Source: Simiduia agarivorans SA1 = DSM 21679 (GTDB lineage Bacteria; Pseudomonadota; Gammaproteobacteria; Pseudomonadales; Cellvibrionaceae). Taken from it: a DNA stretch of 64,000 nt. Numbering within the stretch: the first letter of the stretch is position 1; every line of letters begins with the position of its first letter. Made by a program: the position numbers and the translations under genes. The notes beneath the pieces are model-generated. The model saw only the letters and a list, made by a program, of their open reading frames with translations, made no database searches and was not told the DNA's origin. Location: the NCBI RefSeq assembly GCF_000305785.2, contig NC_018868.3, positions 2,142,001 to 2,206,000 of the forward strand, given 5' to 3'. Positions 1 through 64,000 of the stretch are shown one piece after another.

Positions 1-2036
1 CGGCGGTAGTAGTAGCCCGGCACCAGTTTGTCGAAGGTAGACGAGGCGTAAATCAGACCGGCGCCACTGGTGTGGTTGTACACCACATCCATCACCGTGC
101 GCAGCCCCATGGCATTGAGCGCCTGGTTCATGGCGCGCAACTCTTTGATACGCGCGATGCCATCCGCATCGGAGGCATAAGAACCTTCCGGCACGTTGTA
201 CAACACGGGGTCGTAGCCCCAGTTAAAGCCATCGTAACCCCGCAGGGATTCCACCAGATCGCGGGCCGCATTGGTGGTGGGATCGTAGCTTTGCAGCACA
301 GACAAAATCGTTGCTGTATCCGACTCCACGCCACACACGGGCGCCGATGGCTCCACATTGCACAGTTTGGCCACCGTGTCGGTCACGTCTACGCGCGCGG
401 CTTCCACTTCATCAATGGTACCGATGTCCGCCGTTGGCAGCGCGTGGAAATGGGTCAGGCCCGAGGCTTTCAGCTCAGCCAGGTGCTGCATGGGTACCGA
501 ACCGGATTCGGTGAATGCCAGGTATTTGCCGCGATTGGCGGCGCTGGTGGACGCATCCAGAATAGAAAAATCGCGCACGTGGCCTTCGTAAATAACCGCG
601 GCTTCCGGGTTGGCAATCATGGGCGTCGCCACAGTACCCCAACCGTCGGGTTGGGTATCGGCGTCATCCAGGTTTACAAATTGTGAATAGTGCGCACGCT
701 CGGCCGCGCCCACTGAGTAGGGATCGGTGGATTCTACGGTGGCGACCAGATCATTTTCGCGGTCATATACACTCGCAGAAAAACGGTAGAACCGACGATC
801 CAGGCGCTCTATGCTGTCGGTGTAGGACCAGATACCGGTGGCGCTATCCAACGTCATGTCCACGGTATCCAGCAAACGCTTGGGCGATGCATCGTTGAAG
901 ACTTTCAAACGCACATTGTGCGCGGTGGGAGCCCACACCGATACGGTGATATTGCCACCCTCATAAACCACACCCAGATCCGCTTCGTCGGCATCGTTGT
1001 CGCCCATGGTGTAGAGCGCATCCAGCAAGCGCGCCGACTGCACCTCGGTGCCAATCAGATTGCCACCGGCATCGGTGCCGGTTACCCAGATCTGACCTTT
1101 GGTGGCAGTTTTAACCTGTTCGGCGCTCAGCCCTTCCACGGAAAACGCAGCCCAGTTGGCCAGATGAGGCACGCGCGCTGCTTGCTCTGACGTAAGCGTT
1201 GTAGGCGCAAGCGTTGCTGACAAGGTGCTGTTGATGATGTTGCCTTCGGCATCCTGATCCAGACCACCGGTTTCGGCCGCAAACAGACCATCGGCACTGC
1301 CATCGGTATTCCACACCAGTGTGGTGGCATCAATCCAGTGTGCCGCGGCATTGCGCATGGCACGTGCAGGCGGCTCAGCAGCCTCACACACATCGTTAAT
1401 GCAAATTGGCAAACCCATACTCACGCGTGACGTGCGCAGATCGTCGTTGGCAATCACAAACGCCATGCGGGCAAATTTGGTGTTGCCACTCAGCGACAAA
1501 GAGTAATCATTGGTCTGGTTGTCGCCGGCGGTGTTATGCACAATCCAGTTGCCGCAGGTAGATGCATCCTGAATGTTCAACACCCAATAAGCACCGTAGA
1601 TGGGATCAACACCAGCGCCATTCACGGAGGGACCATCAGGCCAGTTGGTTGGCGCGGTATCGGTAGCGGTAACCTGCGAAGCCCAGCCGCCAGTGCAACC
1701 TGAATTCCAGAGATGCAAAACCCAATCGCCATAAGCCTGATCGATGTGCTGACGGTTAAAGTAGATCACCGCCTCATCCGCTGCAGGGAAGTACAGCGGA
1801 TCCGGTCCGGCAAAGGGTGCATCCACGCACATCGCGCCGTCATCATCCGGCACCTGGCCATCCGGGCACACCAAAGGCCGTTCCACACACATGGTGCCAG
1901 CATCATTGGGAATTAGATTATTGGAACAGGTCAGCAATTCGCTTTGATCGCCGGACACATCCGTTTTACACCCGGCCATAGCCAGCAGTGCAACGGTGAG
2001 TGCCGACAATCCCAGCAATCGGCGGGACTGGGACAT
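1..2036 (-). CDS. pulA: pullulanase-type alpha-1,6-glucosidase lipoprotein, C-terminus outside window
   Basis: Secreted debranching enzyme expected to cleave alpha-1,6 bonds of pullulan, starch or glycogen at the cell surface. 678 codons are visible; the gene runs off the left edge. The start MSQSRRLLGL has a lipoprotein signal ending at Cys23 (LAMAGC). Two 20-residue Cys repeats follow (about 35-75), each with a TMCV or AMCV core. A CBM41-like starch-binding module begins near residue 85 (AVIYFNRQ), a CBM48-like segment near 360 (ITVSVWAPTAHNVRLKVF), then the GH13 domain. The type I pullulanase signature FNWGYDP is near residue 603 and GH13 region I DVVYNH near 650. The nucleophile and acid/base residues lie beyond the edge, so catalytic integrity cannot be judged. 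Upstream tandem palindromes suggest sugar-responsive control. Confidence 0.93.
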   Translation of the reverse strand, partial: MSQSRRLLGLSALTVALLAMAGCKTDVSGDQSELLTCSNNLIPNDAGTMCVERPLVCPDGQVPDDDGAMCVDAPFAGPDPLYFPAADEAVIYFNRQHIDQAYGDWVLHLWNSGCTGGWASQVTATDTAPTNWPDGPSVNGAGVDPIYGAYWVLNIQDASTCGNWIVHNTAGDNQTNDYSLSLSGNTKFARMAFVIANDDLRTSRVSMGLPICINDVCEAAEPPARAMRNAAAHWIDATTLVWNTDGSADGLFAAETGGLDQDAEGNIINSTLSATLAPTTLTSEQAARVPHLANWAAFSVEGLSAEQVKTATKGQIWVTGTDAGGNLIGTEVQSARLLDALYTMGDNDADEADLGVVYEGGNITVSVWAPTAHNVRLKVFNDASPKRLLDTVDMTLDSATGIWSYTDSIERLDRRFYRFSASVYDRENDLVATVESTDPYSVGAAERAHYSQFVNLDDADTQPDGWGTVATPMIANPEAAVIYEGHVRDFSILDASTSAANRGKYLAFTESGSVPMQHLAELKASGLTHFHALPTADIGTIDEVEAARVDVTDTVAKLCNVEPSAPVCGVESDTATILSVLQSYDPTTNAARDLVESLRGYDGFNWGYDPVLYNVPEGSYASDADGIARIKELRAMNQALNAMGLRTVMDVVYNHTSGAGLIYASSTFDKLVPGYYYR

Positions 2037-2134
2037 GGTTTTCTCCGTGTAATGTTATTTTTATAGGGCATTGCGCGCACACTACGGCGCAATCTCAGGT
2101 GCGCAGCTTGCGCACTGCTCCCCCACTTAAACCC

Positions 2135-2164
2135 AGTCTAAGAGGCAGCACGAACGTGCCGCAA
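2135..2164 (-). promoter_or_regulatory. candidate sigma-70 promoter of pulA
   Basis: On the minus strand a TTGCGG -35 (2159-2164) and TAGACT -10 (2135-2140) are separated by 18 bp, about 100 bp upstream of the pulA start. The paired palindromes lie just upstream of the -35. The match is moderate and other promoters are possible. Confidence 0.3.
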
Positions 2165-2168
2165 TGGA

Positions 2169-2204
2169 TTGCATACGTATGTATAGGGCTGCATACGTAT
2201 GCAA
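2169..2204. promoter_or_regulatory. tandem palindromic operators upstream of pulA
   Basis: Two copies of CATACGTATG with centres exactly 20 bp apart (2176/2177 and 2196/2197), so on the same DNA face. The second is a perfect 14-bp palindrome TGCATACGTATGCA (2190-2203); the first matches on 2172-2181 with one changed outer base. Each is followed by ATAGGGC, so the site is a tandem duplication of a 20-21 bp unit. The shape (central CG, even symmetry) fits a LacI-family sugar regulator; which regulator is inferred only from the adjoining pullulanase gene. Confidence 0.6.
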
Positions 2205-2303
2205 TAGGGCATGCCTTTCAAATAATGTCGCGCGGGGATCGCCGTTCGGTAAACAGCGCAATGTTTTTCGGGGAATAACTGATGTGGGAGTACTTGCAGG
2301 CTG

Positions 2304-2963
2304 CTAGCCAGTATGACCGGCCGGGCTGTTTTTGGAAAAATCGATACACGCCTGTAAAAGAGCCTTGCCCGGTTCGCTCAGCCGATCGAACGCCATACCC
2401 AGTTGAACGTTGGCGTTTTCAGTGTCCGGCGCCCGCAACACGGCGCGAATAACCGCTGTGACTTTGGCTTGCCTGATGCCTTCCGGCAGGGGAAATTTCA
2501 CCTCGAGCGTCAACTGATCGCCGATGGCTCCGACCGGCTCAGCCACTTCCAGGCAGCATCCGGAAATGCTGAGATCAATAATTTTGGCATCGCACGCCTG
2601 CGCCAACAGCACCCGGGTTTCCAGTTGCACGGCCACCCGCTCGGCCTTGCGGCTTTCATCACGCATTACCATGGCGGGGTAGCCCAACCAAAGCACCGGC
2701 ACAGGCGCCTGGGTCGCACCCAGAATCGGGGCGGTAAACAGCATGGCGGCGTTAGCCGCTTGGGAAAACACGTGCACGTCTGCCATCCCCTGTTCAGCCA
2801 GAACCTCAACCGCCTGCTCGGACGCGGGTAGTGTCACCAGCAGGGCCCGGTTTTTGATATAGCCCACAAAACGACAGGTCGCACGGGTGCCATCTGCCAA
2901 GTCCAGATCCAGTTGCATCACGGTACCGGGCTTCAGCTGGAGATCTTCAAAGTTCATGCACAA
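2304..2963 (-). CDS. YcgR-like PilZ domain protein (cyclic-di-GMP receptor)
   Basis: A 219-residue protein with an N-terminal YcgR-type beta domain (about 10-100) and a C-terminal PilZ domain (about 104-210). Both c-di-GMP motifs are present: RKAER at 105-109 (RxxxR) and DLSISG at 130-135 (D/NxSxxG). Proteins of this layout slow or bias the flagellar motor when c-di-GMP is high, or control exopolysaccharide. Two close starts exist (MCM and MNFEDLQ); the second, at 2957, is equally plausible. It is followed by intergenic DNA before pulA and lies downstream of the NadD-like gene on the same strand, with a 113-bp gap suggesting its own promoter. Confidence 0.85.
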   Translation of the reverse strand: MCMNFEDLQLKPGTVMQLDLDLADGTRATCRFVGYIKNRALLVTLPASEQAVEVLAEQGMADVHVFSQAANAAMLFTAPILGATQAPVPVLWLGYPAMVMRDESRKAERVAVQLETRVLLAQACDAKIIDLSISGCCLEVAEPVGAIGDQLTLEVKFPLPEGIRQAKVTAVIRAVLRAPDTENANVQLGMAFDRLSEPGKALLQACIDFSKNSPAGHTG

Positions 2964-3076
2964 CTCACAGGGGGTAATCCCTGAAGTGTAGAACAGGAAC
3001 CTGGGGGTTTCCGGTATGACCTGCCAGCGCTGTGACCGGCAGCCCCACCCAGGGATGCCTTCCCGGCGAAGGCCAA

Positions 3077-3622
3077 CTACCGGTATAGCCCGAACTGGTC
3101 GATCAACTGCGCTACCTCAGCGGGCAAAAGTGCGACAGGCACCGATGCGCCGGCCGCAATCGCGTCGCGCACTGCGCTTGAACGCACATTGACCCGCTCT
3201 TCCACCACCAGCGTTTGCCAGCGCGCATCGATATCCTCGTGTCGGTAAAATTTTTGCCATTGGGCTGGATTGGCGTTATCGGGACCTATCGCCAGGCAGA
3301 TCCGGGCATCCGGATGCCGCTGCTGGGTCTCTTGTAAAAGATCCCAGGAGTAGATGGGATCTTCCGCGGCTTTCGCTGCCGCTAACCGCTGTTCACTCAG
3401 ATCCACTTCAACCCGCGTCGGTGGCAAAGAAACCGACGCGAGCGCGGCCTTTACCATGGCCACCCGCTGCGCAAAGGGCGCCATGGTTTTGCCAAACGCA
3501 TGGCGATAGGACGGCACCACCAGCACGCGGTCCACCTGCGCCAACAACTGTGCGATGGCATCCAGATGGCCTGCATGCGGAGGGTTGAACGCGGCACCAT
3601 ACACGGCAATTTTTTCAGTCAT
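3077..3622 (-). CDS. NadD-like nucleotidyltransferase
   Basis: 181 residues of the nucleotidyltransferase alpha/beta phosphodiesterase superfamily. The nucleotide-binding signature GAAFNPPHAGH (residues 9-19) contains the HxGH pair, and VRSSAVRD near the C-terminus takes the place of the usual ISSTxIR. The end LIDQFGLYR resembles NadD, so nicotinate-mononucleotide adenylyltransferase activity (NAD synthesis) is the best guess. However, it is shorter than typical NadD (about 210) and is not beside holA or rsfS, where the housekeeping nadD sits in many gammaproteobacteria. It may be a paralogue with another substrate. It starts 24 bp after the M56-M23 gene on the same strand and may be co-transcribed with it. 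Confidence 0.7.
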   Translation of the reverse strand: MTEKIAVYGAAFNPPHAGHLDAIAQLLAQVDRVLVVPSYRHAFGKTMAPFAQRVAMVKAALASVSLPPTRVEVDLSEQRLAAAKAAEDPIYSWDLLQETQQRHPDARICLAIGPDNANPAQWQKFYRHEDIDARWQTLVVEERVNVRSSAVRDAIAAGASVPVALLPAEVAQLIDQFGLYR

Positions 3623-3646
3623 GCTTGTTCCCGATTAACCGGCCGA

Positions 3647-5104
3647 TCAATAGACGCGCGGCATGCGTTCATCGGCAAGCGCCGCTCGCGCAGCTGGCTT
3701 GACCGGAAAATCAATGAAACGGGCGGGGTCCAGCCGATCATCGCCCGACAGTATTTCGAAATGCAAATGCGGGCCGGTGACTTTACCGGTTTCGCCCACG
3801 GCGCCGATCAATTGCCCGGCACTGACATTGTCACCCGCCGCCACCACCCGGCTGTCCAGATGCGAATACAATGAACGCAGACCGTTGGCGTGCTCAATAA
3901 TGATCAGCTTGCCATAGTTAACCCGATTGCCGTACACGTCGGTGGATACCAGCACCCGACCGTCAGCAGCGGCGACAATGGGTGTCCCTTTGGCAATCGC
4001 GAGATCGATGCCATTGTGAAAGCGCTCGGTTTTCTGTCCAAAAGACGAACTGACCCGCGCGCTGGGTACCGGATGCTGAAACACCACCTCGCGCATTTCA
4101 TCCGCCACCGCGATCAAGGGTTGCAGCACTACACTCGCGCACAAGAGAGAACCGGCGCCTGCACCAAACCACCACTGCTGATGACGAGACACACCGGGGC
4201 TTTTTCTGACAATCCGACCTAAACGCATTTTGATGTCCTTATGGGTTGGGGAATGAAACGCCGGCATAACGGGCGCAGGTACTGCGGAAGTCTGGGTAAT
4301 TAACGCCAACAGAGTACGGGCATAGAGCGCGGACTTGCCGGGCCGTTTACGCAACACGGTCGCGTCGCAGTCCAGCTCAATCGCCGCCAGCAGCTGGCGA
4401 TTCAAACGCAGGTAGAAAGGATTAAACCAGGCCAGCGCCGACAACAGGTGCAGCACCAGCACCCATTGGTGATCCCGCCGCTTGATGTGAACCCACTCGT
4501 GCCGCAAGACTAATTGCAGGGCACTGAAATCCAACGCCTCAAGGCTGGCATAGCTCATAACCAAACGCGGCCTGACCAGCCCGAATACAAAAGGCGACAC
4601 CTTGTGCCGGGCAAACACGATGCGAACACCGGTGGCACGCGACAAGCGACGGCACAGCGTTTGCGCGCGCGCCGGCACAGGGCCGGAAGCCGACACATTA
4701 AAGTGACGATTCAGGTGCCAGACACCTGCCAATACCCGCACGAAACGAAAGCCACCGATCAGAGCGACCAGGCCAACCAACAGGGTAAATAGCAGGGGCA
4801 ATACAGCCTTGCCTGGCTGCCTCGCCACCGGTTCGCCGAGCGCCACTTCCCACCTGCCTGCGCCCTCTGTCATCAACGGCGGCAGCTGGACGACGGGCTC
4901 AACCAGTACGGGCACAGGTAACAACCCCAGCACGCCGGGCAACCAGCACATGAGCACGGCAAACATCCAGAACCGTCGCCAGGCCGCCGTTGCCTCCCAG
5001 CGCGACTCGGCCCATCGGGCGGCCGCCATCACCAGAGCCGAAAAAGCCAGAAAGCAACAACAAAACCACCCAATGGCACCAACAAGACTGTGCCACTCAA
5101 TCAT
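3647..5104 (-). CDS. BlaR1-like M56 peptidase fused to M23 (LytM) endopeptidase
   Basis: 485 residues from ATG at 5104, whose codon overlaps the blaI-like stop by 8 bp (ATGATTGA). Earlier in-frame starts would sit deep inside blaI. Predicted membrane segments lie near 8-28, 45-66, 101-120 and 312-335. An M56 domain lies between the last two, with zinc motif HEWVH (202-206) and downstream ELDCD (243-247). After the last membrane segment, where BlaR1 carries its beta-lactam sensor, there is a periplasmic M23 domain. It keeps all zinc and catalytic residues: H363 and D367 (FHNGID), H416, and H446/H448 (GPHLHFE). The protein is therefore predicted to be both a cell-wall endopeptidase and an antirepressor protease. 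M23/M56 proteins are known as an architecture; the coupling of wall cleavage to BlaI control is inference. Confidence 0.85.
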   Translation of the reverse strand: MIEWHSLVGAIGWFCCCFLAFSALVMAAARWAESRWEATAAWRRFWMFAVLMCWLPGVLGLLPVPVLVEPVVQLPPLMTEGAGRWEVALGEPVARQPGKAVLPLLFTLLVGLVALIGGFRFVRVLAGVWHLNRHFNVSASGPVPARAQTLCRRLSRATGVRIVFARHKVSPFVFGLVRPRLVMSYASLEALDFSALQLVLRHEWVHIKRRDHQWVLVLHLLSALAWFNPFYLRLNRQLLAAIELDCDATVLRKRPGKSALYARTLLALITQTSAVPAPVMPAFHSPTHKDIKMRLGRIVRKSPGVSRHQQWWFGAGAGSLLCASVVLQPLIAVADEMREVVFQHPVPSARVSSSFGQKTERFHNGIDLAIAKGTPIVAAADGRVLVSTDVYGNRVNYGKLIIIEHANGLRSLYSHLDSRVVAAGDNVSAGQLIGAVGETGKVTGPHLHFEILSGDDRLDPARFIDFPVKPAARAALADERMPRVY

Positions 5105-5471
5105 GATCGTTGGCCTCGAGTAAACGCTCAAGGTCTTCGATTTCATCCGGACTCAGCAACGCGCTGTCGGCAAACATTGCCACCGGTAACGGCCCCTTCA
5201 CCTCGAGTACTGTGCGCGAAAAATCCTTGGCCAGCGCGGCCAGCGTTTGCACTTTGCTTTGCGCCGCGCTGAACACTTTGATGCCATGCACTTCGCCGGC
5301 ACGGATCAACGCTTTATCCAGCATCCGGTCCAGGGTTTTGCGGGTGGAGGAGAACGACCACTGCAGCTCTGGCGCCACGCGCTCATGCACTTCCCGGGCA
5401 CTCAGAGGCGACTGACGCCAGAGCGCCTTCATTAGTGTCAGCTCGGTGGCAGACGGCTTGGTGGATTCCAT
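5097..5471 (-). CDS. BlaI/MecI family transcriptional repressor
   Basis: A 124-residue winged-helix protein (MESTKPSATELTLMKALW...), the normal length of BlaI/MecI. The helix-turn-helix segment includes LSAREVHERV and SSTRKTLDRML. The start at 5471 is chosen because GAGG lies 9 nt upstream; longer TTG (5516) and ATG (5489) starts lack a good ribosome site and would run into the palindrome. The stop overlaps the M56-M23 start, as in blaI-blaR1 pairs, so the peptidase is probably translationally coupled and acts on this repressor. A 30-bp perfect palindrome with a central ACATATGT lies 42 bp upstream and is the likely autoregulatory operator. Confidence 0.88.
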   Translation of the reverse strand: MESTKPSATELTLMKALWRQSPLSAREVHERVAPELQWSFSSTRKTLDRMLDKALIRAGEVHGIKVFSAAQSKVQTLAALAKDFSRTVLEVKGPLPVAMFADSALLSPDEIEDLERLLEANDHD

Positions 5472-5512
5472 GGTGTTTAACCTCGACATGACATGCGGCT
5501 GGAAACAGAGTG

Positions 5513-5542
5513 GCAATCATGCGACATATGTCGCATGATTGC
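5513..5542. promoter_or_regulatory. 30-bp perfect palindrome, probable BlaI operator
   Basis: All 15 base pairs of the two arms match: GCAATCATGCGACAT followed by its reverse complement. The core ACATATGT is the core of BlaI/MecI/CopY operators. A weak -35/-10 pair for blaI (TTGCAA 5539-5544, CATGAT 5516-5521, 17-bp spacer) would be covered by the palindrome, consistent with repression. Confidence 0.75.
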
Positions 5543-5806
5543 AACAAACGCATTCAACAAACCCATGCAACTACCAGATCAGCGCCCATGCCAGTACAGC
5601 AGAATATCCGGGTTGACTGGACGCCGCGACAGAGCTGCAAGGCACATCAATATTTTTCATCCTTTAATCCACTCAATAACCATTTCCCATCAGATCTCAG
5701 GTTAATCAATTACCAAAAATTCAAATTATTTGATCAATAAGCGCAATATTCTCCGTTATACACTGCTGTCGCACAGCGGTAAGCTGCATGCCATCAATCA
5801 GGCGAG
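5543..5806. other. AT-rich intergenic leader before pirin gene
   Basis: Together with the palindrome this forms the 344-bp gap between blaI and the pirin gene. It is markedly more AT-rich than its surroundings, especially 5640-5760, and contains a TATACA hexamer at 5757-5762 that could be a -10 for the pirin gene, without a clear -35. No gene longer than a few tens of codons is convincing here. Confidence 0.4.
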
Positions 5807-5815
5807 GTGCCCCAT

Positions 5816-6523
5816 ATGCTTTACCATCGACCTTCATCGAGCCGCGGCAGGGCCAGTTTCGGCTGGCTGGACAGCAAACACTCCTTTTCATTTGGCCACT
5901 ACTACGACCCTGAACACATGGGTTTTTCCGCACTCAGGGTGATCAACGATGACCAGGTAAAGCCGGGCGCCGGGTTTGACACTCACGGCCACAGGGACAT
6001 GGAGATCATTTCCTACATTCTGGAAGGCGCCATTGCCCACAAGGACAGCATGGGTAACGCGTTCGTCGTGCCCGCGGGCGAAGTGCAGCGCATGAGCGCA
6101 GGCACGGGTATAACCCACTCGGAATACAACTATTCAGCCACCGAGCCGTTGCGCTTTCTGCAGATCTGGATTCAGCCGAATCAGCGCGGCATTGCGCCCG
6201 GTTATGAACAGAAAGCCATTGCGCAAACCGCCCCACTCACGCCACTGGTGACACCCGACGGCCGCGGCGACTCACTGACCCTGCAACAGGATGCCAGCAT
6301 CTATCGTTTGGTGCTTGAGCCCGGTGCAGCCATTGACCTGGATACCCGCCAACGCCCAGGCTATCTGCACCTCATCGACGGTCGCGCAGAAATCGCCAAT
6401 GGCGATGAAAAACTGGCGCTGAACGCTGGCGATGCACTGGGCGCCTATCAGGAAAAGCTGAGCGTTACAGCCGCGGAGGGCAAACTGACCGCACTCTGGT
6501 TTGATTTGCCGGCAGCCGCCTGA
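5816..6523 (+). CDS. pirin family protein (YhhW-type quercetinase-like cupin)
   Basis: 235 residues of bicupin pirin type. ATG 5816 is preferred over GTG 5807 because GAGG lies 8 nt upstream and the N-terminus MLYHRPSSSRGRASFGWLD then aligns with Escherichia coli YhhW. The four metal ligands are at H57, H59, H101 and E103 (DTHGHRDME and GTGITHSEYN), the same positions as in YhhW. Such enzymes open flavonol rings (quercetin 2,3-dioxygenase activity) in vitro; the natural substrate is unknown. The stop overlaps the start of the next permease gene by one base (TGATG), so the two are co-translated. Confidence 0.9.
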   Translation: MLYHRPSSSRGRASFGWLDSKHSFSFGHYYDPEHMGFSALRVINDDQVKPGAGFDTHGHRDMEIISYILEGAIAHKDSMGNAFVVPAGEVQRMSAGTGITHSEYNYSATEPLRFLQIWIQPNQRGIAPGYEQKAIAQTAPLTPLVTPDGRGDSLTLQQDASIYRLVLEPGAAIDLDTRQRPGYLHLIDGRAEIANGDEKLALNAGDALGAYQEKLSVTAAEGKLTALWFDLPAAA

Positions 6524-7260
6524 TGCCCGCCGACCCGCTCTTCTGGCTGCTGGCCGCACTCGGCGTGACACTGACCGGCATATCGAAATCCGGTTTGGCC
6601 GGTGGCGCGGGTGTGGTGGCCGTGCCCTTGCTGGCGCTGGTGATGCCGGTACCGGCCGCAGCCGCGCTGATGTTACCTCTGCTGCTGGTGATGGACGCCA
6701 ACACCCTTGCGCTTTACCGACGTGCGCTGGCCAACAGCCAACTGCTGATCCCCATTGTGCTGAGTGCATTGGTAGGCGTCAGCCTCGCGGGCATTGCCTT
6801 GGGGCAGCTGGACAACCGGTATCTGCAATTGGCACTGGCGCTGTTTTGTCTGGTGTTCGCGCTGTGGCACAAGCTCACGCCCTGGCTGGCAAAAATGCCG
6901 GGCGCCGCTTGGTTATGGGGCACTCTGGCGGGCATCAGCAGCACCCTGCTGCACGCAGGCGGCCCGCCCATAACGATTTATTTTTTGTCAAAACAATTAC
7001 CCAAAGCCCAATGGCTGGCATTGGCTGCGGTGTTTTTTGCGGTAGTGAATATTGCCAAGCTGCTGCCCTATACGATCAACCAGATGTGGTCGCTGCCATT
7101 ATTGCTCTGTGGCGTCTTGTTACTGCCCTTCGCCTTTTTAGGTGTGTGGCTCGGTAAGCGCTTGCAACAGCGCGTTTCCGATACGCAGTTTGTCAGCCTT
7201 ATCCGGGGGCTGCTGGTGATCAGTGGCGTGTTACTGCTATGGAAATGGTTGGCAGCCTAG
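6523..7260 (+). CDS. TauE/SafE (TSUP) family membrane permease
   Basis: 245 residues with about eight hydrophobic segments. It has the family's N-terminal glycine-rich GISKSGLAGGAGVVAVPLL and the mid-protein repeat motif GTLAGISSTLLHAGGPPITIY. The family exports sulfite, sulfoacetate or related organosulfur anions, or takes up similar compounds; the substrate here is not predictable. It overlaps the pirin gene by one base and forms a two-gene unit with it. Its end faces the sigma/anti-sigma pair, with only 42 bp between stops. Confidence 0.85.
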   Translation: MPADPLFWLLAALGVTLTGISKSGLAGGAGVVAVPLLALVMPVPAAAALMLPLLLVMDANTLALYRRALANSQLLIPIVLSALVGVSLAGIALGQLDNRYLQLALALFCLVFALWHKLTPWLAKMPGAAWLWGTLAGISSTLLHAGGPPITIYFLSKQLPKAQWLALAAVFFAVVNIAKLLPYTINQMWSLPLLLCGVLLLPFAFLGVWLGKRLQQRVSDTQFVSLIRGLLVISGVLLLWKWLAA

Positions 7261-7302
7261 CAGGCTGTTGAAAAACCCCTTGAGCTTCAACCTGACGTCG
7301 CG

Positions 7303-7920
7303 TCACGCTGCATCAAATTCTGCTTTCATTTTCTCAGCCTGCGCCATCAATACCTGACTGCGTTTTACCCGTACCTGAAAATACGCCAATAGGATCAGCG
7401 TAGGCAGCACCAGATAACCGAAAGCTGCCAGCAAAGTTTCAGGTACCTCAGTGACCCTGAACGCATTCAACAGGTACAACAACAAGGTAAATGCCAGAGT
7501 AATCACGCAACCCAATTGATTTATGCGCAAATGGCGGAGGCTTGCGCGGAGATGCATACAGCGAAAGGTGAGCAAGCCAGCAGCCGTCCAATCCGCATAG
7601 TCCAATACCTGACGGTGAATACTGAACGCCTGCTGGCCGACAATCAGGCCGCTGAAAAACAGCACCACACTTGCAATGACGGTAATGGCCGAGGTGGGCA
7701 AAAACAGCAGAAAGCCCACACTGGCCACCAGTAACACCAGCGCCTGCACCAAATCCAGCGCAAACCACATGCGACGCCGCTTTTGCTGACGGTAAGCCGC
7801 GGAGAAATCCACGTCGACCTTGGGGGTCTGACTACGCCAGGCCGCACCCAAAGCGCCCAGATCCAGATCGTCGTCTTCAAGCCCGGATGCCGGGTTCAAA
7901 TCCTGATTATTGTCGGCCAT
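7303..7920 (-). CDS. putative membrane partner (anti-sigma-like) of the ECF sigma factor
   Basis: 205 residues: an acidic, soluble N-terminus (about 1-50, with DLDLGALGAAWRSQ), then four predicted membrane segments near 54-72, 78-97, 135-152 and 165-185, and a short basic/acidic tail. No named family was recognised. Its start overlaps the end of the ECF sigma gene by 14 bp, the usual arrangement for a cognate anti-sigma factor. The short cytoplasmic N-terminus before the first helix would be the sigma-binding part. The role as anti-sigma is inferred from position and topology only. Confidence 0.6.
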   Translation of the reverse strand: MADNNQDLNPASGLEDDDLDLGALGAAWRSQTPKVDVDFSAAYRQQKRRRMWFALDLVQALVLLVASVGFLLFLPTSAITVIASVVLFFSGLIVGQQAFSIHRQVLDYADWTAAGLLTFRCMHLRASLRHLRINQLGCVITLAFTLLLYLLNAFRVTEVPETLLAAFGYLVLPTLILLAYFQVRVKRSQVLMAQAEKMKAEFDAA

Positions 7921-8434
7921 CTTGTAACACGCTCCTCAATTCTGTTTTGGCGCGATTAATGCGCACCCGTACGGCACCGGCGCTGACCTGCAACACATCG
8001 GCAATTTCATTAGCCGACAAATCTTCCAACAACAGCAGAATGACTTGCCGATAGGGTGCAGCCAACTGCTGCACCGCGCGCGCCAATGCGGCTTGTTGCT
8101 GATTTTTGTGCACCTGCTCGGCCGGACAATCACTTCCCGCGTCAGATGATTGCTCCTGCAGTTGTGCCAATTGCCCGGGCTCATGGGTCTCCGCTTTATC
8201 CCGCACCTGACGCGCTACGTGATCGACCGCCACATTGTGCGCAATGCGAAACACATAGGCGCGCGGATTTTCTGCTGCGAGAATCCGTTCTACCGACTGC
8301 GCAATGGCACAGAAAATTTCTTGTGCCAAATCCTCGCGCAGCTGAGAGTCCAGTTCGTAGCTCGCCAATGTACGCACAATGCCGGAGGCGTATTGCTGCC
8401 AGAGCTGCTCAGCGTGATCCTGGTTAGATTTCAA
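7907..8434 (-). CDS. ECF-type RNA polymerase sigma factor
   Basis: 175 residues with sigma region 2 (LREDLAQEIFCAIAQ and NPRAYVFRIAHNVAVDHVARQ) and region 4 (LPAPYRQVILLLLEDLS, then the helix-turn-helix SANEIADVLQVSAGAVRVRI). The only good start is TTG at 8434; no in-frame ATG exists upstream before a stop. A 15-codon open frame (8435-8482, minus) begins with ATG and ends with TGA overlapping this TTG, so translation may be coupled. The downstream gene overlaps by 14 bp and is the likely anti-sigma. Target genes are not evident; it is divergent from an exported amidohydrolase gene. Confidence 0.87.
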   Translation of the reverse strand: MKSNQDHAEQLWQQYASGIVRTLASYELDSQLREDLAQEIFCAIAQSVERILAAENPRAYVFRIAHNVAVDHVARQVRDKAETHEPGQLAQLQEQSSDAGSDCPAEQVHKNQQQAALARAVQQLAAPYRQVILLLLEDLSANEIADVLQVSAGAVRVRINRAKTELRSVLQDGRQ

Positions 8435-8503
8435 TCGACTGCATCCATACCCATGCTCGGGTTTTCCAGCTGTTTCATTCAGGAGTCTGCCTGAACACCC
8501 AAA

Positions 8504-8530
8504 GTGTTACAAAAAAATTTTTTGTAACAC
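8504..8530. promoter_or_regulatory. 27-bp inverted repeat between divergent sigma and amidohydrolase genes
   Basis: 13-bp arms GTGTTACAAAAAA and TTTTTTGTAACAC flank one central A. The stem is AT-rich and lies between two divergent starts (8434 minus, 8597 plus), so a regulator-binding site is more likely than a terminator. The regulator is not identified. Confidence 0.5.
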
Positions 8531-8596
8531 CTGCCGCTTCGGACCCGACTGTGATTAGCGAAAGCACTTGCTGCGCCCATTACGGCTGGAGGCCAT

Positions 8597-10036
8597 ATGA
8601 AACTGATTTACCACACACTGTCCACCCTGGTTGTTGCGATATTACTGATCGCCCCGCAGGCACAAGCCGAGCAATACCTGCTGATCAATGCCACATTGAT
8701 CGACCCGGCAACCGAAACGGTTACGCCCAACGCCTGGGTCCACATTGCAGACGGAAAAATTCTGGCCACGGGAAACACCCCTCTGCCGGCGGTGGCGGAA
8801 CACATAGACCTGGACGGCGCGTTTTTACTGCCGGGCCTGATTGACGCCCACCTGCATTTAACGGCCGGCCCGTTAACCGTGGACATGAAAGACGGCGCAC
8901 CGGCGCTCAGCATGGTCAGCCACGAAGCCATCACCCGGTTTCATGCCGCAGCGGCATTGGCCAGCGGTGTGACCACCGCCTTCAGTCCGGCCGGCGACCC
9001 CATAGCCAACCACCGTTACGCCAAACAGCAGCGCAGTGGCGAGCTGTCTGGCCCAGCCTTGCACTATGCGGGTCTGTTTTTTGATCCAACACCGATAGCC
9101 GGCGGCAGTGTTTACCCCGGTGATGCCGACGGTTGGCGCGCAGAAATTGAGCGTCAGAAAGCGCTGGGCGTGTCTCACATCAAGCTCTATCACGGTCTGT
9201 CGGAAGCGGAGCTGCGCCAGGGCACAACACTCGCCAAGGCTGCGGGGCTGAAAAGCATTGCCCATCTGGATCACGTGAGCTGGCAGTTCGCGGCCGATGC
9301 CGGCGTGGACGCACTGACCCATGCGTTCATGCCCTCCGCCGACCTGCTCCCGCAGGCCGCCCGCGCGCAATTCGAGGCCGATCGCACGCCGGGCAGCAGC
9401 CAATATCTGTACCGCTGGTTCGAAGCGGTAGATTATGACGCCGAACCCATGCAAACCCTGTTTCGGACACTGGCCAGCAAAAACATACGGGTTGACCTGA
9501 CCCTGATTGCGACCGAAATGGCCTTCATACAGCCCAAGCTTGATAGCTTTTATCCGACCAGCGATTGGCAGATTCACCCGGCTGCGGCTAATTGGCGCCA
9601 GAACATCGGCATGTCGGTGTACAACTGGACTGCTGACGATTTTCAGCGCGCCGAAGCCGTGTACCCCAAAGTGCTCGAGTTGGTGGAGCGCATGCACGAG
9701 GCCGGCGTGCCCTTGCTGATAGGTTCCGACAGCTATGGCGCGGGCGATTGGTTCTGGCGCGAACTGCAATTGCATCAACGCGCAGGCCTCGACAACTGGC
9801 GCATTCTGCAAATGGTCACCAGTGACGCCGCACGCATTCTTCAGCTTGGCAATATCGGGCGACTCAAGGCAGGCGCGCAGGCAGACCTGATTGCTATCAC
9901 GCAAAACCCGCTCGATGACATTGCCGCGCTCAGGTCGGTCAACCTGGTGATTCAGGCAGGCATTCGGCATTCCGTCGCCGCGCTTCGCGCGGACCTCGCA
10001 AGCGCCGCACAAGCACACCGTATTTCAGCCCAATAA
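8597..10036 (+). CDS. exported amidohydrolase family protein
   Basis: 479 residues with a signal peptide (cleavage expected after AQA, residue 24), so periplasmic or outer-membrane associated. It is a metal-dependent hydrolase of the imidazolonepropionase/dihydroorotase-like superfamily. Visible ligands are H85xH87 (LIDAHLHL), the likely carboxylated Lys196 (HIKLYHG), H223 (IAHLDH), a His near 243 (LTHAF) and an Asp near 377 (GSDSYG). The C-terminal GRLKAGAQADLIAI strand is typical. The substrate is unknown; exported relatives act on dipeptides, organophosphates or cyclic amides. A small membrane protein gene follows 31 bp later. ATG has GGAGG about 7 nt upstream. Confidence 0.87.
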   Translation: MKLIYHTLSTLVVAILLIAPQAQAEQYLLINATLIDPATETVTPNAWVHIADGKILATGNTPLPAVAEHIDLDGAFLLPGLIDAHLHLTAGPLTVDMKDGAPALSMVSHEAITRFHAAAALASGVTTAFSPAGDPIANHRYAKQQRSGELSGPALHYAGLFFDPTPIAGGSVYPGDADGWRAEIERQKALGVSHIKLYHGLSEAELRQGTTLAKAAGLKSIAHLDHVSWQFAADAGVDALTHAFMPSADLLPQAARAQFEADRTPGSSQYLYRWFEAVDYDAEPMQTLFRTLASKNIRVDLTLIATEMAFIQPKLDSFYPTSDWQIHPAAANWRQNIGMSVYNWTADDFQRAEAVYPKVLELVERMHEAGVPLLIGSDSYGAGDWFWRELQLHQRAGLDNWRILQMVTSDAARILQLGNIGRLKAGAQADLIAITQNPLDDIAALRSVNLVIQAGIRHSVAALRADLASAAQAHRISAQ

Positions 10037-10067
10037 ACCCACTCCATGTTCAAACAGGACACACACC

Positions 10068-10334
10068 ATGAACGAGACATTAGCTCAATACAACGCATTC
10101 TTTGCAGGCAGCAACCCGATTGAAATCATCGCCGTTGTGCTTGTCATTCTCGCCATTTATTTCCTGCCCGCCGTGTTGGCCATTTTCTTCAACCGCAAGC
10201 ACCTGGTAAAAATTGCGGTGCTCAACATTCCTGCCGGCTTCTCTGTGTTGGTCTGGCTGGGATTGATCGCCTGGGCCGTTACCGGCAAACGACGGGAAAA
10301 GATGGAAAAGTACGGACGCCGGGCCGGCATTTAA
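10068..10334 (+). CDS. small membrane protein, superinfection-immunity (T4 Imm-like) family
   Basis: 88 residues with two hydrophobic helices (about 19-42 and 50-70) separated by FNRKHLVKIAVLNI, and a basic tail KRREKMEKYGRR. The pattern (YFLPAVLAIFF, RKH, LN, then WLGLIAWAV) fits the Imm_superinfect family named after phage T4 Imm, which blocks DNA entry. In bacteria most members are of unknown role and often sit outside prophages, as here. No phage genes are nearby, so a defence role is not supported by context. Confidence 0.7.
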   Translation: MNETLAQYNAFFAGSNPIEIIAVVLVILAIYFLPAVLAIFFNRKHLVKIAVLNIPAGFSVLVWLGLIAWAVTGKRREKMEKYGRRAGI

Positions 10335-10387
10335 TCACTGTCTTTCAACAATGGGTGGGTGATGCGCACAGCGCCAGCCCGCCCCGT

Positions 10388-11041
10388 TCAGATACCCATC
10401 GACGTTTTTGCAGTCAGTAACCAAACCGCCTCGGTCGCGTCCACCTTGCCTTTCAGACCTCCGGCCAAGGGCCCCGACATCAGTGGCTCGCAAGTCATGG
10501 AGGCCTCATACAAGCGACAGACTTCTGCCTGATCCACACTGAAAGGCGGACCTTCCATGACCGATTGATCATAGATCAGGGTAATCAGCAATTGCCGGGC
10601 AGCGCCGGTAATCGCCAGTAGCTGCCTGGCATAGGTTTCGCGCATGGCTGGCGGCAGTGCAATCAATGCCGCTCGGTCATACACGGCATCGACCGGGCCA
10701 ATCATCGCGGCATTCAACGAAAAAAAATCACCCTGCCACACCGTCAGACCCGCCACGCTGTAGCGCGTAAAACCGTCTTGCTGATGCACTGCCGGCGTGA
10801 CTTCCTGCTCCCTGAAAAACTGCTCAACCGCCAGCGCCGACAGCTCACACCCAACCACGTCAACGCCCTGCTGACATAGCCATAGCATATCCACTGATTT
10901 GCCACACAGAGGCACAAACACCCGGGCGCCTGGTTGCAGCCCCAGCGACTGAAACTGATTCACCAGCAGTGCATTGGGTGCACTCTCGTGAAAACCGATT
11001 TCATTTTTTTGCCAACGGGATTGCCAGAATGCCTGTTCCAA
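10388..11041 (-). CDS. tpm: thiopurine S-methyltransferase family protein
   Basis: 217 residues of the TPMT class I SAM-dependent methyltransferase family. Diagnostic features are the N-terminal FWQSRWQKNEIGFHE, the SAM-binding VFVPLCGKSVDMLWL (about 41-55), CELS, and DAVYDRAALIALPP. Bacterial TPMT methylates thiols and also selenite or tellurite, conferring tellurite tolerance in some hosts. The length is normal for the family. It is transcribed convergently with the small membrane protein gene and alone on its strand. Confidence 0.9.
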   Translation of the reverse strand: MEQAFWQSRWQKNEIGFHESAPNALLVNQFQSLGLQPGARVFVPLCGKSVDMLWLCQQGVDVVGCELSALAVEQFFREQEVTPAVHQQDGFTRYSVAGLTVWQGDFFSLNAAMIGPVDAVYDRAALIALPPAMRETYARQLLAITGAARQLLITLIYDQSVMEGPPFSVDQAEVCRLYEASMTCEPLMSGPLAGGLKGKVDATEAVWLLTAKTSMGI

Positions 11042-11299
11042 TGTATTTCCCCTCAGAAAAAGCCAACACTAAAGATTCATTCTGAATAGTAATAAACTAT
11101 CGCCCGAGGTGACACCGACAATCCTGCCGCTTTCGGAAAACCAGCCAGGGCCGCGCAGAGGGATTGAGGACGCCAGTCTATGGCCCGCTGATACTCGCAG
11201 CCCGTGGTGACCAAAACAAAGACCTCAATTTACGCTATAGTGACGTAAACTGTTCGGACTCAGAGCAAAAGGCAATCCGAAAACACAAGGAAGTACGCC

Positions 11300-11989
11300 A
11301 TGCGCAACGATGCGATAGCTATTTTTTTAAGTACAGGGGCCCTGCTCGTTTCAGCCTGTACCGGCGTAAAACAGGGTTGGCCCGAGGTAACGCCCGACGG
11401 TTTACAGCGGGTAGACAATACCCGTTTTTCGACCGTCTATATAAAACCAGACGCAGAACTCACGACCTACAAAAAATTCGGGGTCACCGATTGCTTCGTG
11501 GCACTTAAGGAAAACTGGCTACGCGACCAGAATACCAAGCGATTGAACCGATTTAATCGGGTTTCACAAGAAGATGCTGATCGCCTCACAGCTGCACTCG
11601 GTGATGAATGCAAGTCGAGCTTCACCACCGCACTCAGCCAGCCGCCCGCGCATGAAGTCATTGAAACGTTCAACGCGGGAGACAAAGTACTGGTTTTACG
11701 GCCAAATATAATAAACCTTAATATCAACGCACCCGAGATAAAGTCCGCCAGCAACATAGACCACTACACCACGTCATTCGGCGAAATGACGTTATACCTG
11801 GAACTGCTGGATGGCAGCACACAAGACGTGCTCGTGCGGATCATAGACCGCAGGAAAGATGCCTACGACATGAGAATGTGGTGGAGCAACGGCGTCACCA
11901 ATAAAGTCAGTGCAGACCGAATGCTGCAGCGCTGGGCAAATCAGATGCGCGAAGAGTTGGACAAAGCGCTGGATGCACAACAACAGTAA
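11300..11989 (+). CDS. DUF3313-like lipoprotein
   Basis: 229 residues with a lipoprotein signal ending at Cys20 (LLVSAC). The body resembles DUF3313 proteins: GLQRV near the N-terminus, a long acid-rich middle, and FGEMTLYLELLDGSTQDVLVRIIDRR, which matches the conserved 'subject or property of the transporter-like' strand region. The function is unknown. A good Shine-Dalgarno (AAGGAAG) lies 6 nt upstream of ATG, and a TATAGT hexamer around 11236 may be its -10. A CAU tRNA gene lies 44 bp downstream on the other strand. Confidence 0.65.
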   Translation: MRNDAIAIFLSTGALLVSACTGVKQGWPEVTPDGLQRVDNTRFSTVYIKPDAELTTYKKFGVTDCFVALKENWLRDQNTKRLNRFNRVSQEDADRLTAALGDECKSSFTTALSQPPAHEVIETFNAGDKVLVLRPNIINLNINAPEIKSASNIDHYTTSFGEMTLYLELLDGSTQDVLVRIIDRRKDAYDMRMWWSNGVTNKVSADRMLQRWANQMREELDKALDAQQQ

Positions 11990-12033
11990 AAATGAGTCGG
12001 CATCCGACATTTTTGAAAAACTACTGGGGTAAA

Positions 12034-12110
12034 TGGTGGGCCTTCCGGGACTCGAACCCAGGACCTGCCGATTATGAGTCGGATGCTCTAACCAACTGAG
12101 CTAAAGGCCC
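12034..12110 (-). tRNA. tRNA with CAT anticodon, probably tRNA-Ile2 (lysidine) rather than elongator Met
   Basis: A 77-nt cloverleaf including encoded CCA. Acceptor stem GGGCCTT pairs with AAGGCCC, the D-arm contains AGCTCAGTTGGTTAGAGC, the anticodon loop is CTCATAA, and the T-arm contains GGTTCGAGTCC. A CAU anticodon can be elongator Met or Ile2. The pairs C4-G69 and C5-G68, which TilS recognises in Escherichia coli tRNA-Ile2, are both present. The 2-3 pairs are GG rather than the GC common in gammaproteobacterial tRNA-Met. Hence Ile2 is favoured. Confidence 0.9.
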
Positions 12111-12246
12111 AAATGACGGTGGCGATAAAGGCTCGCCATTCCGTATTTGACCGCACGCAATGGGTTTTGCGCGGGGGCGCCATTATAGCCATGCGGGATC
12201 TTTTTGACTACTCTGGGTGACAAATCCCTCCGCTGTGGAATAACCC

Positions 12247-13746
12247 GTGCTGCTGTCCCGCGTTTTTCGCTTGATTACACCGCTGCTTTGGGGCCTGCTG
12301 GGCTTCGTGGTGGGCGTAATGGCAATTCTTTATGTGTGGGTGCAAGCGCGCCCCTCACCCGACTTCTGGCATGAACCCGCGTTGCACCACAAGCGTCTCG
12401 CAGAGCTGGACGACTTAAGCAGCGCCAATTGGGCAGACTATGTCGCCCATGAACAAACCCAGTTTGCCGGCCTGCAGCGACTGGTTGACCGAAAGGCGCG
12501 CAAAGCCGCGCCTGCTCTGCCACCCTGGCACCGGTTTTCACCTGCCGGCAAAGCCAACAGCCTGGCTTATGAGCCAAACTGGAACCGATCATTTTATTTG
12601 GCACCACAAACCACAGCACGCTTCGCTGTGGTACTGGTGCACGGCCTGTCTGATTCACCCTACTCCATGCGCGCTCTGGGGCAAGCGTACGCGCAGGCAG
12701 GTGCTCAGGTGTACGGTCTGCGCGTGCCCGGGCACGGACTGACACCCGGCATGCTGCTGAACTATCGCTGGGAAAAAGCCGCACAAGCGGTTGCGCTGGC
12801 GGTAGAGCAAGCGGCAGAAGGCGGCCAGCCTGTGTATTTGGTGGGCTATTCCAACGGCGCAGCACTTTCTCTGCACCATGCACTCAACCAACACAAAGAA
12901 CAGCACAGCGCGGCGCTGGCTGGCCTGGTATTGCTGGCACCAGCACTGGAAGTCTCACCGCTGGCGGGCTTTGCCTACATACAGGCCTGGCTCGGACACC
13001 TGCCCGGTTACTACAACCTGGCCTGGGTAGATATCTACCCGGAATACGATCCGTACAAATACAACTCCTTTCCCGTACAGGCCGGCAAGGAAATGTATGA
13101 TCTGACCCAGTCGTTATTGCAGCAAACCAACGTCCTCAATGACGCTGACAAACAGCGCATGCCGCCTATATTGGCATTCATGTCGGCCACCGATGCTACC
13201 GTCAATGCCAGCGCCGTTAAAACCCGCTTACTGGATTCACTCAACGACCCCAGACACGAATTGGTATTGTTTGATGTGAATCATCAGGCTGAAGCCGCCG
13301 GCCTCTTACGTCACAGCCATCGCCAGCTGGTCAATCAACTCAGGCAGCAACCGCAGGTGTTTAATCTGCGCTTGGTTTCAAATCAACCCACACCAGAGAC
13401 TACCGTCTCAGCCCAGGTGGTGGAATATTATCGTCCCGCCCATCACACCGACGTACAGCCCCGCGCACTGGCGTACGAATGGCCGGCCGATGTGTACTCG
13501 CTGTCGCATGTGGCGATGCCGTTTGCACCGGACGATCCGATTAACGGCAACACGCCCACCGGTAAAAACAGCACACAGCCTGTGTATCTGGGCGGCGGTG
13601 GCGTCAGGGGTGAACGCGGGGCCTTTATCGTTTCGATGGATCAACTCGCGCGCCTGCGCTTCAATCCGTTTTTTGATTACGTAGTGGAAAGATCCATGGC
13701 GTTTATGGAGCAGAATGCGCTGGATAATAAACCGGCGGATGAATAG
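12247..13746 (+). CDS. membrane-anchored alpha/beta hydrolase
   Basis: 499 residues from a GTG start with GGA 7 nt upstream. One N-terminal membrane anchor (about 9-31) is followed by an alpha/beta hydrolase domain. The oxyanion motif is LVHGLSDSPYSMR, the nucleophile elbow GYSNG has Ser202, the acid is likely in SATDATVNA, and the base is His in VNHQAEA. A long C-terminal region (about 380-499) beyond the catalytic His is unusual and carries no recognised domain. Related proteins are annotated as lysophospholipase/S33-like; substrate unknown. The gene is transcribed alone and convergent with rpoD, sharing a bidirectional terminator. Confidence 0.8.
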   Translation: MLLSRVFRLITPLLWGLLGFVVGVMAILYVWVQARPSPDFWHEPALHHKRLAELDDLSSANWADYVAHEQTQFAGLQRLVDRKARKAAPALPPWHRFSPAGKANSLAYEPNWNRSFYLAPQTTARFAVVLVHGLSDSPYSMRALGQAYAQAGAQVYGLRVPGHGLTPGMLLNYRWEKAAQAVALAVEQAAEGGQPVYLVGYSNGAALSLHHALNQHKEQHSAALAGLVLLAPALEVSPLAGFAYIQAWLGHLPGYYNLAWVDIYPEYDPYKYNSFPVQAGKEMYDLTQSLLQQTNVLNDADKQRMPPILAFMSATDATVNASAVKTRLLDSLNDPRHELVLFDVNHQAEAAGLLRHSHRQLVNQLRQQPQVFNLRLVSNQPTPETTVSAQVVEYYRPAHHTDVQPRALAYEWPADVYSLSHVAMPFAPDDPINGNTPTGKNSTQPVYLGGGGVRGERGAFIVSMDQLARLRFNPFFDYVVERSMAFMEQNALDNKPADE

Positions 13747-13863
13747 GCCAGGTTGCCGGTGGCAGCGAAGTCATTGGTCACCCCCATGCCACCGCAACTC
13801 GCGCAGGGGCTTGCGGATGGCCGCCCCGCGCTCCTACAGTTTCAGTGGCGCTACCGCGCCCAT

Positions 13864-13892
13864 AAAAAAAGGCGCTCAGTGAGCGCCTTTTT
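13864..13892. terminator. bidirectional Rho-independent terminator
   Basis: Stem GGCGCTC/GAGCGCC (13871-13887) with an AGT loop, flanked by seven A on the left and five T on the right, so it works on both strands. It lies between the convergent hydrolase gene and rpoD, 17 bp past the rpoD stop. Confidence 0.9.
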
Positions 13893-13908
13893 GACAGCGG
13901 GCTGACGA

Positions 13909-15774
13909 TTACTCGTCCAGGAAGCTGCGCAGGTGATCGGAGCGCGAGGGGTGACGCAGTTTGCGCAACGCCTTGGCTTCAATCTGACGGATACGCTCAC
14001 GGGTCACATCGAACTGCTTGCCCACTTCTTCCAGCGTGTGGTCAGTATTCATGTCGATACCGAAACGCATGCGCAGCACTTTCGCTTCGCGCGCGGTCAG
14101 GCCCGACAGCACATCGCGGGTCGCTTCAATCAGGCCTTCTACAGTGGCAGATTCCACTGGCGAGGTGATGGTCACGTCCTCGATAAAATCACCCAGGTGC
14201 GAGTCTTCGTCATCGCCGATGGGCGTTTCCATGGAGATGGGCTCTTTGGCGATTTTCAGTACCTTGCGGACCTTGTCTTCCGGCATGTCCATGCGCTCGC
14301 CCAATTCTTCAGGCGTGGGTTCGCGACCCATTTCCTGCAGCATCTGGCGGCTCACACGGTTCAGCTTGTTGATGGTCTCTATCATGTGCACCGGAATCCG
14401 GATGGTGCGGGCCTGATCCGCGATGGAGCGGGTAATGGCCTGACGGATCCACCAGGTGGCGTAGGTCGAGAATTTGTAACCGCGACGGTATTCAAACTTG
14501 TCCACCGCTTTCATCAGGCCGATGTTGCCTTCCTGAATCAGGTCCAGGAACTGCAGGCCGCGGTTGGTGTACTTCTTCGCAATCGAAATCACCAGACGCA
14601 AGTTAGCCTCAACCATTTCCTTCTTGGCGCGGCGCGCTCGCGCTTCGCCAATGGACATGCGACGGTTGATTTCCTTGATGGACGCCAGGTCCAGCTCGGA
14701 TTCCTGCTCAATCTGCTGCAGCTTGCGCTGACTGCGAACAATTTCCGGCTCTACTGCGGCGAGCGCATCGCTGTAGTCGCGCTTTTTCTTAATGATGTCG
14801 GCAACCCAGCTATCGTTGGTTTCCATGCCAGGAAACTCTTTGATAAAGGTTTTGCGCGGCATGCCGGCCGTGCGCACACACAGGCTCATTACGCTGCGCT
14901 CTTCGGCGCGCACGCGATCCAGCATGCCACGCACGCGGCCATAGAGTGGATCGAACTGACGCGGAGGCAACTTGAAGTATTTGAAAATCTCGCCCATGTC
15001 GTTAAGCGCCTTGTCGGTGCTCTTGTGGGCGCGGCCGTTTTTGGCCAGGGATTTTTCGTACTTGACGTGGGCGTCGCGCAGGGCGGCAAAGCGTTGGCGC
15101 GCTTCTTCCGGGTCTACGCCACCGTCGTTGCTGTCATCATCGGATGAAGAGTCGTCATCGTCGTCATCGTCGTCGCTGTCGTCATCATCGTTGTTGGCAT
15201 TGGCCGCCTCTTCACGCATCTGGGCCTGCTCAGCCGCGGTAGGCACTTCGTCGGCCGGGTCGAGCCAGCCGGCGATCACATCCACCAGGCGGCGCTCTTC
15301 TTTTTCCACCAGCTCGTATTCGTCCAGCAACTGTTTCACTGCACCCGGCCAGTAGGCGAGCGAGTGCATCAGTTCACGGATGCCCTCTTCAATGCGCTTG
15401 GCAATGGCAATTTCGCCTTCGCGGGTGAGCAGCTCCACCGTGCCCATTTCGCGCATGTACATGCGCACCGGGTCGGTGGTGCGGCCAGCTTCGGTTTCCA
15501 CAGCGGCAAGTGCGGCGGCGGCTTCGGCGGCGGCAATTTCATCGGCGGAGCTGTCGCCGTCGGTCATCAGCAGGGTATCGGCATCGGGGGCGGTCTCGAA
15601 TACCTTGATACCCATGTCGTTGATCATCTGGATGATGTCTTCAACCTGATCCGGATCGGATATGTCCTCTGGTAAGTGGTCATTCACTTCGGAATAGGTG
15701 AGGTAACCCTGTTCCTTACCGCGAGCAATCAACTCTTTGATACGTGATTGCTGCTGCTTGCCGATATCAACCAT
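13909..15774 (-). CDS. rpoD: RNA polymerase primary sigma factor RpoD (sigma-70)
   Basis: 621 residues. The start [19 protein letters not shown] has AGGG 7 nt upstream. Region 1.1 is followed by region 1.2 ([20 protein letters not shown]), region 2 ([19 protein letters not shown] and [14 protein letters not shown]), region 3, and region 4 with the -35 helix-turn-helix ([20 protein letters not shown]). The non-conserved region between 1.2 and 2.1 contains a very acidic run of Asp, Ser and Asn near residues 190-218, encoded by a GTC/ATC-rich triplet repeat. The gene is the last of the rpsU-yqeY-dnaG-rpoD cluster and ends at a strong terminator. Confidence 0.98.
15151..15190 (-). repeat. triplet-repeat tract in rpoD encoding poly-Asp/Ser
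   Basis: A run of GTC, ATC and GTT triplets (read on the plus strand) gives alternating blocks of Asp with Ser in RpoD. It is in frame and within the variable inter-domain region, so length changes would be tolerated. It could be slippage prone. Confidence 0.75.
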
Positions 15775-15897
15775 TCTGAACCCTGTAGAGTGAACCCGCC
15801 TGTGGTCGGCGGTGGGGGAAACGCAAAAGGCGCGCATTATAACGCTATATGGGGCTTTGGGGCCAGATTCCAACCGGCCTGCATGCGCCTCCCGGGC

Positions 15898-17865
15898 CTA
15901 TTTTTTTGCCAGAATTGTGCGCAATTGCTCGCGCTCGGCCTCTGACAGCCCCTTGAGGCCTTCGCGCCGGGCCTTATCCAGCAATGGCTGGTCCAGCTGA
16001 CTGCTGAGTCGGCGCCTGAGCTCACTGAATATATCCGCCAGCTCCTGCGCCCGGAGCTCCCGGTGCTGTTCGTCGTTGGCGGCCACGCTGGTAAACAGAT
16101 GCATGCCGGCGAGCTGCCCGAGCCGCGACTCTTCCTGCTCCCCGTGGGTGCCACGCCAGTGGCCCAGCACCTGGCCAATACTCACCTGCGGACGCGCAGC
16201 CAGAAAGTGCACCAGCTCTTTGAGCAACGGCAAATCGGGGTCTTGCAAGGCCTCCAGCTGTGCCAGTTGTTCAGCCGCGATTTGCACCAGCTCAGTGTGG
16301 TACAGCAGCAAGGCCGCTGCCAGTTTCACCGGGGTAAATCCCACACTTTTGGTGGAGTGGGCGGCAAATAGTTGCGGCTGTCTCGGCACCGTATCGTCGG
16401 GCGCCCAGTCGTATTCCGGCGGCGCCTCATCGTCGCTGTCGGGCTGCCACAGCGCCTCGTAGCCTTCATCGGCAACAGCTTGCGCCGGCGCCACCTGCGC
16501 CGGGCGAGTCGGCGCCGCCGAAGCCGCTGGCCTCAACGGCTCAGGCTCAGACGCCACCGGCGCTTGCGCCAGCTCCATCAGCGTTTCCAGATCCAGACCT
16601 GTACGTTTGGCCAACTGCTGAAACATCAGCTCCCGGTACACGCCCTTGGGCAACTGGTAAATCAGCGGCGCCGCCAGCTTGGATAAGCGCGCTTTATGCT
16701 CCAATCGCTTCAGGTCGAGCCCGGTGGAGACGGCGTCGAACAGATAGTCCTCGAGCGGAATCGCGCGGCTTGCGATCAGTTTTTCAAACTTTTCCGGTCC
16801 AATCTGGCGCACCAGGGTGTCCGGGTCTTCGCCGTCGGGCAGAAACAAAAACTGCACCGTGCGGCCATCCGTCATCACCGGCAACGCCACTTCCAGCGCC
16901 CGGCGGGCGGCGCGGCGGCCGGCCTCGTCACCGTCAAAACAGAACACCACTTCGTTGGTGTACTTGAATGCCAGCTCCAGGTGGTCTTCGCCACTGGCGG
17001 TGCCGAGTGTCGCCACGCCGTAGCAGATGCCGAACTGGGCCAGCGACACTACGTCCATGTAGCCTTCCACCACCAGCAGGCGGGGGATTTCCTTGTAGGC
17101 CTGGCGCGCTTCGTACAGACCGTAGAGCTCTTTGCCTTTGTGAAACACCGGCGTTTCCGGCGAGTTCAGGTATTTCGGCTTGCTGTCATCCAGCACCCGG
17201 CCACCAAAGCCGATGACCCGCCCGCGGATGTCGCGGATCGGGAAGATGATCCGCTCGCGGAATCGGTCGTACAACTTGCCCTGATCGGGCTGGTGAATCA
17301 GCATGCCGCCTTCAATCAGCATGCGTTTATCGTCTTCTGCCTCACCCAGGGCTTTGAGCAAATTTTCCCACCCCGGCGGGGCATAACCGATCAGGTAGTC
17401 GCCAGCGATTTTGCCGGTGAGTCCGCGCCCTTTCAGGTAGTTCACCGCCCGACCTTTGTTGGCGTGGGTTTTTAATTGCTCGCGATAAAACTCGGCCGAT
17501 TTTTCCAGTAGGGTGTACAGGCTTTTGCGGGTCTGGGCGCGCTCGATCTGCTGCGCACTTTGCTCTTCGCGCGGGACTTCCAGACCGGCCAGATGGGCCA
17601 GGCTTTCCACCGCCTGGGGAAAGTCGAGCCGCTCGTAGTCCATCAGGAAACCCACCGCATTGCCGGTGGCACCGCAACCAAAGCAATAGAAGAACTGCTT
17701 GTCCTGGCTGACAGTGAACGAGGGCGTTTTTTCGTCGTGGAACGGGCAGCAGGCGCTGTAGTTTTTGCCGGTTTTCTTCAGTTTGACCCGACTGTCGATC
17801 AGGCTGACGATGTCCGTCCGATCGAGCAGGTCATCGAGAAACGCTTGTGGAATGCGGCCAGCCAT
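15898..17865 (-). CDS. dnaG: DNA primase DnaG
   Basis: 655 residues. The CHC2 zinc finger uses C40, H43, C61 and C64 (ACCPFHDEKTPSF and FYCFGCG). The RNA-polymerase and Toprim core follows, with VEGYMDVV, GTASGEDHLELAF and the metal-binding FDGDEAGRRAA. The C-terminal DnaB-interaction helical domain (about 500-655) follows a Pro/Ala-rich linker near 430-480. It makes RNA primers for replication. It is located between yqeY and rpoD as in the classical macromolecular-synthesis operon. Confidence 0.97.
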   Translation of the reverse strand: MAGRIPQAFLDDLLDRTDIVSLIDSRVKLKKTGKNYSACCPFHDEKTPSFTVSQDKQFFYCFGCGATGNAVGFLMDYERLDFPQAVESLAHLAGLEVPREEQSAQQIERAQTRKSLYTLLEKSAEFYREQLKTHANKGRAVNYLKGRGLTGKIAGDYLIGYAPPGWENLLKALGEAEDDKRMLIEGGMLIHQPDQGKLYDRFRERIIFPIRDIRGRVIGFGGRVLDDSKPKYLNSPETPVFHKGKELYGLYEARQAYKEIPRLLVVEGYMDVVSLAQFGICYGVATLGTASGEDHLELAFKYTNEVVFCFDGDEAGRRAARRALEVALPVMTDGRTVQFLFLPDGEDPDTLVRQIGPEKFEKLIASRAIPLEDYLFDAVSTGLDLKRLEHKARLSKLAAPLIYQLPKGVYRELMFQQLAKRTGLDLETLMELAQAPVASEPEPLRPAASAAPTRPAQVAPAQAVADEGYEALWQPDSDDEAPPEYDWAPDDTVPRQPQLFAAHSTKSVGFTPVKLAAALLLYHTELVQIAAEQLAQLEALQDPDLPLLKELVHFLAARPQVSIGQVLGHWRGTHGEQEESRLGQLAGMHLFTSVAANDEQHRELRAQELADIFSELRRRLSSQLDQPLLDKARREGLKGLSEAEREQLRTILAKK

Positions 17866-17916
17866 AGCGGACTCTGTCGGGTGGGCGCCTCAGTGTAGCG
17901 CCCTGCTCCCGAGAAA

Positions 17917-18366
17917 TCAGCCCAGTTTGGCCTTGAGCAGCTTGCTCACTTCACCCATGTCGGCGCGACCCGCCACCTGCGGCTTGATCAGCGCCATGGC
18001 GGCACCCATTTCACGCATGGAGCTGGCGCCGGATTCCGCAATGGCGGCGGCGATGATGGCATCCAGCTCGTCGGCGCCGAGTGCCGCGGGCAGGAATTCC
18101 TGAATCACCGCCATTTCGGCTTTCTCCACCTCGGCCAGATCGGTGCGGCCGGCGGCCTCAAACTGGCTGACGGAGTCTTTGCGCTGCTTGAGCATCTTGT
18201 CGAGCACCGCCAGGGCGCGCTCATCACTCACTTCAATGCGCTCGTCCACCTCAATGCGCTTGAACTCGGCCTGAATCAGCCGGATGGCGGCCAGGCGCTC
18301 TTTGGCGCGGGCTTTCATGGCGTCTTTCATGGCATCGCTGATGCGGTTTCTGAGTTCGGTGCTCAT
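17917..18366 (-). CDS. yqeY: GatB/YqeY domain protein
   Basis: 149 residues starting MSTELRNRISDAMKDAM. The start at 18366 has GGAG upstream and is preferred over an earlier MPQGAT start. The all-helical YqeY fold is related to the tRNA-binding tail of GatB, with ERLAAIRLIQAEFKRIEVDER and a C-terminal GRADMGEVSKLLKAKL helix. The family may help tRNA-dependent amidation or act in stress; its exact role is unsettled. Position between rpsU and dnaG is typical of Pseudomonas-like genomes. Confidence 0.92.
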   Translation of the reverse strand: MSTELRNRISDAMKDAMKARAKERLAAIRLIQAEFKRIEVDERIEVSDERALAVLDKMLKQRKDSVSQFEAAGRTDLAEVEKAEMAVIQEFLPAALGADELDAIIAAAIAESGASSMREMGAAMALIKPQVAGRADMGEVSKLLKAKLG

Positions 18367-18487
18367 GGTGGCTCCTTGCGGCATGGTTATGGTGGCACAA
18401 CGACCAACGGCCGGGGCTTGGATACCCGGCCGTGCAGTCAGTCAGTACTGGACAGAAATCATTGCCCCGGACAGGGCGGGAGACAAC

Positions 18488-18703
18488 TCAGTACAGGCGC
18501 TGGAACTTGCGGTTTTCGCGTGACATCTTCTTGGCGTGACGCTTAACAGCGGCAGCCGCTTCACGCTTACGTACAGACGTGGGCTTCTCGTAAAACTCGC
18601 GACGACGTACTTCGGCCAGAATACCGGCTTTTTCACATGAGCGCTTGAAGCGACGCAGCGCTACATCAAAGGGCTCGTTCTCTTTAATCTTAACTGATGG
18701 CAT
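18488..18703 (-). CDS. rpsU: 30S ribosomal protein S21
   Basis: 71 residues, basic, starting [19 protein letters not shown] and ending [11 protein letters not shown], the normal length and sequence pattern of S21. It is the first gene of the macromolecular-synthesis cluster. An AGGTAG ribosome site precedes ATG and a near-consensus promoter lies 67-95 bp upstream. Confidence 0.98.
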
Positions 18704-18769
18704 TTGACTACCTGACTGTTGAATTCTCTATCGGGGCAAGAAAATAAGACCCGATTCCAAGGGGCGCAG

Positions 18770-18798
18770 ATTCTAACCACATCGCCTGCCCACTTCAA
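18770..18798 (-). promoter_or_regulatory. sigma-70 promoter of rpsU operon
   Basis: Minus-strand TTGAAG (18793-18798) and TAGAAT (18770-18775) with the optimal 17-bp spacer. Transcription would begin near 18763, leaving a leader of about 60 nt before rpsU. Confidence 0.7.
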
Positions 18799-19267
18799 GC
18801 CTATTTTAGTTCATCGTATTGGGGAACCCGAAATCCCCCAACACTTGGATAATAACGTGCGTTTACCCAATCTCCACGCGGGGGAGCGGGTGATAGGGCA
18901 GATATTACGGGGCGTCGGCGGCATGGGTTGCGGCGAATTGCTGGCAAAGCATGCTTTGCATTCGCTGCAACGCCCTCAATCCATGATTGAGGGCCGGTCC
19001 CGCAGGGCCGCCGTCGAGCTACAGGGGTGAGGCAAGCGATTGCAATACATCGTATTGCGCGCAGCCGCACGACCCCAGGCTACGCATGGGGTCCGGGCCC
19101 GACGGGTTTTTACGCGTCCCCGGAATGTCTGCCCTATTGCCCGCCCATTGTCAGAAAAATGTGCCCAACTTGCAGCACCAAGCCCCCACCCAAGCCGCCT
19201 ATACTACTGGCATCATTCACCACCCCCTCGTATCATGCCGGCCCACACCGGCAAATACTGAAACGGC
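18799..19267. other. gene-free interval between rpsU promoter and tsaD, rich in inverted repeats
   Basis: No coding frame here is convincing. Clear structures are a 45-nt imperfect hairpin (18927-18971) with an inner 16-bp perfect palindrome, an adjoining perfect 10-bp stem with CAT loop (18972-18994), and a 7-bp stem GCAATAC/GTATTGC (19042-19058). The tsaD promoter must lie in the last part but no good -35/-10 pair was found. Confidence 0.5.
18927..18994. repeat. compound stem-loop element, two adjacent hairpins
   Basis: Outer arms GTTGCGGCGAAT (18927-18938) and ATTCGCTGCAAC (18960-18971) pair with one mismatch around the perfect palindrome GCAAAGCATGCTTTGC (18944-18959). Immediately next, GCCCTCAATC and GATTGAGGGC pair around CAT. 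No T-run follows on either strand, so it is not a standard terminator. It may be a repetitive extragenic palindrome or part of a structured RNA; no second copy was seen in this window. Confidence 0.6.
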
Positions 19268-20311
19268 ATGCGCGTACTTGGCATTGAAACCTCCTGCGAC
19301 GAGACCGGTATCGCCCTTTACGATACCGACAAAGGCCTGTTGGCTGACGCTCTTTACAGCCAGATTGATCTGCACAGCGAATACGGCGGCGTGGTGCCGG
19401 AACTGGCCTCGCGCGACCATGTGCAGAAAACCCTGCCACTGATCCAGCAGGTATTGGATGAAGCGGGTCTTGATAAGCAAGACCTGGACGCCGTCGCCTA
19501 CACCGCCGGGCCCGGCCTGATTGGCGCGTTGATGGTCGGCGCCGGCATCGGCCGCTCGCTGGCCTACGCTCTGAATATTCCCGCCGTGGGTGTGCACCAC
19601 ATGGAAGGCCACTTGCTGGCACCCATGCTGGAAGACAATCCGCCCGCCTTCCCGTTTATCGCCCTGCTGGTCTCTGGTGGGCACACCCAGCTGGTGCGGG
19701 TAGATGGCATCGGCCGCTACAAGCTGCTGGGCGAATCACTGGACGACGCCGCCGGCGAAGCCTTCGATAAGGCCGCCAAAATGATGGATCTGGACTACCC
19801 GGGCGGCCCACACATCGCGCGTCTTGCCGAAAAGGGCACGCCCGGCCGCTTTACCTTTCCTCGCCCCATGACCGACCGGCCCGGGCTGGATTTCAGTTTT
19901 TCCGGGCTCAAGACCTTCACCCTCAATACGGTGACCGAGCACGCCCAGGCCAACGGTCTGCCCGACGACCAGACCTGCGCCGATATCGCCTTTGCCTTTC
20001 AGGAAGCCGTGGTTGGGACCTTGGTGATCAAATGCCGGCGCGCGCTCAAGCAAGAGGGCCTCAAGCGCCTGATCATCGCCGGTGGTGTGTCGGCCAACAA
20101 AGCCCTGCGGGAAAAACTGGAAGCGGAGTTGGCAAAAATGGGGGCGGGCGTGTTTTATGCGCGGCCCCGCTTCTGTACCGACAACGGCGCCATGATCGCC
20201 TACGCCGGTGCCCAGCGCCTGCTGGCGGGGCAGACCGAACCACTGCCCATTGCCGTCACCCCGCGCTGGCCCATGGAAAGCCTGCCGCCCTTGGACAATG
20301 CCCATGACTGA
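19268..20311 (+). CDS. tsaD: tRNA N6-threonylcarbamoyladenosine transferase TsaD
   Basis: 347 residues, ASKHA fold. It starts [14 protein letters not shown]. Metal-binding [10 protein letters not shown] holds the paired His of HxxxH; nucleotide-binding elements [29 protein letters not shown] and [11 protein letters not shown] are all present. With TsaB, TsaC and TsaE it forms t6A37 on ANN-decoding tRNAs. The stop overlaps folB by 8 bp, so folB translation is likely coupled. Confidence 0.97.
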
Positions 20312-20657
20312 CCAGATCATGATCGAAGGCCTGTGGATCGAGACTGTCATCGGCGTGTACGACTGGGAGCGCGAACTGCGCCAACGGCTGCTGTTGGACC
20401 TGACGCTGACCACCGATATCCGCCCCGCCGCCGCCAGTGACGACCTGGGTAAAACCCTGGATTACAAAGCCATTACCGATCGCATCATCGCATTTGCCGA
20501 AGGGTCATCGCACCAGCTGGTGGAGACCTTAGCGGAGCAAATAGCCGCACTGGTACAAAAAGAATTCGGTGTGACCCGGTTGACGTTAAAGCTCAGCAAG
20601 CCCGGCGCCCTGCCGCGCGCGCAGAATGTGGCCGTATTCATCGAGCGTGGCCGTTGA
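20304..20657 (+). CDS. folB: dihydroneopterin aldolase FolB
   Basis: 117 residues, starting [22 protein letters not shown], ending [20 protein letters not shown]. It catalyses 7,8-dihydroneopterin to 6-hydroxymethyl-dihydropterin in folate synthesis. Conserved GVYDWE, LDYKAI, E in LVETLAE and the LKLSKPGA strand are present. ATG 20304 overlaps the tsaD stop by 8 bp and its own stop overlaps folK by one base. Confidence 0.95.
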
Positions 20658-21175
20658 TGGCACGGGTATTTTTAGGTTTGGGCAGCAATACCCAGAAGCA
20701 CAAGCACCTTTGTGCCGGGCTGGATGCGCTCGCGCAGACCTTTGGCCCACTCGACATTTCTCCGGTGTATGAAAGCCTGTCTGTGGGCTTTGATGGACGC
20801 AATTTTTACAACCTGGTGGTGGGTATCCACACATCACTGGACGTGGCGGCACTGTCAAAAGCCTTAAAAGCCATTGAAGATGCCAACGGCCGCCTGCGCG
20901 ACGGCCCCAAGTTCGCCCCCCGCACGCTCGATATCGATATTCTCACCTACGACGATCTGGTGGGGGTTTACGCAGGTGTTGAACTGCCCAGGGATGAAGT
21001 GTGGCTCAATGCGTTTGTGCTGCGTCCACTATCCGAATTGGCGCCGGACGACATACTGCCCGGTCGGTCCGAAACCTACGCAGCCCTGTGGCAAGCCTAC
21101 AGCAACCCGTCACAAAAACTCTGGCCCGTCAGTTTTATCTGGTGCGGACGCGAGCTCAGCCCCGTCGCGTCCTGA
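20657..21175 (+). CDS. folK: 2-amino-4-hydroxy-6-hydroxymethyldihydropteridine pyrophosphokinase FolK
   Basis: 172 residues from ATG 20657 (TGATG junction with folB). The family hallmarks are FLGLGSN at the N-terminus, FYNLVV, and the PPK signature APRTLDIDILTYDDL. It transfers pyrophosphate from ATP to the FolB product, so folB and folK encode successive steps. The C-terminal tail after EL(A)PDDILPG is slightly longer than in Escherichia coli. Confidence 0.95.
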   Translation: MARVFLGLGSNTQKHKHLCAGLDALAQTFGPLDISPVYESLSVGFDGRNFYNLVVGIHTSLDVAALSKALKAIEDANGRLRDGPKFAPRTLDIDILTYDDLVGVYAGVELPRDEVWLNAFVLRPLSELAPDDILPGRSETYAALWQAYSNPSQKLWPVSFIWCGRELSPVAS

Positions 21176-21250
21176 TCGGTCGCGGCTTTATTGCTGCTTC
21201 ATTGCGCAGTATTCTCAACCCTGGCCCGATCATCGTCAGGACTCGAGCAC

Positions 21251-22117
21251 ATGGACAAGCCCGGCTTCAAACTCCCGCACCTACCGCTTACCCGATGGCA
21301 AAACTGGCGTGAAGCATTACACCAACGCTGGCATCGGCTCACAGGTTTTCAGAAATTTTACCTGCTCGCACTGCTTGCTCTTCCGCTACACGGTGGCACC
21401 GCAGCGCTGCTCGCCATTGCAGGGCTGATACTGGATTTCTGGCCGCGCTTTGTCCGCCTGTGGGAGAGTCTGGCCGGCAAGGCGGCCATCCTGTTGTTTT
21501 ACGCTGTGGTGGCAAATTTTGCATTTGCCTCGGCGGCGGGATTGATCAATCAGTTGACCGGGGTCAACGCCGATTTCCTGCCCTACTCGCTGAATACTGC
21601 CCTGTTATTGAACTTGCCCGGTTACGCCTTTGGTATCAGCGTTTTGGCATTGGTGATTATCGGGCTGTTCTTCCCATTGTTTTTACTGGCAATTTTTCTG
21701 TTGCGCCTTGTGGGTGTGAGCCATCAGCGTTTGTTCCGGGACATACCCTACCCGGTGTCCACCCTGTGCATCCGGTTCGTGTTGAGCTGGCTGCTGATCA
21801 TGCAATCGGCCGACCTGTTCAGCCAGCAGGAGGAACCGGCGCTTGAAGCGGCAAGGTCTGAGCGGGACATCAACCTGGTCGCGGTGGATACCAGCGGCTA
21901 CGAACGCACGATCAGTCGCCTGTTATCACAGTTCATTTACTATTTTGAAGCGGCTGAAAAATCGCGCTGTGTGCTGGCAGACGGTGAGCGCGCGATTGAA
22001 TTGAACGACTACCAATATCTGGCGATCAGCAAGGACGACGTGGCCGACTATGGCTTGCGCTATCAGGTCAAAGCCTGTGTCAGCCCCGGCATTACGCTGC
22101 CACAAACCGGGCCTTGA
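21251..22117 (+). CDS. hypothetical membrane protein with periplasmic C-terminal domain
   Basis: 288 residues from ATG 21251 (MDKPGFKLP), preferred over an upstream frame extension because AGGA precedes it. Hydrophobic segments lie near 34-60, 75-98, 118-150 and 170-195, followed by a soluble tail of about 90 residues (from [15 protein letters not shown]) ending with one Cys. No family recognised. It follows folK by 75 bp on the same strand. Its last 26 bp overlap tail-to-tail with cca. Confidence 0.6.
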
Positions 22118-23330
22118 TCTCAGCGATGGCGCTGGTGCGCGCTTTTGCAATGGCGGCGCCCAACGCGGGGCCATTGAGCCCTTGCGCAACCAGTGCCTGG
22201 GCTTTGACGGCTGCCGCCGCCCCATAGGCCGCGGGCAGATACTCGGCCGGCGGGTAGTCGCAGTGTTCAAACCCCGTGCGCCCGCGCGCATCAGCCATAC
22301 ACGCCTGCACGAACAGGGGCAGGCGTTCCGGGCGCCGGAATGCATCGAGCGTCTGGAATAACTTCAACACTGTTTCTGGTCTGAGCTCCAGCGCGCGATG
22401 ACAGTTCAGGTGCTGGGCGCACACCACGATCGCCAATTCACGATACTCTTTGGGCACCCCAAGGCGAGAGCAAAAGGCTTTCACCAGCGGCACGCCCCGG
22501 TTTTCATGGTTGATGTGACGCGGTAATTGGTCGACGGGCGTAATGCCTTTGCCAAGATCGTGCACCAAGGCGGCAAAGCGGGGACGGGTTTCGCCGTCGG
22601 GCGTGAGCAATACCGCCTGTCTGAGCGTCAGTAGCGTGTGCACGCCGGTATCCACTTCCGGGTGGTACTCGGGCCGCTGCGGCACCCCCCAAAGCGCATC
22701 CAGCTCCGGCATAATGCGTGCGAGCGCGCCACAATCACGCAGCACCTGCACGAACACCTCGGGATTGGGTTCGGCCAGTGCCCGCACCAATTCTTTCCAG
22801 CAACGCTCTGCCACCAGATGATCCACTTCGCCGGCATCAACCATGGCTTTCATTAACCGATTGGTTTCGGGCGCGACAGTGAAGCCCAGGTGAGAATAGC
22901 GGGCAGCAAAGCGGGCGATGCGCAGAATGCGCACCGGGTCTTCGGCAAAAGCCGGTGACACATGCCTCAACAATTTATTGTGCAGATCCGCTTGCCCGTT
23001 ATAGGGATCGACGATTTCGCCCTCTGGGGTTTGCGCCATGGCATTAATGGTGAGGTCGCGGCGGATCAGGTCCTGCTCAAGCGTCACTGACGGATCGGTG
23101 TGAAAAGTAAACCCGGTATAGCCAGGCCCGGACTTCCGCTCCGTGCGCGCCAGCGCGTACTCTTCCTTGGTTTGCGGGTGCAGAAAAACGGGAAAATCTT
23201 TACCCACTGGCTCATAGCCTTGCGCACGCATGTGCTCGGGCGTGGCACCTACCACCACCCAATCCCGCTCGTGAAATGGAAAGCCCAACAACTGGTCGCG
23301 CACTGCGCCACCCACCAAATACACCTGCAC
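22092..23330 (-). CDS. cca: CCA-adding tRNA nucleotidyltransferase
   Basis: 412 residues. It starts [16 protein letters not shown] with the class II signature (GGAVRD), the metal pair ERDWVVVG, and neck-region [10 protein letters not shown] and [17 protein letters not shown]-terminal HD domain (HDLGKG) as in Escherichia coli Cca implies additional phosphatase/phosphodiesterase activity. It adds or repairs the CCA end of tRNAs. The CCA of the only tRNA in this window is already encoded, so repair is the likely main duty. Confidence 0.96.
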
Positions 23331-23366
23331 ACTGATTACCTTTTAGCAAACGCGGCACACAGCATA

Positions 23367-23927
23367 CTACAGCCAGCGGCTGTTACTGGAGAACTGTGCA
23401 CGCAGGTATTCCATTTGATCGCCACGAATGCGGTCGCTGTTGACCAGGGCCAGGTATTCCGCATTGTTGGGTTTGTACGGCAACGCGATCAGCGGCATAT
23501 CGATTTCAGACAACAGGTGGTTGCCCTTGTGCTGATTACAACGCTTGCACGCGGCCACCACATTCTGCCAACGATCTTTGCCGCCGCGGCTGGTGGGATG
23601 CACATGGTCGCGCGAAAGCTGCATAAAACTGAACCGTTTGCCGCAGTAGAGGCAACGGTAATCGTCGCGCTGAAACAGGGCACGGTTGGTGAGCGGGGGC
23701 ACTGTGCGCATGGGCGCCAGATGACTGCCGCCAACGGCCATGATCGCAGGTAACTCGATCCGGCTGATATGACCGGACAGCTGCGAGTAACCACCGGTCA
23801 CCCGCCGCACCACGCCTCCCAATGTCCAGGTCACCAGATCCCGGGCATAGAGACACACCGCCTCCTGCCAGTGAATCCACTCGATTGGCTGGCCCGCCAG
23901 ATTTAACCGCAGAATACGCGCTTCCAT
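23367..23927 (-). CDS. HNH endonuclease family protein
   Basis: 186 residues, starting MEARILRLNLAGQPIEWIHW at ATG 23927 with GGAGAG upstream. The N-terminal half is the region found in HNH proteins of the McrA-like group (WQEAVCLYARDLV). The C-terminal HNH module has paired zinc Cys (RCLYCG and CKRCN) and the catalytic SRDHVHPTSRGG, then WQNVVAACKRCNQHKGN. Such stand-alone proteins are common in gammaproteobacteria without a known role and are not necessarily restriction enzymes. It is 36 bp from cca and is the second gene of a minus-strand pair with it. Confidence 0.85.
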   Translation of the reverse strand: MEARILRLNLAGQPIEWIHWQEAVCLYARDLVTWTLGGVVRRVTGGYSQLSGHISRIELPAIMAVGGSHLAPMRTVPPLTNRALFQRDDYRCLYCGKRFSFMQLSRDHVHPTSRGGKDRWQNVVAACKRCNQHKGNHLLSEIDMPLIALPYKPNNAEYLALVNSDRIRGDQMEYLRAQFSSNSRWL

Positions 23928-24150
23928 CAACGACTCTCCCTGAGCAGATGGGTGAACGAACTATCGGAGGAGGTATTTGAGAGCGAGAGGGGTCTTGGTG
24001 CCGCCAGAACCGGCAGCAGAGGCTTGTCACTTGTGAGTAGCGCTATGCAGTAGAAAGCAGTCACCCCGCACGATTGATAACCTCAGTGTATAAAAAATGC
24101 ACTGACGGTCAACCTTTTTTACGGAATGAAGATGACACTTTCGTGGCAGT

Positions 24151-24189
24151 GGAAAATATAAAGGCCGCAGCACGAATGCTGCGGCCTTT
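24151..24189 (-). terminator. Rho-independent terminator downstream of pomA-pomB-PilZ region
   Basis: 13-bp stem AAAGGCCGCAGCA/TGCTGCGGCCTTT (24160-24189), loop CGAA on the plus strand (TTCG on the minus strand), followed on the minus strand by TATATTTT. It lies 200 bp past the PilZ stop and ends the transcript entering from there. Confidence 0.85.
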
Positions 24190-24389
24190 AAACAGGATGG
24201 TACCCAAATCCTTCGGGCATTTTATGCGGCGTCGGTCCGTCTAACTCCCTGCCATCATCCATGATTTGCTTCCCTACCCCGCCAGTATCGCGCTTCCGGC
24301 CTGAGCGCCATAGTGGACATTGGCGTCAGCGCTTGTAAGACATCTCGTACAAAGCCCTGAAGTGTGATCCAGGCCGCAATTTACCGGCC
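24190..24389 (-). ncRNA. candidate structured RNA or long 3' UTR ending at the terminator
   Basis: The 200 bp between the PilZ stop and the terminator hold no convincing gene. Read on the minus strand they contain seven GGA triplets, one in the hairpin loop ATCA-TGGA-TGAT, and a bulged stem with arms GCTGACGCCA and TGGCGCTCAGGC. Repeated GGA in loops is typical of RNAs that bind CsrA/RsmA. No known family was matched, so this is only a candidate. Confidence 0.25.
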
Positions 24390-24992
24390 TTACTTGGGTC
24401 CCTGACGCAACGCAGCCTGCAGCTCACTGACCTCCGCCTGATCATCCAGCTGGCGCTGCTCTCTCAGCAAGCTGCCCTGGCGTTTGACGATATGCTGGAT
24501 CAGGCTTTCCTGATCCATGGCCGACAGCGCCATAAAATTGATGCGCAGATAGAATCCCTTATCACCCGCTTCGCAATCCAGCACCTGCCCGTAAGTGGCG
24601 ATATGACGACCTTCTGGCCGCAGGATCAGGTCCAGGCTCAGGATTTTTCCCGCCGGAATCTGCTCGTCCACAATAAACGCCATGCCACAGGCAGAAATAT
24701 TGACCTCGCGCACCCTGTGCGCGATTTCGCGCACCAGACGGCTATCGAGTTCCAACTGCGCAATGATGCAATTGATCTTGTTGTTGAGCGCACCGAAAAG
24801 CTCACGCATGGATTCTGACTGTATGCCCGGCAGCAACTGGGTAATGGTGTTCTCGTAGCGCGACAACAGGCTCAGGGTGTCCACCGGTTCCGCATCCCGC
24901 TCGGTCCGGCTGTTGGCCTCCTCCTCGGTGAGTACGCGGTAGGCCACCCCCACCTTGTCGTTAATCCGGAAAAAGCGGCGTCGCTCAGCCAT
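24390..24992 (-). CDS. PilZ domain protein coupled to the stator genes
   Basis: 200 residues. An N-terminal arginine-rich motif ERRRFFRIN (residues 3-11) and a later NISACG supply the RxxxR and NxSxxG c-di-GMP motifs, with a roughly 90-residue helical insertion between them. The middle contains ITQLLPGIQSESMRELFGAL. The PilZ fold continues to about 165 and a charged coiled tail ends the protein. The start overlaps the pomB stop by one base (TGATG), so c-di-GMP control of stator assembly or function is likely, though not shown. Confidence 0.85.
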   Translation of the reverse strand: MAERRRFFRINDKVGVAYRVLTEEEANSRTERDAEPVDTLSLLSRYENTITQLLPGIQSESMRELFGALNNKINCIIAQLELDSRLVREIAHRVREVNISACGMAFIVDEQIPAGKILSLDLILRPEGRHIATYGQVLDCEAGDKGFYLRINFMALSAMDQESLIQHIVKRQGSLLREQRQLDDQAEVSELQAALRQGPK

Positions 24993-25975
24993 CAGAAAAC
25001 CTCACTGGGGTCTAAGTCAAACATGTAGTCCGGGTCCAGATTCAAATCCCGCAAAATATCCTGCCCCTCTTCTTTCAGTACTTCCAGGTCGGCCTGATCC
25101 AGATCGGAATCCAGCCCCTGTTGGATGACAATTTCCACCCGCCGGTTGCGCGCGCGGTTTTCGCTGCTGTCGTTGGCCACCAGCGGTTTGGTTTCGGCGA
25201 AGCCCGAGACCTGGAACCGACGCGGATTGATTTCATTTCCGCGCATCAGCTCCTGCGCCACACTCACCGCACGGCTGGAGGAAAGCTCCCAGTTCGATCG
25301 GTAGCGGGCGGTGGCGATGGGTACATTGTCGGTGTGGCCCTGCACCTCGATCTTGCCGGGCTTGGCCCGCAACACCGCGCGGATCTCTTCCATCACATCC
25401 GCATAATTGCCCACCAACTCAGCTGAGCCTGAACGGAACGAGCCTTTCTCGCGGATGCGGATAATGATTTTGCGGCCTTCGGTCTCGATTTCGATTTCAC
25501 CGGCGACAATCTGGTCATGCAGGGATTGAGCGAGGTCGATGGCGTCCTGTTCAGTCTGCTGGATCAACTCTTCCAATTGTTGACGGATGCGCGCTTTCAC
25601 ACCTGCATCGCTGCTCACCTCGCCCTGCTCGACGTCGTACTCCTCGTTGCACTGCACCTCCAGACTCATCTCGGTGACGTCTTCGGTTTTTTGCCAGATT
25701 TCATTGATAGGGGTGGGGTCCGGCGTGCCCGGACTGAACTCCTGGGCAATGATGGATGTGCCTTTGGGAATATCGTTGACATTCAGTTTGTTCTGCACGC
25801 CAAAAGCCTGCGCCATGGAGCCGGCCAGGCGTTTGAATTTCATGGCGTCCATTTCGGAAAAAGACAGCAGCAATACGAAAAAGCACATCAGCAGCGCCAT
25901 CAGGTCTGCGAAGGTGCCCATATAGGCCGGTAGCCCGGGGGGCGGGCATTTGCAGTCGTGTTCTTCGTCAGCCAT
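24992..25975 (-). CDS. pomB: sodium-type flagellar stator protein PomB/MotB
   Basis: 327 residues. The N-terminus CKCPPPGLPAYMGTFADLM resembles Vibrio PomB, with ion-binding Asp24 in the single membrane helix (20-41). A plug/linker region (about 45-180) contains PKGTSIIAQEF, followed by an OmpA-like peptidoglycan-binding domain (about 180-285) with GHTDNVPI and RARNRRVEI. The C-terminus is extended and rich in Asp/Glu. Together with PomA it anchors the stator to peptidoglycan. ATG lies 16 bp downstream of pomA. Confidence 0.95.
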   Translation of the reverse strand: MADEEHDCKCPPPGLPAYMGTFADLMALLMCFFVLLLSFSEMDAMKFKRLAGSMAQAFGVQNKLNVNDIPKGTSIIAQEFSPGTPDPTPINEIWQKTEDVTEMSLEVQCNEEYDVEQGEVSSDAGVKARIRQQLEELIQQTEQDAIDLAQSLHDQIVAGEIEIETEGRKIIIRIREKGSFRSGSAELVGNYADVMEEIRAVLRAKPGKIEVQGHTDNVPIATARYRSNWELSSSRAVSVAQELMRGNEINPRRFQVSGFAETKPLVANDSSENRARNRRVEIVIQQGLDSDLDQADLEVLKEEGQDILRDLNLDPDYMFDLDPSEVF

Positions 25976-25991
25976 GAAATTCCTTCAGCAC

Positions 25992-26753
25992 TCAACCCGC
26001 GTCCGCAGCTTCGCGCTTGCCTTCCGGCAGGTAGGTGCGCAGCATCGAATCAATCACCCTCGGATTCTGCCCACCCTGAATCGCCAGCAAGGCATCGATA
26101 ATCAGGCTCTTGGTGAGCGCTTCTTCGGAGGCGCGGAGTTTCAGCTTGTCGCCCATGGGCCCGAAAATACCGTTTGCCATGATTGCGCCATACAGCGTGG
26201 TCAACAGGGCAACGGCCATGGCCGGGCCAATGGACTTGGGGTCATCCATGTTCGAGAGCATGGCCACCAGCCCCACGAGTGTGCCGATCATGCCCATGGC
26301 CGGTGCGGTTTCCGCCATGCCGGCAAAAATTTTGGCGCCGTTCTCGTGCCGCTCAATGGCCAGGGCTTTGTCTTTCGACAGCAGTGTCTTCACCACTTCC
26401 GGGTCGTGGCCATCCACCAGCAACTGAATGCCCTTTTGCAAAAACTGATTGCTCACTTCCTTGCCTTCCAGGCTCAGCAGACCGCCTTTACGGGCGGCAT
26501 CTGCCAGCTCCACGATTTCGGCAATCAGGTCTACCGGGTCGGTGCTCTTGAACATGAAGCTCTTGCCGGCAATCTTCATGGCCGACAGATAATGGCTGAG
26601 ACCAAACTTGATCATGACCGCAAAGACCGACCCGCACACCACAATGACAAAGGACGGGGCGTCGGCAAACATACCGAGATTCCCGGCCATCAACATGGCG
26701 GTAACAATAAGGCCCAGGGTGCCCAATAAACCGATGAGAGTGGCTAAATCCAC
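25992..26753 (-). CDS. pomA: sodium-type flagellar stator protein PomA/MotA
   Basis: 253 residues if started at GTG 26753 (VDLATLIGLLGTLG), which has a strong AAGGAG 6 nt upstream and gives exactly the length of Vibrio PomA. A longer frame extends upstream but lacks a ribosome site. Four membrane helices are expected; the cytoplasmic loop has DPVDLIAEIVELADAARKGG, and the late helices have APAMGMIGTLVGLVAML and GPAMAVALLTTLYGAI. It converts sodium flow to torque with PomB. The divergent gene is xseB. Confidence 0.95.
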   Translation of the reverse strand: MDLATLIGLLGTLGLIVTAMLMAGNLGMFADAPSFVIVVCGSVFAVMIKFGLSHYLSAMKIAGKSFMFKSTDPVDLIAEIVELADAARKGGLLSLEGKEVSNQFLQKGIQLLVDGHDPEVVKTLLSKDKALAIERHENGAKIFAGMAETAPAMGMIGTLVGLVAMLSNMDDPKSIGPAMAVALLTTLYGAIMANGIFGPMGDKLKLRASEEALTKSLIIDALLAIQGGQNPRVIDSMLRTYLPEGKREAADAG

Positions 26754-26983
26754 AAAATGCTCCTTTTGGTAAGCCAGCGCCGGCCAGCCTTCCGTTAACG
26801 CGGTTCCCCGTGACACTGAACGATGCAGTGCAGATTGCAGGGGATTGCCCTGTATATCGTCTGCCACCGGAAATACTGAAACTCGTCTTCCTTAGTTTAG
26901 TCAGGTATATGGCAAGCGCACGGCCGATTGACCCCTGTGGGCCGCTCGTATAGGGTTGCGGCTTTAAAAATGAGAGCCCCGTC

Positions 26984-27220
26984 ATGACCGGTCGCAAAAA
27001 GCCACAGGACTTTGAACAATCGCTCGCGGCGCTGGAAGCGCTGGTAAACCGCATGGAAAAGGGCGAACTGACACTGGAAGAGTCGCTCAAGGCCTTTGAA
27101 GAAGGCGTCCAGCTCACGCGCGAATGCCAGACCCGACTGGCCGAGGCCGAGCAGCGGGTCAATCTGCTGCTGGAACAGGATGGCGAACTGCAAACCACGC
27201 CGCTCGACCCCGAACAATAA
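26984..27220 (+). CDS. xseB: exodeoxyribonuclease VII small subunit
   Basis: 78 residues with the XseB coiled-coil pattern: [33 protein letters not shown] shortened to its helices [12 protein letters not shown] and [16 protein letters not shown]. It forms exonuclease VII with XseA (not in this window). It precedes ispA by 15 bp and dxs, the conserved xseB-ispA-dxs order. Confidence 0.95.
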
Positions 27221-27235
27221 TTCCGAGGAAATAGC

Positions 27236-28117
27236 ATGGGCCCGGCTTTACAGGCACTGCGCGACCACGTCATCGCAGCAGTAGACGCGCGCCTTGCCGA
27301 CGCCATCCGCGACTTCACAGGCCCGGGTGGCCAACTGGCCGAGGCCATGGCTTACAGCCTGACCAACGGCGGCAAACGCATCAGGCCATTACTGGTGTAC
27401 GCCGCCGCCAACGCAATCGCGCCCTGCCAGCACCTGGACTGGCCCGCCGCCGCGGTGGAAGCCATCCATGCCTACAGCCTGGTACACGACGATCTGCCGG
27501 CCATGGACGATGACGACCTGCGCCGGGGCAAACCCACCACCCACATCGCCTTCGACGAAGCCAGCGCCATCCTCGCCGGCGACGGCCTGCAGACGCTGGC
27601 GTTCGAACTGCTGGCGCAAGCACCGTTCAGCGCAGAGCAGCGGTTGGCGTTTGTGCGCACCCTGGCCGAAGCTTCCGGGGCACGTGGCATGGTATTGGGT
27701 CAGGCCATCGACCTTGAGGCCGTCAATCGCCAACTCACCCTGACGCAGCTGGAACGCATGCACCGGCACAAAACCGGGGCGCTGATCCGCGCTGCAGTGG
27801 AACTGGGGGCTACGGCGGCGGGTGCCACGGACGCCCAACGACAGGCGCTGGTGCACTATGCAGAGACCATCGGCCTGGCGTTTCAGGTCCAGGACGACAT
27901 ACTGGATGTCACCAGCGATACCGCCACGCTGGGCAAAACCCAAGGCGCCGATCAGGCACTGAACAAACCCACTTATGTGTCGCTGCTGGGGCTCAGTGGT
28001 GCGCAGGCTCGGGTGGCAGCATTGCACCGGGACGCTCTCGACACCCTGCAACCCTTTGATCAGGGCGCCGACCCCCTGCGCGAGCTGGCGGACTACATTG
28101 TCCAACGCCGTCACTGA
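27236..28117 (+). CDS. ispA: farnesyl diphosphate synthase IspA
   Basis: 293 residues of trans-isoprenyl diphosphate synthase type. First Asp-rich motif DDLPAMDDDD (near 85-94), second motif QVQDDILD (near 220), GGKRIRP near the N-terminus, and KTGALIR. It condenses isopentenyl diphosphate to farnesyl diphosphate, the next step after the MEP route begun by Dxs, encoded just downstream. ATG has GAGGAA close upstream. Confidence 0.95.
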   Translation: MGPALQALRDHVIAAVDARLADAIRDFTGPGGQLAEAMAYSLTNGGKRIRPLLVYAAANAIAPCQHLDWPAAAVEAIHAYSLVHDDLPAMDDDDLRRGKPTTHIAFDEASAILAGDGLQTLAFELLAQAPFSAEQRLAFVRTLAEASGARGMVLGQAIDLEAVNRQLTLTQLERMHRHKTGALIRAAVELGATAAGATDAQRQALVHYAETIGLAFQVQDDILDVTSDTATLGKTQGADQALNKPTYVSLLGLSGAQARVAALHRDALDTLQPFDQGADPLRELADYIVQRRH

Positions 28118-28213
28118 GCCGGCCGGCGAACACTTGTCTGACAGGACACTAGCCACCGGCGGCCCCAACCCCTAAAATGGCCGATTCGGTCAGCCTGTTA
28201 GCCCGCCATTTGC

Positions 28214-30118
28214 ATGTTTAAGGAAATCCCCAGAAGCCGCCCGGCCACGCCATTACTGGACAGCGTCAACAGCCCCGAAGCGCTGCGTGCGCTGGACACG
28301 GCAGCGCTGGACCAACTGGCGCACGAACTGCGCCACTTCCTGCTGTATTGCGTGGGCCAGACCGGCGGTCACTTTGGTGCTGGCCTCGGCGTGGTCGAGC
28401 TGACCATTGCCCTGCACTATGTGTACAACACCCCGGCCGACAAGCTGGTGTGGGATGTGGGACACCAGACCTACCCGCACAAAATACTCACCGGCCGGCG
28501 CGAGCAAATGCTCAGCATGCGCCAGCGCGGTGGTCTGGCGGGCTTCCCCAAACGCACCGAGTCGGCGTTCGATAGCTTTGGCGTTGGCCACTCAAGCACC
28601 TCCATCTCCGCCGCCCTCGGTATGGCGCTGGGCCACCAGATGGCCGGCCTCGACAACAAAACCGTCGCCATCATCGGCGATGGCGCCATGACCGGTGGTA
28701 TGGCCTTTGAGGCACTCACGCACGCGGCTCACACCGAAACCGACATGTTGGTCATCCTGAATGACAACAATATGTCGATCAGCAAAAACGTGGGCGGACT
28801 GGCCACCTACTTTTCGCGCATCTGGGCGAGCAAGACTTACAACAGCCTGCGCGAAGGCAGCCGCAAAGTGCTGTCGAAAATTCCGTCGGCGTGGGAGTTT
28901 GCCAAGCGCACTGAAGAGCACATGAAGGGCATGGTAAGCCCCGGCACCCTGTTCGAGGAACTCGGCTTCAACTACGTGGGTCCTATCGACGGTCACGATA
29001 CCGAGCGGCTGGTGCATTACCTGAGCAATCTGCGCGATATCAAAGGCCCCAAACTACTGCATGTGATCACCCAGAAAGGCCGCGGTTTCGAACCTGCCGA
29101 AGCGGATCCCGTGGGTTATCACGCGCTCAATAAAATTGAGCCCAAGCGCCCGGTCACCGACCCGGCGGCGCCGAAAAAACCCAAGTTCCAGGACGTATTC
29201 GGCGACTGGTTGTGCGATACCGCCACCCAGGATGCGCGCCTGGTCGGCATTACTCCGGCCATGTGCGAAGGCTCTGGCATGGTGCGCTTCGCGCGCGAAT
29301 TCCCACACCAGTTTCACGACGTCGCCATCGCCGAACAACACGCGGTTACGCTGGCGGCCGGACTTGCCTGCGAAGGGCAGAAACCGGTAGTCGCCATTTA
29401 CTCCACGTTTTTACAGCGCGCCTACGATCAGTTAATTCACGATGTGGCCATCCAGAACCTGGATGTCACCTTTGGCATTGACCGCGCCGGTCTGGTGGGT
29501 GAAGACGGCCCCACCCATGCAGGCGCCTTCGACCTGAGTTTTATGCGTTGCGTCCCCAACATGGTGATTGCCGCGCCCAGCGATGAAAACGAATGCCGCA
29601 AATTGCTGACCAGCGCCTATCAGTACCCCGGCCCGGCTGCCGTGCGCTACCCGCGCGGCACCGGTACAGGCGTTACCATTGAGACGGAACTGACGCCCTT
29701 GCCGGTTGGCAAAGGCGTACAGTTGCGCCAGGGTAAAGACATCGCCATTCTGAATTTTGGCACCCTGCTGTCCAATGCGCTGCCGGCAGCCGATCAGCTC
29801 AACGCCAGTGTGTGCGACATGCGCTGGGTTAAACCGCTGGATGAAACACTCGTGCTGACCATGGCCAAACAACATTCACTGTTGGTGACCTTGGAAGAAA
29901 ACGCCGTGGCGGGTGGCGCCGGCTCGGCCGTGCTCGAACTGCTGAACAGCCATGGCCTGTGTGTACCGGTCCTGCAACTCGGCTTACCCGATCGCTACGT
30001 AGAACACGGCAAACAGGCTGAAATGCTGGCCGATGCTGAATTAAACGCCGACGCCATTCTGGCCCGCATTACCGACCGGCGCGACAAACTGGGATTGAAG
30101 CCGGCCGCCAGCGCATGA
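28214..30118 (+). CDS. dxs: 1-deoxy-D-xylulose-5-phosphate synthase
   Basis: 634 residues. It catalyses pyruvate plus glyceraldehyde-3-phosphate to DXP with thiamine diphosphate. Visible motifs are [13 protein letters not shown], the ThDP-binding [14 protein letters not shown] then LNDNNMSIS, catalytic Glu in [14 protein letters not shown], and the transketolase-type domain [19 protein letters not shown]. The length is normal. Its stop overlaps the downstream leucine-rich-repeat gene by 4 bp (ATGA). Confidence 0.97.
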
Positions 30119-30834
30119 AAAAGTCCTCCGCGATTATTTTCTTTGTAGTGGCCGGCGGCGTTTTCACCCTGGGCAAATGCAGTGCGGGACCCGGCCCAGC
30201 CGAGCAGCGCATGGCAACCGAAGCCAGTGCACGTTACGCCGAATTAAAAGCCGCGCGCGACGCCAGGCGCAATAACAGCATCGAACTGGACGCTTCACTG
30301 CAGCAACTCGGCGATCTGTACATACCAGACGACGCGCTGGCCAACTGCATCGAGCGCACAGTCAGTCACGCGCTCACGCACTCGGGCGGCGCCGCGATTG
30401 CCAGCGCGACCGATATCACCTCGCTGACATGCCCCAGTCAATCCATCTCGCGCCTGACCGGCATTGAACACTTCACCCGCCTGACCGAGCTGGACTTGTC
30501 CCATAACAAAATTGACAATGCCGATGCACTCAACGCACTGCAGGCGCTGGAAAAACTCGACCTGACCGGCAATCAGATAAAGAATATCTGGGGATTACAG
30601 GGACTGGATCGGCTGACCCAGCTCAAACTGAAAGACAATCCGGTGACTGACCTGCACTTTTTGTCGGGCTTCGAGAAACTGGAATCCGTCGAATTCCGCC
30701 TCGATGCCAGGCAACGCTGTGATTATCTGGTCAATATAAAAAACGCGCTGAAACAGTCCAAAGCATCGCTGCGCATACCCAGCCGCTGCGTCGATGAGTT
30801 CGGCGAGCCCGCACGTATCAGCGATTTTGAGTAG
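30115..30834 (+). CDS. exported leucine-rich-repeat protein
   Basis: 239 residues with an N-terminal hydrophobic signal (1-22); the Cys at 22 has Lys before it, so lipidation is doubtful. After an Ala-rich helical stretch come about four SDS22-like repeats ([18 protein letters not shown], then [29 protein letters not shown] and [16 protein letters not shown]) and a Cys-containing cap. The role is unknown. It is translationally coupled to dxs, an unusual partner, and its last 17 bp overlap the convergent response-regulator gene. Confidence 0.75.
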
Positions 30835-31213
30835 GCGGTTTGTGTTCACCGACGAATGTCGCCAACACCTCAGACAGCTTTGATCTCAGCGCTTCAATTC
30901 CCGTCGCCTTGGTAACATAGCCCGCCGCACCCGCTTGTAAACACGCGGCAATATCTTCCGGATCTTCCGAGGTGGACAACATGACCACCGGAACCCCCAA
31001 TGGGCTGCAGTGCCCGGCAAATTCTATTCCGCTCATGCCCGCAAGCCGGACGTCGGCAAGTATCAGGTCAAACTCTTTGGGCGAGCCCGCCAGTGCGGCT
31101 TCTGCGCTGGCAAAACTCACAAGATCCACACGCAGCGCCGCCAGCGCGGCTCGGATTAACAAGCGGTGATCTTCGTTGTCTTCCACCAACATCACCCGTC
31201 TGGCCACGGTCAT
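30818..31213 (-). CDS. single-domain response regulator
   Basis: 131 residues, one receiver domain: acidic pair E11/D12, phosphoacceptor Asp54 (ILADVRL), Ser/Thr in MLSTSED and Lys near 102 (YVTKAT). No output domain. Its start overlaps the stop of the REC-GGDEF gene by 4 bp (31210-31213), so the two products are made together. It may be a phosphate sink or relay from the CHASE kinase encoded upstream in the same unit. Confidence 0.88.
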   Translation of the reverse strand: MTVARRVMLVEDNEDHRLLIRAALAALRVDLVSFASAEAALAGSPKEFDLILADVRLAGMSGIEFAGHCSPLGVPVVMLSTSEDPEDIAACLQAGAAGYVTKATGIEALRSKLSEVLATFVGEHKPPTQNR

Positions 31214-32067
31214 CCACGCCCCTTGCGCTTGCGCGCGTACATGGCCTTGTCAGCCTGTTCCAATTCCGCCTCCGGTTTGCCGCCGGCGCCAGCCACCAGG
31301 CCAGCACTGGCACTCACGCCAACCGCCTGATCCTGCCATTGCAATGGCTGCTCTGCCAATTGCTGCGCCAGGCGTTGCAACATGGCCTCGGCGTCCGACA
31401 CGCTGCTGTGAGGCAATAACACCAGAAATTCATCGCCGCCCAGGCGCACCACGGAATCGCCTTCGCGCACCAACGCCGCCATAGCCGATGCCAGCATGCG
31501 AATGGCCGCGTCGCCCGCCAAATGCCCGAACTGATCGTTAATGGCTTTCAGGTTATCCATGTCGAGCAAACACAACGTATAGGGATAACCATAACGCCGG
31601 TAATCAGCCGACAGTTTCCGTAATGCACGCATGCCATAGCGCCGGTTAAACACACCGGTCAGGGCATCGTGCTCGGACTCGTCTTTTAATTGGTTAAGTA
31701 TGGCCTGACGCTCAACTGCATGACGGATGACGCGCTTCAGTAACGATGGCGACAACTCGGATTTGGCGACAAAATCCGCGGCCCCCAGTCGCATCAATTC
31801 GCTGTCCAGTTGATCATCTTCATGCACGGTGACCACAATTACCGGAAAGTCCGACAACTGTGGCAAGAGTTCCTTGGCGGTTACCAGGCCCACGGAGAAA
31901 TCCAACAAACAGATATCGAACACCTGCTCTTTTAACGCCGCGTGCATGGCATCAACGTCTTCGCATTGGTGCAGACGGTACTCCATGCCCGACTCGGCCA
32001 GCATGCGCTCAAGGATCAGGCGATGATCCTCTTCATCTTCCACGTGTAATATTGCTAGCCTATGCAT
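31210..32067 (-). CDS. REC-GGDEF response regulator (diguanylate cyclase)
   Basis: 285 residues from ATG 32067, which overlaps the kinase stop by 8 bp. Receiver domain (about 3-120) with Asp56 in LLDFSVG; the residues after Asp are atypical (FSVG rather than xMP). The GGDEF domain (about 135-285) has HDALTGVFNRR, LDMDNLKAINDQFGH and intact RLGGDEF with inhibitory I-site REGD five residues before it. It is expected to make c-di-GMP under control of the adjacent CHASE kinase. A start nine bases earlier (32076) is possible. Confidence 0.9.
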   Translation of the reverse strand: MHRLAILHVEDEEDHRLILERMLAESGMEYRLHQCEDVDAMHAALKEQVFDICLLDFSVGLVTAKELLPQLSDFPVIVVTVHEDDQLDSELMRLGAADFVAKSELSPSLLKRVIRHAVERQAILNQLKDESEHDALTGVFNRRYGMRALRKLSADYRRYGYPYTLCLLDMDNLKAINDQFGHLAGDAAIRMLASAMAALVREGDSVVRLGGDEFLVLLPHSSVSDAEAMLQRLAQQLAEQPLQWQDQAVGVSASAGLVAGAGGKPEAELEQADKAMYARKRKGRG

Positions 32068-34111
32068 TGGATCCATCCGAATCTGATACAGAATGTAAAT
32101 GCGCCACAAACTGGGCGCCGCCCATATCGCTGGTTTCTACCCAGATATCGCCTTGGTGTCGCTCACAGATACTGCGACAAATGGCCAGCCCCACGCCCGA
32201 CCCTTCACCGCTGGTGTGGGCGCGGACGAACAGATCGAATACGCGCTGGCGATCGGCTTCGCGCACACCCGGCCCGTTGTCCGCCACGCTGATAGTCACG
32301 CCCTCCTGGGTTTGCGCGATACTCAGCCGCACAATGGGCGACTGCACCTGACTCCGGTACTTGACTGCATTGGCGAGCAGATTATCGAGCAGCTGGCGTA
32401 CCAGAGTGCGATAACCGGAGAACACTTCACACGACAACACCAGTTCCAGTTTGCCGCCCAGATCACGCAGCTGGGGCCGGTAGATCAGCACCAATTCATC
32501 GACCAGTGCGGGCAACGAGAAAGACTCCACCGGCAATTGCTGATGGCCGATGCGCGACAAGGCCAACAGATCGTTCAATAACCCTTCCATTTGCTTACAG
32601 TTGCGCACTACACGGGCCAACAATTGCCGACTGTCTTCCATGCCGTTAGCTGGCAACTGATGAATCACCAGGTCCACCAGGCCGGCGATGGCCACCAGGG
32701 GCGATTTGAGATCGTGAGAAACCGCGTACACAAACCGCTCGAGGGCCTCGGTGCGTTGCTTGAGCAACGATTCCTGTCGTAAGCGCTGGCGGATATCGAT
32801 CAGGGTATACACCTCGAAGGGAACCTGGTTCACCGTCAGCGACGTATGCCGCACCTCCACCGGCACCGTCCGCCCACCGCGACAGTGCAATGCGCCATCG
32901 CTGGCGCTGCGTTCCAAGCCAACCCCGCCACTGACCACCGGCAGCAAATCGGCCACGTTTTTATTCACCAGCTCATCTTCGTAGCCGGATAAGCGTGCAG
33001 CCTCGCGGTTGTGCAGGCAAACCTCACCCGTCTCGGAGACCAACAATAAACCCGTGGGAGCCAGGTCTGCCATTTGCTGAAATTTCTGCGCCAGAAACAG
33101 CTGCTCCTGCGACTTGACCGCATGCAGCTGGGCACTTCGCCGGTGTGAAACCAGCGTCAACGCCATCACAAACAACAACAGGCTATCGAGCAGCCCCACT
33201 GCCAACACCAACCAGGGCGCGCTGCCACCGGCTTCGCTATCGAATGCCGGTGTCGAGCGCGCGGTCAATCGCCAACTGCGACCGGCAAACGCCAGTTGGC
33301 TTTCACCAAAAAAACGCCCCGAGGACAGCGGCGGCACCGACGCGTACAGTGTTGCCGGTTCGTCACTCACGTCCTCGATATGAAATACCAGATCAGGCCA
33401 GTGCTCACCCAGCGCACCCTGCATGAGCTTTTTCATTCTGAAGGGGGCATAGACGAAGCCCTGCGGCTTATCGCCCAGCCGGGCATTGTCGGCCCACACG
33501 GGCAGGTACAACAAAAAGCCCAGCTGCACATCTTCCTTGGTTTCCTGCACCAATGTGACGATGCCGCTGGCGCTGGCTTCGCCACTGCTGATGGCCCGAT
33601 CCATTGCCGCGCGACGCACGGGCTCGGAATACATGTCGTAACCAAACGCGCGCTGATTGCGCCAATCGAAGGGTTCCAGATAGGTCACCGGCACATACCA
33701 GTCCCGATGCCCCGGCGGCGACACCATAAAGCCGGGAAAACCTTGCGTTACCAGGTCTTTTTCGTAGCCTTTCAGGTCAGTGCTGCTGACCATTGCGGCG
33801 TAACCGATGCCCTGGATGCCGGGGTAAAACCGGTCGATATCCAGCGTTTCCACAAACTCGCCAAATTCTTCCCGCGACACGTGTTCGGATGCATTAAACA
33901 GACCCACACCGGCACGCAAGGTGCTCACATAGGTGTCCAGGTGATGATAGATATCGAAGGTAAGCTTTTCGAGCCGGCGCTCAAACGCTTCCTGGCTGGC
34001 ACGATTGGTTTCCTGCTGGGTGATGTAGGTGGCAAAGGCACTTACCAACAAAGACACCAGCAAAACGAGCCAGGGCGGCTTGGCCCCCAATGCATGTAGG
34101 AATGTTGACAT
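32060..34111 (-). CDS. CHASE-PAS sensor histidine kinase
   Basis: 683 residues. N-terminal membrane helix (14-30), periplasmic CHASE domain (about 75-230; contains FYPGIQGIGYAAMV and RRAAMDRAISSGEAS), second membrane helix near 305-325, PAS domain (about 340-450), HisKA with phosphoacceptor His466 (YAVSHDLKSPL) and an ATPase domain with NAVKY, DNGPGV and GSGVGLAICRSI. CHASE domains bind small extracellular signals; the ligand is unknown. It is the first gene of a three-gene unit with overlapping junctions to a diguanylate cyclase and a receiver. Confidence 0.92.
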   Translation of the reverse strand: MSTFLHALGAKPPWLVLLVSLLVSAFATYITQQETNRASQEAFERRLEKLTFDIYHHLDTYVSTLRAGVGLFNASEHVSREEFGEFVETLDIDRFYPGIQGIGYAAMVSSTDLKGYEKDLVTQGFPGFMVSPPGHRDWYVPVTYLEPFDWRNQRAFGYDMYSEPVRRAAMDRAISSGEASASGIVTLVQETKEDVQLGFLLYLPVWADNARLGDKPQGFVYAPFRMKKLMQGALGEHWPDLVFHIEDVSDEPATLYASVPPLSSGRFFGESQLAFAGRSWRLTARSTPAFDSEAGGSAPWLVLAVGLLDSLLLFVMALTLVSHRRSAQLHAVKSQEQLFLAQKFQQMADLAPTGLLLVSETGEVCLHNREAARLSGYEDELVNKNVADLLPVVSGGVGLERSASDGALHCRGGRTVPVEVRHTSLTVNQVPFEVYTLIDIRQRLRQESLLKQRTEALERFVYAVSHDLKSPLVAIAGLVDLVIHQLPANGMEDSRQLLARVVRNCKQMEGLLNDLLALSRIGHQQLPVESFSLPALVDELVLIYRPQLRDLGGKLELVLSCEVFSGYRTLVRQLLDNLLANAVKYRSQVQSPIVRLSIAQTQEGVTISVADNGPGVREADRQRVFDLFVRAHTSGEGSGVGLAICRSICERHQGDIWVETSDMGGAQFVAHLHSVSDSDGSNA

Positions 34112-34172
34112 AAACCGGACATTCTCTTGGTCTGTCCGGTAAATCTAGCAGCAGATCAGCGCCCGTGCGGCC

Positions 34173-34784
34173 TCATTGAGGGGAATCGTCGGCCCCGTCT
34201 TCCAGCAGATGTCCCAATTTGCCCTTCTTGGTTTCAAGGTACTTGGCATTGTGGGGATTGCGTCCTGTCTGGTGGGCCAGGCGCTCGACCACGGGAATGC
34301 CGATGTCCTGCAACGCTTTGACTTTACGCGGGTTGTTGGTCATGAGCCGGATTTTCTCAATGGCCAGATGCTCGATCATAGGCTTGAGGATCGTGTAGTC
34401 ACGCATATCGGCACCAAAACCCAGCGCCTCATTAGCCTCCACGGTATCGGCACCGCAATCCTGCAAATGGTAGGCGCGGATCTTGTTGAGCAGGCCAATA
34501 CCCCGGCCTTCCTGGCGCAGATAAAAAATGGCGCCGCGACCGGCCTGGGCGACCTTGTACATAGCCGCCTGCAATTGGGCGCCGCAATCGCAGCGCAGGC
34601 TGAACAAGCCGTCACCGGTCAGGCACTCGGAGTGGATGCGGGCCAGCACCGGCTCGTCGCCGCGCACGTCGCCCATGGTGAGCACCACATGCTCTTTCTG
34701 GCTGGTGGTATCTTCAAAGCCATGCATGTCAAAAGTACCCCAGGGGGTAGGCAGCCGACAGGATTCTATATAGCGAATGCTCAC
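34173..34784 (-). CDS. ribA: GTP cyclohydrolase II
   Basis: 203 residues from GTG 34784, with AAGAGG 6 nt upstream. An earlier in-frame start lacks a ribosome site. Zinc ligands are in [16 protein letters not shown], with the active-site loop [11 protein letters not shown] and the Arg/Tyr region [13 protein letters not shown]. It opens GTP in the first step of riboflavin synthesis. Since the RibB-type protein upstream has lost these Cys residues, this gene supplies the activity. It closes the nrdR-rib-nusB-thiL-pgpA run after a 171-bp gap. Confidence 0.95.
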
Positions 34785-34955
34785 AATAAACCTCTTACAC
34801 AAGGGTGGCAGTCAAAAGCGCGCACGAATAACCCACACACCCCGTTTCCGATCGAGATCGGCTTTATCAAAAAAACTGTTGCCTGGCCGGATGATTCGGG
34901 GGACGTTTCCTCCCACCCCTGCCAGCGCACAGACATACCAGCCGCAAACACCGGT

Positions 34956-35438
34956 TTACGCCAACACCTGGGCCGTTGCCTGCACCACGAACCAAGCCAT
35001 CACGCCCGCCAACACGTCATCGAGCATCACGCCGAGACCGCCTTTGACCTGTTTATCCGCCCAGTCAATCGGCCAGGGCTTCAGCACGTCGAACAGGCGG
35101 AATAACAAAAACCCGTAGACCAGCCAGGCCCAGCCCTGGGGCACCAAAAACAATGCGATCCAGAGCCCGACAAATTCATCCCAGACGATGGCGCCGTGAT
35201 CGCTGACACCCAGCCAGCGACCGGCATAGCCGCACAGGTAAATACCCAGAAAAAATGCCGCCAGCACCACCCCGGCGTAAACCCACGCCGGCAGCGGCTG
35301 CAAAATCAGAAACAGCGGCAGTGCCATCAGCGTGCCAAAGGTCCCGGGCGCTTTCGGCGCCAGCCCACTGCCGAACCCCAGCGCGCAAAACAGACGAGGG
35401 TCCGCCAACAAGGCGCGCCACCCGGGCAGGCTACGCAT
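34956..35438 (-). CDS. pgpA: phosphatidylglycerophosphatase A
   Basis: 160 residues from ATG 35438 (MRSLPGWRALL), which overlaps the thiL stop by 8 bp. It contains the PgpA pattern GFGSGLAPKAPGTFGTLMALPL, the acidic AIVWDEFVGLWIAL and LDDVLAGVMAWFV, with three to four membrane segments. It removes phosphate from phosphatidylglycerophosphate in membrane lipid synthesis. The thiL-pgpA order is conserved in gammaproteobacteria. Confidence 0.95.
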   Translation of the reverse strand: MRSLPGWRALLADPRLFCALGFGSGLAPKAPGTFGTLMALPLFLILQPLPAWVYAGVVLAAFFLGIYLCGYAGRWLGVSDHGAIVWDEFVGLWIALFLVPQGWAWLVYGFLLFRLFDVLKPWPIDWADKQVKGGLGVMLDDVLAGVMAWFVVQATAQVLA

Positions 35439-36402
35439 CGGTGTCGAAATGGTTGTAGCCGCGTCGTTTGGGTTCAAACACCTCACCTTCCAGCAGCACT
35501 TCAACGCCACTGCCTTTAACGATTTCACCAATGGCATTGGCGTGCAGCTTGCCGGCATCGATCAGTGCCTGTACCTGACCCAGCTTGTCAGGCGAGACGG
35601 TAAAACACAGTTGGTAATCGTCGCCGCCGGCCAATGCCCAGTCGGCGATCTGTTCGGCTTCTGCCACTTTGTTAAGCGCAGTGGATACGGGGATGCGCTC
35701 GAGATCGATCTTCGCACCCACGCCACTCTCTTCACAAATGTGCCCGAGATCCGCCAGCAAACCGTCGGACACATCAATGGCGCACTGGCTGATGCCCCGC
35801 AACATTTTGGCTTCTTTAAGGCGCGGCTGGGGGCGATAATAGTGGGACATAAAATAATTGAACGCCGACTTGCCGACCGTCAATTCCTGCCGGATAACCG
35901 CCAGCGCCGCCGCCGCATCGCCCACGTTGCCGGTAACGTAGATCAGGTCGCCCACGCGGGCATTGGCACGCATCAGCGCGTGATCGGATTCCACCGCGCC
36001 ATGCACCTGAATGGTGATGGCCAACGGGCCGCGCGTGGTATCGCCCCCCACCAGGGCAATGTTGTATTCATCGGCTACCGTGAACAACCCGCGGGCAAAG
36101 CCTTCCATCCAACGCTCGTCCACTTTGGGCATGGTGAGGCCCAGGGTAAACCACAAAGGTTCAGCGCCCATGGCCGCCAGATCACTCAGGTTCACACGCA
36201 GGGCGCGTTCGGCGATGAGTTCCGGGTCGGCGTTGCGGGGAAAGTGAATGCCGCCTACCAGCGTGTCCATTGACACAGCAATGACCTTGCCCTCCGGCGC
36301 CTGCAACAGGGCACAGTCATCGCCAATGCCCATCTGCACTCCAAAGGCACGTGCAGACTGGTAGAAGTAACGCTTGATCAGTTCAAATTCACCCAACGCC
36401 AT
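35431..36402 (-). CDS. thiL: thiamine-monophosphate kinase
   Basis: 323 residues, AIR-synthase fold. It starts MALGEFELIKRYF, with ATP/metal motifs GIGDDCALL, AVSMDTLVGGIHF, NLSDLAAMGAEPLW and VGGDTTRG, and later DVSDGLLADLGHIC. It makes thiamine diphosphate, the cofactor used by Dxs encoded nearby. It is between nusB (54-bp gap) and pgpA (8-bp overlap). Confidence 0.96.
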   Translation of the reverse strand: MALGEFELIKRYFYQSARAFGVQMGIGDDCALLQAPEGKVIAVSMDTLVGGIHFPRNADPELIAERALRVNLSDLAAMGAEPLWFTLGLTMPKVDERWMEGFARGLFTVADEYNIALVGGDTTRGPLAITIQVHGAVESDHALMRANARVGDLIYVTGNVGDAAAALAVIRQELTVGKSAFNYFMSHYYRPQPRLKEAKMLRGISQCAIDVSDGLLADLGHICEESGVGAKIDLERIPVSTALNKVAEAEQIADWALAGGDDYQLCFTVSPDKLGQVQALIDAGKLHANAIGEIVKGSGVEVLLEGEVFEPKRRGYNHFDTDA

Positions 36403-36456
36403 ATCGGTTCCTCAATTGCTGCCGTCGGCACGGCGCTAAATCCATTTATCGCAAAC

Positions 36457-36906
36457 TCAATTGCGGCCGCGCTCGGCCTGCACTTCCACCGCGCGCAACT
36501 GCGCAGCAGTCTGATCCAGCACGGCGTTGATGAACTTGTGCGCATCGGTGGCGCCAAATTTCTTCGCCAGCGCAACCGCTTCGTTAATGACCACTTTGTA
36601 GGGTACATCGATGCGGTTTTTCAGCTCGTAGGTACTCAGACGCAGCAGCGACTGGGTGATGGGATCCAGTTCGTCCTGATTGCGCCCCTGCAGGTGCGGC
36701 GCGTACGCGGCCTCCAGTGCATCCAGCTGTGCGGGCACCTGGTGCAACAGTTCCTGAAAGTAGGCCAGATCCACTTTCGCCATGTCGTAATCCGTGCGGA
36801 ACTCCGCCTCGATGGCGTTCAGCGAGGAACCCGCCATCTGCCATTGATAGAGCGCCTGCATGGCGTAGTGGCGCGCCTGACGGCGCGCAGAAGCAGAGAC
36901 GTTCAT
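36457..36906 (-). CDS. nusB: transcription antitermination protein NusB
   Basis: 149 residues, all-helical. It begins with the Arg-rich RNA-binding segment [18 protein letters not shown] and has [15 protein letters not shown] and [15 protein letters not shown]. It works with NusE (S10) in rRNA antitermination. It starts 2 bp after ribH, the usual ribH-nusB linkage. Confidence 0.96.
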
Positions 36907-36908
36907 GT

Positions 36909-37379
36909 TTATACCTTGGACAGCAGTGAGACCATTTCCAGTGCGGTGAGCGTGGCTTCCACACCCTTGTTGCCGGCCTTGGTGCCGGAACGCTCAATCG
37001 CCTGCTCGATGGAATCGACGGTGAGCACGCCGAAGGTCACGATAACACCGCTGGCCATGGAGGCTTGCGCCAGACCTTTGGTGCACTCACCGGCCACGTA
37101 TTCAAAGTGTGGTGTGCCACCGCGGATAACCGCACCGAGCGCAATGATGGCGTCGAACTTACCCGTTGCCGCCAGCTTTTGAGCCACCAGCGGAAACTCG
37201 AAGGCGCCGGGAGCGTAGTAGATGGTGATGTCTTCGTCTTTGATGCCGTGGCGACGCAGGGTATCCAGCGCGCCGTCTTTCAGGCTTTCAACAACAAAGC
37301 TATTCCAACGGCTGACAATCAGCGCGTACTTGCCTTTGCACTGGGTGAAATCGCCTTCGACAACGGTAATCTTGCTCAT
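36909..37379 (-). CDS. ribH: 6,7-dimethyl-8-ribityllumazine synthase
   Basis: 156 residues, with [21 protein letters not shown]-like [15 protein letters not shown], the substrate loop [14 protein letters not shown] (His at its end), and VTFGVLTVD. It condenses the RibB and RibD pathway products into lumazine. ATG is preceded by a GGAAACC-type weak ribosome site. It sits between ribB and nusB. Confidence 0.96.
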
Positions 37380-37413
37380 GGGGTTTCCTGTTTATACATT
37401 CTATTCAAAAAAA

Positions 37414-38535
37414 TTAGTCGGGGCAGGACAGTTGTTCTGTCACTTCCAGATCCCAGCCGGAGATGGCCGAAAATTTCAGTGGCGCCGACATCAGTTTCAT
37501 TTTGCGCACGCCCAGATCGCGCAGAATCTGGGCGCCGGTGCCCACTTGTTTATACACTTTATCCTGACTGATCTGGCGCTGACGGCCAGACAGCATCCAG
37601 TCCACGTTGTCGGCAATTTCCTGTGCGCTTTCAGTGTGACAGATCAATACCACCACACCTTTGCCTTCCCGCTCCACCGCCTCCAGTGCGGCGTGAAAGG
37701 TCCAGGGTTTGTACTCGGTATCGCTCGGGCGCTGAATGGTGAACAGATCGCGCGCGCTGTCCTGCACGTGGACCCGCACCAACGCGGGCTCATCGGCGCT
37801 AAGCGGACCTTTGACCAGGGCAAAATGCAATTCCTGCCGCGCCACATCGCGATAGGTTTTCAGTTCGAATTCACCGAAACCGGTTTTAACCGGGCGGGTG
37901 CTGATGCACTCGACGGTTTTTTCTTTCACCGAACGGTAGTGGATCAGGTCGGCAATGGTGCCGATTTTCAGATCGTGGGTTTTGGCGAACTCTTCCAGAT
38001 CCGGACGGCGCGCCATGGTGCCATCTTCATTCATGATCTCCACGATCACCGCCGCCGGCTCGAAACCCGCCAGACGCGCCAGGTCGCAACCGGCTTCGGT
38101 GTGGCCCGCACGGCTCAACACACCGCCGGGTTGAGCCATGAGCGGGAAAATATGACCCGGCTGGACGATGTCTTCTGCTTTCGCTTCGCGCGCCACTGCC
38201 GCGCGCACGGTGCGTGCCCGGTCGGCGGCGGAAATACCGGTAGTGACGCCGGTCGCGGCCTCGATGGAGAGCGTGAAATTGGTGCTGTGCTGGGCGCCGT
38301 TGTGACGCCCCCCCACCATCAGCGGCAGATCCAATTGGCGGCAACGCTTTTCGGTCAGGGTCAGGCAAATCAACCCACGGGCGTGTTTGGCCATGAAATT
38401 GATGTCTTCGGGCCGGATCTGCTCGGCGGCAATCACCAGATCGCCTTCGTTTTCGCGATCCTCGTCATCCATGAGGATGACCATCTTGCCCTGTCGGATG
38501 TCGTCGATCAGTTCTTCTACGCTGTTAAGTTCCAT
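37414..38535 (-). CDS. ribB: 3,4-dihydroxy-2-butanone 4-phosphate synthase with degenerate GTP cyclohydrolase II domain
   Basis: 373 residues. The N-terminal domain (1-205) is a complete RibB: DDEDRENEGDLV, RGLICLTLTEKRC, and GHIFPLMAQPGGVLSRAGHTEA. The C-terminal domain (about 210-373) has the cyclohydrolase II fold (ALVRVHVQDSARDLF) but lacks the three zinc Cys and the active-site RQEGRGIGL, reading VLICHTESAQEIADN instead. It is therefore probably inactive for GTP opening, consistent with a separate ribA downstream. Such hybrid forms are known in proteobacteria. Confidence 0.93.
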   Translation of the reverse strand: MELNSVEELIDDIRQGKMVILMDDEDRENEGDLVIAAEQIRPEDINFMAKHARGLICLTLTEKRCRQLDLPLMVGGRHNGAQHSTNFTLSIEAATGVTTGISAADRARTVRAAVAREAKAEDIVQPGHIFPLMAQPGGVLSRAGHTEAGCDLARLAGFEPAAVIVEIMNEDGTMARRPDLEEFAKTHDLKIGTIADLIHYRSVKEKTVECISTRPVKTGFGEFELKTYRDVARQELHFALVKGPLSADEPALVRVHVQDSARDLFTIQRPSDTEYKPWTFHAALEAVEREGKGVVVLICHTESAQEIADNVDWMLSGRQRQISQDKVYKQVGTGAQILRDLGVRKMKLMSAPLKFSAISGWDLEVTEQLSCPD

Positions 38536-38546
38536 ATCTCGTCCCG

Positions 38547-39212
38547 TTAGCGGCTGAAGCCGTGCTCCGCCAGAAATGCCATGGTAATGCCTGAGTCCGG
38601 GGTGCCGGTCTGTGCCGCCTTGTCCCCTAATAATAGTCTTTCGAGGTAGCGCGCCAGCAAATCCACCTCCAGATTCACCCGCGTGCCTGCTTTATAGGTG
38701 CCCATCACCGTCTTCTCAAGGGTGTGGGGCACGATATTAAGCTCGAACTCCGCCCCGTCGACGGCATTGACTGTCAGGCTGGTGCCATCCACCGTGATTG
38801 AGCCCTTATGCGCGATGTATTTGGCCAAGTGATCGGGCGCGCGCAAGCGAAAACGCTCCGAACGGGCATCCGTGTGCCGGCTGACCACTTCGCCCACGCC
38901 ATCCACATGACCGCTGACCAAATGCCCGCCCAGACGGGTGGTGGGTGTCAGTGCTTTTTCCAGGTTGACCTTCTGACCCACTGCCCACTGGCGCAGGGTG
39001 GTGTTGTCGAGCGTTTCCACGCTCACATCGGCCCAATAGCCGTCGCCGGGCAATTCCACCACGGTCAGACACACGCCATTGGTGGCAATAGAATCGCCCA
39101 GCGCCACATCCTGTAAATCCAGTCCGTGGGTCTTCACTCGCAGCCGCAGATCGCCACCGGCGGGCTGGGCCACCAGGATTTCACCTACCGCTTCAATGAT
39201 ACCGGTAAACAT
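38547..39212 (-). CDS. ribE: riboflavin synthase alpha subunit
   Basis: 221 residues from ATG 39212 (MFTGIIEAVGEIL) with GGGAGAG upstream; a longer frame reads into ribD. Two lumazine-binding repeats: the first has GDSIATNGVCLTV and the second KGSITVDGTSLTVN, with TTRLGGHLVSGHVDGVG and EKTVMGTYKAGTRVNLEVD. It dismutates two lumazines to riboflavin. Also named ribC in some species. Confidence 0.95.
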   Translation of the reverse strand: MFTGIIEAVGEILVAQPAGGDLRLRVKTHGLDLQDVALGDSIATNGVCLTVVELPGDGYWADVSVETLDNTTLRQWAVGQKVNLEKALTPTTRLGGHLVSGHVDGVGEVVSRHTDARSERFRLRAPDHLAKYIAHKGSITVDGTSLTVNAVDGAEFELNIVPHTLEKTVMGTYKAGTRVNLEVDLLARYLERLLLGDKAAQTGTPDSGITMAFLAEHGFSR

Positions 39213-39235
39213 ACGCTCTCCCAGAGAGTGAAAAA

Positions 39236-40351
39236 TCAGTCGCCCACCGGGTGGGCGGTTATACGCCAATCGCCACCGATTGCGCGCATATCGGTAATCG
39301 CCAGCTTGCGTTGTTCTGCCATCTGCTCAAGCGGCAGTTGCAACAACGGCCTGGCACTGGAGCCCAACAGGGTCGGCGCCATGTACAGCACCAATTCGTC
39401 CACCAGACCCGCCGCCATAAAACTGCCCGCCAACCGGCTACCCGCCTCGACCAGCACTTCGTTGCACTCGCGCGCAGCCAGGGCCTCCAGCAAAGCGCGC
39501 AAATCGCCGCCATCACTCTGCGCTTCGGGCAGGGACAAATGGCTGTAGGGCACGGCCGCATCGGCATACGTTTCAGGCTCGCCCTGTACCAGCAATACAG
39601 GACCACCCGCCGACAACAACCGGCTGCCTGCGGGCAGGCGCGAACGCCGGTCAAGCAATACCCGCACAGGCGGATTGGCCAGCGCCAGGCTGCATTGCGG
39701 CTCGGGCAGCTGTAACTCGCCCGCTCGCAAGGTCAGGGCCGCATCATCGTGCAAAACGGTATCGATACCGGTGACGATAGCGCAGCTGCGCGCGCGCAGT
39801 TTTTGGACGTCTGCGCGCGCAGCCGGCCCGGTAATCCATTGGGATTCGCCACTGGCCATTGCGGTACGGCCATCCAGACTCATGCCCAGCTTGACCCGGA
39901 CCCAGGGCAGGCCCTGTTCCATGCGTTTGATAAAGCCCGGGTTGAGCGCCCGGCAACCGGCTTCCAGCACCGGGCCCTGTACCTCCACCCCGGCATCGCG
40001 CAGGCGCGCGAGTCCGCTGCCTGCCACCCGGGGGTTGGGATCCTGCATACCGAATACCACGCGCCTGATGCCGGCGTCGATCAGCGCCTGGGAGCAGGGT
40101 CCGGTGCGCCCGGTGTGGTTGCAGGGTTCGAGTGTGACGTAAGCGATCAGGCCCTTGGCACTGCCGCCCAGCGCTGCCAGCGCGTTCACTTCGGCGTGGC
40201 CCTGACCGGCGCGCTGATGCCAGCCTTCAGCCACGATCGCACCGGCCTCATTCACTAACACACAGCCCACGCGCGGATTGGGGCGAGTGCTATAGATACC
40301 CTGCTCTGCCAGCTGCAGTGCGCGGGCCATGTAAAATTCCTGGGTGTGCAA
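39236..40351 (-). CDS. ribD: bifunctional diaminohydroxyphosphoribosylaminopyrimidine deaminase / uracil reductase
   Basis: 371 residues from TTG 40351, used because the residues before the internal ATG 40330 (HTQEFYMARAL) match the N-terminus of Escherichia coli RibD (QDEYYMARAL). ATG 40330 has the better ribosome site (AGGA), so it is the alternative. Deaminase domain (about 1-145): zinc motif HAEVNAL and CNHTGRTGPC. Reductase domain (about 150-371): KLGMSLDGRTA, GIDTVLHDD, VEAGSRLAGSF. It starts 5 bp after nrdR. Confidence 0.94.
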   Translation of the reverse strand: MHTQEFYMARALQLAEQGIYSTRPNPRVGCVLVNEAGAIVAEGWHQRAGQGHAEVNALAALGGSAKGLIAYVTLEPCNHTGRTGPCSQALIDAGIRRVVFGMQDPNPRVAGSGLARLRDAGVEVQGPVLEAGCRALNPGFIKRMEQGLPWVRVKLGMSLDGRTAMASGESQWITGPAARADVQKLRARSCAIVTGIDTVLHDDAALTLRAGELQLPEPQCSLALANPPVRVLLDRRSRLPAGSRLLSAGGPVLLVQGEPETYADAAVPYSHLSLPEAQSDGGDLRALLEALAARECNEVLVEAGSRLAGSFMAAGLVDELVLYMAPTLLGSSARPLLQLPLEQMAEQRKLAITDMRAIGGDWRITAHPVGD

Positions 40352-40356
40352 GAGAT

Positions 40357-40824
40357 TCAGTCCGCGCCGCGTGGGTTGCGTTCCAGGCGCTCAATTTCAT
40401 CGCGGAATTCACTGATATCCTGAAACTGGCGATAGACCGAAGCAAAGCGAACGTAGGCCACTTCGTCCAGGCTGCGCAACTTTTCCATGACTTTTTCACC
40501 CAGCAGGCGAGAGGGGATCTCGCGCTCGCCGGTCGCTTGCAACGCGTGCTTGATCTGGTTCAGTGCGGACTCGATGTCTTCCACCGACACCGGGCGTTTT
40601 TCCAGCGCCCGCAATAACCCGGCGCGCAGCTTGTTTTCATCAAAAGGCTCACGGGTGCCATCCTGCTTGATGATGCGTGGCATCAACAGCTCGGCCACTT
40701 CATAGGTGGTGAAGCGTTCGCGGCACGACAGGCATTCGCGACGCCGGCGCACCTGATCGCCTTCGGCCACCAGACGGGAGTCGATTACCTTGGTGTCATC
40801 GGCGCTGCAGAAGGGACAATGCAT
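40357..40824 (-). CDS. nrdR: transcriptional repressor NrdR
   Basis: 155 residues from [13 protein letters not shown]. The zinc ribbon uses CPFC and CLSC, followed by RFTTYE and the ATP-cone ([35 protein letters not shown]). It represses ribonucleotide reductase genes in response to ATP/dATP. Its place before ribD is conserved in gammaproteobacteria. The start is supported by the universal MHCPFC N-terminus; an upstream extension has no homology. Confidence 0.96.
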
Positions 40825-40959
40825 AGGGCAATACCAGTGAGAAACTGGCGCGCATGGTACCACAGGAAGCCGTTCAAACGTATGAATAAGGCACCCGCGG
40901 CCAGCATCAACTATACTGATGACTGATTGTGACCTACAGGTCAGCAACTGCGCAGCGCT

Positions 40960-42962
<2,003 letters not shown>

Positions 42963-42966
<4 letters not shown>

Positions 42967-44609
42967 CCCATATCCACCTGCCACTGCACCGGCTTGTCGT
43001 TCATCCGGTCCAGCAAAAAGCCGTAGCAATCCTCAATTGGCCCGCGGCGGATTTTCAACGTTGGCGTGAGCAGGCCATTTTCCACCGTCCACGGCTCGGC
43101 CAACACAATCAACGCACCCAACCGCTCATGGGATTCCAGTTCGCCATTCACCTGCAACAAGGTTTGCTCCAGCGAGGCCTGCACCAATTTTTTGTCGCTG
43201 CCGAGGCCTGCGTCATTGAGCACAACCAAAGCCACGGGCGCGGGACGCCCCAGCCCCAGCACACACACCTGATCAATGCTGTCATTCTGCGCCAGCTTGT
43301 TCTCAATCGGCGCCGGTGCCACGTATTTGCCTTTGGCGGTTTTGAATTGCTCTTTCAGACGACCAATAATTTTATAGGCGCCGTCTGCCGTCACCTGACC
43401 CCGATCACCGGTGCGGAACCAGCCATCCACGAAGGATTCGCGCGTGGCCTCTTCGTTGTTGTAGTAGCGGGTAAACACCGCGTCACCGCGGATCTGCACT
43501 TCATCGTTTTCGCCCAAACGCATTTCCACGCAGGCCACGGGCGTGCCGATAGTACCGATGCGATCGGGGTTATAAGGCAAATTGGAACAGGACAATCCCG
43601 AGGTCTCGGTCATGCCCCAACCTTCGGCGATGTCGATACCAATTCGCCGGTACCAGCGCAACATGTCGGGCGAAATGGGCGCCGAGCCGGAACCGAACAC
43701 GCGCACCTTGTCGAGCCCGAGACCCGCACGGATTTTGCGCGCCACCAGTTTGCCCACAAACGGAATCGCGAGTAGCCGACGCAGCTTGCGCTCGGGCAAT
43801 TTTTCCTGGATTCCGGCCTGAAACTTGGTCCACAGCCGCGGCACGGAAATGAAAAAGCTCGGCCGGCAATATTTCACGTCATCCACAAAGGTATCGAGCG
43901 CTTCCACAAAATAGATGGCCACGCCCGCGTAGTAGGACATGATCTCCACCACACAGCGCTCGGTAATATGTGCCAACGGCAGGTAGGACATGCAGCGATC
44001 ATCATCGCGCCACTCCACCTGCGCTGCGGTGGTGTAGCTGGACGACCCCACATTGCGGTGGGTCAGTACCACGCCCTTGGGTCTGCCGGTGGAGCCGGAG
44101 GTGTACACCAGCGTGTAAATATCGTCGGGCTGAAATTCGGGCAACTGTTCGAGCGGCTTGTACTGCACCAGCCATTGATCCCAATGGGCCGTTGTCCGCG
44201 CGGTTTCGTACGGAAAGCCGATACGCAATACCGACTCGGGAATCGCATCGTCTGCCGCGGCAATATCATCCAGCTTACCCAGAAAAATCGCGCGCGCGTC
44301 ACTGTGCTCCAACACATAGCTGATGGTATCGGCACTGGCGGTTGAATAGATGGGCACACTGATCATGCCAGCCATGGTGATGGCCAGATCGGCGATAAAC
44401 CATTCGGCGGAATTTTTTGCCAGTATCGCAATCCGGTCGCCCTTGCCGTAACGGGCGGCCAGGCCACTGGCAATCGTGCGGGCCTGCCGGTCGGCCTCGG
44501 CCCAGGTCCACTGCCGCCATTGCCGCTCCACCGGCTGGAACAACCAGGGTTTATCGGGATGCTGCGCCACACGCTGACTGAATTGGGCGAGGGGAAGTTG
44601 ATAGCTCAT
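42963..44609 (-). CDS. AMP-binding long-chain acyl-CoA synthetase family protein
   Basis: 548 residues of the adenylate-forming superfamily. P-loop YTSGSTGRPKGVVLTHRN, EGWGMTETSG, the TGD motif WFRTGDRG, and GRLKEQFKTAKGKYVAP (the A8/hinge lysine region). Substrate chain length is not evident; the sequence is closer to the FAA1/long-chain group, with short linker insertion. It should activate fatty acids for degradation or membrane recycling. Divergent from the LpxH-like gene, with a 10-bp inverted repeat between them. Confidence 0.9.
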
Positions 44610-44663
44610 TGCCGCTCCGTTGGTTTTTTATTGTCTGGCCAATGTGCCACAGTCATTGGCCAT

Positions 44664-44700
44664 TCTCAAACCTCTACACGAAATCGTCACAGGTTTGAGA
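44664..44700. promoter_or_regulatory. inverted repeat in divergent acyl-CoA synthetase / LpxH-like promoter region
   Basis: Perfect 10-bp arms TCTCAAACCT (44664-44673) and AGGTTTGAGA (44691-44700) with a 17-nt spacer. The inner CAAAC...GTTTG resembles the boxes of PsrA-type regulators of fatty-acid genes but the spacing is longer than in those. A regulator site is likely; its identity is unknown. Confidence 0.45.
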
Positions 44701-44756
44701 CACCGCTGTCATAAAACCCGGGCACAGTGGCGCCATCAGAACGGGGAACCGGCCCG

Positions 44757-45530
44757 ATGCATCATTTCCGCACCGTATTTTTATCCGACCTGCATTTGGG
44801 CACACGCGACTGCAAGGCAGACCTGCTGCTCCAGTGCCTGGAACAGATCCGCACCCGGCACATTTACCTGCTGGGGGACGTGATCGACATGTGGGCGCTG
44901 TCCCGCGGCAGCGCCTGGCCCGCGGCCCATTCAGCGGTGCTGGACAAACTCCGGCAACTGGCCTGCGAGGGCGTGCGCATCACTTACATTCCGGGCAACC
45001 ACGATGCCCCGCTTCGTCACTACACCGGCGTCTTTCCCGATCAGGTAGAAGTGGTGCGCGAAAGTCATCACCGCACCGCCCGTGGCGAGCGGCTACTGCT
45101 GATTCATGGCGATTGTTTCGATCAGGCCATGCACTGCGCGCCCTGGCTGTACTGGCTGGGCGACAGGGCCTACGATCTGCTGCTGTTGATCAACCGGTTT
45201 AATGGCCGCATCAGTCGCTGGCGCGGCCTACCCTACTGGTCGCTGGCGGGCTTTATCAAAGCCCGTATCGGTGTTGCCCGCCGTCTGCTTGCCACCTACG
45301 CGCGACTCGCCACGGGCCACGCCCGCAGCCGGGGCTTTGAAGGCGTGATCTGCGGCCACATACACCACCCCGCGCTTGAGCACATCGATGGCCAGCTCTA
45401 CGGCAATTGCGGCGACTGGGTGGAAAGCTGCACATTGCTGGCGGAGCATCCCGACGGCAAGCTACAGCTGTTGGACCTGCCTACGCTACTGACTGAGCCC
45501 CACCGGGACCGCGCATTACACGCCGCGTGA
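44757..45530 (+). CDS. LpxH-like metallophosphatase (putative UDP-2,3-diacylglucosamine diphosphatase)
   Basis: 257 residues from ATG 44757 (MHHFRTVFLSDLHLGTRD). Calcineurin-type metal motifs in order: SDLHLG, GDVIDMW, GNHDAP, IHGDCFD and GHIHHP. Family members near this type are annotated as LpxH-related lipid A enzymes, but true LpxH has GNRD and GHTHRP. This one differs, so another phosphoester substrate is possible. It is a single-gene unit before purE. Confidence 0.75.
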   Translation: MHHFRTVFLSDLHLGTRDCKADLLLQCLEQIRTRHIYLLGDVIDMWALSRGSAWPAAHSAVLDKLRQLACEGVRITYIPGNHDAPLRHYTGVFPDQVEVVRESHHRTARGERLLLIHGDCFDQAMHCAPWLYWLGDRAYDLLLLINRFNGRISRWRGLPYWSLAGFIKARIGVARRLLATYARLATGHARSRGFEGVICGHIHHPALEHIDGQLYGNCGDWVESCTLLAEHPDGKLQLLDLPTLLTEPHRDRALHAA

Positions 45531-45625
45531 ACAGCGCATAAAACAGGTGCCAACCTGCGCAAGCACAGGTACAATGCGTCCCTTTTTCCCGCACACTCAG
45601 AACGTCAGGAAATTGGGGAGTTAGT

Positions 45626-46120
45626 ATGAAGCCGCTGATCGGTATCATTATGGGGTCCACGTCCGACTGGGACACCATGAGCCACGCCGCTGAAACCTTG
45701 GACAAGCTCGGGGTCCCCCACGAGGTTGAGGTGGTGTCTGCACACCGCACGCCCGACAAGCTGTTTCAGTACGCTGAAGAGGCGGAAGCCCGCGGTATCG
45801 AGGTGATTATTGCCGGCGCCGGTGGCGCGGCGCACCTGCCCGGTATGGTAGCCGCCAAAACGCCCCTGCCTGTACTGGGCGTACCGGTTCAGTCCAAAGC
45901 CCTGAACGGCATGGATTCCCTGCTATCCATTGTCCAGATGCCCGGCGGCATTCCGGTGGGCACACTGGCCATCGGCAAAGCCGGCGCCATCAACGCCGCC
46001 CTGTTGGGTGCCTCCATTCTCGGCAACAAGTATTCCGAATACCGTCAGGCGGTGGTGGATTTCCGCGAAAAGCAAACCGAAACCGTGCTGTCCAAGCCAG
46101 ACCCACGGGAGCTGGGCTGA
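45626..46120 (+). CDS. purE: N5-carboxyaminoimidazole ribonucleotide mutase
   Basis: 164 residues with [40 protein letters not shown] and [17 protein letters not shown], all class I PurE hallmarks. It moves the carboxyl group from N5-CAIR to CAIR in purine synthesis. The stop shares one base with the purK start (TGATG). Confidence 0.97.
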
Positions 46121-47208
46121 TGAAGATCGGCATTCTCGGTGGCGGCCAGCTGGCCCGCATGATTGCCCTCGCCGGCATCCCGCTGGGTGCCCGGTTTGTG
46201 GTACTGGATCCGTCCGCCGACGCCGGCGCTACCGAGTGCGCCGACCTGGTGCAGGGCCAATACGACGACACCGCAGCCCTGGACGCCTTGGCGGCACAGG
46301 TGGATGTGGTGACCTACGAATTCGAAAACGTACCCCAGGCGTCGGCCCGCTACCTGGCCCAGAAGGTGCCCGTTTACCCCGCTGCGGATGTACTGGAAGT
46401 GGCGCAGGATCGACTGAACGAAAAGACCCTGTTCAACCAGCTCGGCATTGAAACGCCACCCTTCGCACCGGTGAGCTCGTTGGCCGAACTGGAAGCCGCG
46501 GTGGCCAGCATCGGCTTGCCGGCCGTGCTGAAAACCCGCACCCAGGGCTACGACGGCAAGGGGCAGGCCGTCATCAAAACTGCCGATCAATTGGCCGAGG
46601 CCTGGCAAAGCATTGGCGAGGTACCCGCAATACTCGAGGGCTTTATCCAGTTTGATCGCGAAGTATCGATGATTGCGGCGCGCAACCTCAACGGCGACAT
46701 CCGCTTTTACCCCGTGTCTGAAAACGACCACGCCGGCGGCATTCTGCGCGTTGCCCGCGCCCGTGCCGGCGACCCCATCACACCCTTGGCGCAAGACTAC
46801 ACCGCCAAATTGATGGAGCACCTGAATTACGTGGGCGTGATTGCGGTTGAATATTTCCAGCGTGGCGACCAGCTGCTGGCCAATGAGTTTGCGCCCCGGG
46901 TACACAACTCCGGCCACTGGACCATTGAAGGCGCCGAATGCAGCCAGTTTGAAAACCACGTCCGCGCCGTGGCCAACCTGCCATTGGGCAGCACTGATCC
47001 GGTGGGCTTCGGTGCCATGGTGAATCTGATCGGTGATCTGCCCAGCGCAGATCAGATCCTCGCCATTGCGCATTGCCACGCGCATTTCTACGGTAAAGAT
47101 CCCCGCCCGGGCCGCAAGGTGGCGCACATCGGTATTCGCGCCAACACAGAAGCCGAGCGCGAATCGGCGATTACGGCCGCCAACCAGCTGCCCGGAGCCA
47201 AGACTTAA
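46120..47208 (+). CDS. purK: N5-carboxyaminoimidazole ribonucleotide synthase
   Basis: 362 residues, ATP-grasp fold. It starts [19 protein letters not shown] and contains YEFENVP, KTRTQGYDGKGQ, EGFIQFDREVS and NEFAPRVHNSGHWT. It makes the substrate of PurE; the pair are co-translated. Confidence 0.97.
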   Translation: MKIGILGGGQLARMIALAGIPLGARFVVLDPSADAGATECADLVQGQYDDTAALDALAAQVDVVTYEFENVPQASARYLAQKVPVYPAADVLEVAQDRLNEKTLFNQLGIETPPFAPVSSLAELEAAVASIGLPAVLKTRTQGYDGKGQAVIKTADQLAEAWQSIGEVPAILEGFIQFDREVSMIAARNLNGDIRFYPVSENDHAGGILRVARARAGDPITPLAQDYTAKLMEHLNYVGVIAVEYFQRGDQLLANEFAPRVHNSGHWTIEGAECSQFENHVRAVANLPLGSTDPVGFGAMVNLIGDLPSADQILAIAHCHAHFYGKDPRPGRKVAHIGIRANTEAERESAITAANQLPGAKT

Positions 47209-47250
47209 TCAGGAATTACATGCTGCAGGGACGCATAGAATTGAGGTTAT

Positions 47251-47691
47251 ATGCGTCTTTTTCCTCTCGTTATCTGCCTGCTGGCAACCTTCAGCACACC
47301 CCATTTACACGCCAAAACCCGAACTTACGGGGATGTCTCTGTCACCGAAGTGGTGAGCATCTACGACGGCGACACCTTTACGGTTAACATCAAAGACTGG
47401 CCCTCGGTGGCGGGCGAGCGCATCAGTGTGCGCATTGCCGGCATCGATACGCCCGAAATGCGCGGGCGTTGCGACTACGAAAAACAACGCGCCCGCGAAG
47501 CCAAACAATTTACCGTTGCTGCACTGCGCAACGCCCGCCAGATCAGACTGCAAAACCTGCAGCGCGACAAATACTTCCGGTTGCTGTCCGACGTCTACGT
47601 GGATGGCGAAAATCTTGGCGTCATGCTCATGCAGCAAGGTTTTGCGGTACCCTATGCCGGTAAAACCAAAGTTGATTGGTGCGCCCGCTGA
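47251..47691 (+). CDS. exported thermonuclease (SNase-like)
   Basis: 146 residues with a signal peptide (cleaved after HLHA, about residue 20). Staphylococcal-nuclease-type motifs are intact: YDGDTFTV (metal Asp), RIAGIDTPEMRG (Arg, Asp, Glu), and KYFRLLSDVYVDGENLG with the second catalytic Arg. A C-terminal Cys may pair with Cys in RGRCD. Secreted nucleases of this type degrade extracellular DNA for nutrition. It follows purK by 42 bp and precedes the EVE gene by 7 bp. Confidence 0.88.
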   Translation: MRLFPLVICLLATFSTPHLHAKTRTYGDVSVTEVVSIYDGDTFTVNIKDWPSVAGERISVRIAGIDTPEMRGRCDYEKQRAREAKQFTVAALRNARQIRLQNLQRDKYFRLLSDVYVDGENLGVMLMQQGFAVPYAGKTKVDWCAR

Positions 47692-47698
47692 GGAACCC

Positions 47699-48148
47699 AT
47701 GCGCTACTGGCTATTCAAAACCGAACCCGACGACATCAGCCTGGATGACATCCGTGCGGCCGGGAAAAAGGGCATACGCTGGGACGGCATTCGCAACTAT
47801 CAGGCGCGCAACTTTTTGCGCGACCAGGTGCGCAAGGGCGATGGCGTGCTGATCTATCACAGCCAGTGCAAACAGGTAGGGATAGTGGGCACGGCGCGCA
47901 CCCTGGGTGACAGCTACCCGGACCCGGCCCAGTTTGACCCGCAAAGCCCCTATTTTGATCCGAAAGCCACGCCCGATTCGCCGCGCTGGTACTGCGTGGA
48001 CATCGCTTTTGAACAGGCCCTGCCCACGACCATCAGCCTTGCCAGCATCAAGCAGGACCCGGCGTTGAGCGATATGGTGCTGGTGAAACAGGGGCGCCTG
48101 TCGGTCCAGCCGGTCACTGACGCTGAATGGCGCTATCTGTTGAGCTGA
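47699..48148 (+). CDS. EVE domain-containing protein
   Basis: 149 residues, starting MRYWLFKTEPDDISLDDI with GAGG upstream. It has the EVE/PUA-like pattern KTEP, WDGIRNYQARNFLRD, GDGVLIYHS and VGIVG. EVE domains read modified bases in DNA or RNA; the common bacterial single-domain form has no assigned function. It is in a plus-strand run after the nuclease gene and is not next to any restriction genes. Confidence 0.9.
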   Translation: MRYWLFKTEPDDISLDDIRAAGKKGIRWDGIRNYQARNFLRDQVRKGDGVLIYHSQCKQVGIVGTARTLGDSYPDPAQFDPQSPYFDPKATPDSPRWYCVDIAFEQALPTTISLASIKQDPALSDMVLVKQGRLSVQPVTDAEWRYLLS

Positions 48149-48247
48149 GGAATGCGAAAGCCTGTTCGAAAGGGCTGAGGCCGGGTCGTTATCGTCACCC
48201 CATGGCCGCGGCGCCGGCAATCCCCCACCGGCAAGGATAACAGGGGT

Positions 48248-48589
48248 TTAAGTGCGTGGCAGCGAGGCCACAAACGCTGAGACTTTCTTGATCTCGGGCG
48301 CCAGACGCGGCACCAGCTGATCCACCACACTTTGCTGCCCCGATTTGGCAGCCGCTTCCAGGCCGGCGCAGATATCGGCCAGATCGTTAGCGCCCACAGT
48401 GCGTGCCGACGATTTCAGCTTGTGCGCCACCGCGCCGACCGCTGTGATTGTTGACGCCGCCTCGAACTCCGACAAATAGAGCTCGGTGGTGGCGCAAAAC
48501 TCGTCCAGGATACTCAGCCTTAACCCATGATCATCGCCAAATAGCGCTTGTAATGTCGCCAAATCTACGGGCTGACTACTGCTGGTCAT
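48248..48589 (-). CDS. Hpt domain protein
   Basis: 113 residues from ATG 48589 (MTSSSQPVDLATLQ). Four-helix Hpt fold with phosphoacceptor His56 in AHKLKSSARTVGA. It relays phosphate between a hybrid kinase and a response regulator. It diverges from the REC-EAL gene across 149 bp. The orphan hybrid kinase at 40960-42966 or the REC-EAL protein are possible partners (inference). Confidence 0.9.
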   Translation of the reverse strand: MTSSSQPVDLATLQALFGDDHGLRLSILDEFCATTELYLSEFEAASTITAVGAVAHKLKSSARTVGANDLADICAGLEAAAKSGQQSVVDQLVPRLAPEIKKVSAFVASLPRT

Positions 48590-48738
48590 GGTTCTGTTTT
48601 CCGGTGCACAGTGGATACGAAGGCCCCAGATTAGCATGAAATGACGCCGGTGCCAGAATTTCCACCGGGCGAATGGCGGGACGCCGGTTTCCCGTCCATA
48701 CTGGTTTCTACCACAAATGTGCTGTAAAGCTGAGGCAT

Positions 48739-49956
48739 ATGACTGCCGAAAACCTGAAGAACATCTCCTGCCTGGTCGTGGATGACGACAGTTTCATGCT
48801 GAAAACGCTGTCCATCATCATCAAGCAATTGGGGCCCGAGCAGGTCTACCAGGCCGACAACGCTCAGGACGCGCTCAAGCTGATCGCCAACCGGAATAAC
48901 AATATCGACGTGGTCATCAGCGACCTGAACATGCCCCAAATGGACGGCATCCAGCTGCTCCGCCACCTAGGCGCATTGGGCGTGAATCTGGGTGTCATCC
49001 TGGTTTCGGGTGAAGACCCCCGCCTGCTGGAGTCGGTCCAGAATCTGGGCCAGCAATACAAGTTGCGGGTACTCGGCAGTATCTCCAAGCCTGTGAACAA
49101 AGACCTGCTGGCAAAATTCCTGTCCGACTACAAACGCGATATCGCGCCCTCTCCCCAGGGGCCTGCCACCATGGTCTTTGCCGACGAATTACAGGCCGCC
49201 ATCATGGCAGATCAACTGGATGTCTGGTTCCAGCCCCAGGTGGACGTGAGCACCGGTCAACTGGTGGGCGTGGAAGCGCTGGCGCGTTGGCACCACGAAG
49301 AAAAAGGGTTCATTCCGCCCGGCATTTTCATCGGCATCGCGGAAAAATACGGCATGATTCAGAAGCTGACCGACAGCATCCTGAAAAAAGCGGTGAAGCA
49401 AATCAGCGACTGGAACAAAATGGGGTTTGATATCACCTTGTCGGTGAACTTCTCCTCGGCCGGGCTCTGCCACCTGGAAATGCCCGAAGTACTGGACAGC
49501 ACTATCCGCAATTCAGCCCTGCGACCAGACCATCTCAATATCGAGGTCACAGAAAGCGCGCTGCCCAAAGACTCTTCGGCCACACTCGACATTCTCACCC
49601 GCCTCAGGCTGAAAGGTTTCGGGCTTTCTATCGATGACTTCGGCACCGGCTTTTCGTCGCTGGAACAACTGAAACTGATTCCTTTTACCGAGCTTAAAAT
49701 CGACCGTTCGTTTGTCCACAACGCCGCCGATAACAAAGCCAGTCAGGCCATATTGGAGTCGAGCATTTCACTGGCAAAACGATTGAATATTCACTGCGTC
49801 GCGGAAGGCGTAGAAGATCAGGCAGACTGGGATCTGGTGGCTAAACTCGGGTGCGACATCGTGCAAGGCTATTTTATTGCCAAGCCCATGCCGGCGGCGG
49901 ATTTTATTCCTTGGGTGCGCGAATACAGTAAAAAGCACCGAACGCCAGCCACGTGA
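48739..49956 (+). CDS. REC-EAL response regulator (cyclic-di-GMP phosphodiesterase)
   Basis: 405 residues from ATG 48739 with GAGG nearby. Receiver domain (about 8-130) with acidic VVDDDS and phosphoacceptor Asp62 (VVISDLNMPQMDG). EAL domain (about 150-395) with active residues in GVEALARW, NFSS, EVTES, IDDFGTGFSSL, KIDRSFV and AEGVED. It is predicted to degrade c-di-GMP when phosphorylated. The divergent Hpt gene may supply the phosphate. Confidence 0.93.
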   Translation: MTAENLKNISCLVVDDDSFMLKTLSIIIKQLGPEQVYQADNAQDALKLIANRNNNIDVVISDLNMPQMDGIQLLRHLGALGVNLGVILVSGEDPRLLESVQNLGQQYKLRVLGSISKPVNKDLLAKFLSDYKRDIAPSPQGPATMVFADELQAAIMADQLDVWFQPQVDVSTGQLVGVEALARWHHEEKGFIPPGIFIGIAEKYGMIQKLTDSILKKAVKQISDWNKMGFDITLSVNFSSAGLCHLEMPEVLDSTIRNSALRPDHLNIEVTESALPKDSSATLDILTRLRLKGFGLSIDDFGTGFSSLEQLKLIPFTELKIDRSFVHNAADNKASQAILESSISLAKRLNIHCVAEGVEDQADWDLVAKLGCDIVQGYFIAKPMPAADFIPWVREYSKKHRTPAT

Positions 49957-49993
49957 TTCAGACTATTACAATCGCACCTAAGTGCAAAAACGG

Positions 49994-50173
49994 TTACACC
50001 ACACCATGCGACCAGGCGATGTAGTAGCTCAGGCCCGATAAGCCCATCAACACCACCATGATCAACAGTAACAACACACCCGGCCGGAAAGGCCTGCGCG
50101 CGACCTCATGACCACCGGAATTAACCACTGAATCCACTCGCGCTTGATCTTCTGGTGTTAATTGAGATGACAT
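49994..50173 (-). CDS. DUF3094 family small membrane protein
   Basis: 59 residues: MSSQLTPEDQARVDSVVN, then VARRPFRPG and a membrane helix (about 33-55, LLLLIMVVLMGLSGLSYYI). The N-terminal L-x-PEDQ-x-RVD and RRPFRP motif match DUF3094 proteins of Pseudomonas and relatives. Function unknown. A GGAA ribosome site is 7 nt upstream of ATG. It is alone on the minus strand between the REC-EAL and VOC genes. Confidence 0.85.
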   Translation of the reverse strand: MSSQLTPEDQARVDSVVNSGGHEVARRPFRPGVLLLLIMVVLMGLSGLSYYIAWSHGVV

Positions 50174-50274
50174 AGGGAATTTCCAATCAGTATACTTGAG
50201 CCTGAATTTCAGCCCTGTTCAGCCAGTCACTGTTACACAAATCGCTGAAGCAGGTAAAGCCCCCAGGAGATCCG

Positions 50275-50643
50275 ATGCAAGGCCCCGCAGAATTCGGCGC
50301 GCTGCTGTACGCAAGCAACACCAAAAAGCTGGCAGAATTTTATTGCCAGACCTTTGGTTTCACATTGTTGCACGCCACCACTGAACGGCATATTTTGCAC
50401 AAAGATGGCTGGCAGCTGATCATCCACCAGTTCCCCGACTTCGTCAGTCGGGGCGATCAGCGAGCCGCGCGCAAAAATACGCTCAAGCTTTTTTTCACCA
50501 CCGACGACATCGATGCCTGCAAGATCAGCATTGCCCGCCATGGCGGACAGCTGCTGCATGGCACCTGGCACGGTCCGGGCTTTACCCTCGGCAACGCACT
50601 CGATCCGGAAGGCAATCCCTTTCAATTGCGCTGGAAGGCCTGA
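50275..50643 (+). CDS. VOC family protein (glyoxalase/bleomycin-resistance fold)
   Basis: 122 residues with the VOC half-repeats: GALLYASNTKKLAEFYCQTFGFTLLH, shortened here to AEFYCQTFGF, and the second half FTTDDIDACKISIARHGG ending DPEGNPFQLRW. Metal ligands are not all obvious; a His near residue 51 and a Glu near 115 could bind metal. Substrate unknown. AGGAG lies 7 nt upstream of ATG. Confidence 0.85.
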   Translation: MQGPAEFGALLYASNTKKLAEFYCQTFGFTLLHATTERHILHKDGWQLIIHQFPDFVSRGDQRAARKNTLKLFFTTDDIDACKISIARHGGQLLHGTWHGPGFTLGNALDPEGNPFQLRWKA

Positions 50644-50677
50644 AAACCGATCCACATGACGCCCAGAAGGAACTGAT

Positions 50678-51697
50678 ATGCGCATCACCGAATCCAGCTT
50701 GCTGAAAGCCGCAGACGCAAAAATTATAAGCGCCGAACAGGCCACCGCTCTGTATCAGTTCCTGACCGATCATTCAGAACCGCAGTTTTTCTTTACCCAC
50801 ATCCTGTACTACTTCGGCGGTCTGATCGCCATCGGCGCCATGACCCTGTTCATGAACCTGGGCTGGGAAAATTTTGGCGGGCTGGGCATCGTACTCTTGT
50901 GCGCCCTCTACGGGACAATGGGCATTGCACTGACCCATTTTTTTGAACACAAAAACCTGCGCATTCCGGCGGGCATTGCCATCACCTTTGTGCTGGCCTT
51001 GGCACCGCTGGCAACCTACGGGACCCAGCAGTGGCTGGGAATCTGGCCCGATGAATCTGCCTACCGGGAATACCACCGCTACATCCGATGGCACTGGATT
51101 TACCTCGAGCTTGCCACATTGCTTGCCGGCGCCTTGTTGATCTGGCGCTATCGTTACCCATTCCTGCTCATGCCCGTTGCCTTTACCCTTTGGTACCTGT
51201 CCATGGATCTGGCGGCCATGCTCATGCAGGATGCGCACGACTGGCAATTCCGGCGCCAACTGACCATGGTATTCGGGATAATCACCTTATTGCTGGCTTT
51301 TTGGGTCGATATCCGCACCCACTCCACCAGGGATTTTCCGTTCTGGCTGTATTTGGTTGGCGTGATCTGCTTTTGGTCCGGACTTACGTTTCAGCACTCG
51401 GACAGTGAACTGAACAAGTTCCTGTATTTTTGCATCAATATTGCCATGATCGGCCTGGGTGCATTGCTCGCGCGCAAGGTGTTTGTGGTGTTCGGCGCAC
51501 TGGGCAGCTGCCTCTACCTCGGCCACCTGGCCGAAAAAATCTTTCCTGACAGCTGGCTGTTTCCGATCGCGTTGACCGCAATTGGATTCGGCATTGTGTT
51601 TTTTGGCATCTGGTGGCAAAAACATGAAAGCGCCATCGCCGCGAGTATTGCGCAGCGATTGCCCGCCTCGCTTCAGGCATTAAACCGCCACCACTGA
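50678..51697 (+). CDS. DUF2157-like multi-spanning membrane protein
   Basis: 339 residues with a short soluble N-terminus and about nine hydrophobic segments. The start MRITESSLLKAADAKIISAEQATALYQFL followed by YYFGGLIAIGAMTLFMN is the DUF2157 pattern (cytosolic helix then transmembrane bundle). Function unknown. It is the second gene of a pair with the VOC gene (34-bp gap) and ends at a bidirectional terminator. Confidence 0.72.
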   Translation: MRITESSLLKAADAKIISAEQATALYQFLTDHSEPQFFFTHILYYFGGLIAIGAMTLFMNLGWENFGGLGIVLLCALYGTMGIALTHFFEHKNLRIPAGIAITFVLALAPLATYGTQQWLGIWPDESAYREYHRYIRWHWIYLELATLLAGALLIWRYRYPFLLMPVAFTLWYLSMDLAAMLMQDAHDWQFRRQLTMVFGIITLLLAFWVDIRTHSTRDFPFWLYLVGVICFWSGLTFQHSDSELNKFLYFCINIAMIGLGALLARKVFVVFGALGSCLYLGHLAEKIFPDSWLFPIALTAIGFGIVFFGIWWQKHESAIAASIAQRLPASLQALNRHH

Positions 51698-51759
51698 CCA
51701 AAGCGGTCGCCTGCGGTTGGCGTCGACCAGCGGCGCGCACGACGCCCTAATACAACCAT

Positions 51760-51785
51760 AAAAAAAGGCGCCGAGGCGCCTTTTT
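51760..51785. terminator. bidirectional Rho-independent terminator
   Basis: GGCGC/GCGCC stem with CGAG loop, flanked by A and T runs (A 51760-51766, T 51781-51785). It separates the convergent DUF2157 and acyl-CoA dehydrogenase genes. Confidence 0.9.
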
Positions 51786-51805
51786 AATCAGCGGGCTGAA
51801 GCCCC

Positions 51806-53593
51806 TCAGAACTGGGCTGCGTCCAGCGCCATCAAGGAATCGCCGCCGGCCAGAATCTGCGCCGATAAGGCGCGGGTTTGCGGCAGCAAACGGCTGTAGA
51901 AAAATTTCGCCGTGTCGATCTTGGCCTGATAGAAACTCTGATCTTCTGCCAGTTTGTCGCCGGCAACGGCCACCATTTTGGCCCACATGTAGGCGTAGCT
52001 CACGTAGCCGAACAAATGCAGATAGTCTACTGCGGCAGCGCCCACCGCGAACCTGTCACCGCCTTTGGCGCGCGCAATCACCGCCTCGGTCACATCCTGC
52101 AGATTCGACACTTCCTGCATCAGTGGCGCAACGAATTGCTCCGCCGCAGTCCCTTTGGCGCTATCGGCAAAGGCACGGATTTCATTCAGGTATTGCTGCA
52201 CAAATTCGCCGCCGTTCATGACGGTTTTCCGGCCCATGAGATCCATTGCCTGGATACCATTGGTGCCCTCGTAAATTTGCGTGATACGGATATCGCGCAC
52301 CAGCTGCTCCTGGCCCCACTCGCGGATAAACCCGTGGCCACCAAACACCTGCTGACCGTGGATTGCAGATTCGAGACTCTTATCGGTAATGAACGCTTTC
52401 ACCACCGGGGTCAGCAACGCCACCATGTTTTCCGCCAGGGCTTTTTGTTCCGGCTCGTCGGAGTACTTACTGATATCCAGCCACAGAGCGGCATAGGTGG
52501 AGAAAGCGCGACCAGCTTCATTGTAGGCGCGCTGAATCATCAGCATCCGACGCACGTCCGGGTGCACGATAATCGGGTCAGCGGCTTTGTCCGGGTTTTG
52601 TGCACCCGCCGGCGACCGACTCTGGATGCGTTCGCGGGCGTATTCCACGGCACTCTGGTACGACGCTTCGGCCGCACCCAGCCCCTGAATGCCAACGCCC
52701 ACGCGCTCGTAGTTCATCATGGTGAACATACAGGCCAACCCCTGATTCAGCTCGCCCACCAGCCAGCCTTTGGCGCCATCAAAATTCATCACGCAGGTGG
52801 CCGAGGCTTTAATGCCCATTTTCTTTTCAATGGAACCGCAAGCCACATGGTTGCGCTCGCCCAGAGAGCCGTCGTCATTCACCAGCACTTTCGGTACCAG
52901 AAACAGCGATATGCCTTTGGGCCCAGCCGGTGCATCCGGCAGCTTGGCCAGCACCAGGTGGATTATATTCTCCGCCATGTCGTGCTCGCCCCAGGTGATA
53001 AAGATCTTGGTGCCGGTAATGTTGTAGGAGCCGTCCGCATTGGGCTCGGCCTTGGTGCGGATAATGCCCAGGTCCGTGCCCGCATGCGGCTCGGTCAGGT
53101 CCATGGCACCAGCCCAGGTGCCGGCATACATATTGGGCAGGTATTTCTGCTTGAGCGCTTCGCTGGCGTGGTAGTCAATGGACACGCAGGCACCGGCATT
53201 GAGCATCGGCGATAAGCCAAAGGACATACAAGCCCCCTGGATCATTTCTTCAAACTGGGCCACCAGCACTTTGGGCATGCCCATGCCGCCGTATTCGGGG
53301 TTGCCACCCAGTCCCATCCAGCCGCCTTCGGACAATAACTGATAGACCTCTTTAAACCCGTGCGGCGTGGTGACTTCACCCTCGTTCCAGTCGCAACCCT
53401 GCTCATCGGCCTCGCGGTTCAGCGGTGCCAGGGTGGCACTGGCGATCTTACCGGCTTCTTCCAGAATGGCATCGGCCGTATCGGCATCCACCGTTTCCGC
53501 CAGACGCGGCAACGATGCCCACAGCTCGTTGACTTTGAATACTTCGTTCAACACAAAACGCATGTCGCGCAGGGGAGCCTGATAATCAGCCAT
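51806..53593 (-). CDS. acyl-CoA dehydrogenase
   Basis: 595 residues from ATG 53593 (MADYQAPLRDMRFVLNEVF) with GGAGA upstream. The fold includes the N-terminal extension of the 600-residue class, FAD-binding motif MDLTEPHAGTDLG and TGTKIFITWGEHDM, and C-terminal YEGTNGIQAMDLMGRKT. This class (FadE-like, Pseudomonas type) oxidises acyl-CoA in beta-oxidation; chain length cannot be read from sequence. The transcript ends at the terminator shared with DUF2157. A CAAACGTTTG palindrome lies about 115 bp upstream. Confidence 0.93.
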   Translation of the reverse strand: MADYQAPLRDMRFVLNEVFKVNELWASLPRLAETVDADTADAILEEAGKIASATLAPLNREADEQGCDWNEGEVTTPHGFKEVYQLLSEGGWMGLGGNPEYGGMGMPKVLVAQFEEMIQGACMSFGLSPMLNAGACVSIDYHASEALKQKYLPNMYAGTWAGAMDLTEPHAGTDLGIIRTKAEPNADGSYNITGTKIFITWGEHDMAENIIHLVLAKLPDAPAGPKGISLFLVPKVLVNDDGSLGERNHVACGSIEKKMGIKASATCVMNFDGAKGWLVGELNQGLACMFTMMNYERVGVGIQGLGAAEASYQSAVEYARERIQSRSPAGAQNPDKAADPIIVHPDVRRMLMIQRAYNEAGRAFSTYAALWLDISKYSDEPEQKALAENMVALLTPVVKAFITDKSLESAIHGQQVFGGHGFIREWGQEQLVRDIRITQIYEGTNGIQAMDLMGRKTVMNGGEFVQQYLNEIRAFADSAKGTAAEQFVAPLMQEVSNLQDVTEAVIARAKGGDRFAVGAAAVDYLHLFGYVSYAYMWAKMVAVAGDKLAEDQSFYQAKIDTAKFFYSRLLPQTRALSAQILAGGDSLMALDAAQF

Positions 53594-53706
53594 AGTTATC
53601 TCCGGATTCGGTGGGCGATGGTGTAAGCCTAGCATTCCGACCGCCTGCTATCGGCGCATCGGAACAGCGTCACTGTATACGGGCACTAGCCACCAACAGT
53701 TTAAAA

Positions 53707-53716
53707 CAAACGTTTG
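53707..53716. promoter_or_regulatory. CAAACGTTTG palindrome upstream of acyl-CoA dehydrogenase
   Basis: Perfect 10-bp palindrome in the intergenic region before the acyl-CoA dehydrogenase gene. It resembles CAAAC/GTTTG boxes linked to TetR-family fatty-acid regulators (PsrA type). A second site with CAAAC...GTTTG arms lies before the acyl-CoA synthetase gene (44664-44700). Confidence 0.35.
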
Positions 53717-53804
53717 AAAGATAATGCGAGCAGGGCTCAAGGTCAAGCTGTCACAAGGGGATTTGGTAAATATCGGGGATTCAGGCAGCGAAGGCAGGCG
53801 CGCC

Positions 53805-54626
53805 TCAGATGGTCTGGTCCAGCAGACTGCCTGGGCTGGTAGTGGCGTCGGAAATACCGATATCCAGCAGGCGACGGTTCAGATCGATGGCGCGGCGCCC
53901 TTCTTCCGCCAGACGCTGGGCTTCTTCACGCTCGGCGCGCTCGGCGTCCCGCCTGCGCTCTTCTTCGGCGCGGGCCTCACGGGCCGCCTCTTTCTCCGCT
54001 GCGTCTTCGCGCTGCATTTCCTGCTGTTCAACACGAATTTCCACCCGCGCCTGCTCAGCCATGCGCGCCGCTTGCGCTGCGACCTGACGGTCCTGGGGAG
54101 AAGGATCGGCCGGCGCCAGCGCCGCTTGCTGGATTTGCTCCGCCTTGCGCAAGGTCGCCTCTGGGTTACCCGGCACGGAAGACAGGCTTACAGATACTTC
54201 ACCCGACACGGCGTAGGAAACGCCATCAGGACCGCGAACGTAATTAAAACTGGGGGCACCCGTATGCTGGCCACCCACACTGGCATGCGCCCGCTCATGG
54301 GCTCGTACTTCCCGGTCGCGCGCTGCCAGCTGCTCGATTTCCCGCTGCTCCCGCAACGCCTGATCGCGCTCGTAAGGGCTTTGTTCCGCTTCGGCGGGCG
54401 AGGCCAGATTGCCGCCGGCCCCTGAAAGACGGGCCGACAGAGCCTGATCCCGGTTGCGATCATCCCGATCGGTTCGATTCTGACCTGCAGCCGTTTCTTC
54501 TGTTTCGGTCACGGCTTTGAAGCTGGTTTCCCGCTTATCCACGCCCTCTTCACCCACCGGCTGACGACCCAGCGGGTTAAACGGCGCCACCTGGTTGGCA
54601 AAACTGGCGGGGAAATTAACGCTCAT
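53805..54626 (-). CDS. SprA-like putative metalloprotease (HExxH protein)
   Basis: 273 residues. The centre has the zinc motif HERAH (110-114) in REVRAHERAHASVGGQ, then GAPSFNYVRGPDGVSYAVSGEVSV, the core of the SprA-related (PF12118) family, annotated as putative catalytic metalloproteases. The N-terminus (1-90) is charged and low complexity; the C-terminus (about 165-260) is a long coiled coil rich in Glu, Arg and Ala. There is no signal peptide. It follows the flagellar-rod-like gene by only 4 bp. Proteolytic activity is unproven. Confidence 0.75.
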   Translation of the reverse strand: MSVNFPASFANQVAPFNPLGRQPVGEEGVDKRETSFKAVTETEETAAGQNRTDRDDRNRDQALSARLSGAGGNLASPAEAEQSPYERDQALREQREIEQLAARDREVRAHERAHASVGGQHTGAPSFNYVRGPDGVSYAVSGEVSVSLSSVPGNPEATLRKAEQIQQAALAPADPSPQDRQVAAQAARMAEQARVEIRVEQQEMQREDAAEKEAAREARAEEERRRDAERAEREEAQRLAEEGRRAIDLNRRLLDIGISDATTSPGSLLDQTI

Positions 54627-54630
54627 GGCC

Positions 54631-54933
54631 TCAGGCCTTCACATCCAGCAGACTGCCGAGGGTTTCATCGGCCGTTTTGACGATTTGCGCACTGGCATTG
54701 AACAGTTGTTCCTGCCGGCGCAGGTTAATCAGGGGCTCGGTAATATCCTGCGATTCGTTAACCTGCTGCTCGGGCGCGAGTTCGCCGGCCGCCTCGGCAC
54801 CTTGTGCCGGCCGGACATTGGCGTTGGCAATATCCTCCGCCGAACGCAGAATTTCTTTCTGTGCGTTTTGCAGGCCCCGGAGCCCCTCGTTCAATACCGA
54901 AGAGGCCGAAGCGCTGGCACCATTCACCTGCAT
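54631..54933 (-). CDS. small flagellar-rod-like protein
   Basis: 100 residues from ATG 54933 (MQVNGASASASSVLNEG). The C-terminus RRQEQLFNASAQIVKTADETLGSLLDV matches the terminal helix of flagellar rod/hook proteins such as FlgC and FlgG, shortened here to AQIVKTADETLGSLLDV. The N-terminal helix GLRGLQNAQKEILRSAEDIAN fits the other rod-type helix. The middle rod domain is missing, so it is not FlgC itself. It is the first gene of a unit with the SprA-like protein and not in a flagellar cluster. Confidence 0.7.
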   Translation of the reverse strand: MQVNGASASASSVLNEGLRGLQNAQKEILRSAEDIANANVRPAQGAEAAGELAPEQQVNESQDITEPLINLRRQEQLFNASAQIVKTADETLGSLLDVKA

Positions 54934-55106
54934 GCCGTTCTCCTTACCCTGTTGGGCGCGTGGATAACACGCGCTTGGTTTACGCAGTGGGCCGCCAACC
55001 GGATGCACCGCCCTGCATACCCTCTCAGCCAGCCGTACATCGCGGACGGACTAAGACATAGTTACCGATGATTTTACCAAACGGCTGTTCAGAAAACAGA
55101 CAAAAG

Positions 55107-55122
55107 CGGCAATTCCTTGCCG
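55107..55122 (-). terminator. candidate terminator after bioD
   Basis: Stem CGGCAA/TTGCCG with a GGAA loop on the minus strand, followed by CTTTTGT. The short U-rich tail makes it a moderate candidate for the end of the bio operon (35 bp past the bioD stop). Confidence 0.45.
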
Positions 55123-55157
55123 TCTTTAAGACTTTTTTGGCGCAGGATAAGCGCTTT

Positions 55158-55841
55158 TTATAACCCTAACTTGTCCAATGAGAGGTGCGTTGCGGCCTGT
55201 TCTGCCGACGCGTTGACGAGATGAGGTATCACGCCCAACAAGGGCACCGGTAACCGGCTTTGCAGGCTGTGAATGTTTTGCTCCAGCACCTGCATATGGG
55301 GATCTATACAACTGGCAACCCAGCCCGCTACCGGCAAGCCATCGCGCACAATGGCCTCAAAGGTTAACAGTGCGTGGCTGATACAGCCGAGCTTCATACC
55401 CACCACCAGAATCACCGGTGCGTTGAGCGCCTTGGCCAGATCCGCCAGGGTGTGGCTGGGGTTGAGGGGCACGCGCCAACCGCCTGCACCTTCTATGACC
55501 GTCAGGTCGGCGCGCTCGGCCATCACACCGCGACAAAGTCCCACCAACCGATCCACATTCAACACCCGGCCGGCCTCTTGGGCGGCAATGTGCGGCGCGA
55601 TAGGGGGCGCTAAGGCAATGGGGTTGACCTGGTCATAGCTGAGCGGACGGGTGCACTGGGCCAGCAAGGCCAGCGCGTCACTGTTGCGCAAACCGTCGGC
55701 GGTGGATTCACAACCGGCCGCCACTGGCTTAACGGCGGCAGTAGACAAACCCTTCGCTTTCGCCGCGGCCAGCAACCCGGAGGCCACCAATGTTTTGCCG
55801 GCATCGGTATCGGTACCGGTAATAAAAAAAGTCTTTGTCAT
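55158..55841 (-). CDS. bioD: dethiobiotin synthetase
   Basis: 227 residues. P-loop FITGTDTDAGKTLVASGLL, then VKPVAAGC, EGAGGWRVPLN and VVGMKLGCISHALLT. It closes the ureido ring of dethiobiotin using CO2 and ATP. It starts directly after the ArsC-like stop (zero-base gap), so it is in the same operon. Confidence 0.96.
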   Translation of the reverse strand: MTKTFFITGTDTDAGKTLVASGLLAAAKAKGLSTAAVKPVAAGCESTADGLRNSDALALLAQCTRPLSYDQVNPIALAPPIAPHIAAQEAGRVLNVDRLVGLCRGVMAERADLTVIEGAGGWRVPLNPSHTLADLAKALNAPVILVVGMKLGCISHALLTFEAIVRDGLPVAGWVASCIDPHMQVLEQNIHSLQSRLPVPLLGVIPHLVNASAEQAATHLSLDKLGL

Positions 55842-56273
55842 TTACTCAGCCCTGAAATCACCAGTACAAAATGCCTGAATGCGCGCGCTGATCTCATCGC
55901 GGATAACGCGGGTGCGCGCCAGTTTTTCTGCATCACTGCCGGCCAATGCCGATGGATCGGCAAAGCCCCAGTGCAATCGCTGCACCGGTACATTGAATGC
56001 GGGACAACGCTCGGCACTGGCCTCATCACACACGGTGACAACAATATCCGGCGCGCCCTGCTCTGCTAAATGCTGTTCAACACTGCGACAGGGTTGGCCG
56101 CTGATGTCGATGCCTTTTTCGGCCATCGCCTGCACCACAATCGGGTTCAGTTTGCCCGGTTCAATGCCGGCACTGAAAGCGATAAAGCGTTCCGATCCAT
56201 ACGCACGGGTGAAAGCTTCTGCCATCTGGCTACGGGCAGAATTATGAATGCAAACAAATAATATGGTTTTCAC
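55842..56273 (-). CDS. ArsC-like low-molecular-weight phosphatase/arsenate reductase family protein
   Basis: 143 residues from GTG 56273 with GGAG 7 nt upstream; a longer frame extends into bioC. The CX5R loop is C8 to R14 (VCIHNSARSQMAEAF), and a later TVCDEASAERCPAF contains two Cys, as in thioredoxin-dependent ArsC. The spacing of those two Cys is one residue longer than usual. It therefore resembles ArsC but lacks ars neighbours: it lies between bioC and bioD (44 and 0 bp). A stress or phosphatase role in the biotin operon is unexplained. Confidence 0.85.
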   Translation of the reverse strand: MKTILFVCIHNSARSQMAEAFTRAYGSERFIAFSAGIEPGKLNPIVVQAMAEKGIDISGQPCRSVEQHLAEQGAPDIVVTVCDEASAERCPAFNVPVQRLHWGFADPSALAGSDAEKLARTRVIRDEISARIQAFCTGDFRAE

Positions 56274-56317
56274 ACGCAAACTCCTTTTCCCGTTGGATTG
56301 TGCCCGCGACGAAAACG

Positions 56318-57130
56318 TTACAACACGGGCACCGCTTTTTTCAGCACCAACCAATAGACTTCATAACTGGCCGGCAAGCCCGACGGTGTCCGGAAGCGCT
56401 CGTAAGCCTGCGTCAGCGCGCGCAGTTTTGACGGTGCCGTGAGCCCTTGTGCGCGCGCCTCATTCACATTGTGCGCACCCAGCGCTTTCAGTTCGTGGGT
56501 TAATTCGCCGAGGCGCGCATAGTGCAACTGCACAGTGTCGGTGCGCCACTGAACTTCCACCAGGCCCGCACCCGCCGCACAACGGCGCAGGTGTTCGGCA
56601 CTGTCAAATTGATTCACGTGCACATAGTCGTCCACCTGCGCCCAACTGCTGCGCAACTCATGCAGCGTGGACGGCCCCAGGGTACACAGCGCCAACCAGC
56701 CGCCGGGCGTAAGAATGCTGTGCACATCGCGGAAAAACGCCGGCAGGTCTTCACACCATTGCAACGCCAGACTGGTGAACATGGCATCCACTGAATGGGC
56801 AGCAAAAGGCAGTTGCTCCATATCGCCTCCCAGCCATTGCAGGCGCGGATGCCGGTGTGCTTTTGCATGCGCCAACATGCCGCCGGCCAGATCGAGACCG
56901 AAAATGTGTGCATCGGGATAAGTGGTCGCCAGACGGTCGGTAAAATAGCCGGTACCACAACCAAGATCCACCAGTCTTGCCGGTTTACCGAGACCTGCCT
57001 GTGCAATATGTTGCTGCAGGATTTCGCCCACCTGACGCTGCAATTGCGCCACCGAATCGTAAGTGTCAGCCGCGCGGCTGAAGCTGTCGGCCACCGCCTG
57101 TTTTTTGCGCTCGCACACCGGGCTCATCAT
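56318..57130 (-). CDS. bioC: malonyl-ACP O-methyltransferase BioC
   Basis: 270 residues, class I SAM methyltransferase: VDLGCGTGYFTDRLA, GLDLAGGML and GDMEQLPF, with the BioC-like SFSRAADTYDSVAQLQRQVG start. It methylates malonyl-ACP to disguise the pimelate precursor as fatty acid starter. Start overlaps the bioH stop by 4 bp (ATGA). Confidence 0.94.
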   Translation of the reverse strand: MMSPVCERKKQAVADSFSRAADTYDSVAQLQRQVGEILQQHIAQAGLGKPARLVDLGCGTGYFTDRLATTYPDAHIFGLDLAGGMLAHAKAHRHPRLQWLGGDMEQLPFAAHSVDAMFTSLALQWCEDLPAFFRDVHSILTPGGWLALCTLGPSTLHELRSSWAQVDDYVHVNQFDSAEHLRRCAAGAGLVEVQWRTDTVQLHYARLGELTHELKALGAHNVNEARAQGLTAPSKLRALTQAYERFRTPSGLPASYEVYWLVLKKAVPVL

Positions 57131-57900
57131 CCTGCAGCCTCCGTTGGCGCTTGCAGGACACGCGCGATGCGGTCGGGGTGTGTGAACGGCAGCGCGTGCC
57201 CGGCGCCCTCGATAACCTCAACCGCAATGGACGCCGGGAATGTATCGGCCAATGCCACTGGCACCAGGCCGTCCCTTGCGCCCAGCAACCAATGAGCCGA
57301 CGACAAGGCAGACAACCGGTGGCGGTCATCCAATTCCTTCAATGCAGATAAGGCATGACCAGCATCCGCAGCGTCAAGCGACCGGGCCAAAAACGACATC
57401 AAGGCCTTGCGGTTCAGCGCCGCACCCTCTGCCACCAGTCCGGCAAAACGCTTGAGTGTGATCTCGGGATTTGCCGAAAACGCATCGCAAAATTGCCGGT
57501 AAACCGCCGCATCCATCGCACACGGCCAGTTCTTTTGTTGCACAAATTGGGGGTTAGTTGCCACACAGACCACACTGTCAACGTGTTCCGACCGCAATGC
57601 CAAACGGATCGCGAGTTGACCGCCCAAGGACCAACCCAGCAAGTTCACCGGCCGCCCCTGTTGTGCAATCCAGACAGATAAAAAACCCAGTGCGGTATCG
57701 ATCCATGCTCCAGCGTTGCTGGCCTGCGCAATCTGATCTGCACCAAATCCCGGCAGGTCCACAACAAATAAATTGAGATCTGCGCCCTGTGCTTGCAATG
57801 ACTGAACGAGTGGCTGCCAACAACAGTGATCAAAGCCCCAACCGTGAATGGCCAGCCAGAGGGGCGCATCACTGCTGCCACGATGCAGTAACTGAATCAC
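57127..57900 (-). CDS. bioH: pimeloyl-ACP methyl ester carboxylesterase BioH
   Basis: 257 residues from GTG 57900, whose GTGA overlaps the bioF stop. Alpha/beta hydrolase with Ser in [15 protein letters not shown], an Asp in GARDGLVP and His in EGAGHALPF. It removes the methyl group added by BioC, ending pimelate assembly. Adjacent bioC supports the assignment. Confidence 0.94.
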
Positions 57901-59057
57901 GTCAACGCCCGCTGCACGTGTGCCAGTGCATCCAGCAATTGATCCACCTGCTGCGCTGTGTGCGCGGCGGTGAGCGTAATGCGCAATCGGCTGCTGCCGG
58001 CCGGCACCGTGGGCGGGCGGATTGCGCCGACCCAGATACCTTGTTGTTCGAGCGCCTGCGACCAGCGCAAGGCAGTGTCGGCATCGCCAATGCGAATGGG
58101 TTGGATGGCGGTGAATGAATCCATCAGATCAAGGTCGAGCGATGCGGCACCTGTTCGGAATCGGACGATTAGTTGATTCAGATGTTGGCGCCGTTCCGGC
58201 TCATTGCGCGCAAGTGCTAACGCCGCGCAGCTGGCGGCCGCCACGGCCGGCGGCAAGGCGGTGGTGTAGATGTAGGGCCGGGCAAATTGAATCAGATTTT
58301 CAATCAACGCTTCGCTGCCCGCCACAAAGGCGCCGAAGCTGCCGATGGCTTTACCGAGCGTGGCCATGTAAACCGGCAACTGTTCACTGTTCAGGCCAAA
58401 GTATTCGGCACTGCCAGCGCCGGTTTCTCCCAACACGCCAAAGCCGTGGGCATCATCCACCATCAACCAAGCGTTATGTTGGGCGCACACGGCGGCAATC
58501 TGATCGAGCGGTGCCAGATCGCCATCCATGCTGAACACGCCATCGGTCACCACGAGTTTTTCGCCACTGGCCGCTGCCAGTTTTTTCCCTAACTGCGCCA
58601 CATCATTGTGCAGGTAGCGGGAAAATTTTGCGCCCGAGGCCAAGCCGCCGTCCAGCAGTGAGGCGTGGTTGAGTTTATCCTGCAACACCGTATCGCCAGA
58701 CTCCACCAAGGCAGCAATGGTGCCGAGGTTGGCCATGTAACCCGTGGAGAATAACAGCGCGCGCTCGCGCCCGGTGTAATCGGCCAGCGCTTGTTCCAGC
58801 GCGTGATGTTCATGGCTGTGGCCGCACACCAAATGCGACGCACCACTGCCTACGCCGTAACGACTGGCCGCCTGGGTAAAGGCTTCTATTAATCTCGGGT
58901 GATTGGCTAAACCCAGATAATCGTTGGAACAAAAACCCAATAGGGGTTTGCCATCCACATTAAGTGCGGGCTGCTGCGCCGACTGCACTTCGCGCCGGCG
59001 ACGATACAGGTGCTGCGCCCGCCGCTCGGCGAGCCGGGCGGCGAGTCGTTGTTTCAT
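57897..59057 (-). CDS. bioF: 8-amino-7-oxononanoate synthase
   Basis: 386 residues of the alpha-oxoamine synthase type. [63 protein letters not shown] and the PLP-Lys region [16 protein letters not shown]. It joins pimeloyl-ACP and alanine. Start directly follows the bioB stop (zero gap). Confidence 0.97.
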
Positions 59058-60116
59058 TTACTTGGCCGCGTTGTAGAAGAAGGGATCGTTCTGGCGCTCT
59101 TCCAGGGCCTGATAGATTTCCGCTTCCTGTTCGGCTTCGTCCTGATGAATTTCGTAGGATTCCTGATGAATGCCCAGGCGCTTAAACAACATGCGGTCTT
59201 TGCTGGCTTCAGGGTTGGGCGTGGTGAGTAGTTTTTCGCCGTAGAAAATCGAGTTGGCGCCGGCGAGGTACGCCATCGCCTGCATCTGCTCGTTCATTTC
59301 TTCACGCCCGGCAGAGAGCCGCACGTGGGATTTTGGCATCAGGATACGCGCCACGGCAATGGTGCGGATGAAATCAAACGGGTCCAGATCGGCCTGCTCG
59401 GCCAGGGGCGTACCCTGCACTTTCACCAGCATGTTCACCGGCACCGATTCGGGATGCTCGGGCATGTTGGCCAGCTGAATCAACAGACCGGCACGGTCGG
59501 ATTCTTCTTCGCCCATGCCCACAATGCCACCACAGCAGACTTTCATGCCGGCCTTGCGCACATTGGCCAGGGTTTCCAGGCGGTCCTGATAGGTGCGGGT
59601 GGTGATGATGTCACCGTAAAACTCGGGCGAGGTATCCAGGTTGTGGTTGTAGTAGTCGAGGCCGGCATCGGCCAGATCCTGCGCCTGGTTTTCGTTCAGC
59701 ATGCCGAGGGTCATGCAGGTTTCCAGGCCCAGCGCCTTGACGCCTTTGACCATATCGGTCACATAGGGCATATCTTTGCCCTTGGGTGAACGCCAGGCCG
59801 CCCCCATGCAGAAGCGGGTGGCACCGCTGGCCTTGGCCGCGCGCGCCTCTTCAATCACCTTTTCCACTTTCATGAGTTTTTCGCGCTCGAGGCCGGTGTC
59901 GTAACGGGCCGATTGCGGGCAGTAGGCGCAGTCTTCCGGGCAGGCGCCGGTCTTGATGGAACACAGGGTGCTCACCTGCACCTGATTCGGATCAAAGTTG
60001 GCCCGATGCACCGTTTGAGCCTGGTACATCAGATCGGCAAAAGGCAGCTGGAACAGGGCCTGCACTTCGTCGCGGGTCCAGTCGTGGCGGATAGATACGT
60101 TGGCCTGGGCACTCAT
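59058..60116 (-). CDS. bioB: biotin synthase
   Basis: 352 residues, radical-[21 protein letters not shown] holds the 4Fe-4S CxxxCxx[14 protein letters not shown] and [16 protein letters not shown] are family blocks. The last step inserts sulfur into dethiobiotin. First gene of bioB-F-H-C-(arsC-like)-D; bioA is not in the window. Transcribed from the BirA-controlled promoter just upstream. Confidence 0.97.
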
Positions 60117-60155
60117 GGGTTACACTCTGTGATTCACGGATAATTCAGACCGCGC

Positions 60156-60184
60156 ATTGTCTGGCGCCCCCGGAGCGCTGTCAA
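60156..60184 (-). promoter_or_regulatory. promoter of bio operon
   Basis: Minus-strand TTGACA (60179-60184) and GACAAT (60156-60161) with a 17-bp spacer, near consensus. Transcription would start near 60149, 33 nt before bioB. The -35 lies inside the BirA-type operator. Confidence 0.85.
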
Positions 60185-60208
60185 CCTGAAACGGACTTTA
60201 GGTTAACT
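60179..60208. promoter_or_regulatory. BirA-type biotin operator between bioB and comF
   Basis: Inverted repeat TGTCAACC (60179-60186) and GGTTAACT (60201-60208) separated by 14 bp, matching the BirA operator consensus TTGTAAACC-N14/15-GGTTTACAA in arms and spacing. It covers the -35 of the bio promoter. It also ends one base before the comF ATG, so BirA binding may also affect comF. Confidence 0.85.
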
Positions 60209-60209
60209 A

Positions 60210-60881
60210 ATGAAACCAGCCTCTCTCAGCCGCTGCCTTTTGTGTGACGACGCCAGCCCGAGCGGACTGCTGTGCGCACCCTGCACGGCCGATCTGCCAA
60301 CCAATCCACACGCCTGCTGGCAATGCGCCTTGCCATTACCTCAAACCGGCCTTTGCCCCGATTGCCAACAGCATCCACCGGCATTCAGCCGGGCACTGGC
60401 CGCGTTTGAGTACCGGGCCCCGCTGACAGCGTTGATTGCTCGCTGGAAACACCAGGCAGACCAGCGCCCGTTGCACTTGATGGCCCGGGCACTGCTAGAC
60501 CAACTGGCGATTCATTATCAGCAGGATGACTGGCCGCAAGCACTGATACCGGTGCCGATTCACTCTCGTCGCCTGATAGGTCGCGGCTTTCACCAAACCC
60601 ACCAACTTGCCCGGTATATTGGCAAGGCATTGGGTATACCGATCGATATGACCTTACTCAGCAAACGGGTCAGTGGTCACGCACAGCAAGGGCTCGACCG
60701 CAAAGAACGGCTCAGAAACCTGCGCGGCACCTTTGCGTGCGATGGCAACCCCACCGGACTGCACCTGTCGCTGGTGGACGACGTCTTAACCACCGGCGCC
60801 ACTGCCAACACACTGGCTGAATTGCTACGTCAACGAGGCGCCGCCAGGGTGGATGTGTGGGTATTGGCCCGCACACCATGA
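60210..60881 (+). CDS. comF: ComF family phosphoribosyltransferase-like protein
   Basis: 223 residues. The N-terminal zinc-ribbon has C9, C12, C22, C25 plus a second CPDC pair, and a PRTase domain has LVDDVLTTGATANTLAELL and GRGFHQTHQLA. ComF acts in DNA uptake, transporting ssDNA inside the cell, though many genomes keep it without known competence. Its ribosome site AGG overlaps the operator's right arm. It is divergent from bioB and followed by the FabH paralogue. Confidence 0.93.
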   Translation: MKPASLSRCLLCDDASPSGLLCAPCTADLPTNPHACWQCALPLPQTGLCPDCQQHPPAFSRALAAFEYRAPLTALIARWKHQADQRPLHLMARALLDQLAIHYQQDDWPQALIPVPIHSRRLIGRGFHQTHQLARYIGKALGIPIDMTLLSKRVSGHAQQGLDRKERLRNLRGTFACDGNPTGLHLSLVDDVLTTGATANTLAELLRQRGAARVDVWVLARTP

Positions 60882-61070
60882 CCAATAAGTCACACCCATT
60901 TGGCCAGTATGCCACCCCATATGACCAGCGCGGCCGGAAAAGCCAGGCGCCTCGCTGGACGGGTTCAACCTCCATGGGCGACAATTTTGTCCAATCGCCG
61001 GCGCATGCGCCGCCCGCGCGCAAAGGCTACCCGCCTGTGCCGCCTGACCGACCCACAAGGCATCAGAATT

Positions 61071-62198
61071 ATGAGCAATGCATCCATCGTCATCAGTGGC
61101 AGTGGCCTTTACACCCCTCCGCACAGCGTGACCAACGAAGAACTGGTTGACGCCTACAACCGCTATGCGGACAAGTTCAACGCAGAAAACGCCGCCGCTA
61201 TTGAAGCGGGCGAGCTCGCTGCCAAGCCCCACTCCAGTGCGGAATTCATCGAAAAAGCCTCAGGCATCAAAAGCCGGTACGTGTTTGCCAAAGAAGGCAT
61301 TTGCGACATAGACCGCATGGCGCCGGTCATCCCCCAGCGTGCGGAAGATGAAATGTCGCACCAGGCAGAAATGGCATTGGCGGCCGCAAAGCAGGCACTG
61401 GCCGCCGCCAATAAAAAGCCCGAAGATATCGATGCTGTGATCGTATCCTGCGCCTACACCCAGCGCGCTTACCCGGCCATCGCCATCGAAGTGCAAGCAG
61501 CGTTGGGCATAGCTGGCTTCGGTTTCGACATGCTGGTGGCCTGCTCGGCTGCAACCTTTGCCTTGCACCGCGCCTACGACAGCGTGGCCTCAGGCTCCGC
61601 GCGTGCGGTATTGGTGATCAACCCGGAACTCACCTCGCCGCAGCTGAATTACACCGACCGCGACAGCCACTTTATTTTTGGCGACGTGGCCACCGCCATG
61701 GTGGTGGAAAAAGCCGAGACCTGTACCAGCCAGCACAGCTACGACATTCTCGACATCAAAGCGGTGACCAGTTTTTCCAACAATATCCGCTCCAACTTTG
61801 GCTATGTATCGCGCGCCCACGGCGACGACCCGTTTGGCCCCGCCAACCTGTTTCACCAGAACGGTCGCTCCGTATTCAAGGAAGTCTGCCCCATGGCCGC
61901 CGATCACATCGGCGGCCAATTGGAAGCCAAAGGTTTCACCCCGGCAGACGTCAAACGCTGGTGGTTGCACCAGGCCAATATCAACATGAACAATCTGATC
62001 GTGCGCAAGCTGCTGGGCCGCGACGCCGATGCGGAAGAAGCACCCATCGTGCTCGACCGCTATGCCAACACCGCCTCGGCCGGCTCATTGATCGCGTTCA
62101 ACCTGCACCACGAAGATCTGGCCGCCGGCGACCTGGGCGTGCTGTGCTCCTTCGGCGCGGGCTACTCCATCGGCAGCCTGCTGTTGCGCAAACGTTGA
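61071..62198 (+). CDS. beta-ketoacyl-ACP synthase III paralogue (FabH-like)
   Basis: 375 residues from ATG 61071 (MSNASIVISGSGLYTPPHSV). Longer than FabH (about 320) by an N-terminal insertion. Active-site Cys is in VACSAATFALH, His in WWLHQANINMN and Asn in RYANTASAGS. The long type (ending SSFGAGYSIGSLLLRK-like) resembles the Pseudomonas aeruginosa PA3286 form that uses medium-chain acyl-CoA from beta-oxidation. That resemblance is from memory, so chain length is unproven. Stop overlaps the srkA TTG start. Confidence 0.88.
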   Translation: MSNASIVISGSGLYTPPHSVTNEELVDAYNRYADKFNAENAAAIEAGELAAKPHSSAEFIEKASGIKSRYVFAKEGICDIDRMAPVIPQRAEDEMSHQAEMALAAAKQALAAANKKPEDIDAVIVSCAYTQRAYPAIAIEVQAALGIAGFGFDMLVACSAATFALHRAYDSVASGSARAVLVINPELTSPQLNYTDRDSHFIFGDVATAMVVEKAETCTSQHSYDILDIKAVTSFSNNIRSNFGYVSRAHGDDPFGPANLFHQNGRSVFKEVCPMAADHIGGQLEAKGFTPADVKRWWLHQANINMNNLIVRKLLGRDADAEEAPIVLDRYANTASAGSLIAFNLHHEDLAAGDLGVLCSFGAGYSIGSLLLRKR

Positions 62199-63175
62199 GT
62201 CAGCCACACCCCTACGCCGCACTCACACCCGACCGGGTGCTGGATGCCATTGAATCCACCGGGCGTTTGACCGACGCCCGGGTGTTTCCCCTCAACAGCT
62301 ACGAGAACCGCGTCTACCAGGTGGGCATTGAGGGCGGCCAACCACTGATCGCCAAGTTTTACCGGCCCGACCGCTGGACCCGGGATCAGATACTCGAAGA
62401 ACACCGTTTCACCGCCGAGTTGCACGCAGAAGGTTTATCGGTAGTGCCACCCCTGACCGATACCGAGGGCCAAAGCCTGTGGCATTTCGCGGGCTTCGAT
62501 TTCGCGCTGTTTGCCCGTCAGGGCGGCTATCCGCCCGAACTGGATAACCTCGATCACCTGCACACCCTCGGCTGCCATTTGGGCCAGCTGCACGCCATTG
62601 GCAAACGCGAACCGTTTCAATTCCGGCCGTCACTCGATGCCCGCAGTTTTGGTCACGACAGTGCGGCGTTTTTGCTGGACGGCTTTATCCCGTCGAGTCT
62701 GCAGGAAGCCTACCGCACCCTGAGCCGGGATCTGCTGGTCAAAGTGGATGCCGCTTTCGCCCGCTTCACCCCCAAGCTGCTGCGCCTGCACGGCGACTGC
62801 CACCCGGGCAATATCCTATGGCGCGACGAGGTGCCCCATCTGGTGGATTTTGACGATGCGCGCATGGGGCCGGCGATACAGGACTTGTGGATGCTGCTGT
62901 CCGGTGATCGCCAACAACAGCACCAGCAACTGGCGGAAATCATCGAAGGTTACGAAATGTTTTCCGAATTTGATCCGCGCGAGCTCAGTCTGGTGGAGCC
63001 CTTGCGCACGCTCAGGATGATGCACTACGCCGCCTGGCTTGCCAGGCGCTGGCAGGACCCGGCATTTCCCAAGGCATTCTCCTGGTTCAACACCGAACGC
63101 TATTGGGCCGAACACATTCTGGAACTGCGCGAACAGATGTCGGCCCTGGACGAACCGCCACTGAGGCTGCAATGA
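62195..63175 (+). CDS. srkA: stress response kinase A (SrkA/YihE-type)
   Basis: 326 residues from TTG 62195 (SQPHPYAALTPDRVLDAIE), which overlaps the FabH-like stop. This start aligns with Escherichia coli SrkA; no better ATG exists in frame. Motifs are FPLNSYENRVYQVG, LIAKFYRPDRW, catalytic RLHGDCHPGNILW and metal VDFDDARMGP. The family phosphorylates proteins and counters the MazEF toxin and Cpx stress in E. coli. The weak start context implies low or coupled translation. Confidence 0.9.
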   Translation: MSQPHPYAALTPDRVLDAIESTGRLTDARVFPLNSYENRVYQVGIEGGQPLIAKFYRPDRWTRDQILEEHRFTAELHAEGLSVVPPLTDTEGQSLWHFAGFDFALFARQGGYPPELDNLDHLHTLGCHLGQLHAIGKREPFQFRPSLDARSFGHDSAAFLLDGFIPSSLQEAYRTLSRDLLVKVDAAFARFTPKLLRLHGDCHPGNILWRDEVPHLVDFDDARMGPAIQDLWMLLSGDRQQQHQQLAEIIEGYEMFSEFDPRELSLVEPLRTLRMMHYAAWLARRWQDPAFPKAFSWFNTERYWAEHILELREQMSALDEPPLRLQ

Positions 63176-63756
63176 TCATCGAACCGGCACGGGCATCCGA
63201 TGCGCTGGCCCCGCTGATTTACAGCTCGGGCCCCGCCGCCTTTGACTTTGTTTTTCTGGGTCAGGCGTTGGAATTTTTGCAATCGGTATCCGACGGCAAG
63301 GGACACAGCTTTGGCTTCGACGCCCACACGGTCATGCGCGACGACAAAGGCCAGGCGCAGGCCTGCATCAGTCTCTATACCCGCGATCAACACGACGCGC
63401 GCCAGAACGCCAATGTGGCCGCCATTATCCGCTGGGGCAGCTGGCGCTCGCCAATTATGCTGGTGCGCGGTCTACGGGTGGAAAAACTCATTCCGCCACC
63501 GCCGCCCGACAGCTTGCACGTGGCCCAACTGGGCGTTGCGCCAGCCCTGCGCAGCCAGGGCCTGGGAGCCCAGTTGCTGGCCTATGCGGAATCTCAGGCG
63601 CGCGCCCGGGGAATCGGCCAACTGTCACTGGATGTCGCTGATGAAAACCCGCGCGCGCGGGCACTGTACGAACGTCTGGGCTTCCGCCTCCTCACCTCCC
63701 AGGCCAGCAGCATTCCCGGCCTGTCCGATCATCATCTGCTGGTGCGGCCGGTGTAA
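63172..63756 (+). CDS. GNAT family N-acetyltransferase
   Basis: 194 residues from ATG 63172, overlapping the srkA stop by 4 bp. The acetyl-CoA site is VAPALRSQGLGAQLLAYAE (Q/RxxGxG/A) and a C-terminal DVADENPRARALYERLGFR; N-terminal half less conserved. Acceptor unknown. It is in the same run as srkA and precedes cysE. Confidence 0.88.
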   Translation: MIIEPARASDALAPLIYSSGPAAFDFVFLGQALEFLQSVSDGKGHSFGFDAHTVMRDDKGQAQACISLYTRDQHDARQNANVAAIIRWGSWRSPIMLVRGLRVEKLIPPPPPDSLHVAQLGVAPALRSQGLGAQLLAYAESQARARGIGQLSLDVADENPRARALYERLGFRLLTSQASSIPGLSDHHLLVRPV

Positions 63757-63839
63757 CGCCACGCAAGAATCCCGCTCTACGCTTTGATTGGCCCGCACGA
63801 ACCGTCATAATGGGCAACTCAGGTAAACAGGGGCACCCC

Positions 63840-64000
63840 ATGGCACTGGTCAGCACACTCACGGACACCACACTTTCCGATTCCGTCTGGATCGAGATCT
63901 GTGCACGCACCCGCGAGGCCGCCGAGCAGGAACCCATGCTGGCGTCGTTCCTGCACGCCACCATTCTCAATCACGACACCTTTGAGTCCGCACTCAGTTT
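63840..64000 (+). CDS. cysE: serine O-acetyltransferase, N-terminus only
   Basis: 53 codons before the window ends: MALVSTLTDTTLSDSVW followed by IEICARTREAAEQEP and MLASFLHATILNHDTFESAL. The part EPMLASFxHATxLxH is diagnostic of the CysE N-terminal helical domain; the hexapeptide-repeat catalytic domain lies outside. Makes O-acetylserine for cysteine synthesis. Confidence 0.9.
   Translation, partial: MALVSTLTDTTLSDSVWIEICARTREAAEQEPMLASFLHATILNHDTFESALS

Follow-up and report, generated by a model that had tools for sequence, protein, structure and literature searches.

In Simiduia agarivorans, a blaI-like repressor gene and the adjoining gene, which fuses an M56 metallopeptidase to an M23 endopeptidase domain, form what we read, with a probability of about 0.5, as a self-repressed switch of the BlaI/BlaR1 type in which the M23 domain would engage peptidoglycan as the signal and the M56 protease would cut BlaI. 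The drug-binding part of such receptors is replaced here by an apparently intact wall-cutting enzyme, and the cell may be sensing its own wall, or fragments of it, instead of a drug. It is an old question how bacteria monitor the condition of their own wall. Here an apparently active wall enzyme and a protease of the repressor-cutting type lie in one chain, within a system of one gene, one repressor and one operator, and wall sensing is therefore directly testable.

The window, that is, the whole stretch of 64,000 nucleotides that was analyzed, comes from a single-contig 4.30-Mb genome, and both genes lie on its minus strand:

3077..3622, minus strand: NadD-like nucleotidyltransferase gene (PF01467), 24 bp downstream of the fusion
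3647..5104, minus strand: gene for the M56-M23 fusion, 485 amino acids (PF05569, 95 bits, cut-off 31; PF01551, 107 bits, cut-off 28.7)
5097..5471, minus strand: blaI-like repressor gene (PF03965, 68 bits, cut-off 22.6; ATG at 5471 preferred, ATG at 5489 possible)
5513..5542, no strand: perfect 30-bp palindrome GCAATCATGCGACATATGTCGCATGATTGC, upstream of blaI
5520..5535, no strand: conserved candidate operator core TGCGACATATGTCGCA, found ahead of blaI in further species and families as well

The initial annotation had described a blaI-like gene overlapping an M56-M23 gene by 8 bp behind a perfect 30-bp palindrome, with a NadD-like gene following after 24 bp, and this layout stands in every respect: the Pfam matches exceed their cut-offs and the stop of blaI overlaps the start of the fusion gene at 5097-5104 (ATGATTGA). 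The TTG start listed for blaI falls within the palindrome, and homologues favor the ATG at 5471. The NadD-like gene was dropped as a partner because, among 18 fusion loci examined, it adjoins the fusion in the window alone, and it is probably an incidental neighbor. A pirin-like gene (5807-6523, plus strand) points away from the blaI operon. A search of 5440-5820 gave no sigma-70-like promoter, and the palindrome has a terminator-like score (1 found against 0.4 expected); both results count against the proposed switch.

Within the fusion, the following segments can be placed relative to BlaR1, whose C-terminal extracellular domain is the beta-lactam sensor and is class D-like:

4487..4501, minus strand: residues 202-206, M56 active site HEWVH, counterpart of BlaR1 H201EXXH
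4223..4282, minus strand: residues 275-294, matching the BlaR1 autocleavage loop (at F283) and its domain-swap Arg294 (at R294)
4097..4186, minus strand: residues 307-336, fourth membrane helix (hydropathy peak at 315-333; helix in the model; the BlaR1 alignment extends to BlaR1 residue 326)
3695..4072, minus strand: residues 345-470, M23 domain in the sensor position, with ligands H363, D367, H446 and H448, plus H415

The HEXXH and EXXXD motifs required of the M56 part of a BlaR1/MecR1-type antirepressor are both present, as H202EXXH and E243xxxD, and are invariant in a 43-row alignment. The same alignment keeps the four M23 ligands H363, D367, H446 and H448 invariant and H415 in at least 90% of rows, giving the domain the HxxxD and HxH zinc ligands and the further catalytic histidine that active M23 endopeptidases require. 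F283 is likewise invariant over the 43 rows but is not among the columns conserved at 90% or more in a 15-row alignment. The structure model has a mean pLDDT of 85.4, with low confidence at residues 68-96, the counterpart of the outer loop by which the BlaR1 sensor is blocked. This low confidence and the differing conservation of F283 weigh against the proposed switch. Homology and model together support a predicted arrangement of four membrane helices with the protease inside and the M23 domain outside the cytoplasm, not inside it. Thus the earlier proposals that both active sites are intact in one protein and that a BlaR1-type receptor has an M23 domain where its sensor would be are upheld, with four predicted helices, an external M23 domain and blaI beside the fusion.

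The sequence of events that we propose begins with BlaI binding the palindrome and repressing its own operon. The fusion would reside in the inner membrane, with the M56 protease in the cytoplasm and the M23 domain, complete in its active site, in the periplasm; engagement of peptidoglycan or its fragments by M23 would free M56, which would cut BlaI before a conserved Phe and so derepress the operon. Sequence comparison and modeling support the parts, the predicted topology, the co-conservation with blaI, the putative operator and the finding that elsewhere an OXA-type module sits on this chassis. We infer that peptidoglycan is the signal, that its engagement by M23 drives M56 and that BlaI is bound to the operator and cleaved; M23 is assigned the reading of peptidoglycan because of what M23 domains do.

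The window's blaI encodes the Penicillinase_R domain (PF03965) required of the BlaI/MecI family, and a blaI gene lies directly upstream of the fusion, on the same strand, in 36/36 fusion loci. Of these, 18 of 145 relatives contribute 19, the window's among them, and the other 17 come from draws made in another family and in the phylum. The suggested homologue search therefore found the fusion and blaI to be co-conserved. An M56 gene adjoining blaI is common generally (11 of 16 blaI loci surveyed), so this co-conservation shows a module and does not single out a role for M23. A class-wide survey placed the fusion in at least 2 of 229 genomes, at most seven candidates being scored per genome and these being swamped by M23 proteins. 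A scan of genome contigs gave three Lachnospiraceae M56 matches.

All 36 blaI partners carry a Phe aligned with the P1' residue Phe102 (through the MecI alignment for the window's blaI), and the second BlaI of the same genome has no Phe at that position. This residue marks the known BlaI cleavage site, and direct cleavage was shown for BlaR1 (PMC9834060). A peptidoglycan dipeptide has also been reported to bind BlaI/MecI and to destabilize its complex with DNA (PMC3305447), and it is conceivable on that ground that BlaI itself responds to a wall dipeptide in the cytoplasm, a mechanism proposed for Bacillus licheniformis, with the fusion only helping to make the fragment. We consider this very unlikely, given that the conserved protease residues and cleavage-site Phe point instead to direct cleavage of the kind described for BlaR1.

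The second repressor belongs to another blaI-M56 pair of the same genome (L002 and L004, contig C1, about 3.00 Mb), in which the M56 protein ends in a TonB C-terminal domain (PF03544) and which adjoins a gene for another TonB-domain protein. Its blaI follows a different palindrome, TGCTAATTTTTTAGCACAGTGCTAAAAAATTAGCA, and the pair was therefore set aside as probably separate.

A perfect 30-bp palindrome is expected by chance about 0.004 times per 4.3-Mb genome (arithmetic with equal base frequencies), and the 24 bp at the center of the observed one match the genome at a single place even when 3 mismatches are allowed. The 30-bp length was ruled out as a conserved feature, since it is the 16-bp core that recurs. 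At 17 of the 36 loci an exact TGCGAC-N4-GTCGCA lies ahead of the operon. In nine genomes this looser pattern has 12 sites, 11 of them at the operon, but the reversed control also yields 6. The sharper pattern TGCGACANNTGTCGCA has 17 exact sites in 17 fusion-carrying genomes, 16 of them before blaI-M56-M23 operons. These genomes were picked for carrying the fusion and the motif was derived from some of their loci, so the test lies in the near-absence of exact sites elsewhere. In one genome (G062) the site precedes a deacetylase gene that stands before blaI, and in another (G840) the one remaining exact site stands before blaI-M56-OXA, followed by a gene for a subclass B3 metallo-beta-lactamase. 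With one mismatch, 10 more sites appear elsewhere in the 17 genomes; we take these as background because the reversed control yields 19 at one mismatch or fewer.

Several of the other loci among the 36 show a similar layout with different palindromes, and the half-sites in some relatives are TACTAC-N3-GTAGTA, CTACA-N1/2-TGTAG, TTACA-N2-TGTAA and TGTGACA-N2-TGTCACA. Across 12 whole genomes, TACTAC-N3-GTAGTA with one mismatch occurred no more often than its reversed control. One locus (L069) has a near variant of the operator, another (L060) has a single CTACA-type site, ahead of its esterase gene, and no clear operator site was found at L059, L125 or L128. Sequence comparison thus supports the palindrome core as a recurring putative operator of blaI operons. 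A large regulon in S. agarivorans was rejected, the genome holding one site only at up to one mismatch of TGCGACANNTGTCGCA.

The family f220 provided a wider view of the operator, with 49 exact sites in 39 of 195 genomes against 1 for the reversed control. All 49 were inspected, mostly with 4.5 kb on each side: 17 lie at 16 blaI-M56-M23 loci and 10 at loci encoding M56-OXA proteins. One stands in front of a B3 metallo-beta-lactamase gene (L194), and two immediately precede genes for TonB-dependent receptors without blaI (L181 and L199). Of the rest, 1 lies at L203, 14 lie at a thiolase/TRAP locus and 4 are unassigned. L203 is a rearranged remnant with blaI and M23 sequence in one short open frame and a TonB-receptor gene after it. 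At the thiolase-like/TRAP-transporter loci (L165-L176, L178 and L179; at L173 the contig stops short of the TRAP gene) the same 16-bp palindrome occurs without blaI, which counts against the proposed switch for 14 of the 49 matches; another regulator may use the palindrome there.

The ten M56-OXA proteins (L133, L180, L189, L196, L201, L202, L204, L207, L208 and L209), all proteobacterial, carry a class D beta-lactamase-type module whose first active-site motif is STFN in every case, and a BlaI-type repressor gene adjoins eight of the ten. At L189 (G1126) and L196 (G1104) the operator is present and no blaI lies in the stretch; the other full-length blaI genes of these genomes lack that operator, which makes the M56-M23 operon's repressor the leading candidate to serve them. 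G978 was weakened as a case in which only the M56-M23 repressor can serve a B3 gene, as a second repressor lies there behind the near variant TGTGACATATGTCACA. In a tree of 73 M56 parts, whose rows were gathered by M56-M23 queries or by the operator so that other kinds of M56 are thin, the OXA group forms a single clade (100/100), itself nested in an f220 clade (100/100) to which M56-M23 proteins belong as well. A 43-row tree retained the OXA group inside M56-M23, not significantly, and a separate f220 M56-M23 clade was not rejected (AU p 0.216). We therefore do not claim an origin of M56-OXA inside the f220 M56-M23 group, this being a tree placing with long branches.

Joined together, these observations allow a broader reading that we offer tentatively and hold to be doubtful. 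M56-M23 would be a catalytic receptor for wall fragments, in which an enzyme serves as the sensor of a proteolytic gene switch. Keeping the chassis, repressor type and operator, one lineage would have replaced the wall-cutting module with one that binds beta-lactams and so acquired a drug receptor like BlaR1, independently of Staphylococcus. Where both modules occur they would share one BlaI regulon, so that wall state and drug would feed the same repressor, and together with a TonB-dependent receptor the system might also detect peptidoglycan shed by other cells. The comparison suggests a route to beta-lactam receptors, in which a wall-linked receptor exchanges its outer module, and that in some bacteria a wall-linked input and a beta-lactam receptor may act through one repressor.

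The neighboring genes bear on what the M23 domain does. The domain could be an effector instead of a sensor, a wall endopeptidase tethered in the membrane, with its M56/BlaI loop adjusting its own level in response to some other trigger. In favor of this, activator M23 domains that are degenerate contrast with those having all ligands intact, as here, and the operator occurs once in the S. agarivorans genome, which would make more fusion protein the main output. Among the 36 loci, a further M23 gene lies in the operon of one relative (L055) and a polysaccharide deacetylase gene is near the operon in four. In f220, however, the same slot holds an OXA-type module, the kind that serves as the sensor in BlaR1, and the operons carry a separate gene, that of the TonB-dependent receptor, and we regard an effector role as unlikely.

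That receptor gene lies directly downstream in 16/16 f220 and 5/8 f57 M56-M23 loci (phmmer with five receptor queries), whereas the same search matched 0/10 M56-OXA loci, 0/19 loci of the window's own family and 0/8 others. Pfam matched all ten of the TonB-dependent receptor genes submitted, two of them blaI-less. A PF00756 esterase gene is near the operon in 8 of the 36 loci and an M1 peptidase gene in 4 (at L057 both on the other strand); the one esterase compared, from L059, resembles BES and IroE. L124 has a PF00144 gene near its operon. Since other lineages have these receptor or secreted-hydrolase neighbors, M23 could also sense a molecule imported through the TonB-dependent receptor (a peptide, a muropeptide from another cell, an antibiotic or a siderophore-like compound), and the system would then control the uptake and breakdown of that molecule. 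The frequent downstream receptor in f220 and f57 counts against the peptidoglycan switch in this respect, and the two operator-preceded receptor genes without blaI agree with an imported ligand. We nevertheless judge this reading improbable, as the window's family gave none of the receptor matches and the window's operon has no receptor gene. That operon also has no gene for an esterase, deacetylase, M1 peptidase, extra M23 protein or PF00144 protein. The self-repressed switch responding to peptidoglycan remains our preferred explanation.

Among known systems, BlaR1/MecR1 with BlaI/MecI of Staphylococcus aureus and Bacillus licheniformis share with the fusion the four helices, the M56 gluzincin protease, the catalytic and domain-swap residues and an adjacent BlaI with the cleavage-site Phe. 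They differ in their beta-lactam-binding C-terminal domain, which M23 replaces in the fusion, and the window's operon has no beta-lactamase gene. The fusion is not BlaR1 proper, as it has no penicillin-binding domain and scores 44.8 bits, over its M56 part only, against a cut-off of 400 for NCBIfam blaR1_generic. The nearest named homologues are from Simiduia, and close homologues bear the NCBI product name M23/M56 family metallopeptidase, which denotes the same architecture as a name only, and a literature search, short of most subscription papers, returned no functional description of the M56-M23 architecture among the matches listed. The M56-OXA receptors of f220 (L133 and nine others) are alike in having M56 parts in one clade with those of the f220 M56-M23 proteins, a BlaI-type repressor and the same operator, but carry the class D beta-lactamase-type module, lack the following TonB-dependent receptor gene and in some cases lie near B3 or OXA-type genes. 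Endopeptidases of the LytM/ShyA/StM23 type share the fold and zinc ligands of the M23 domain, which in the fusion is instead tethered to the membrane on an M56 protease.
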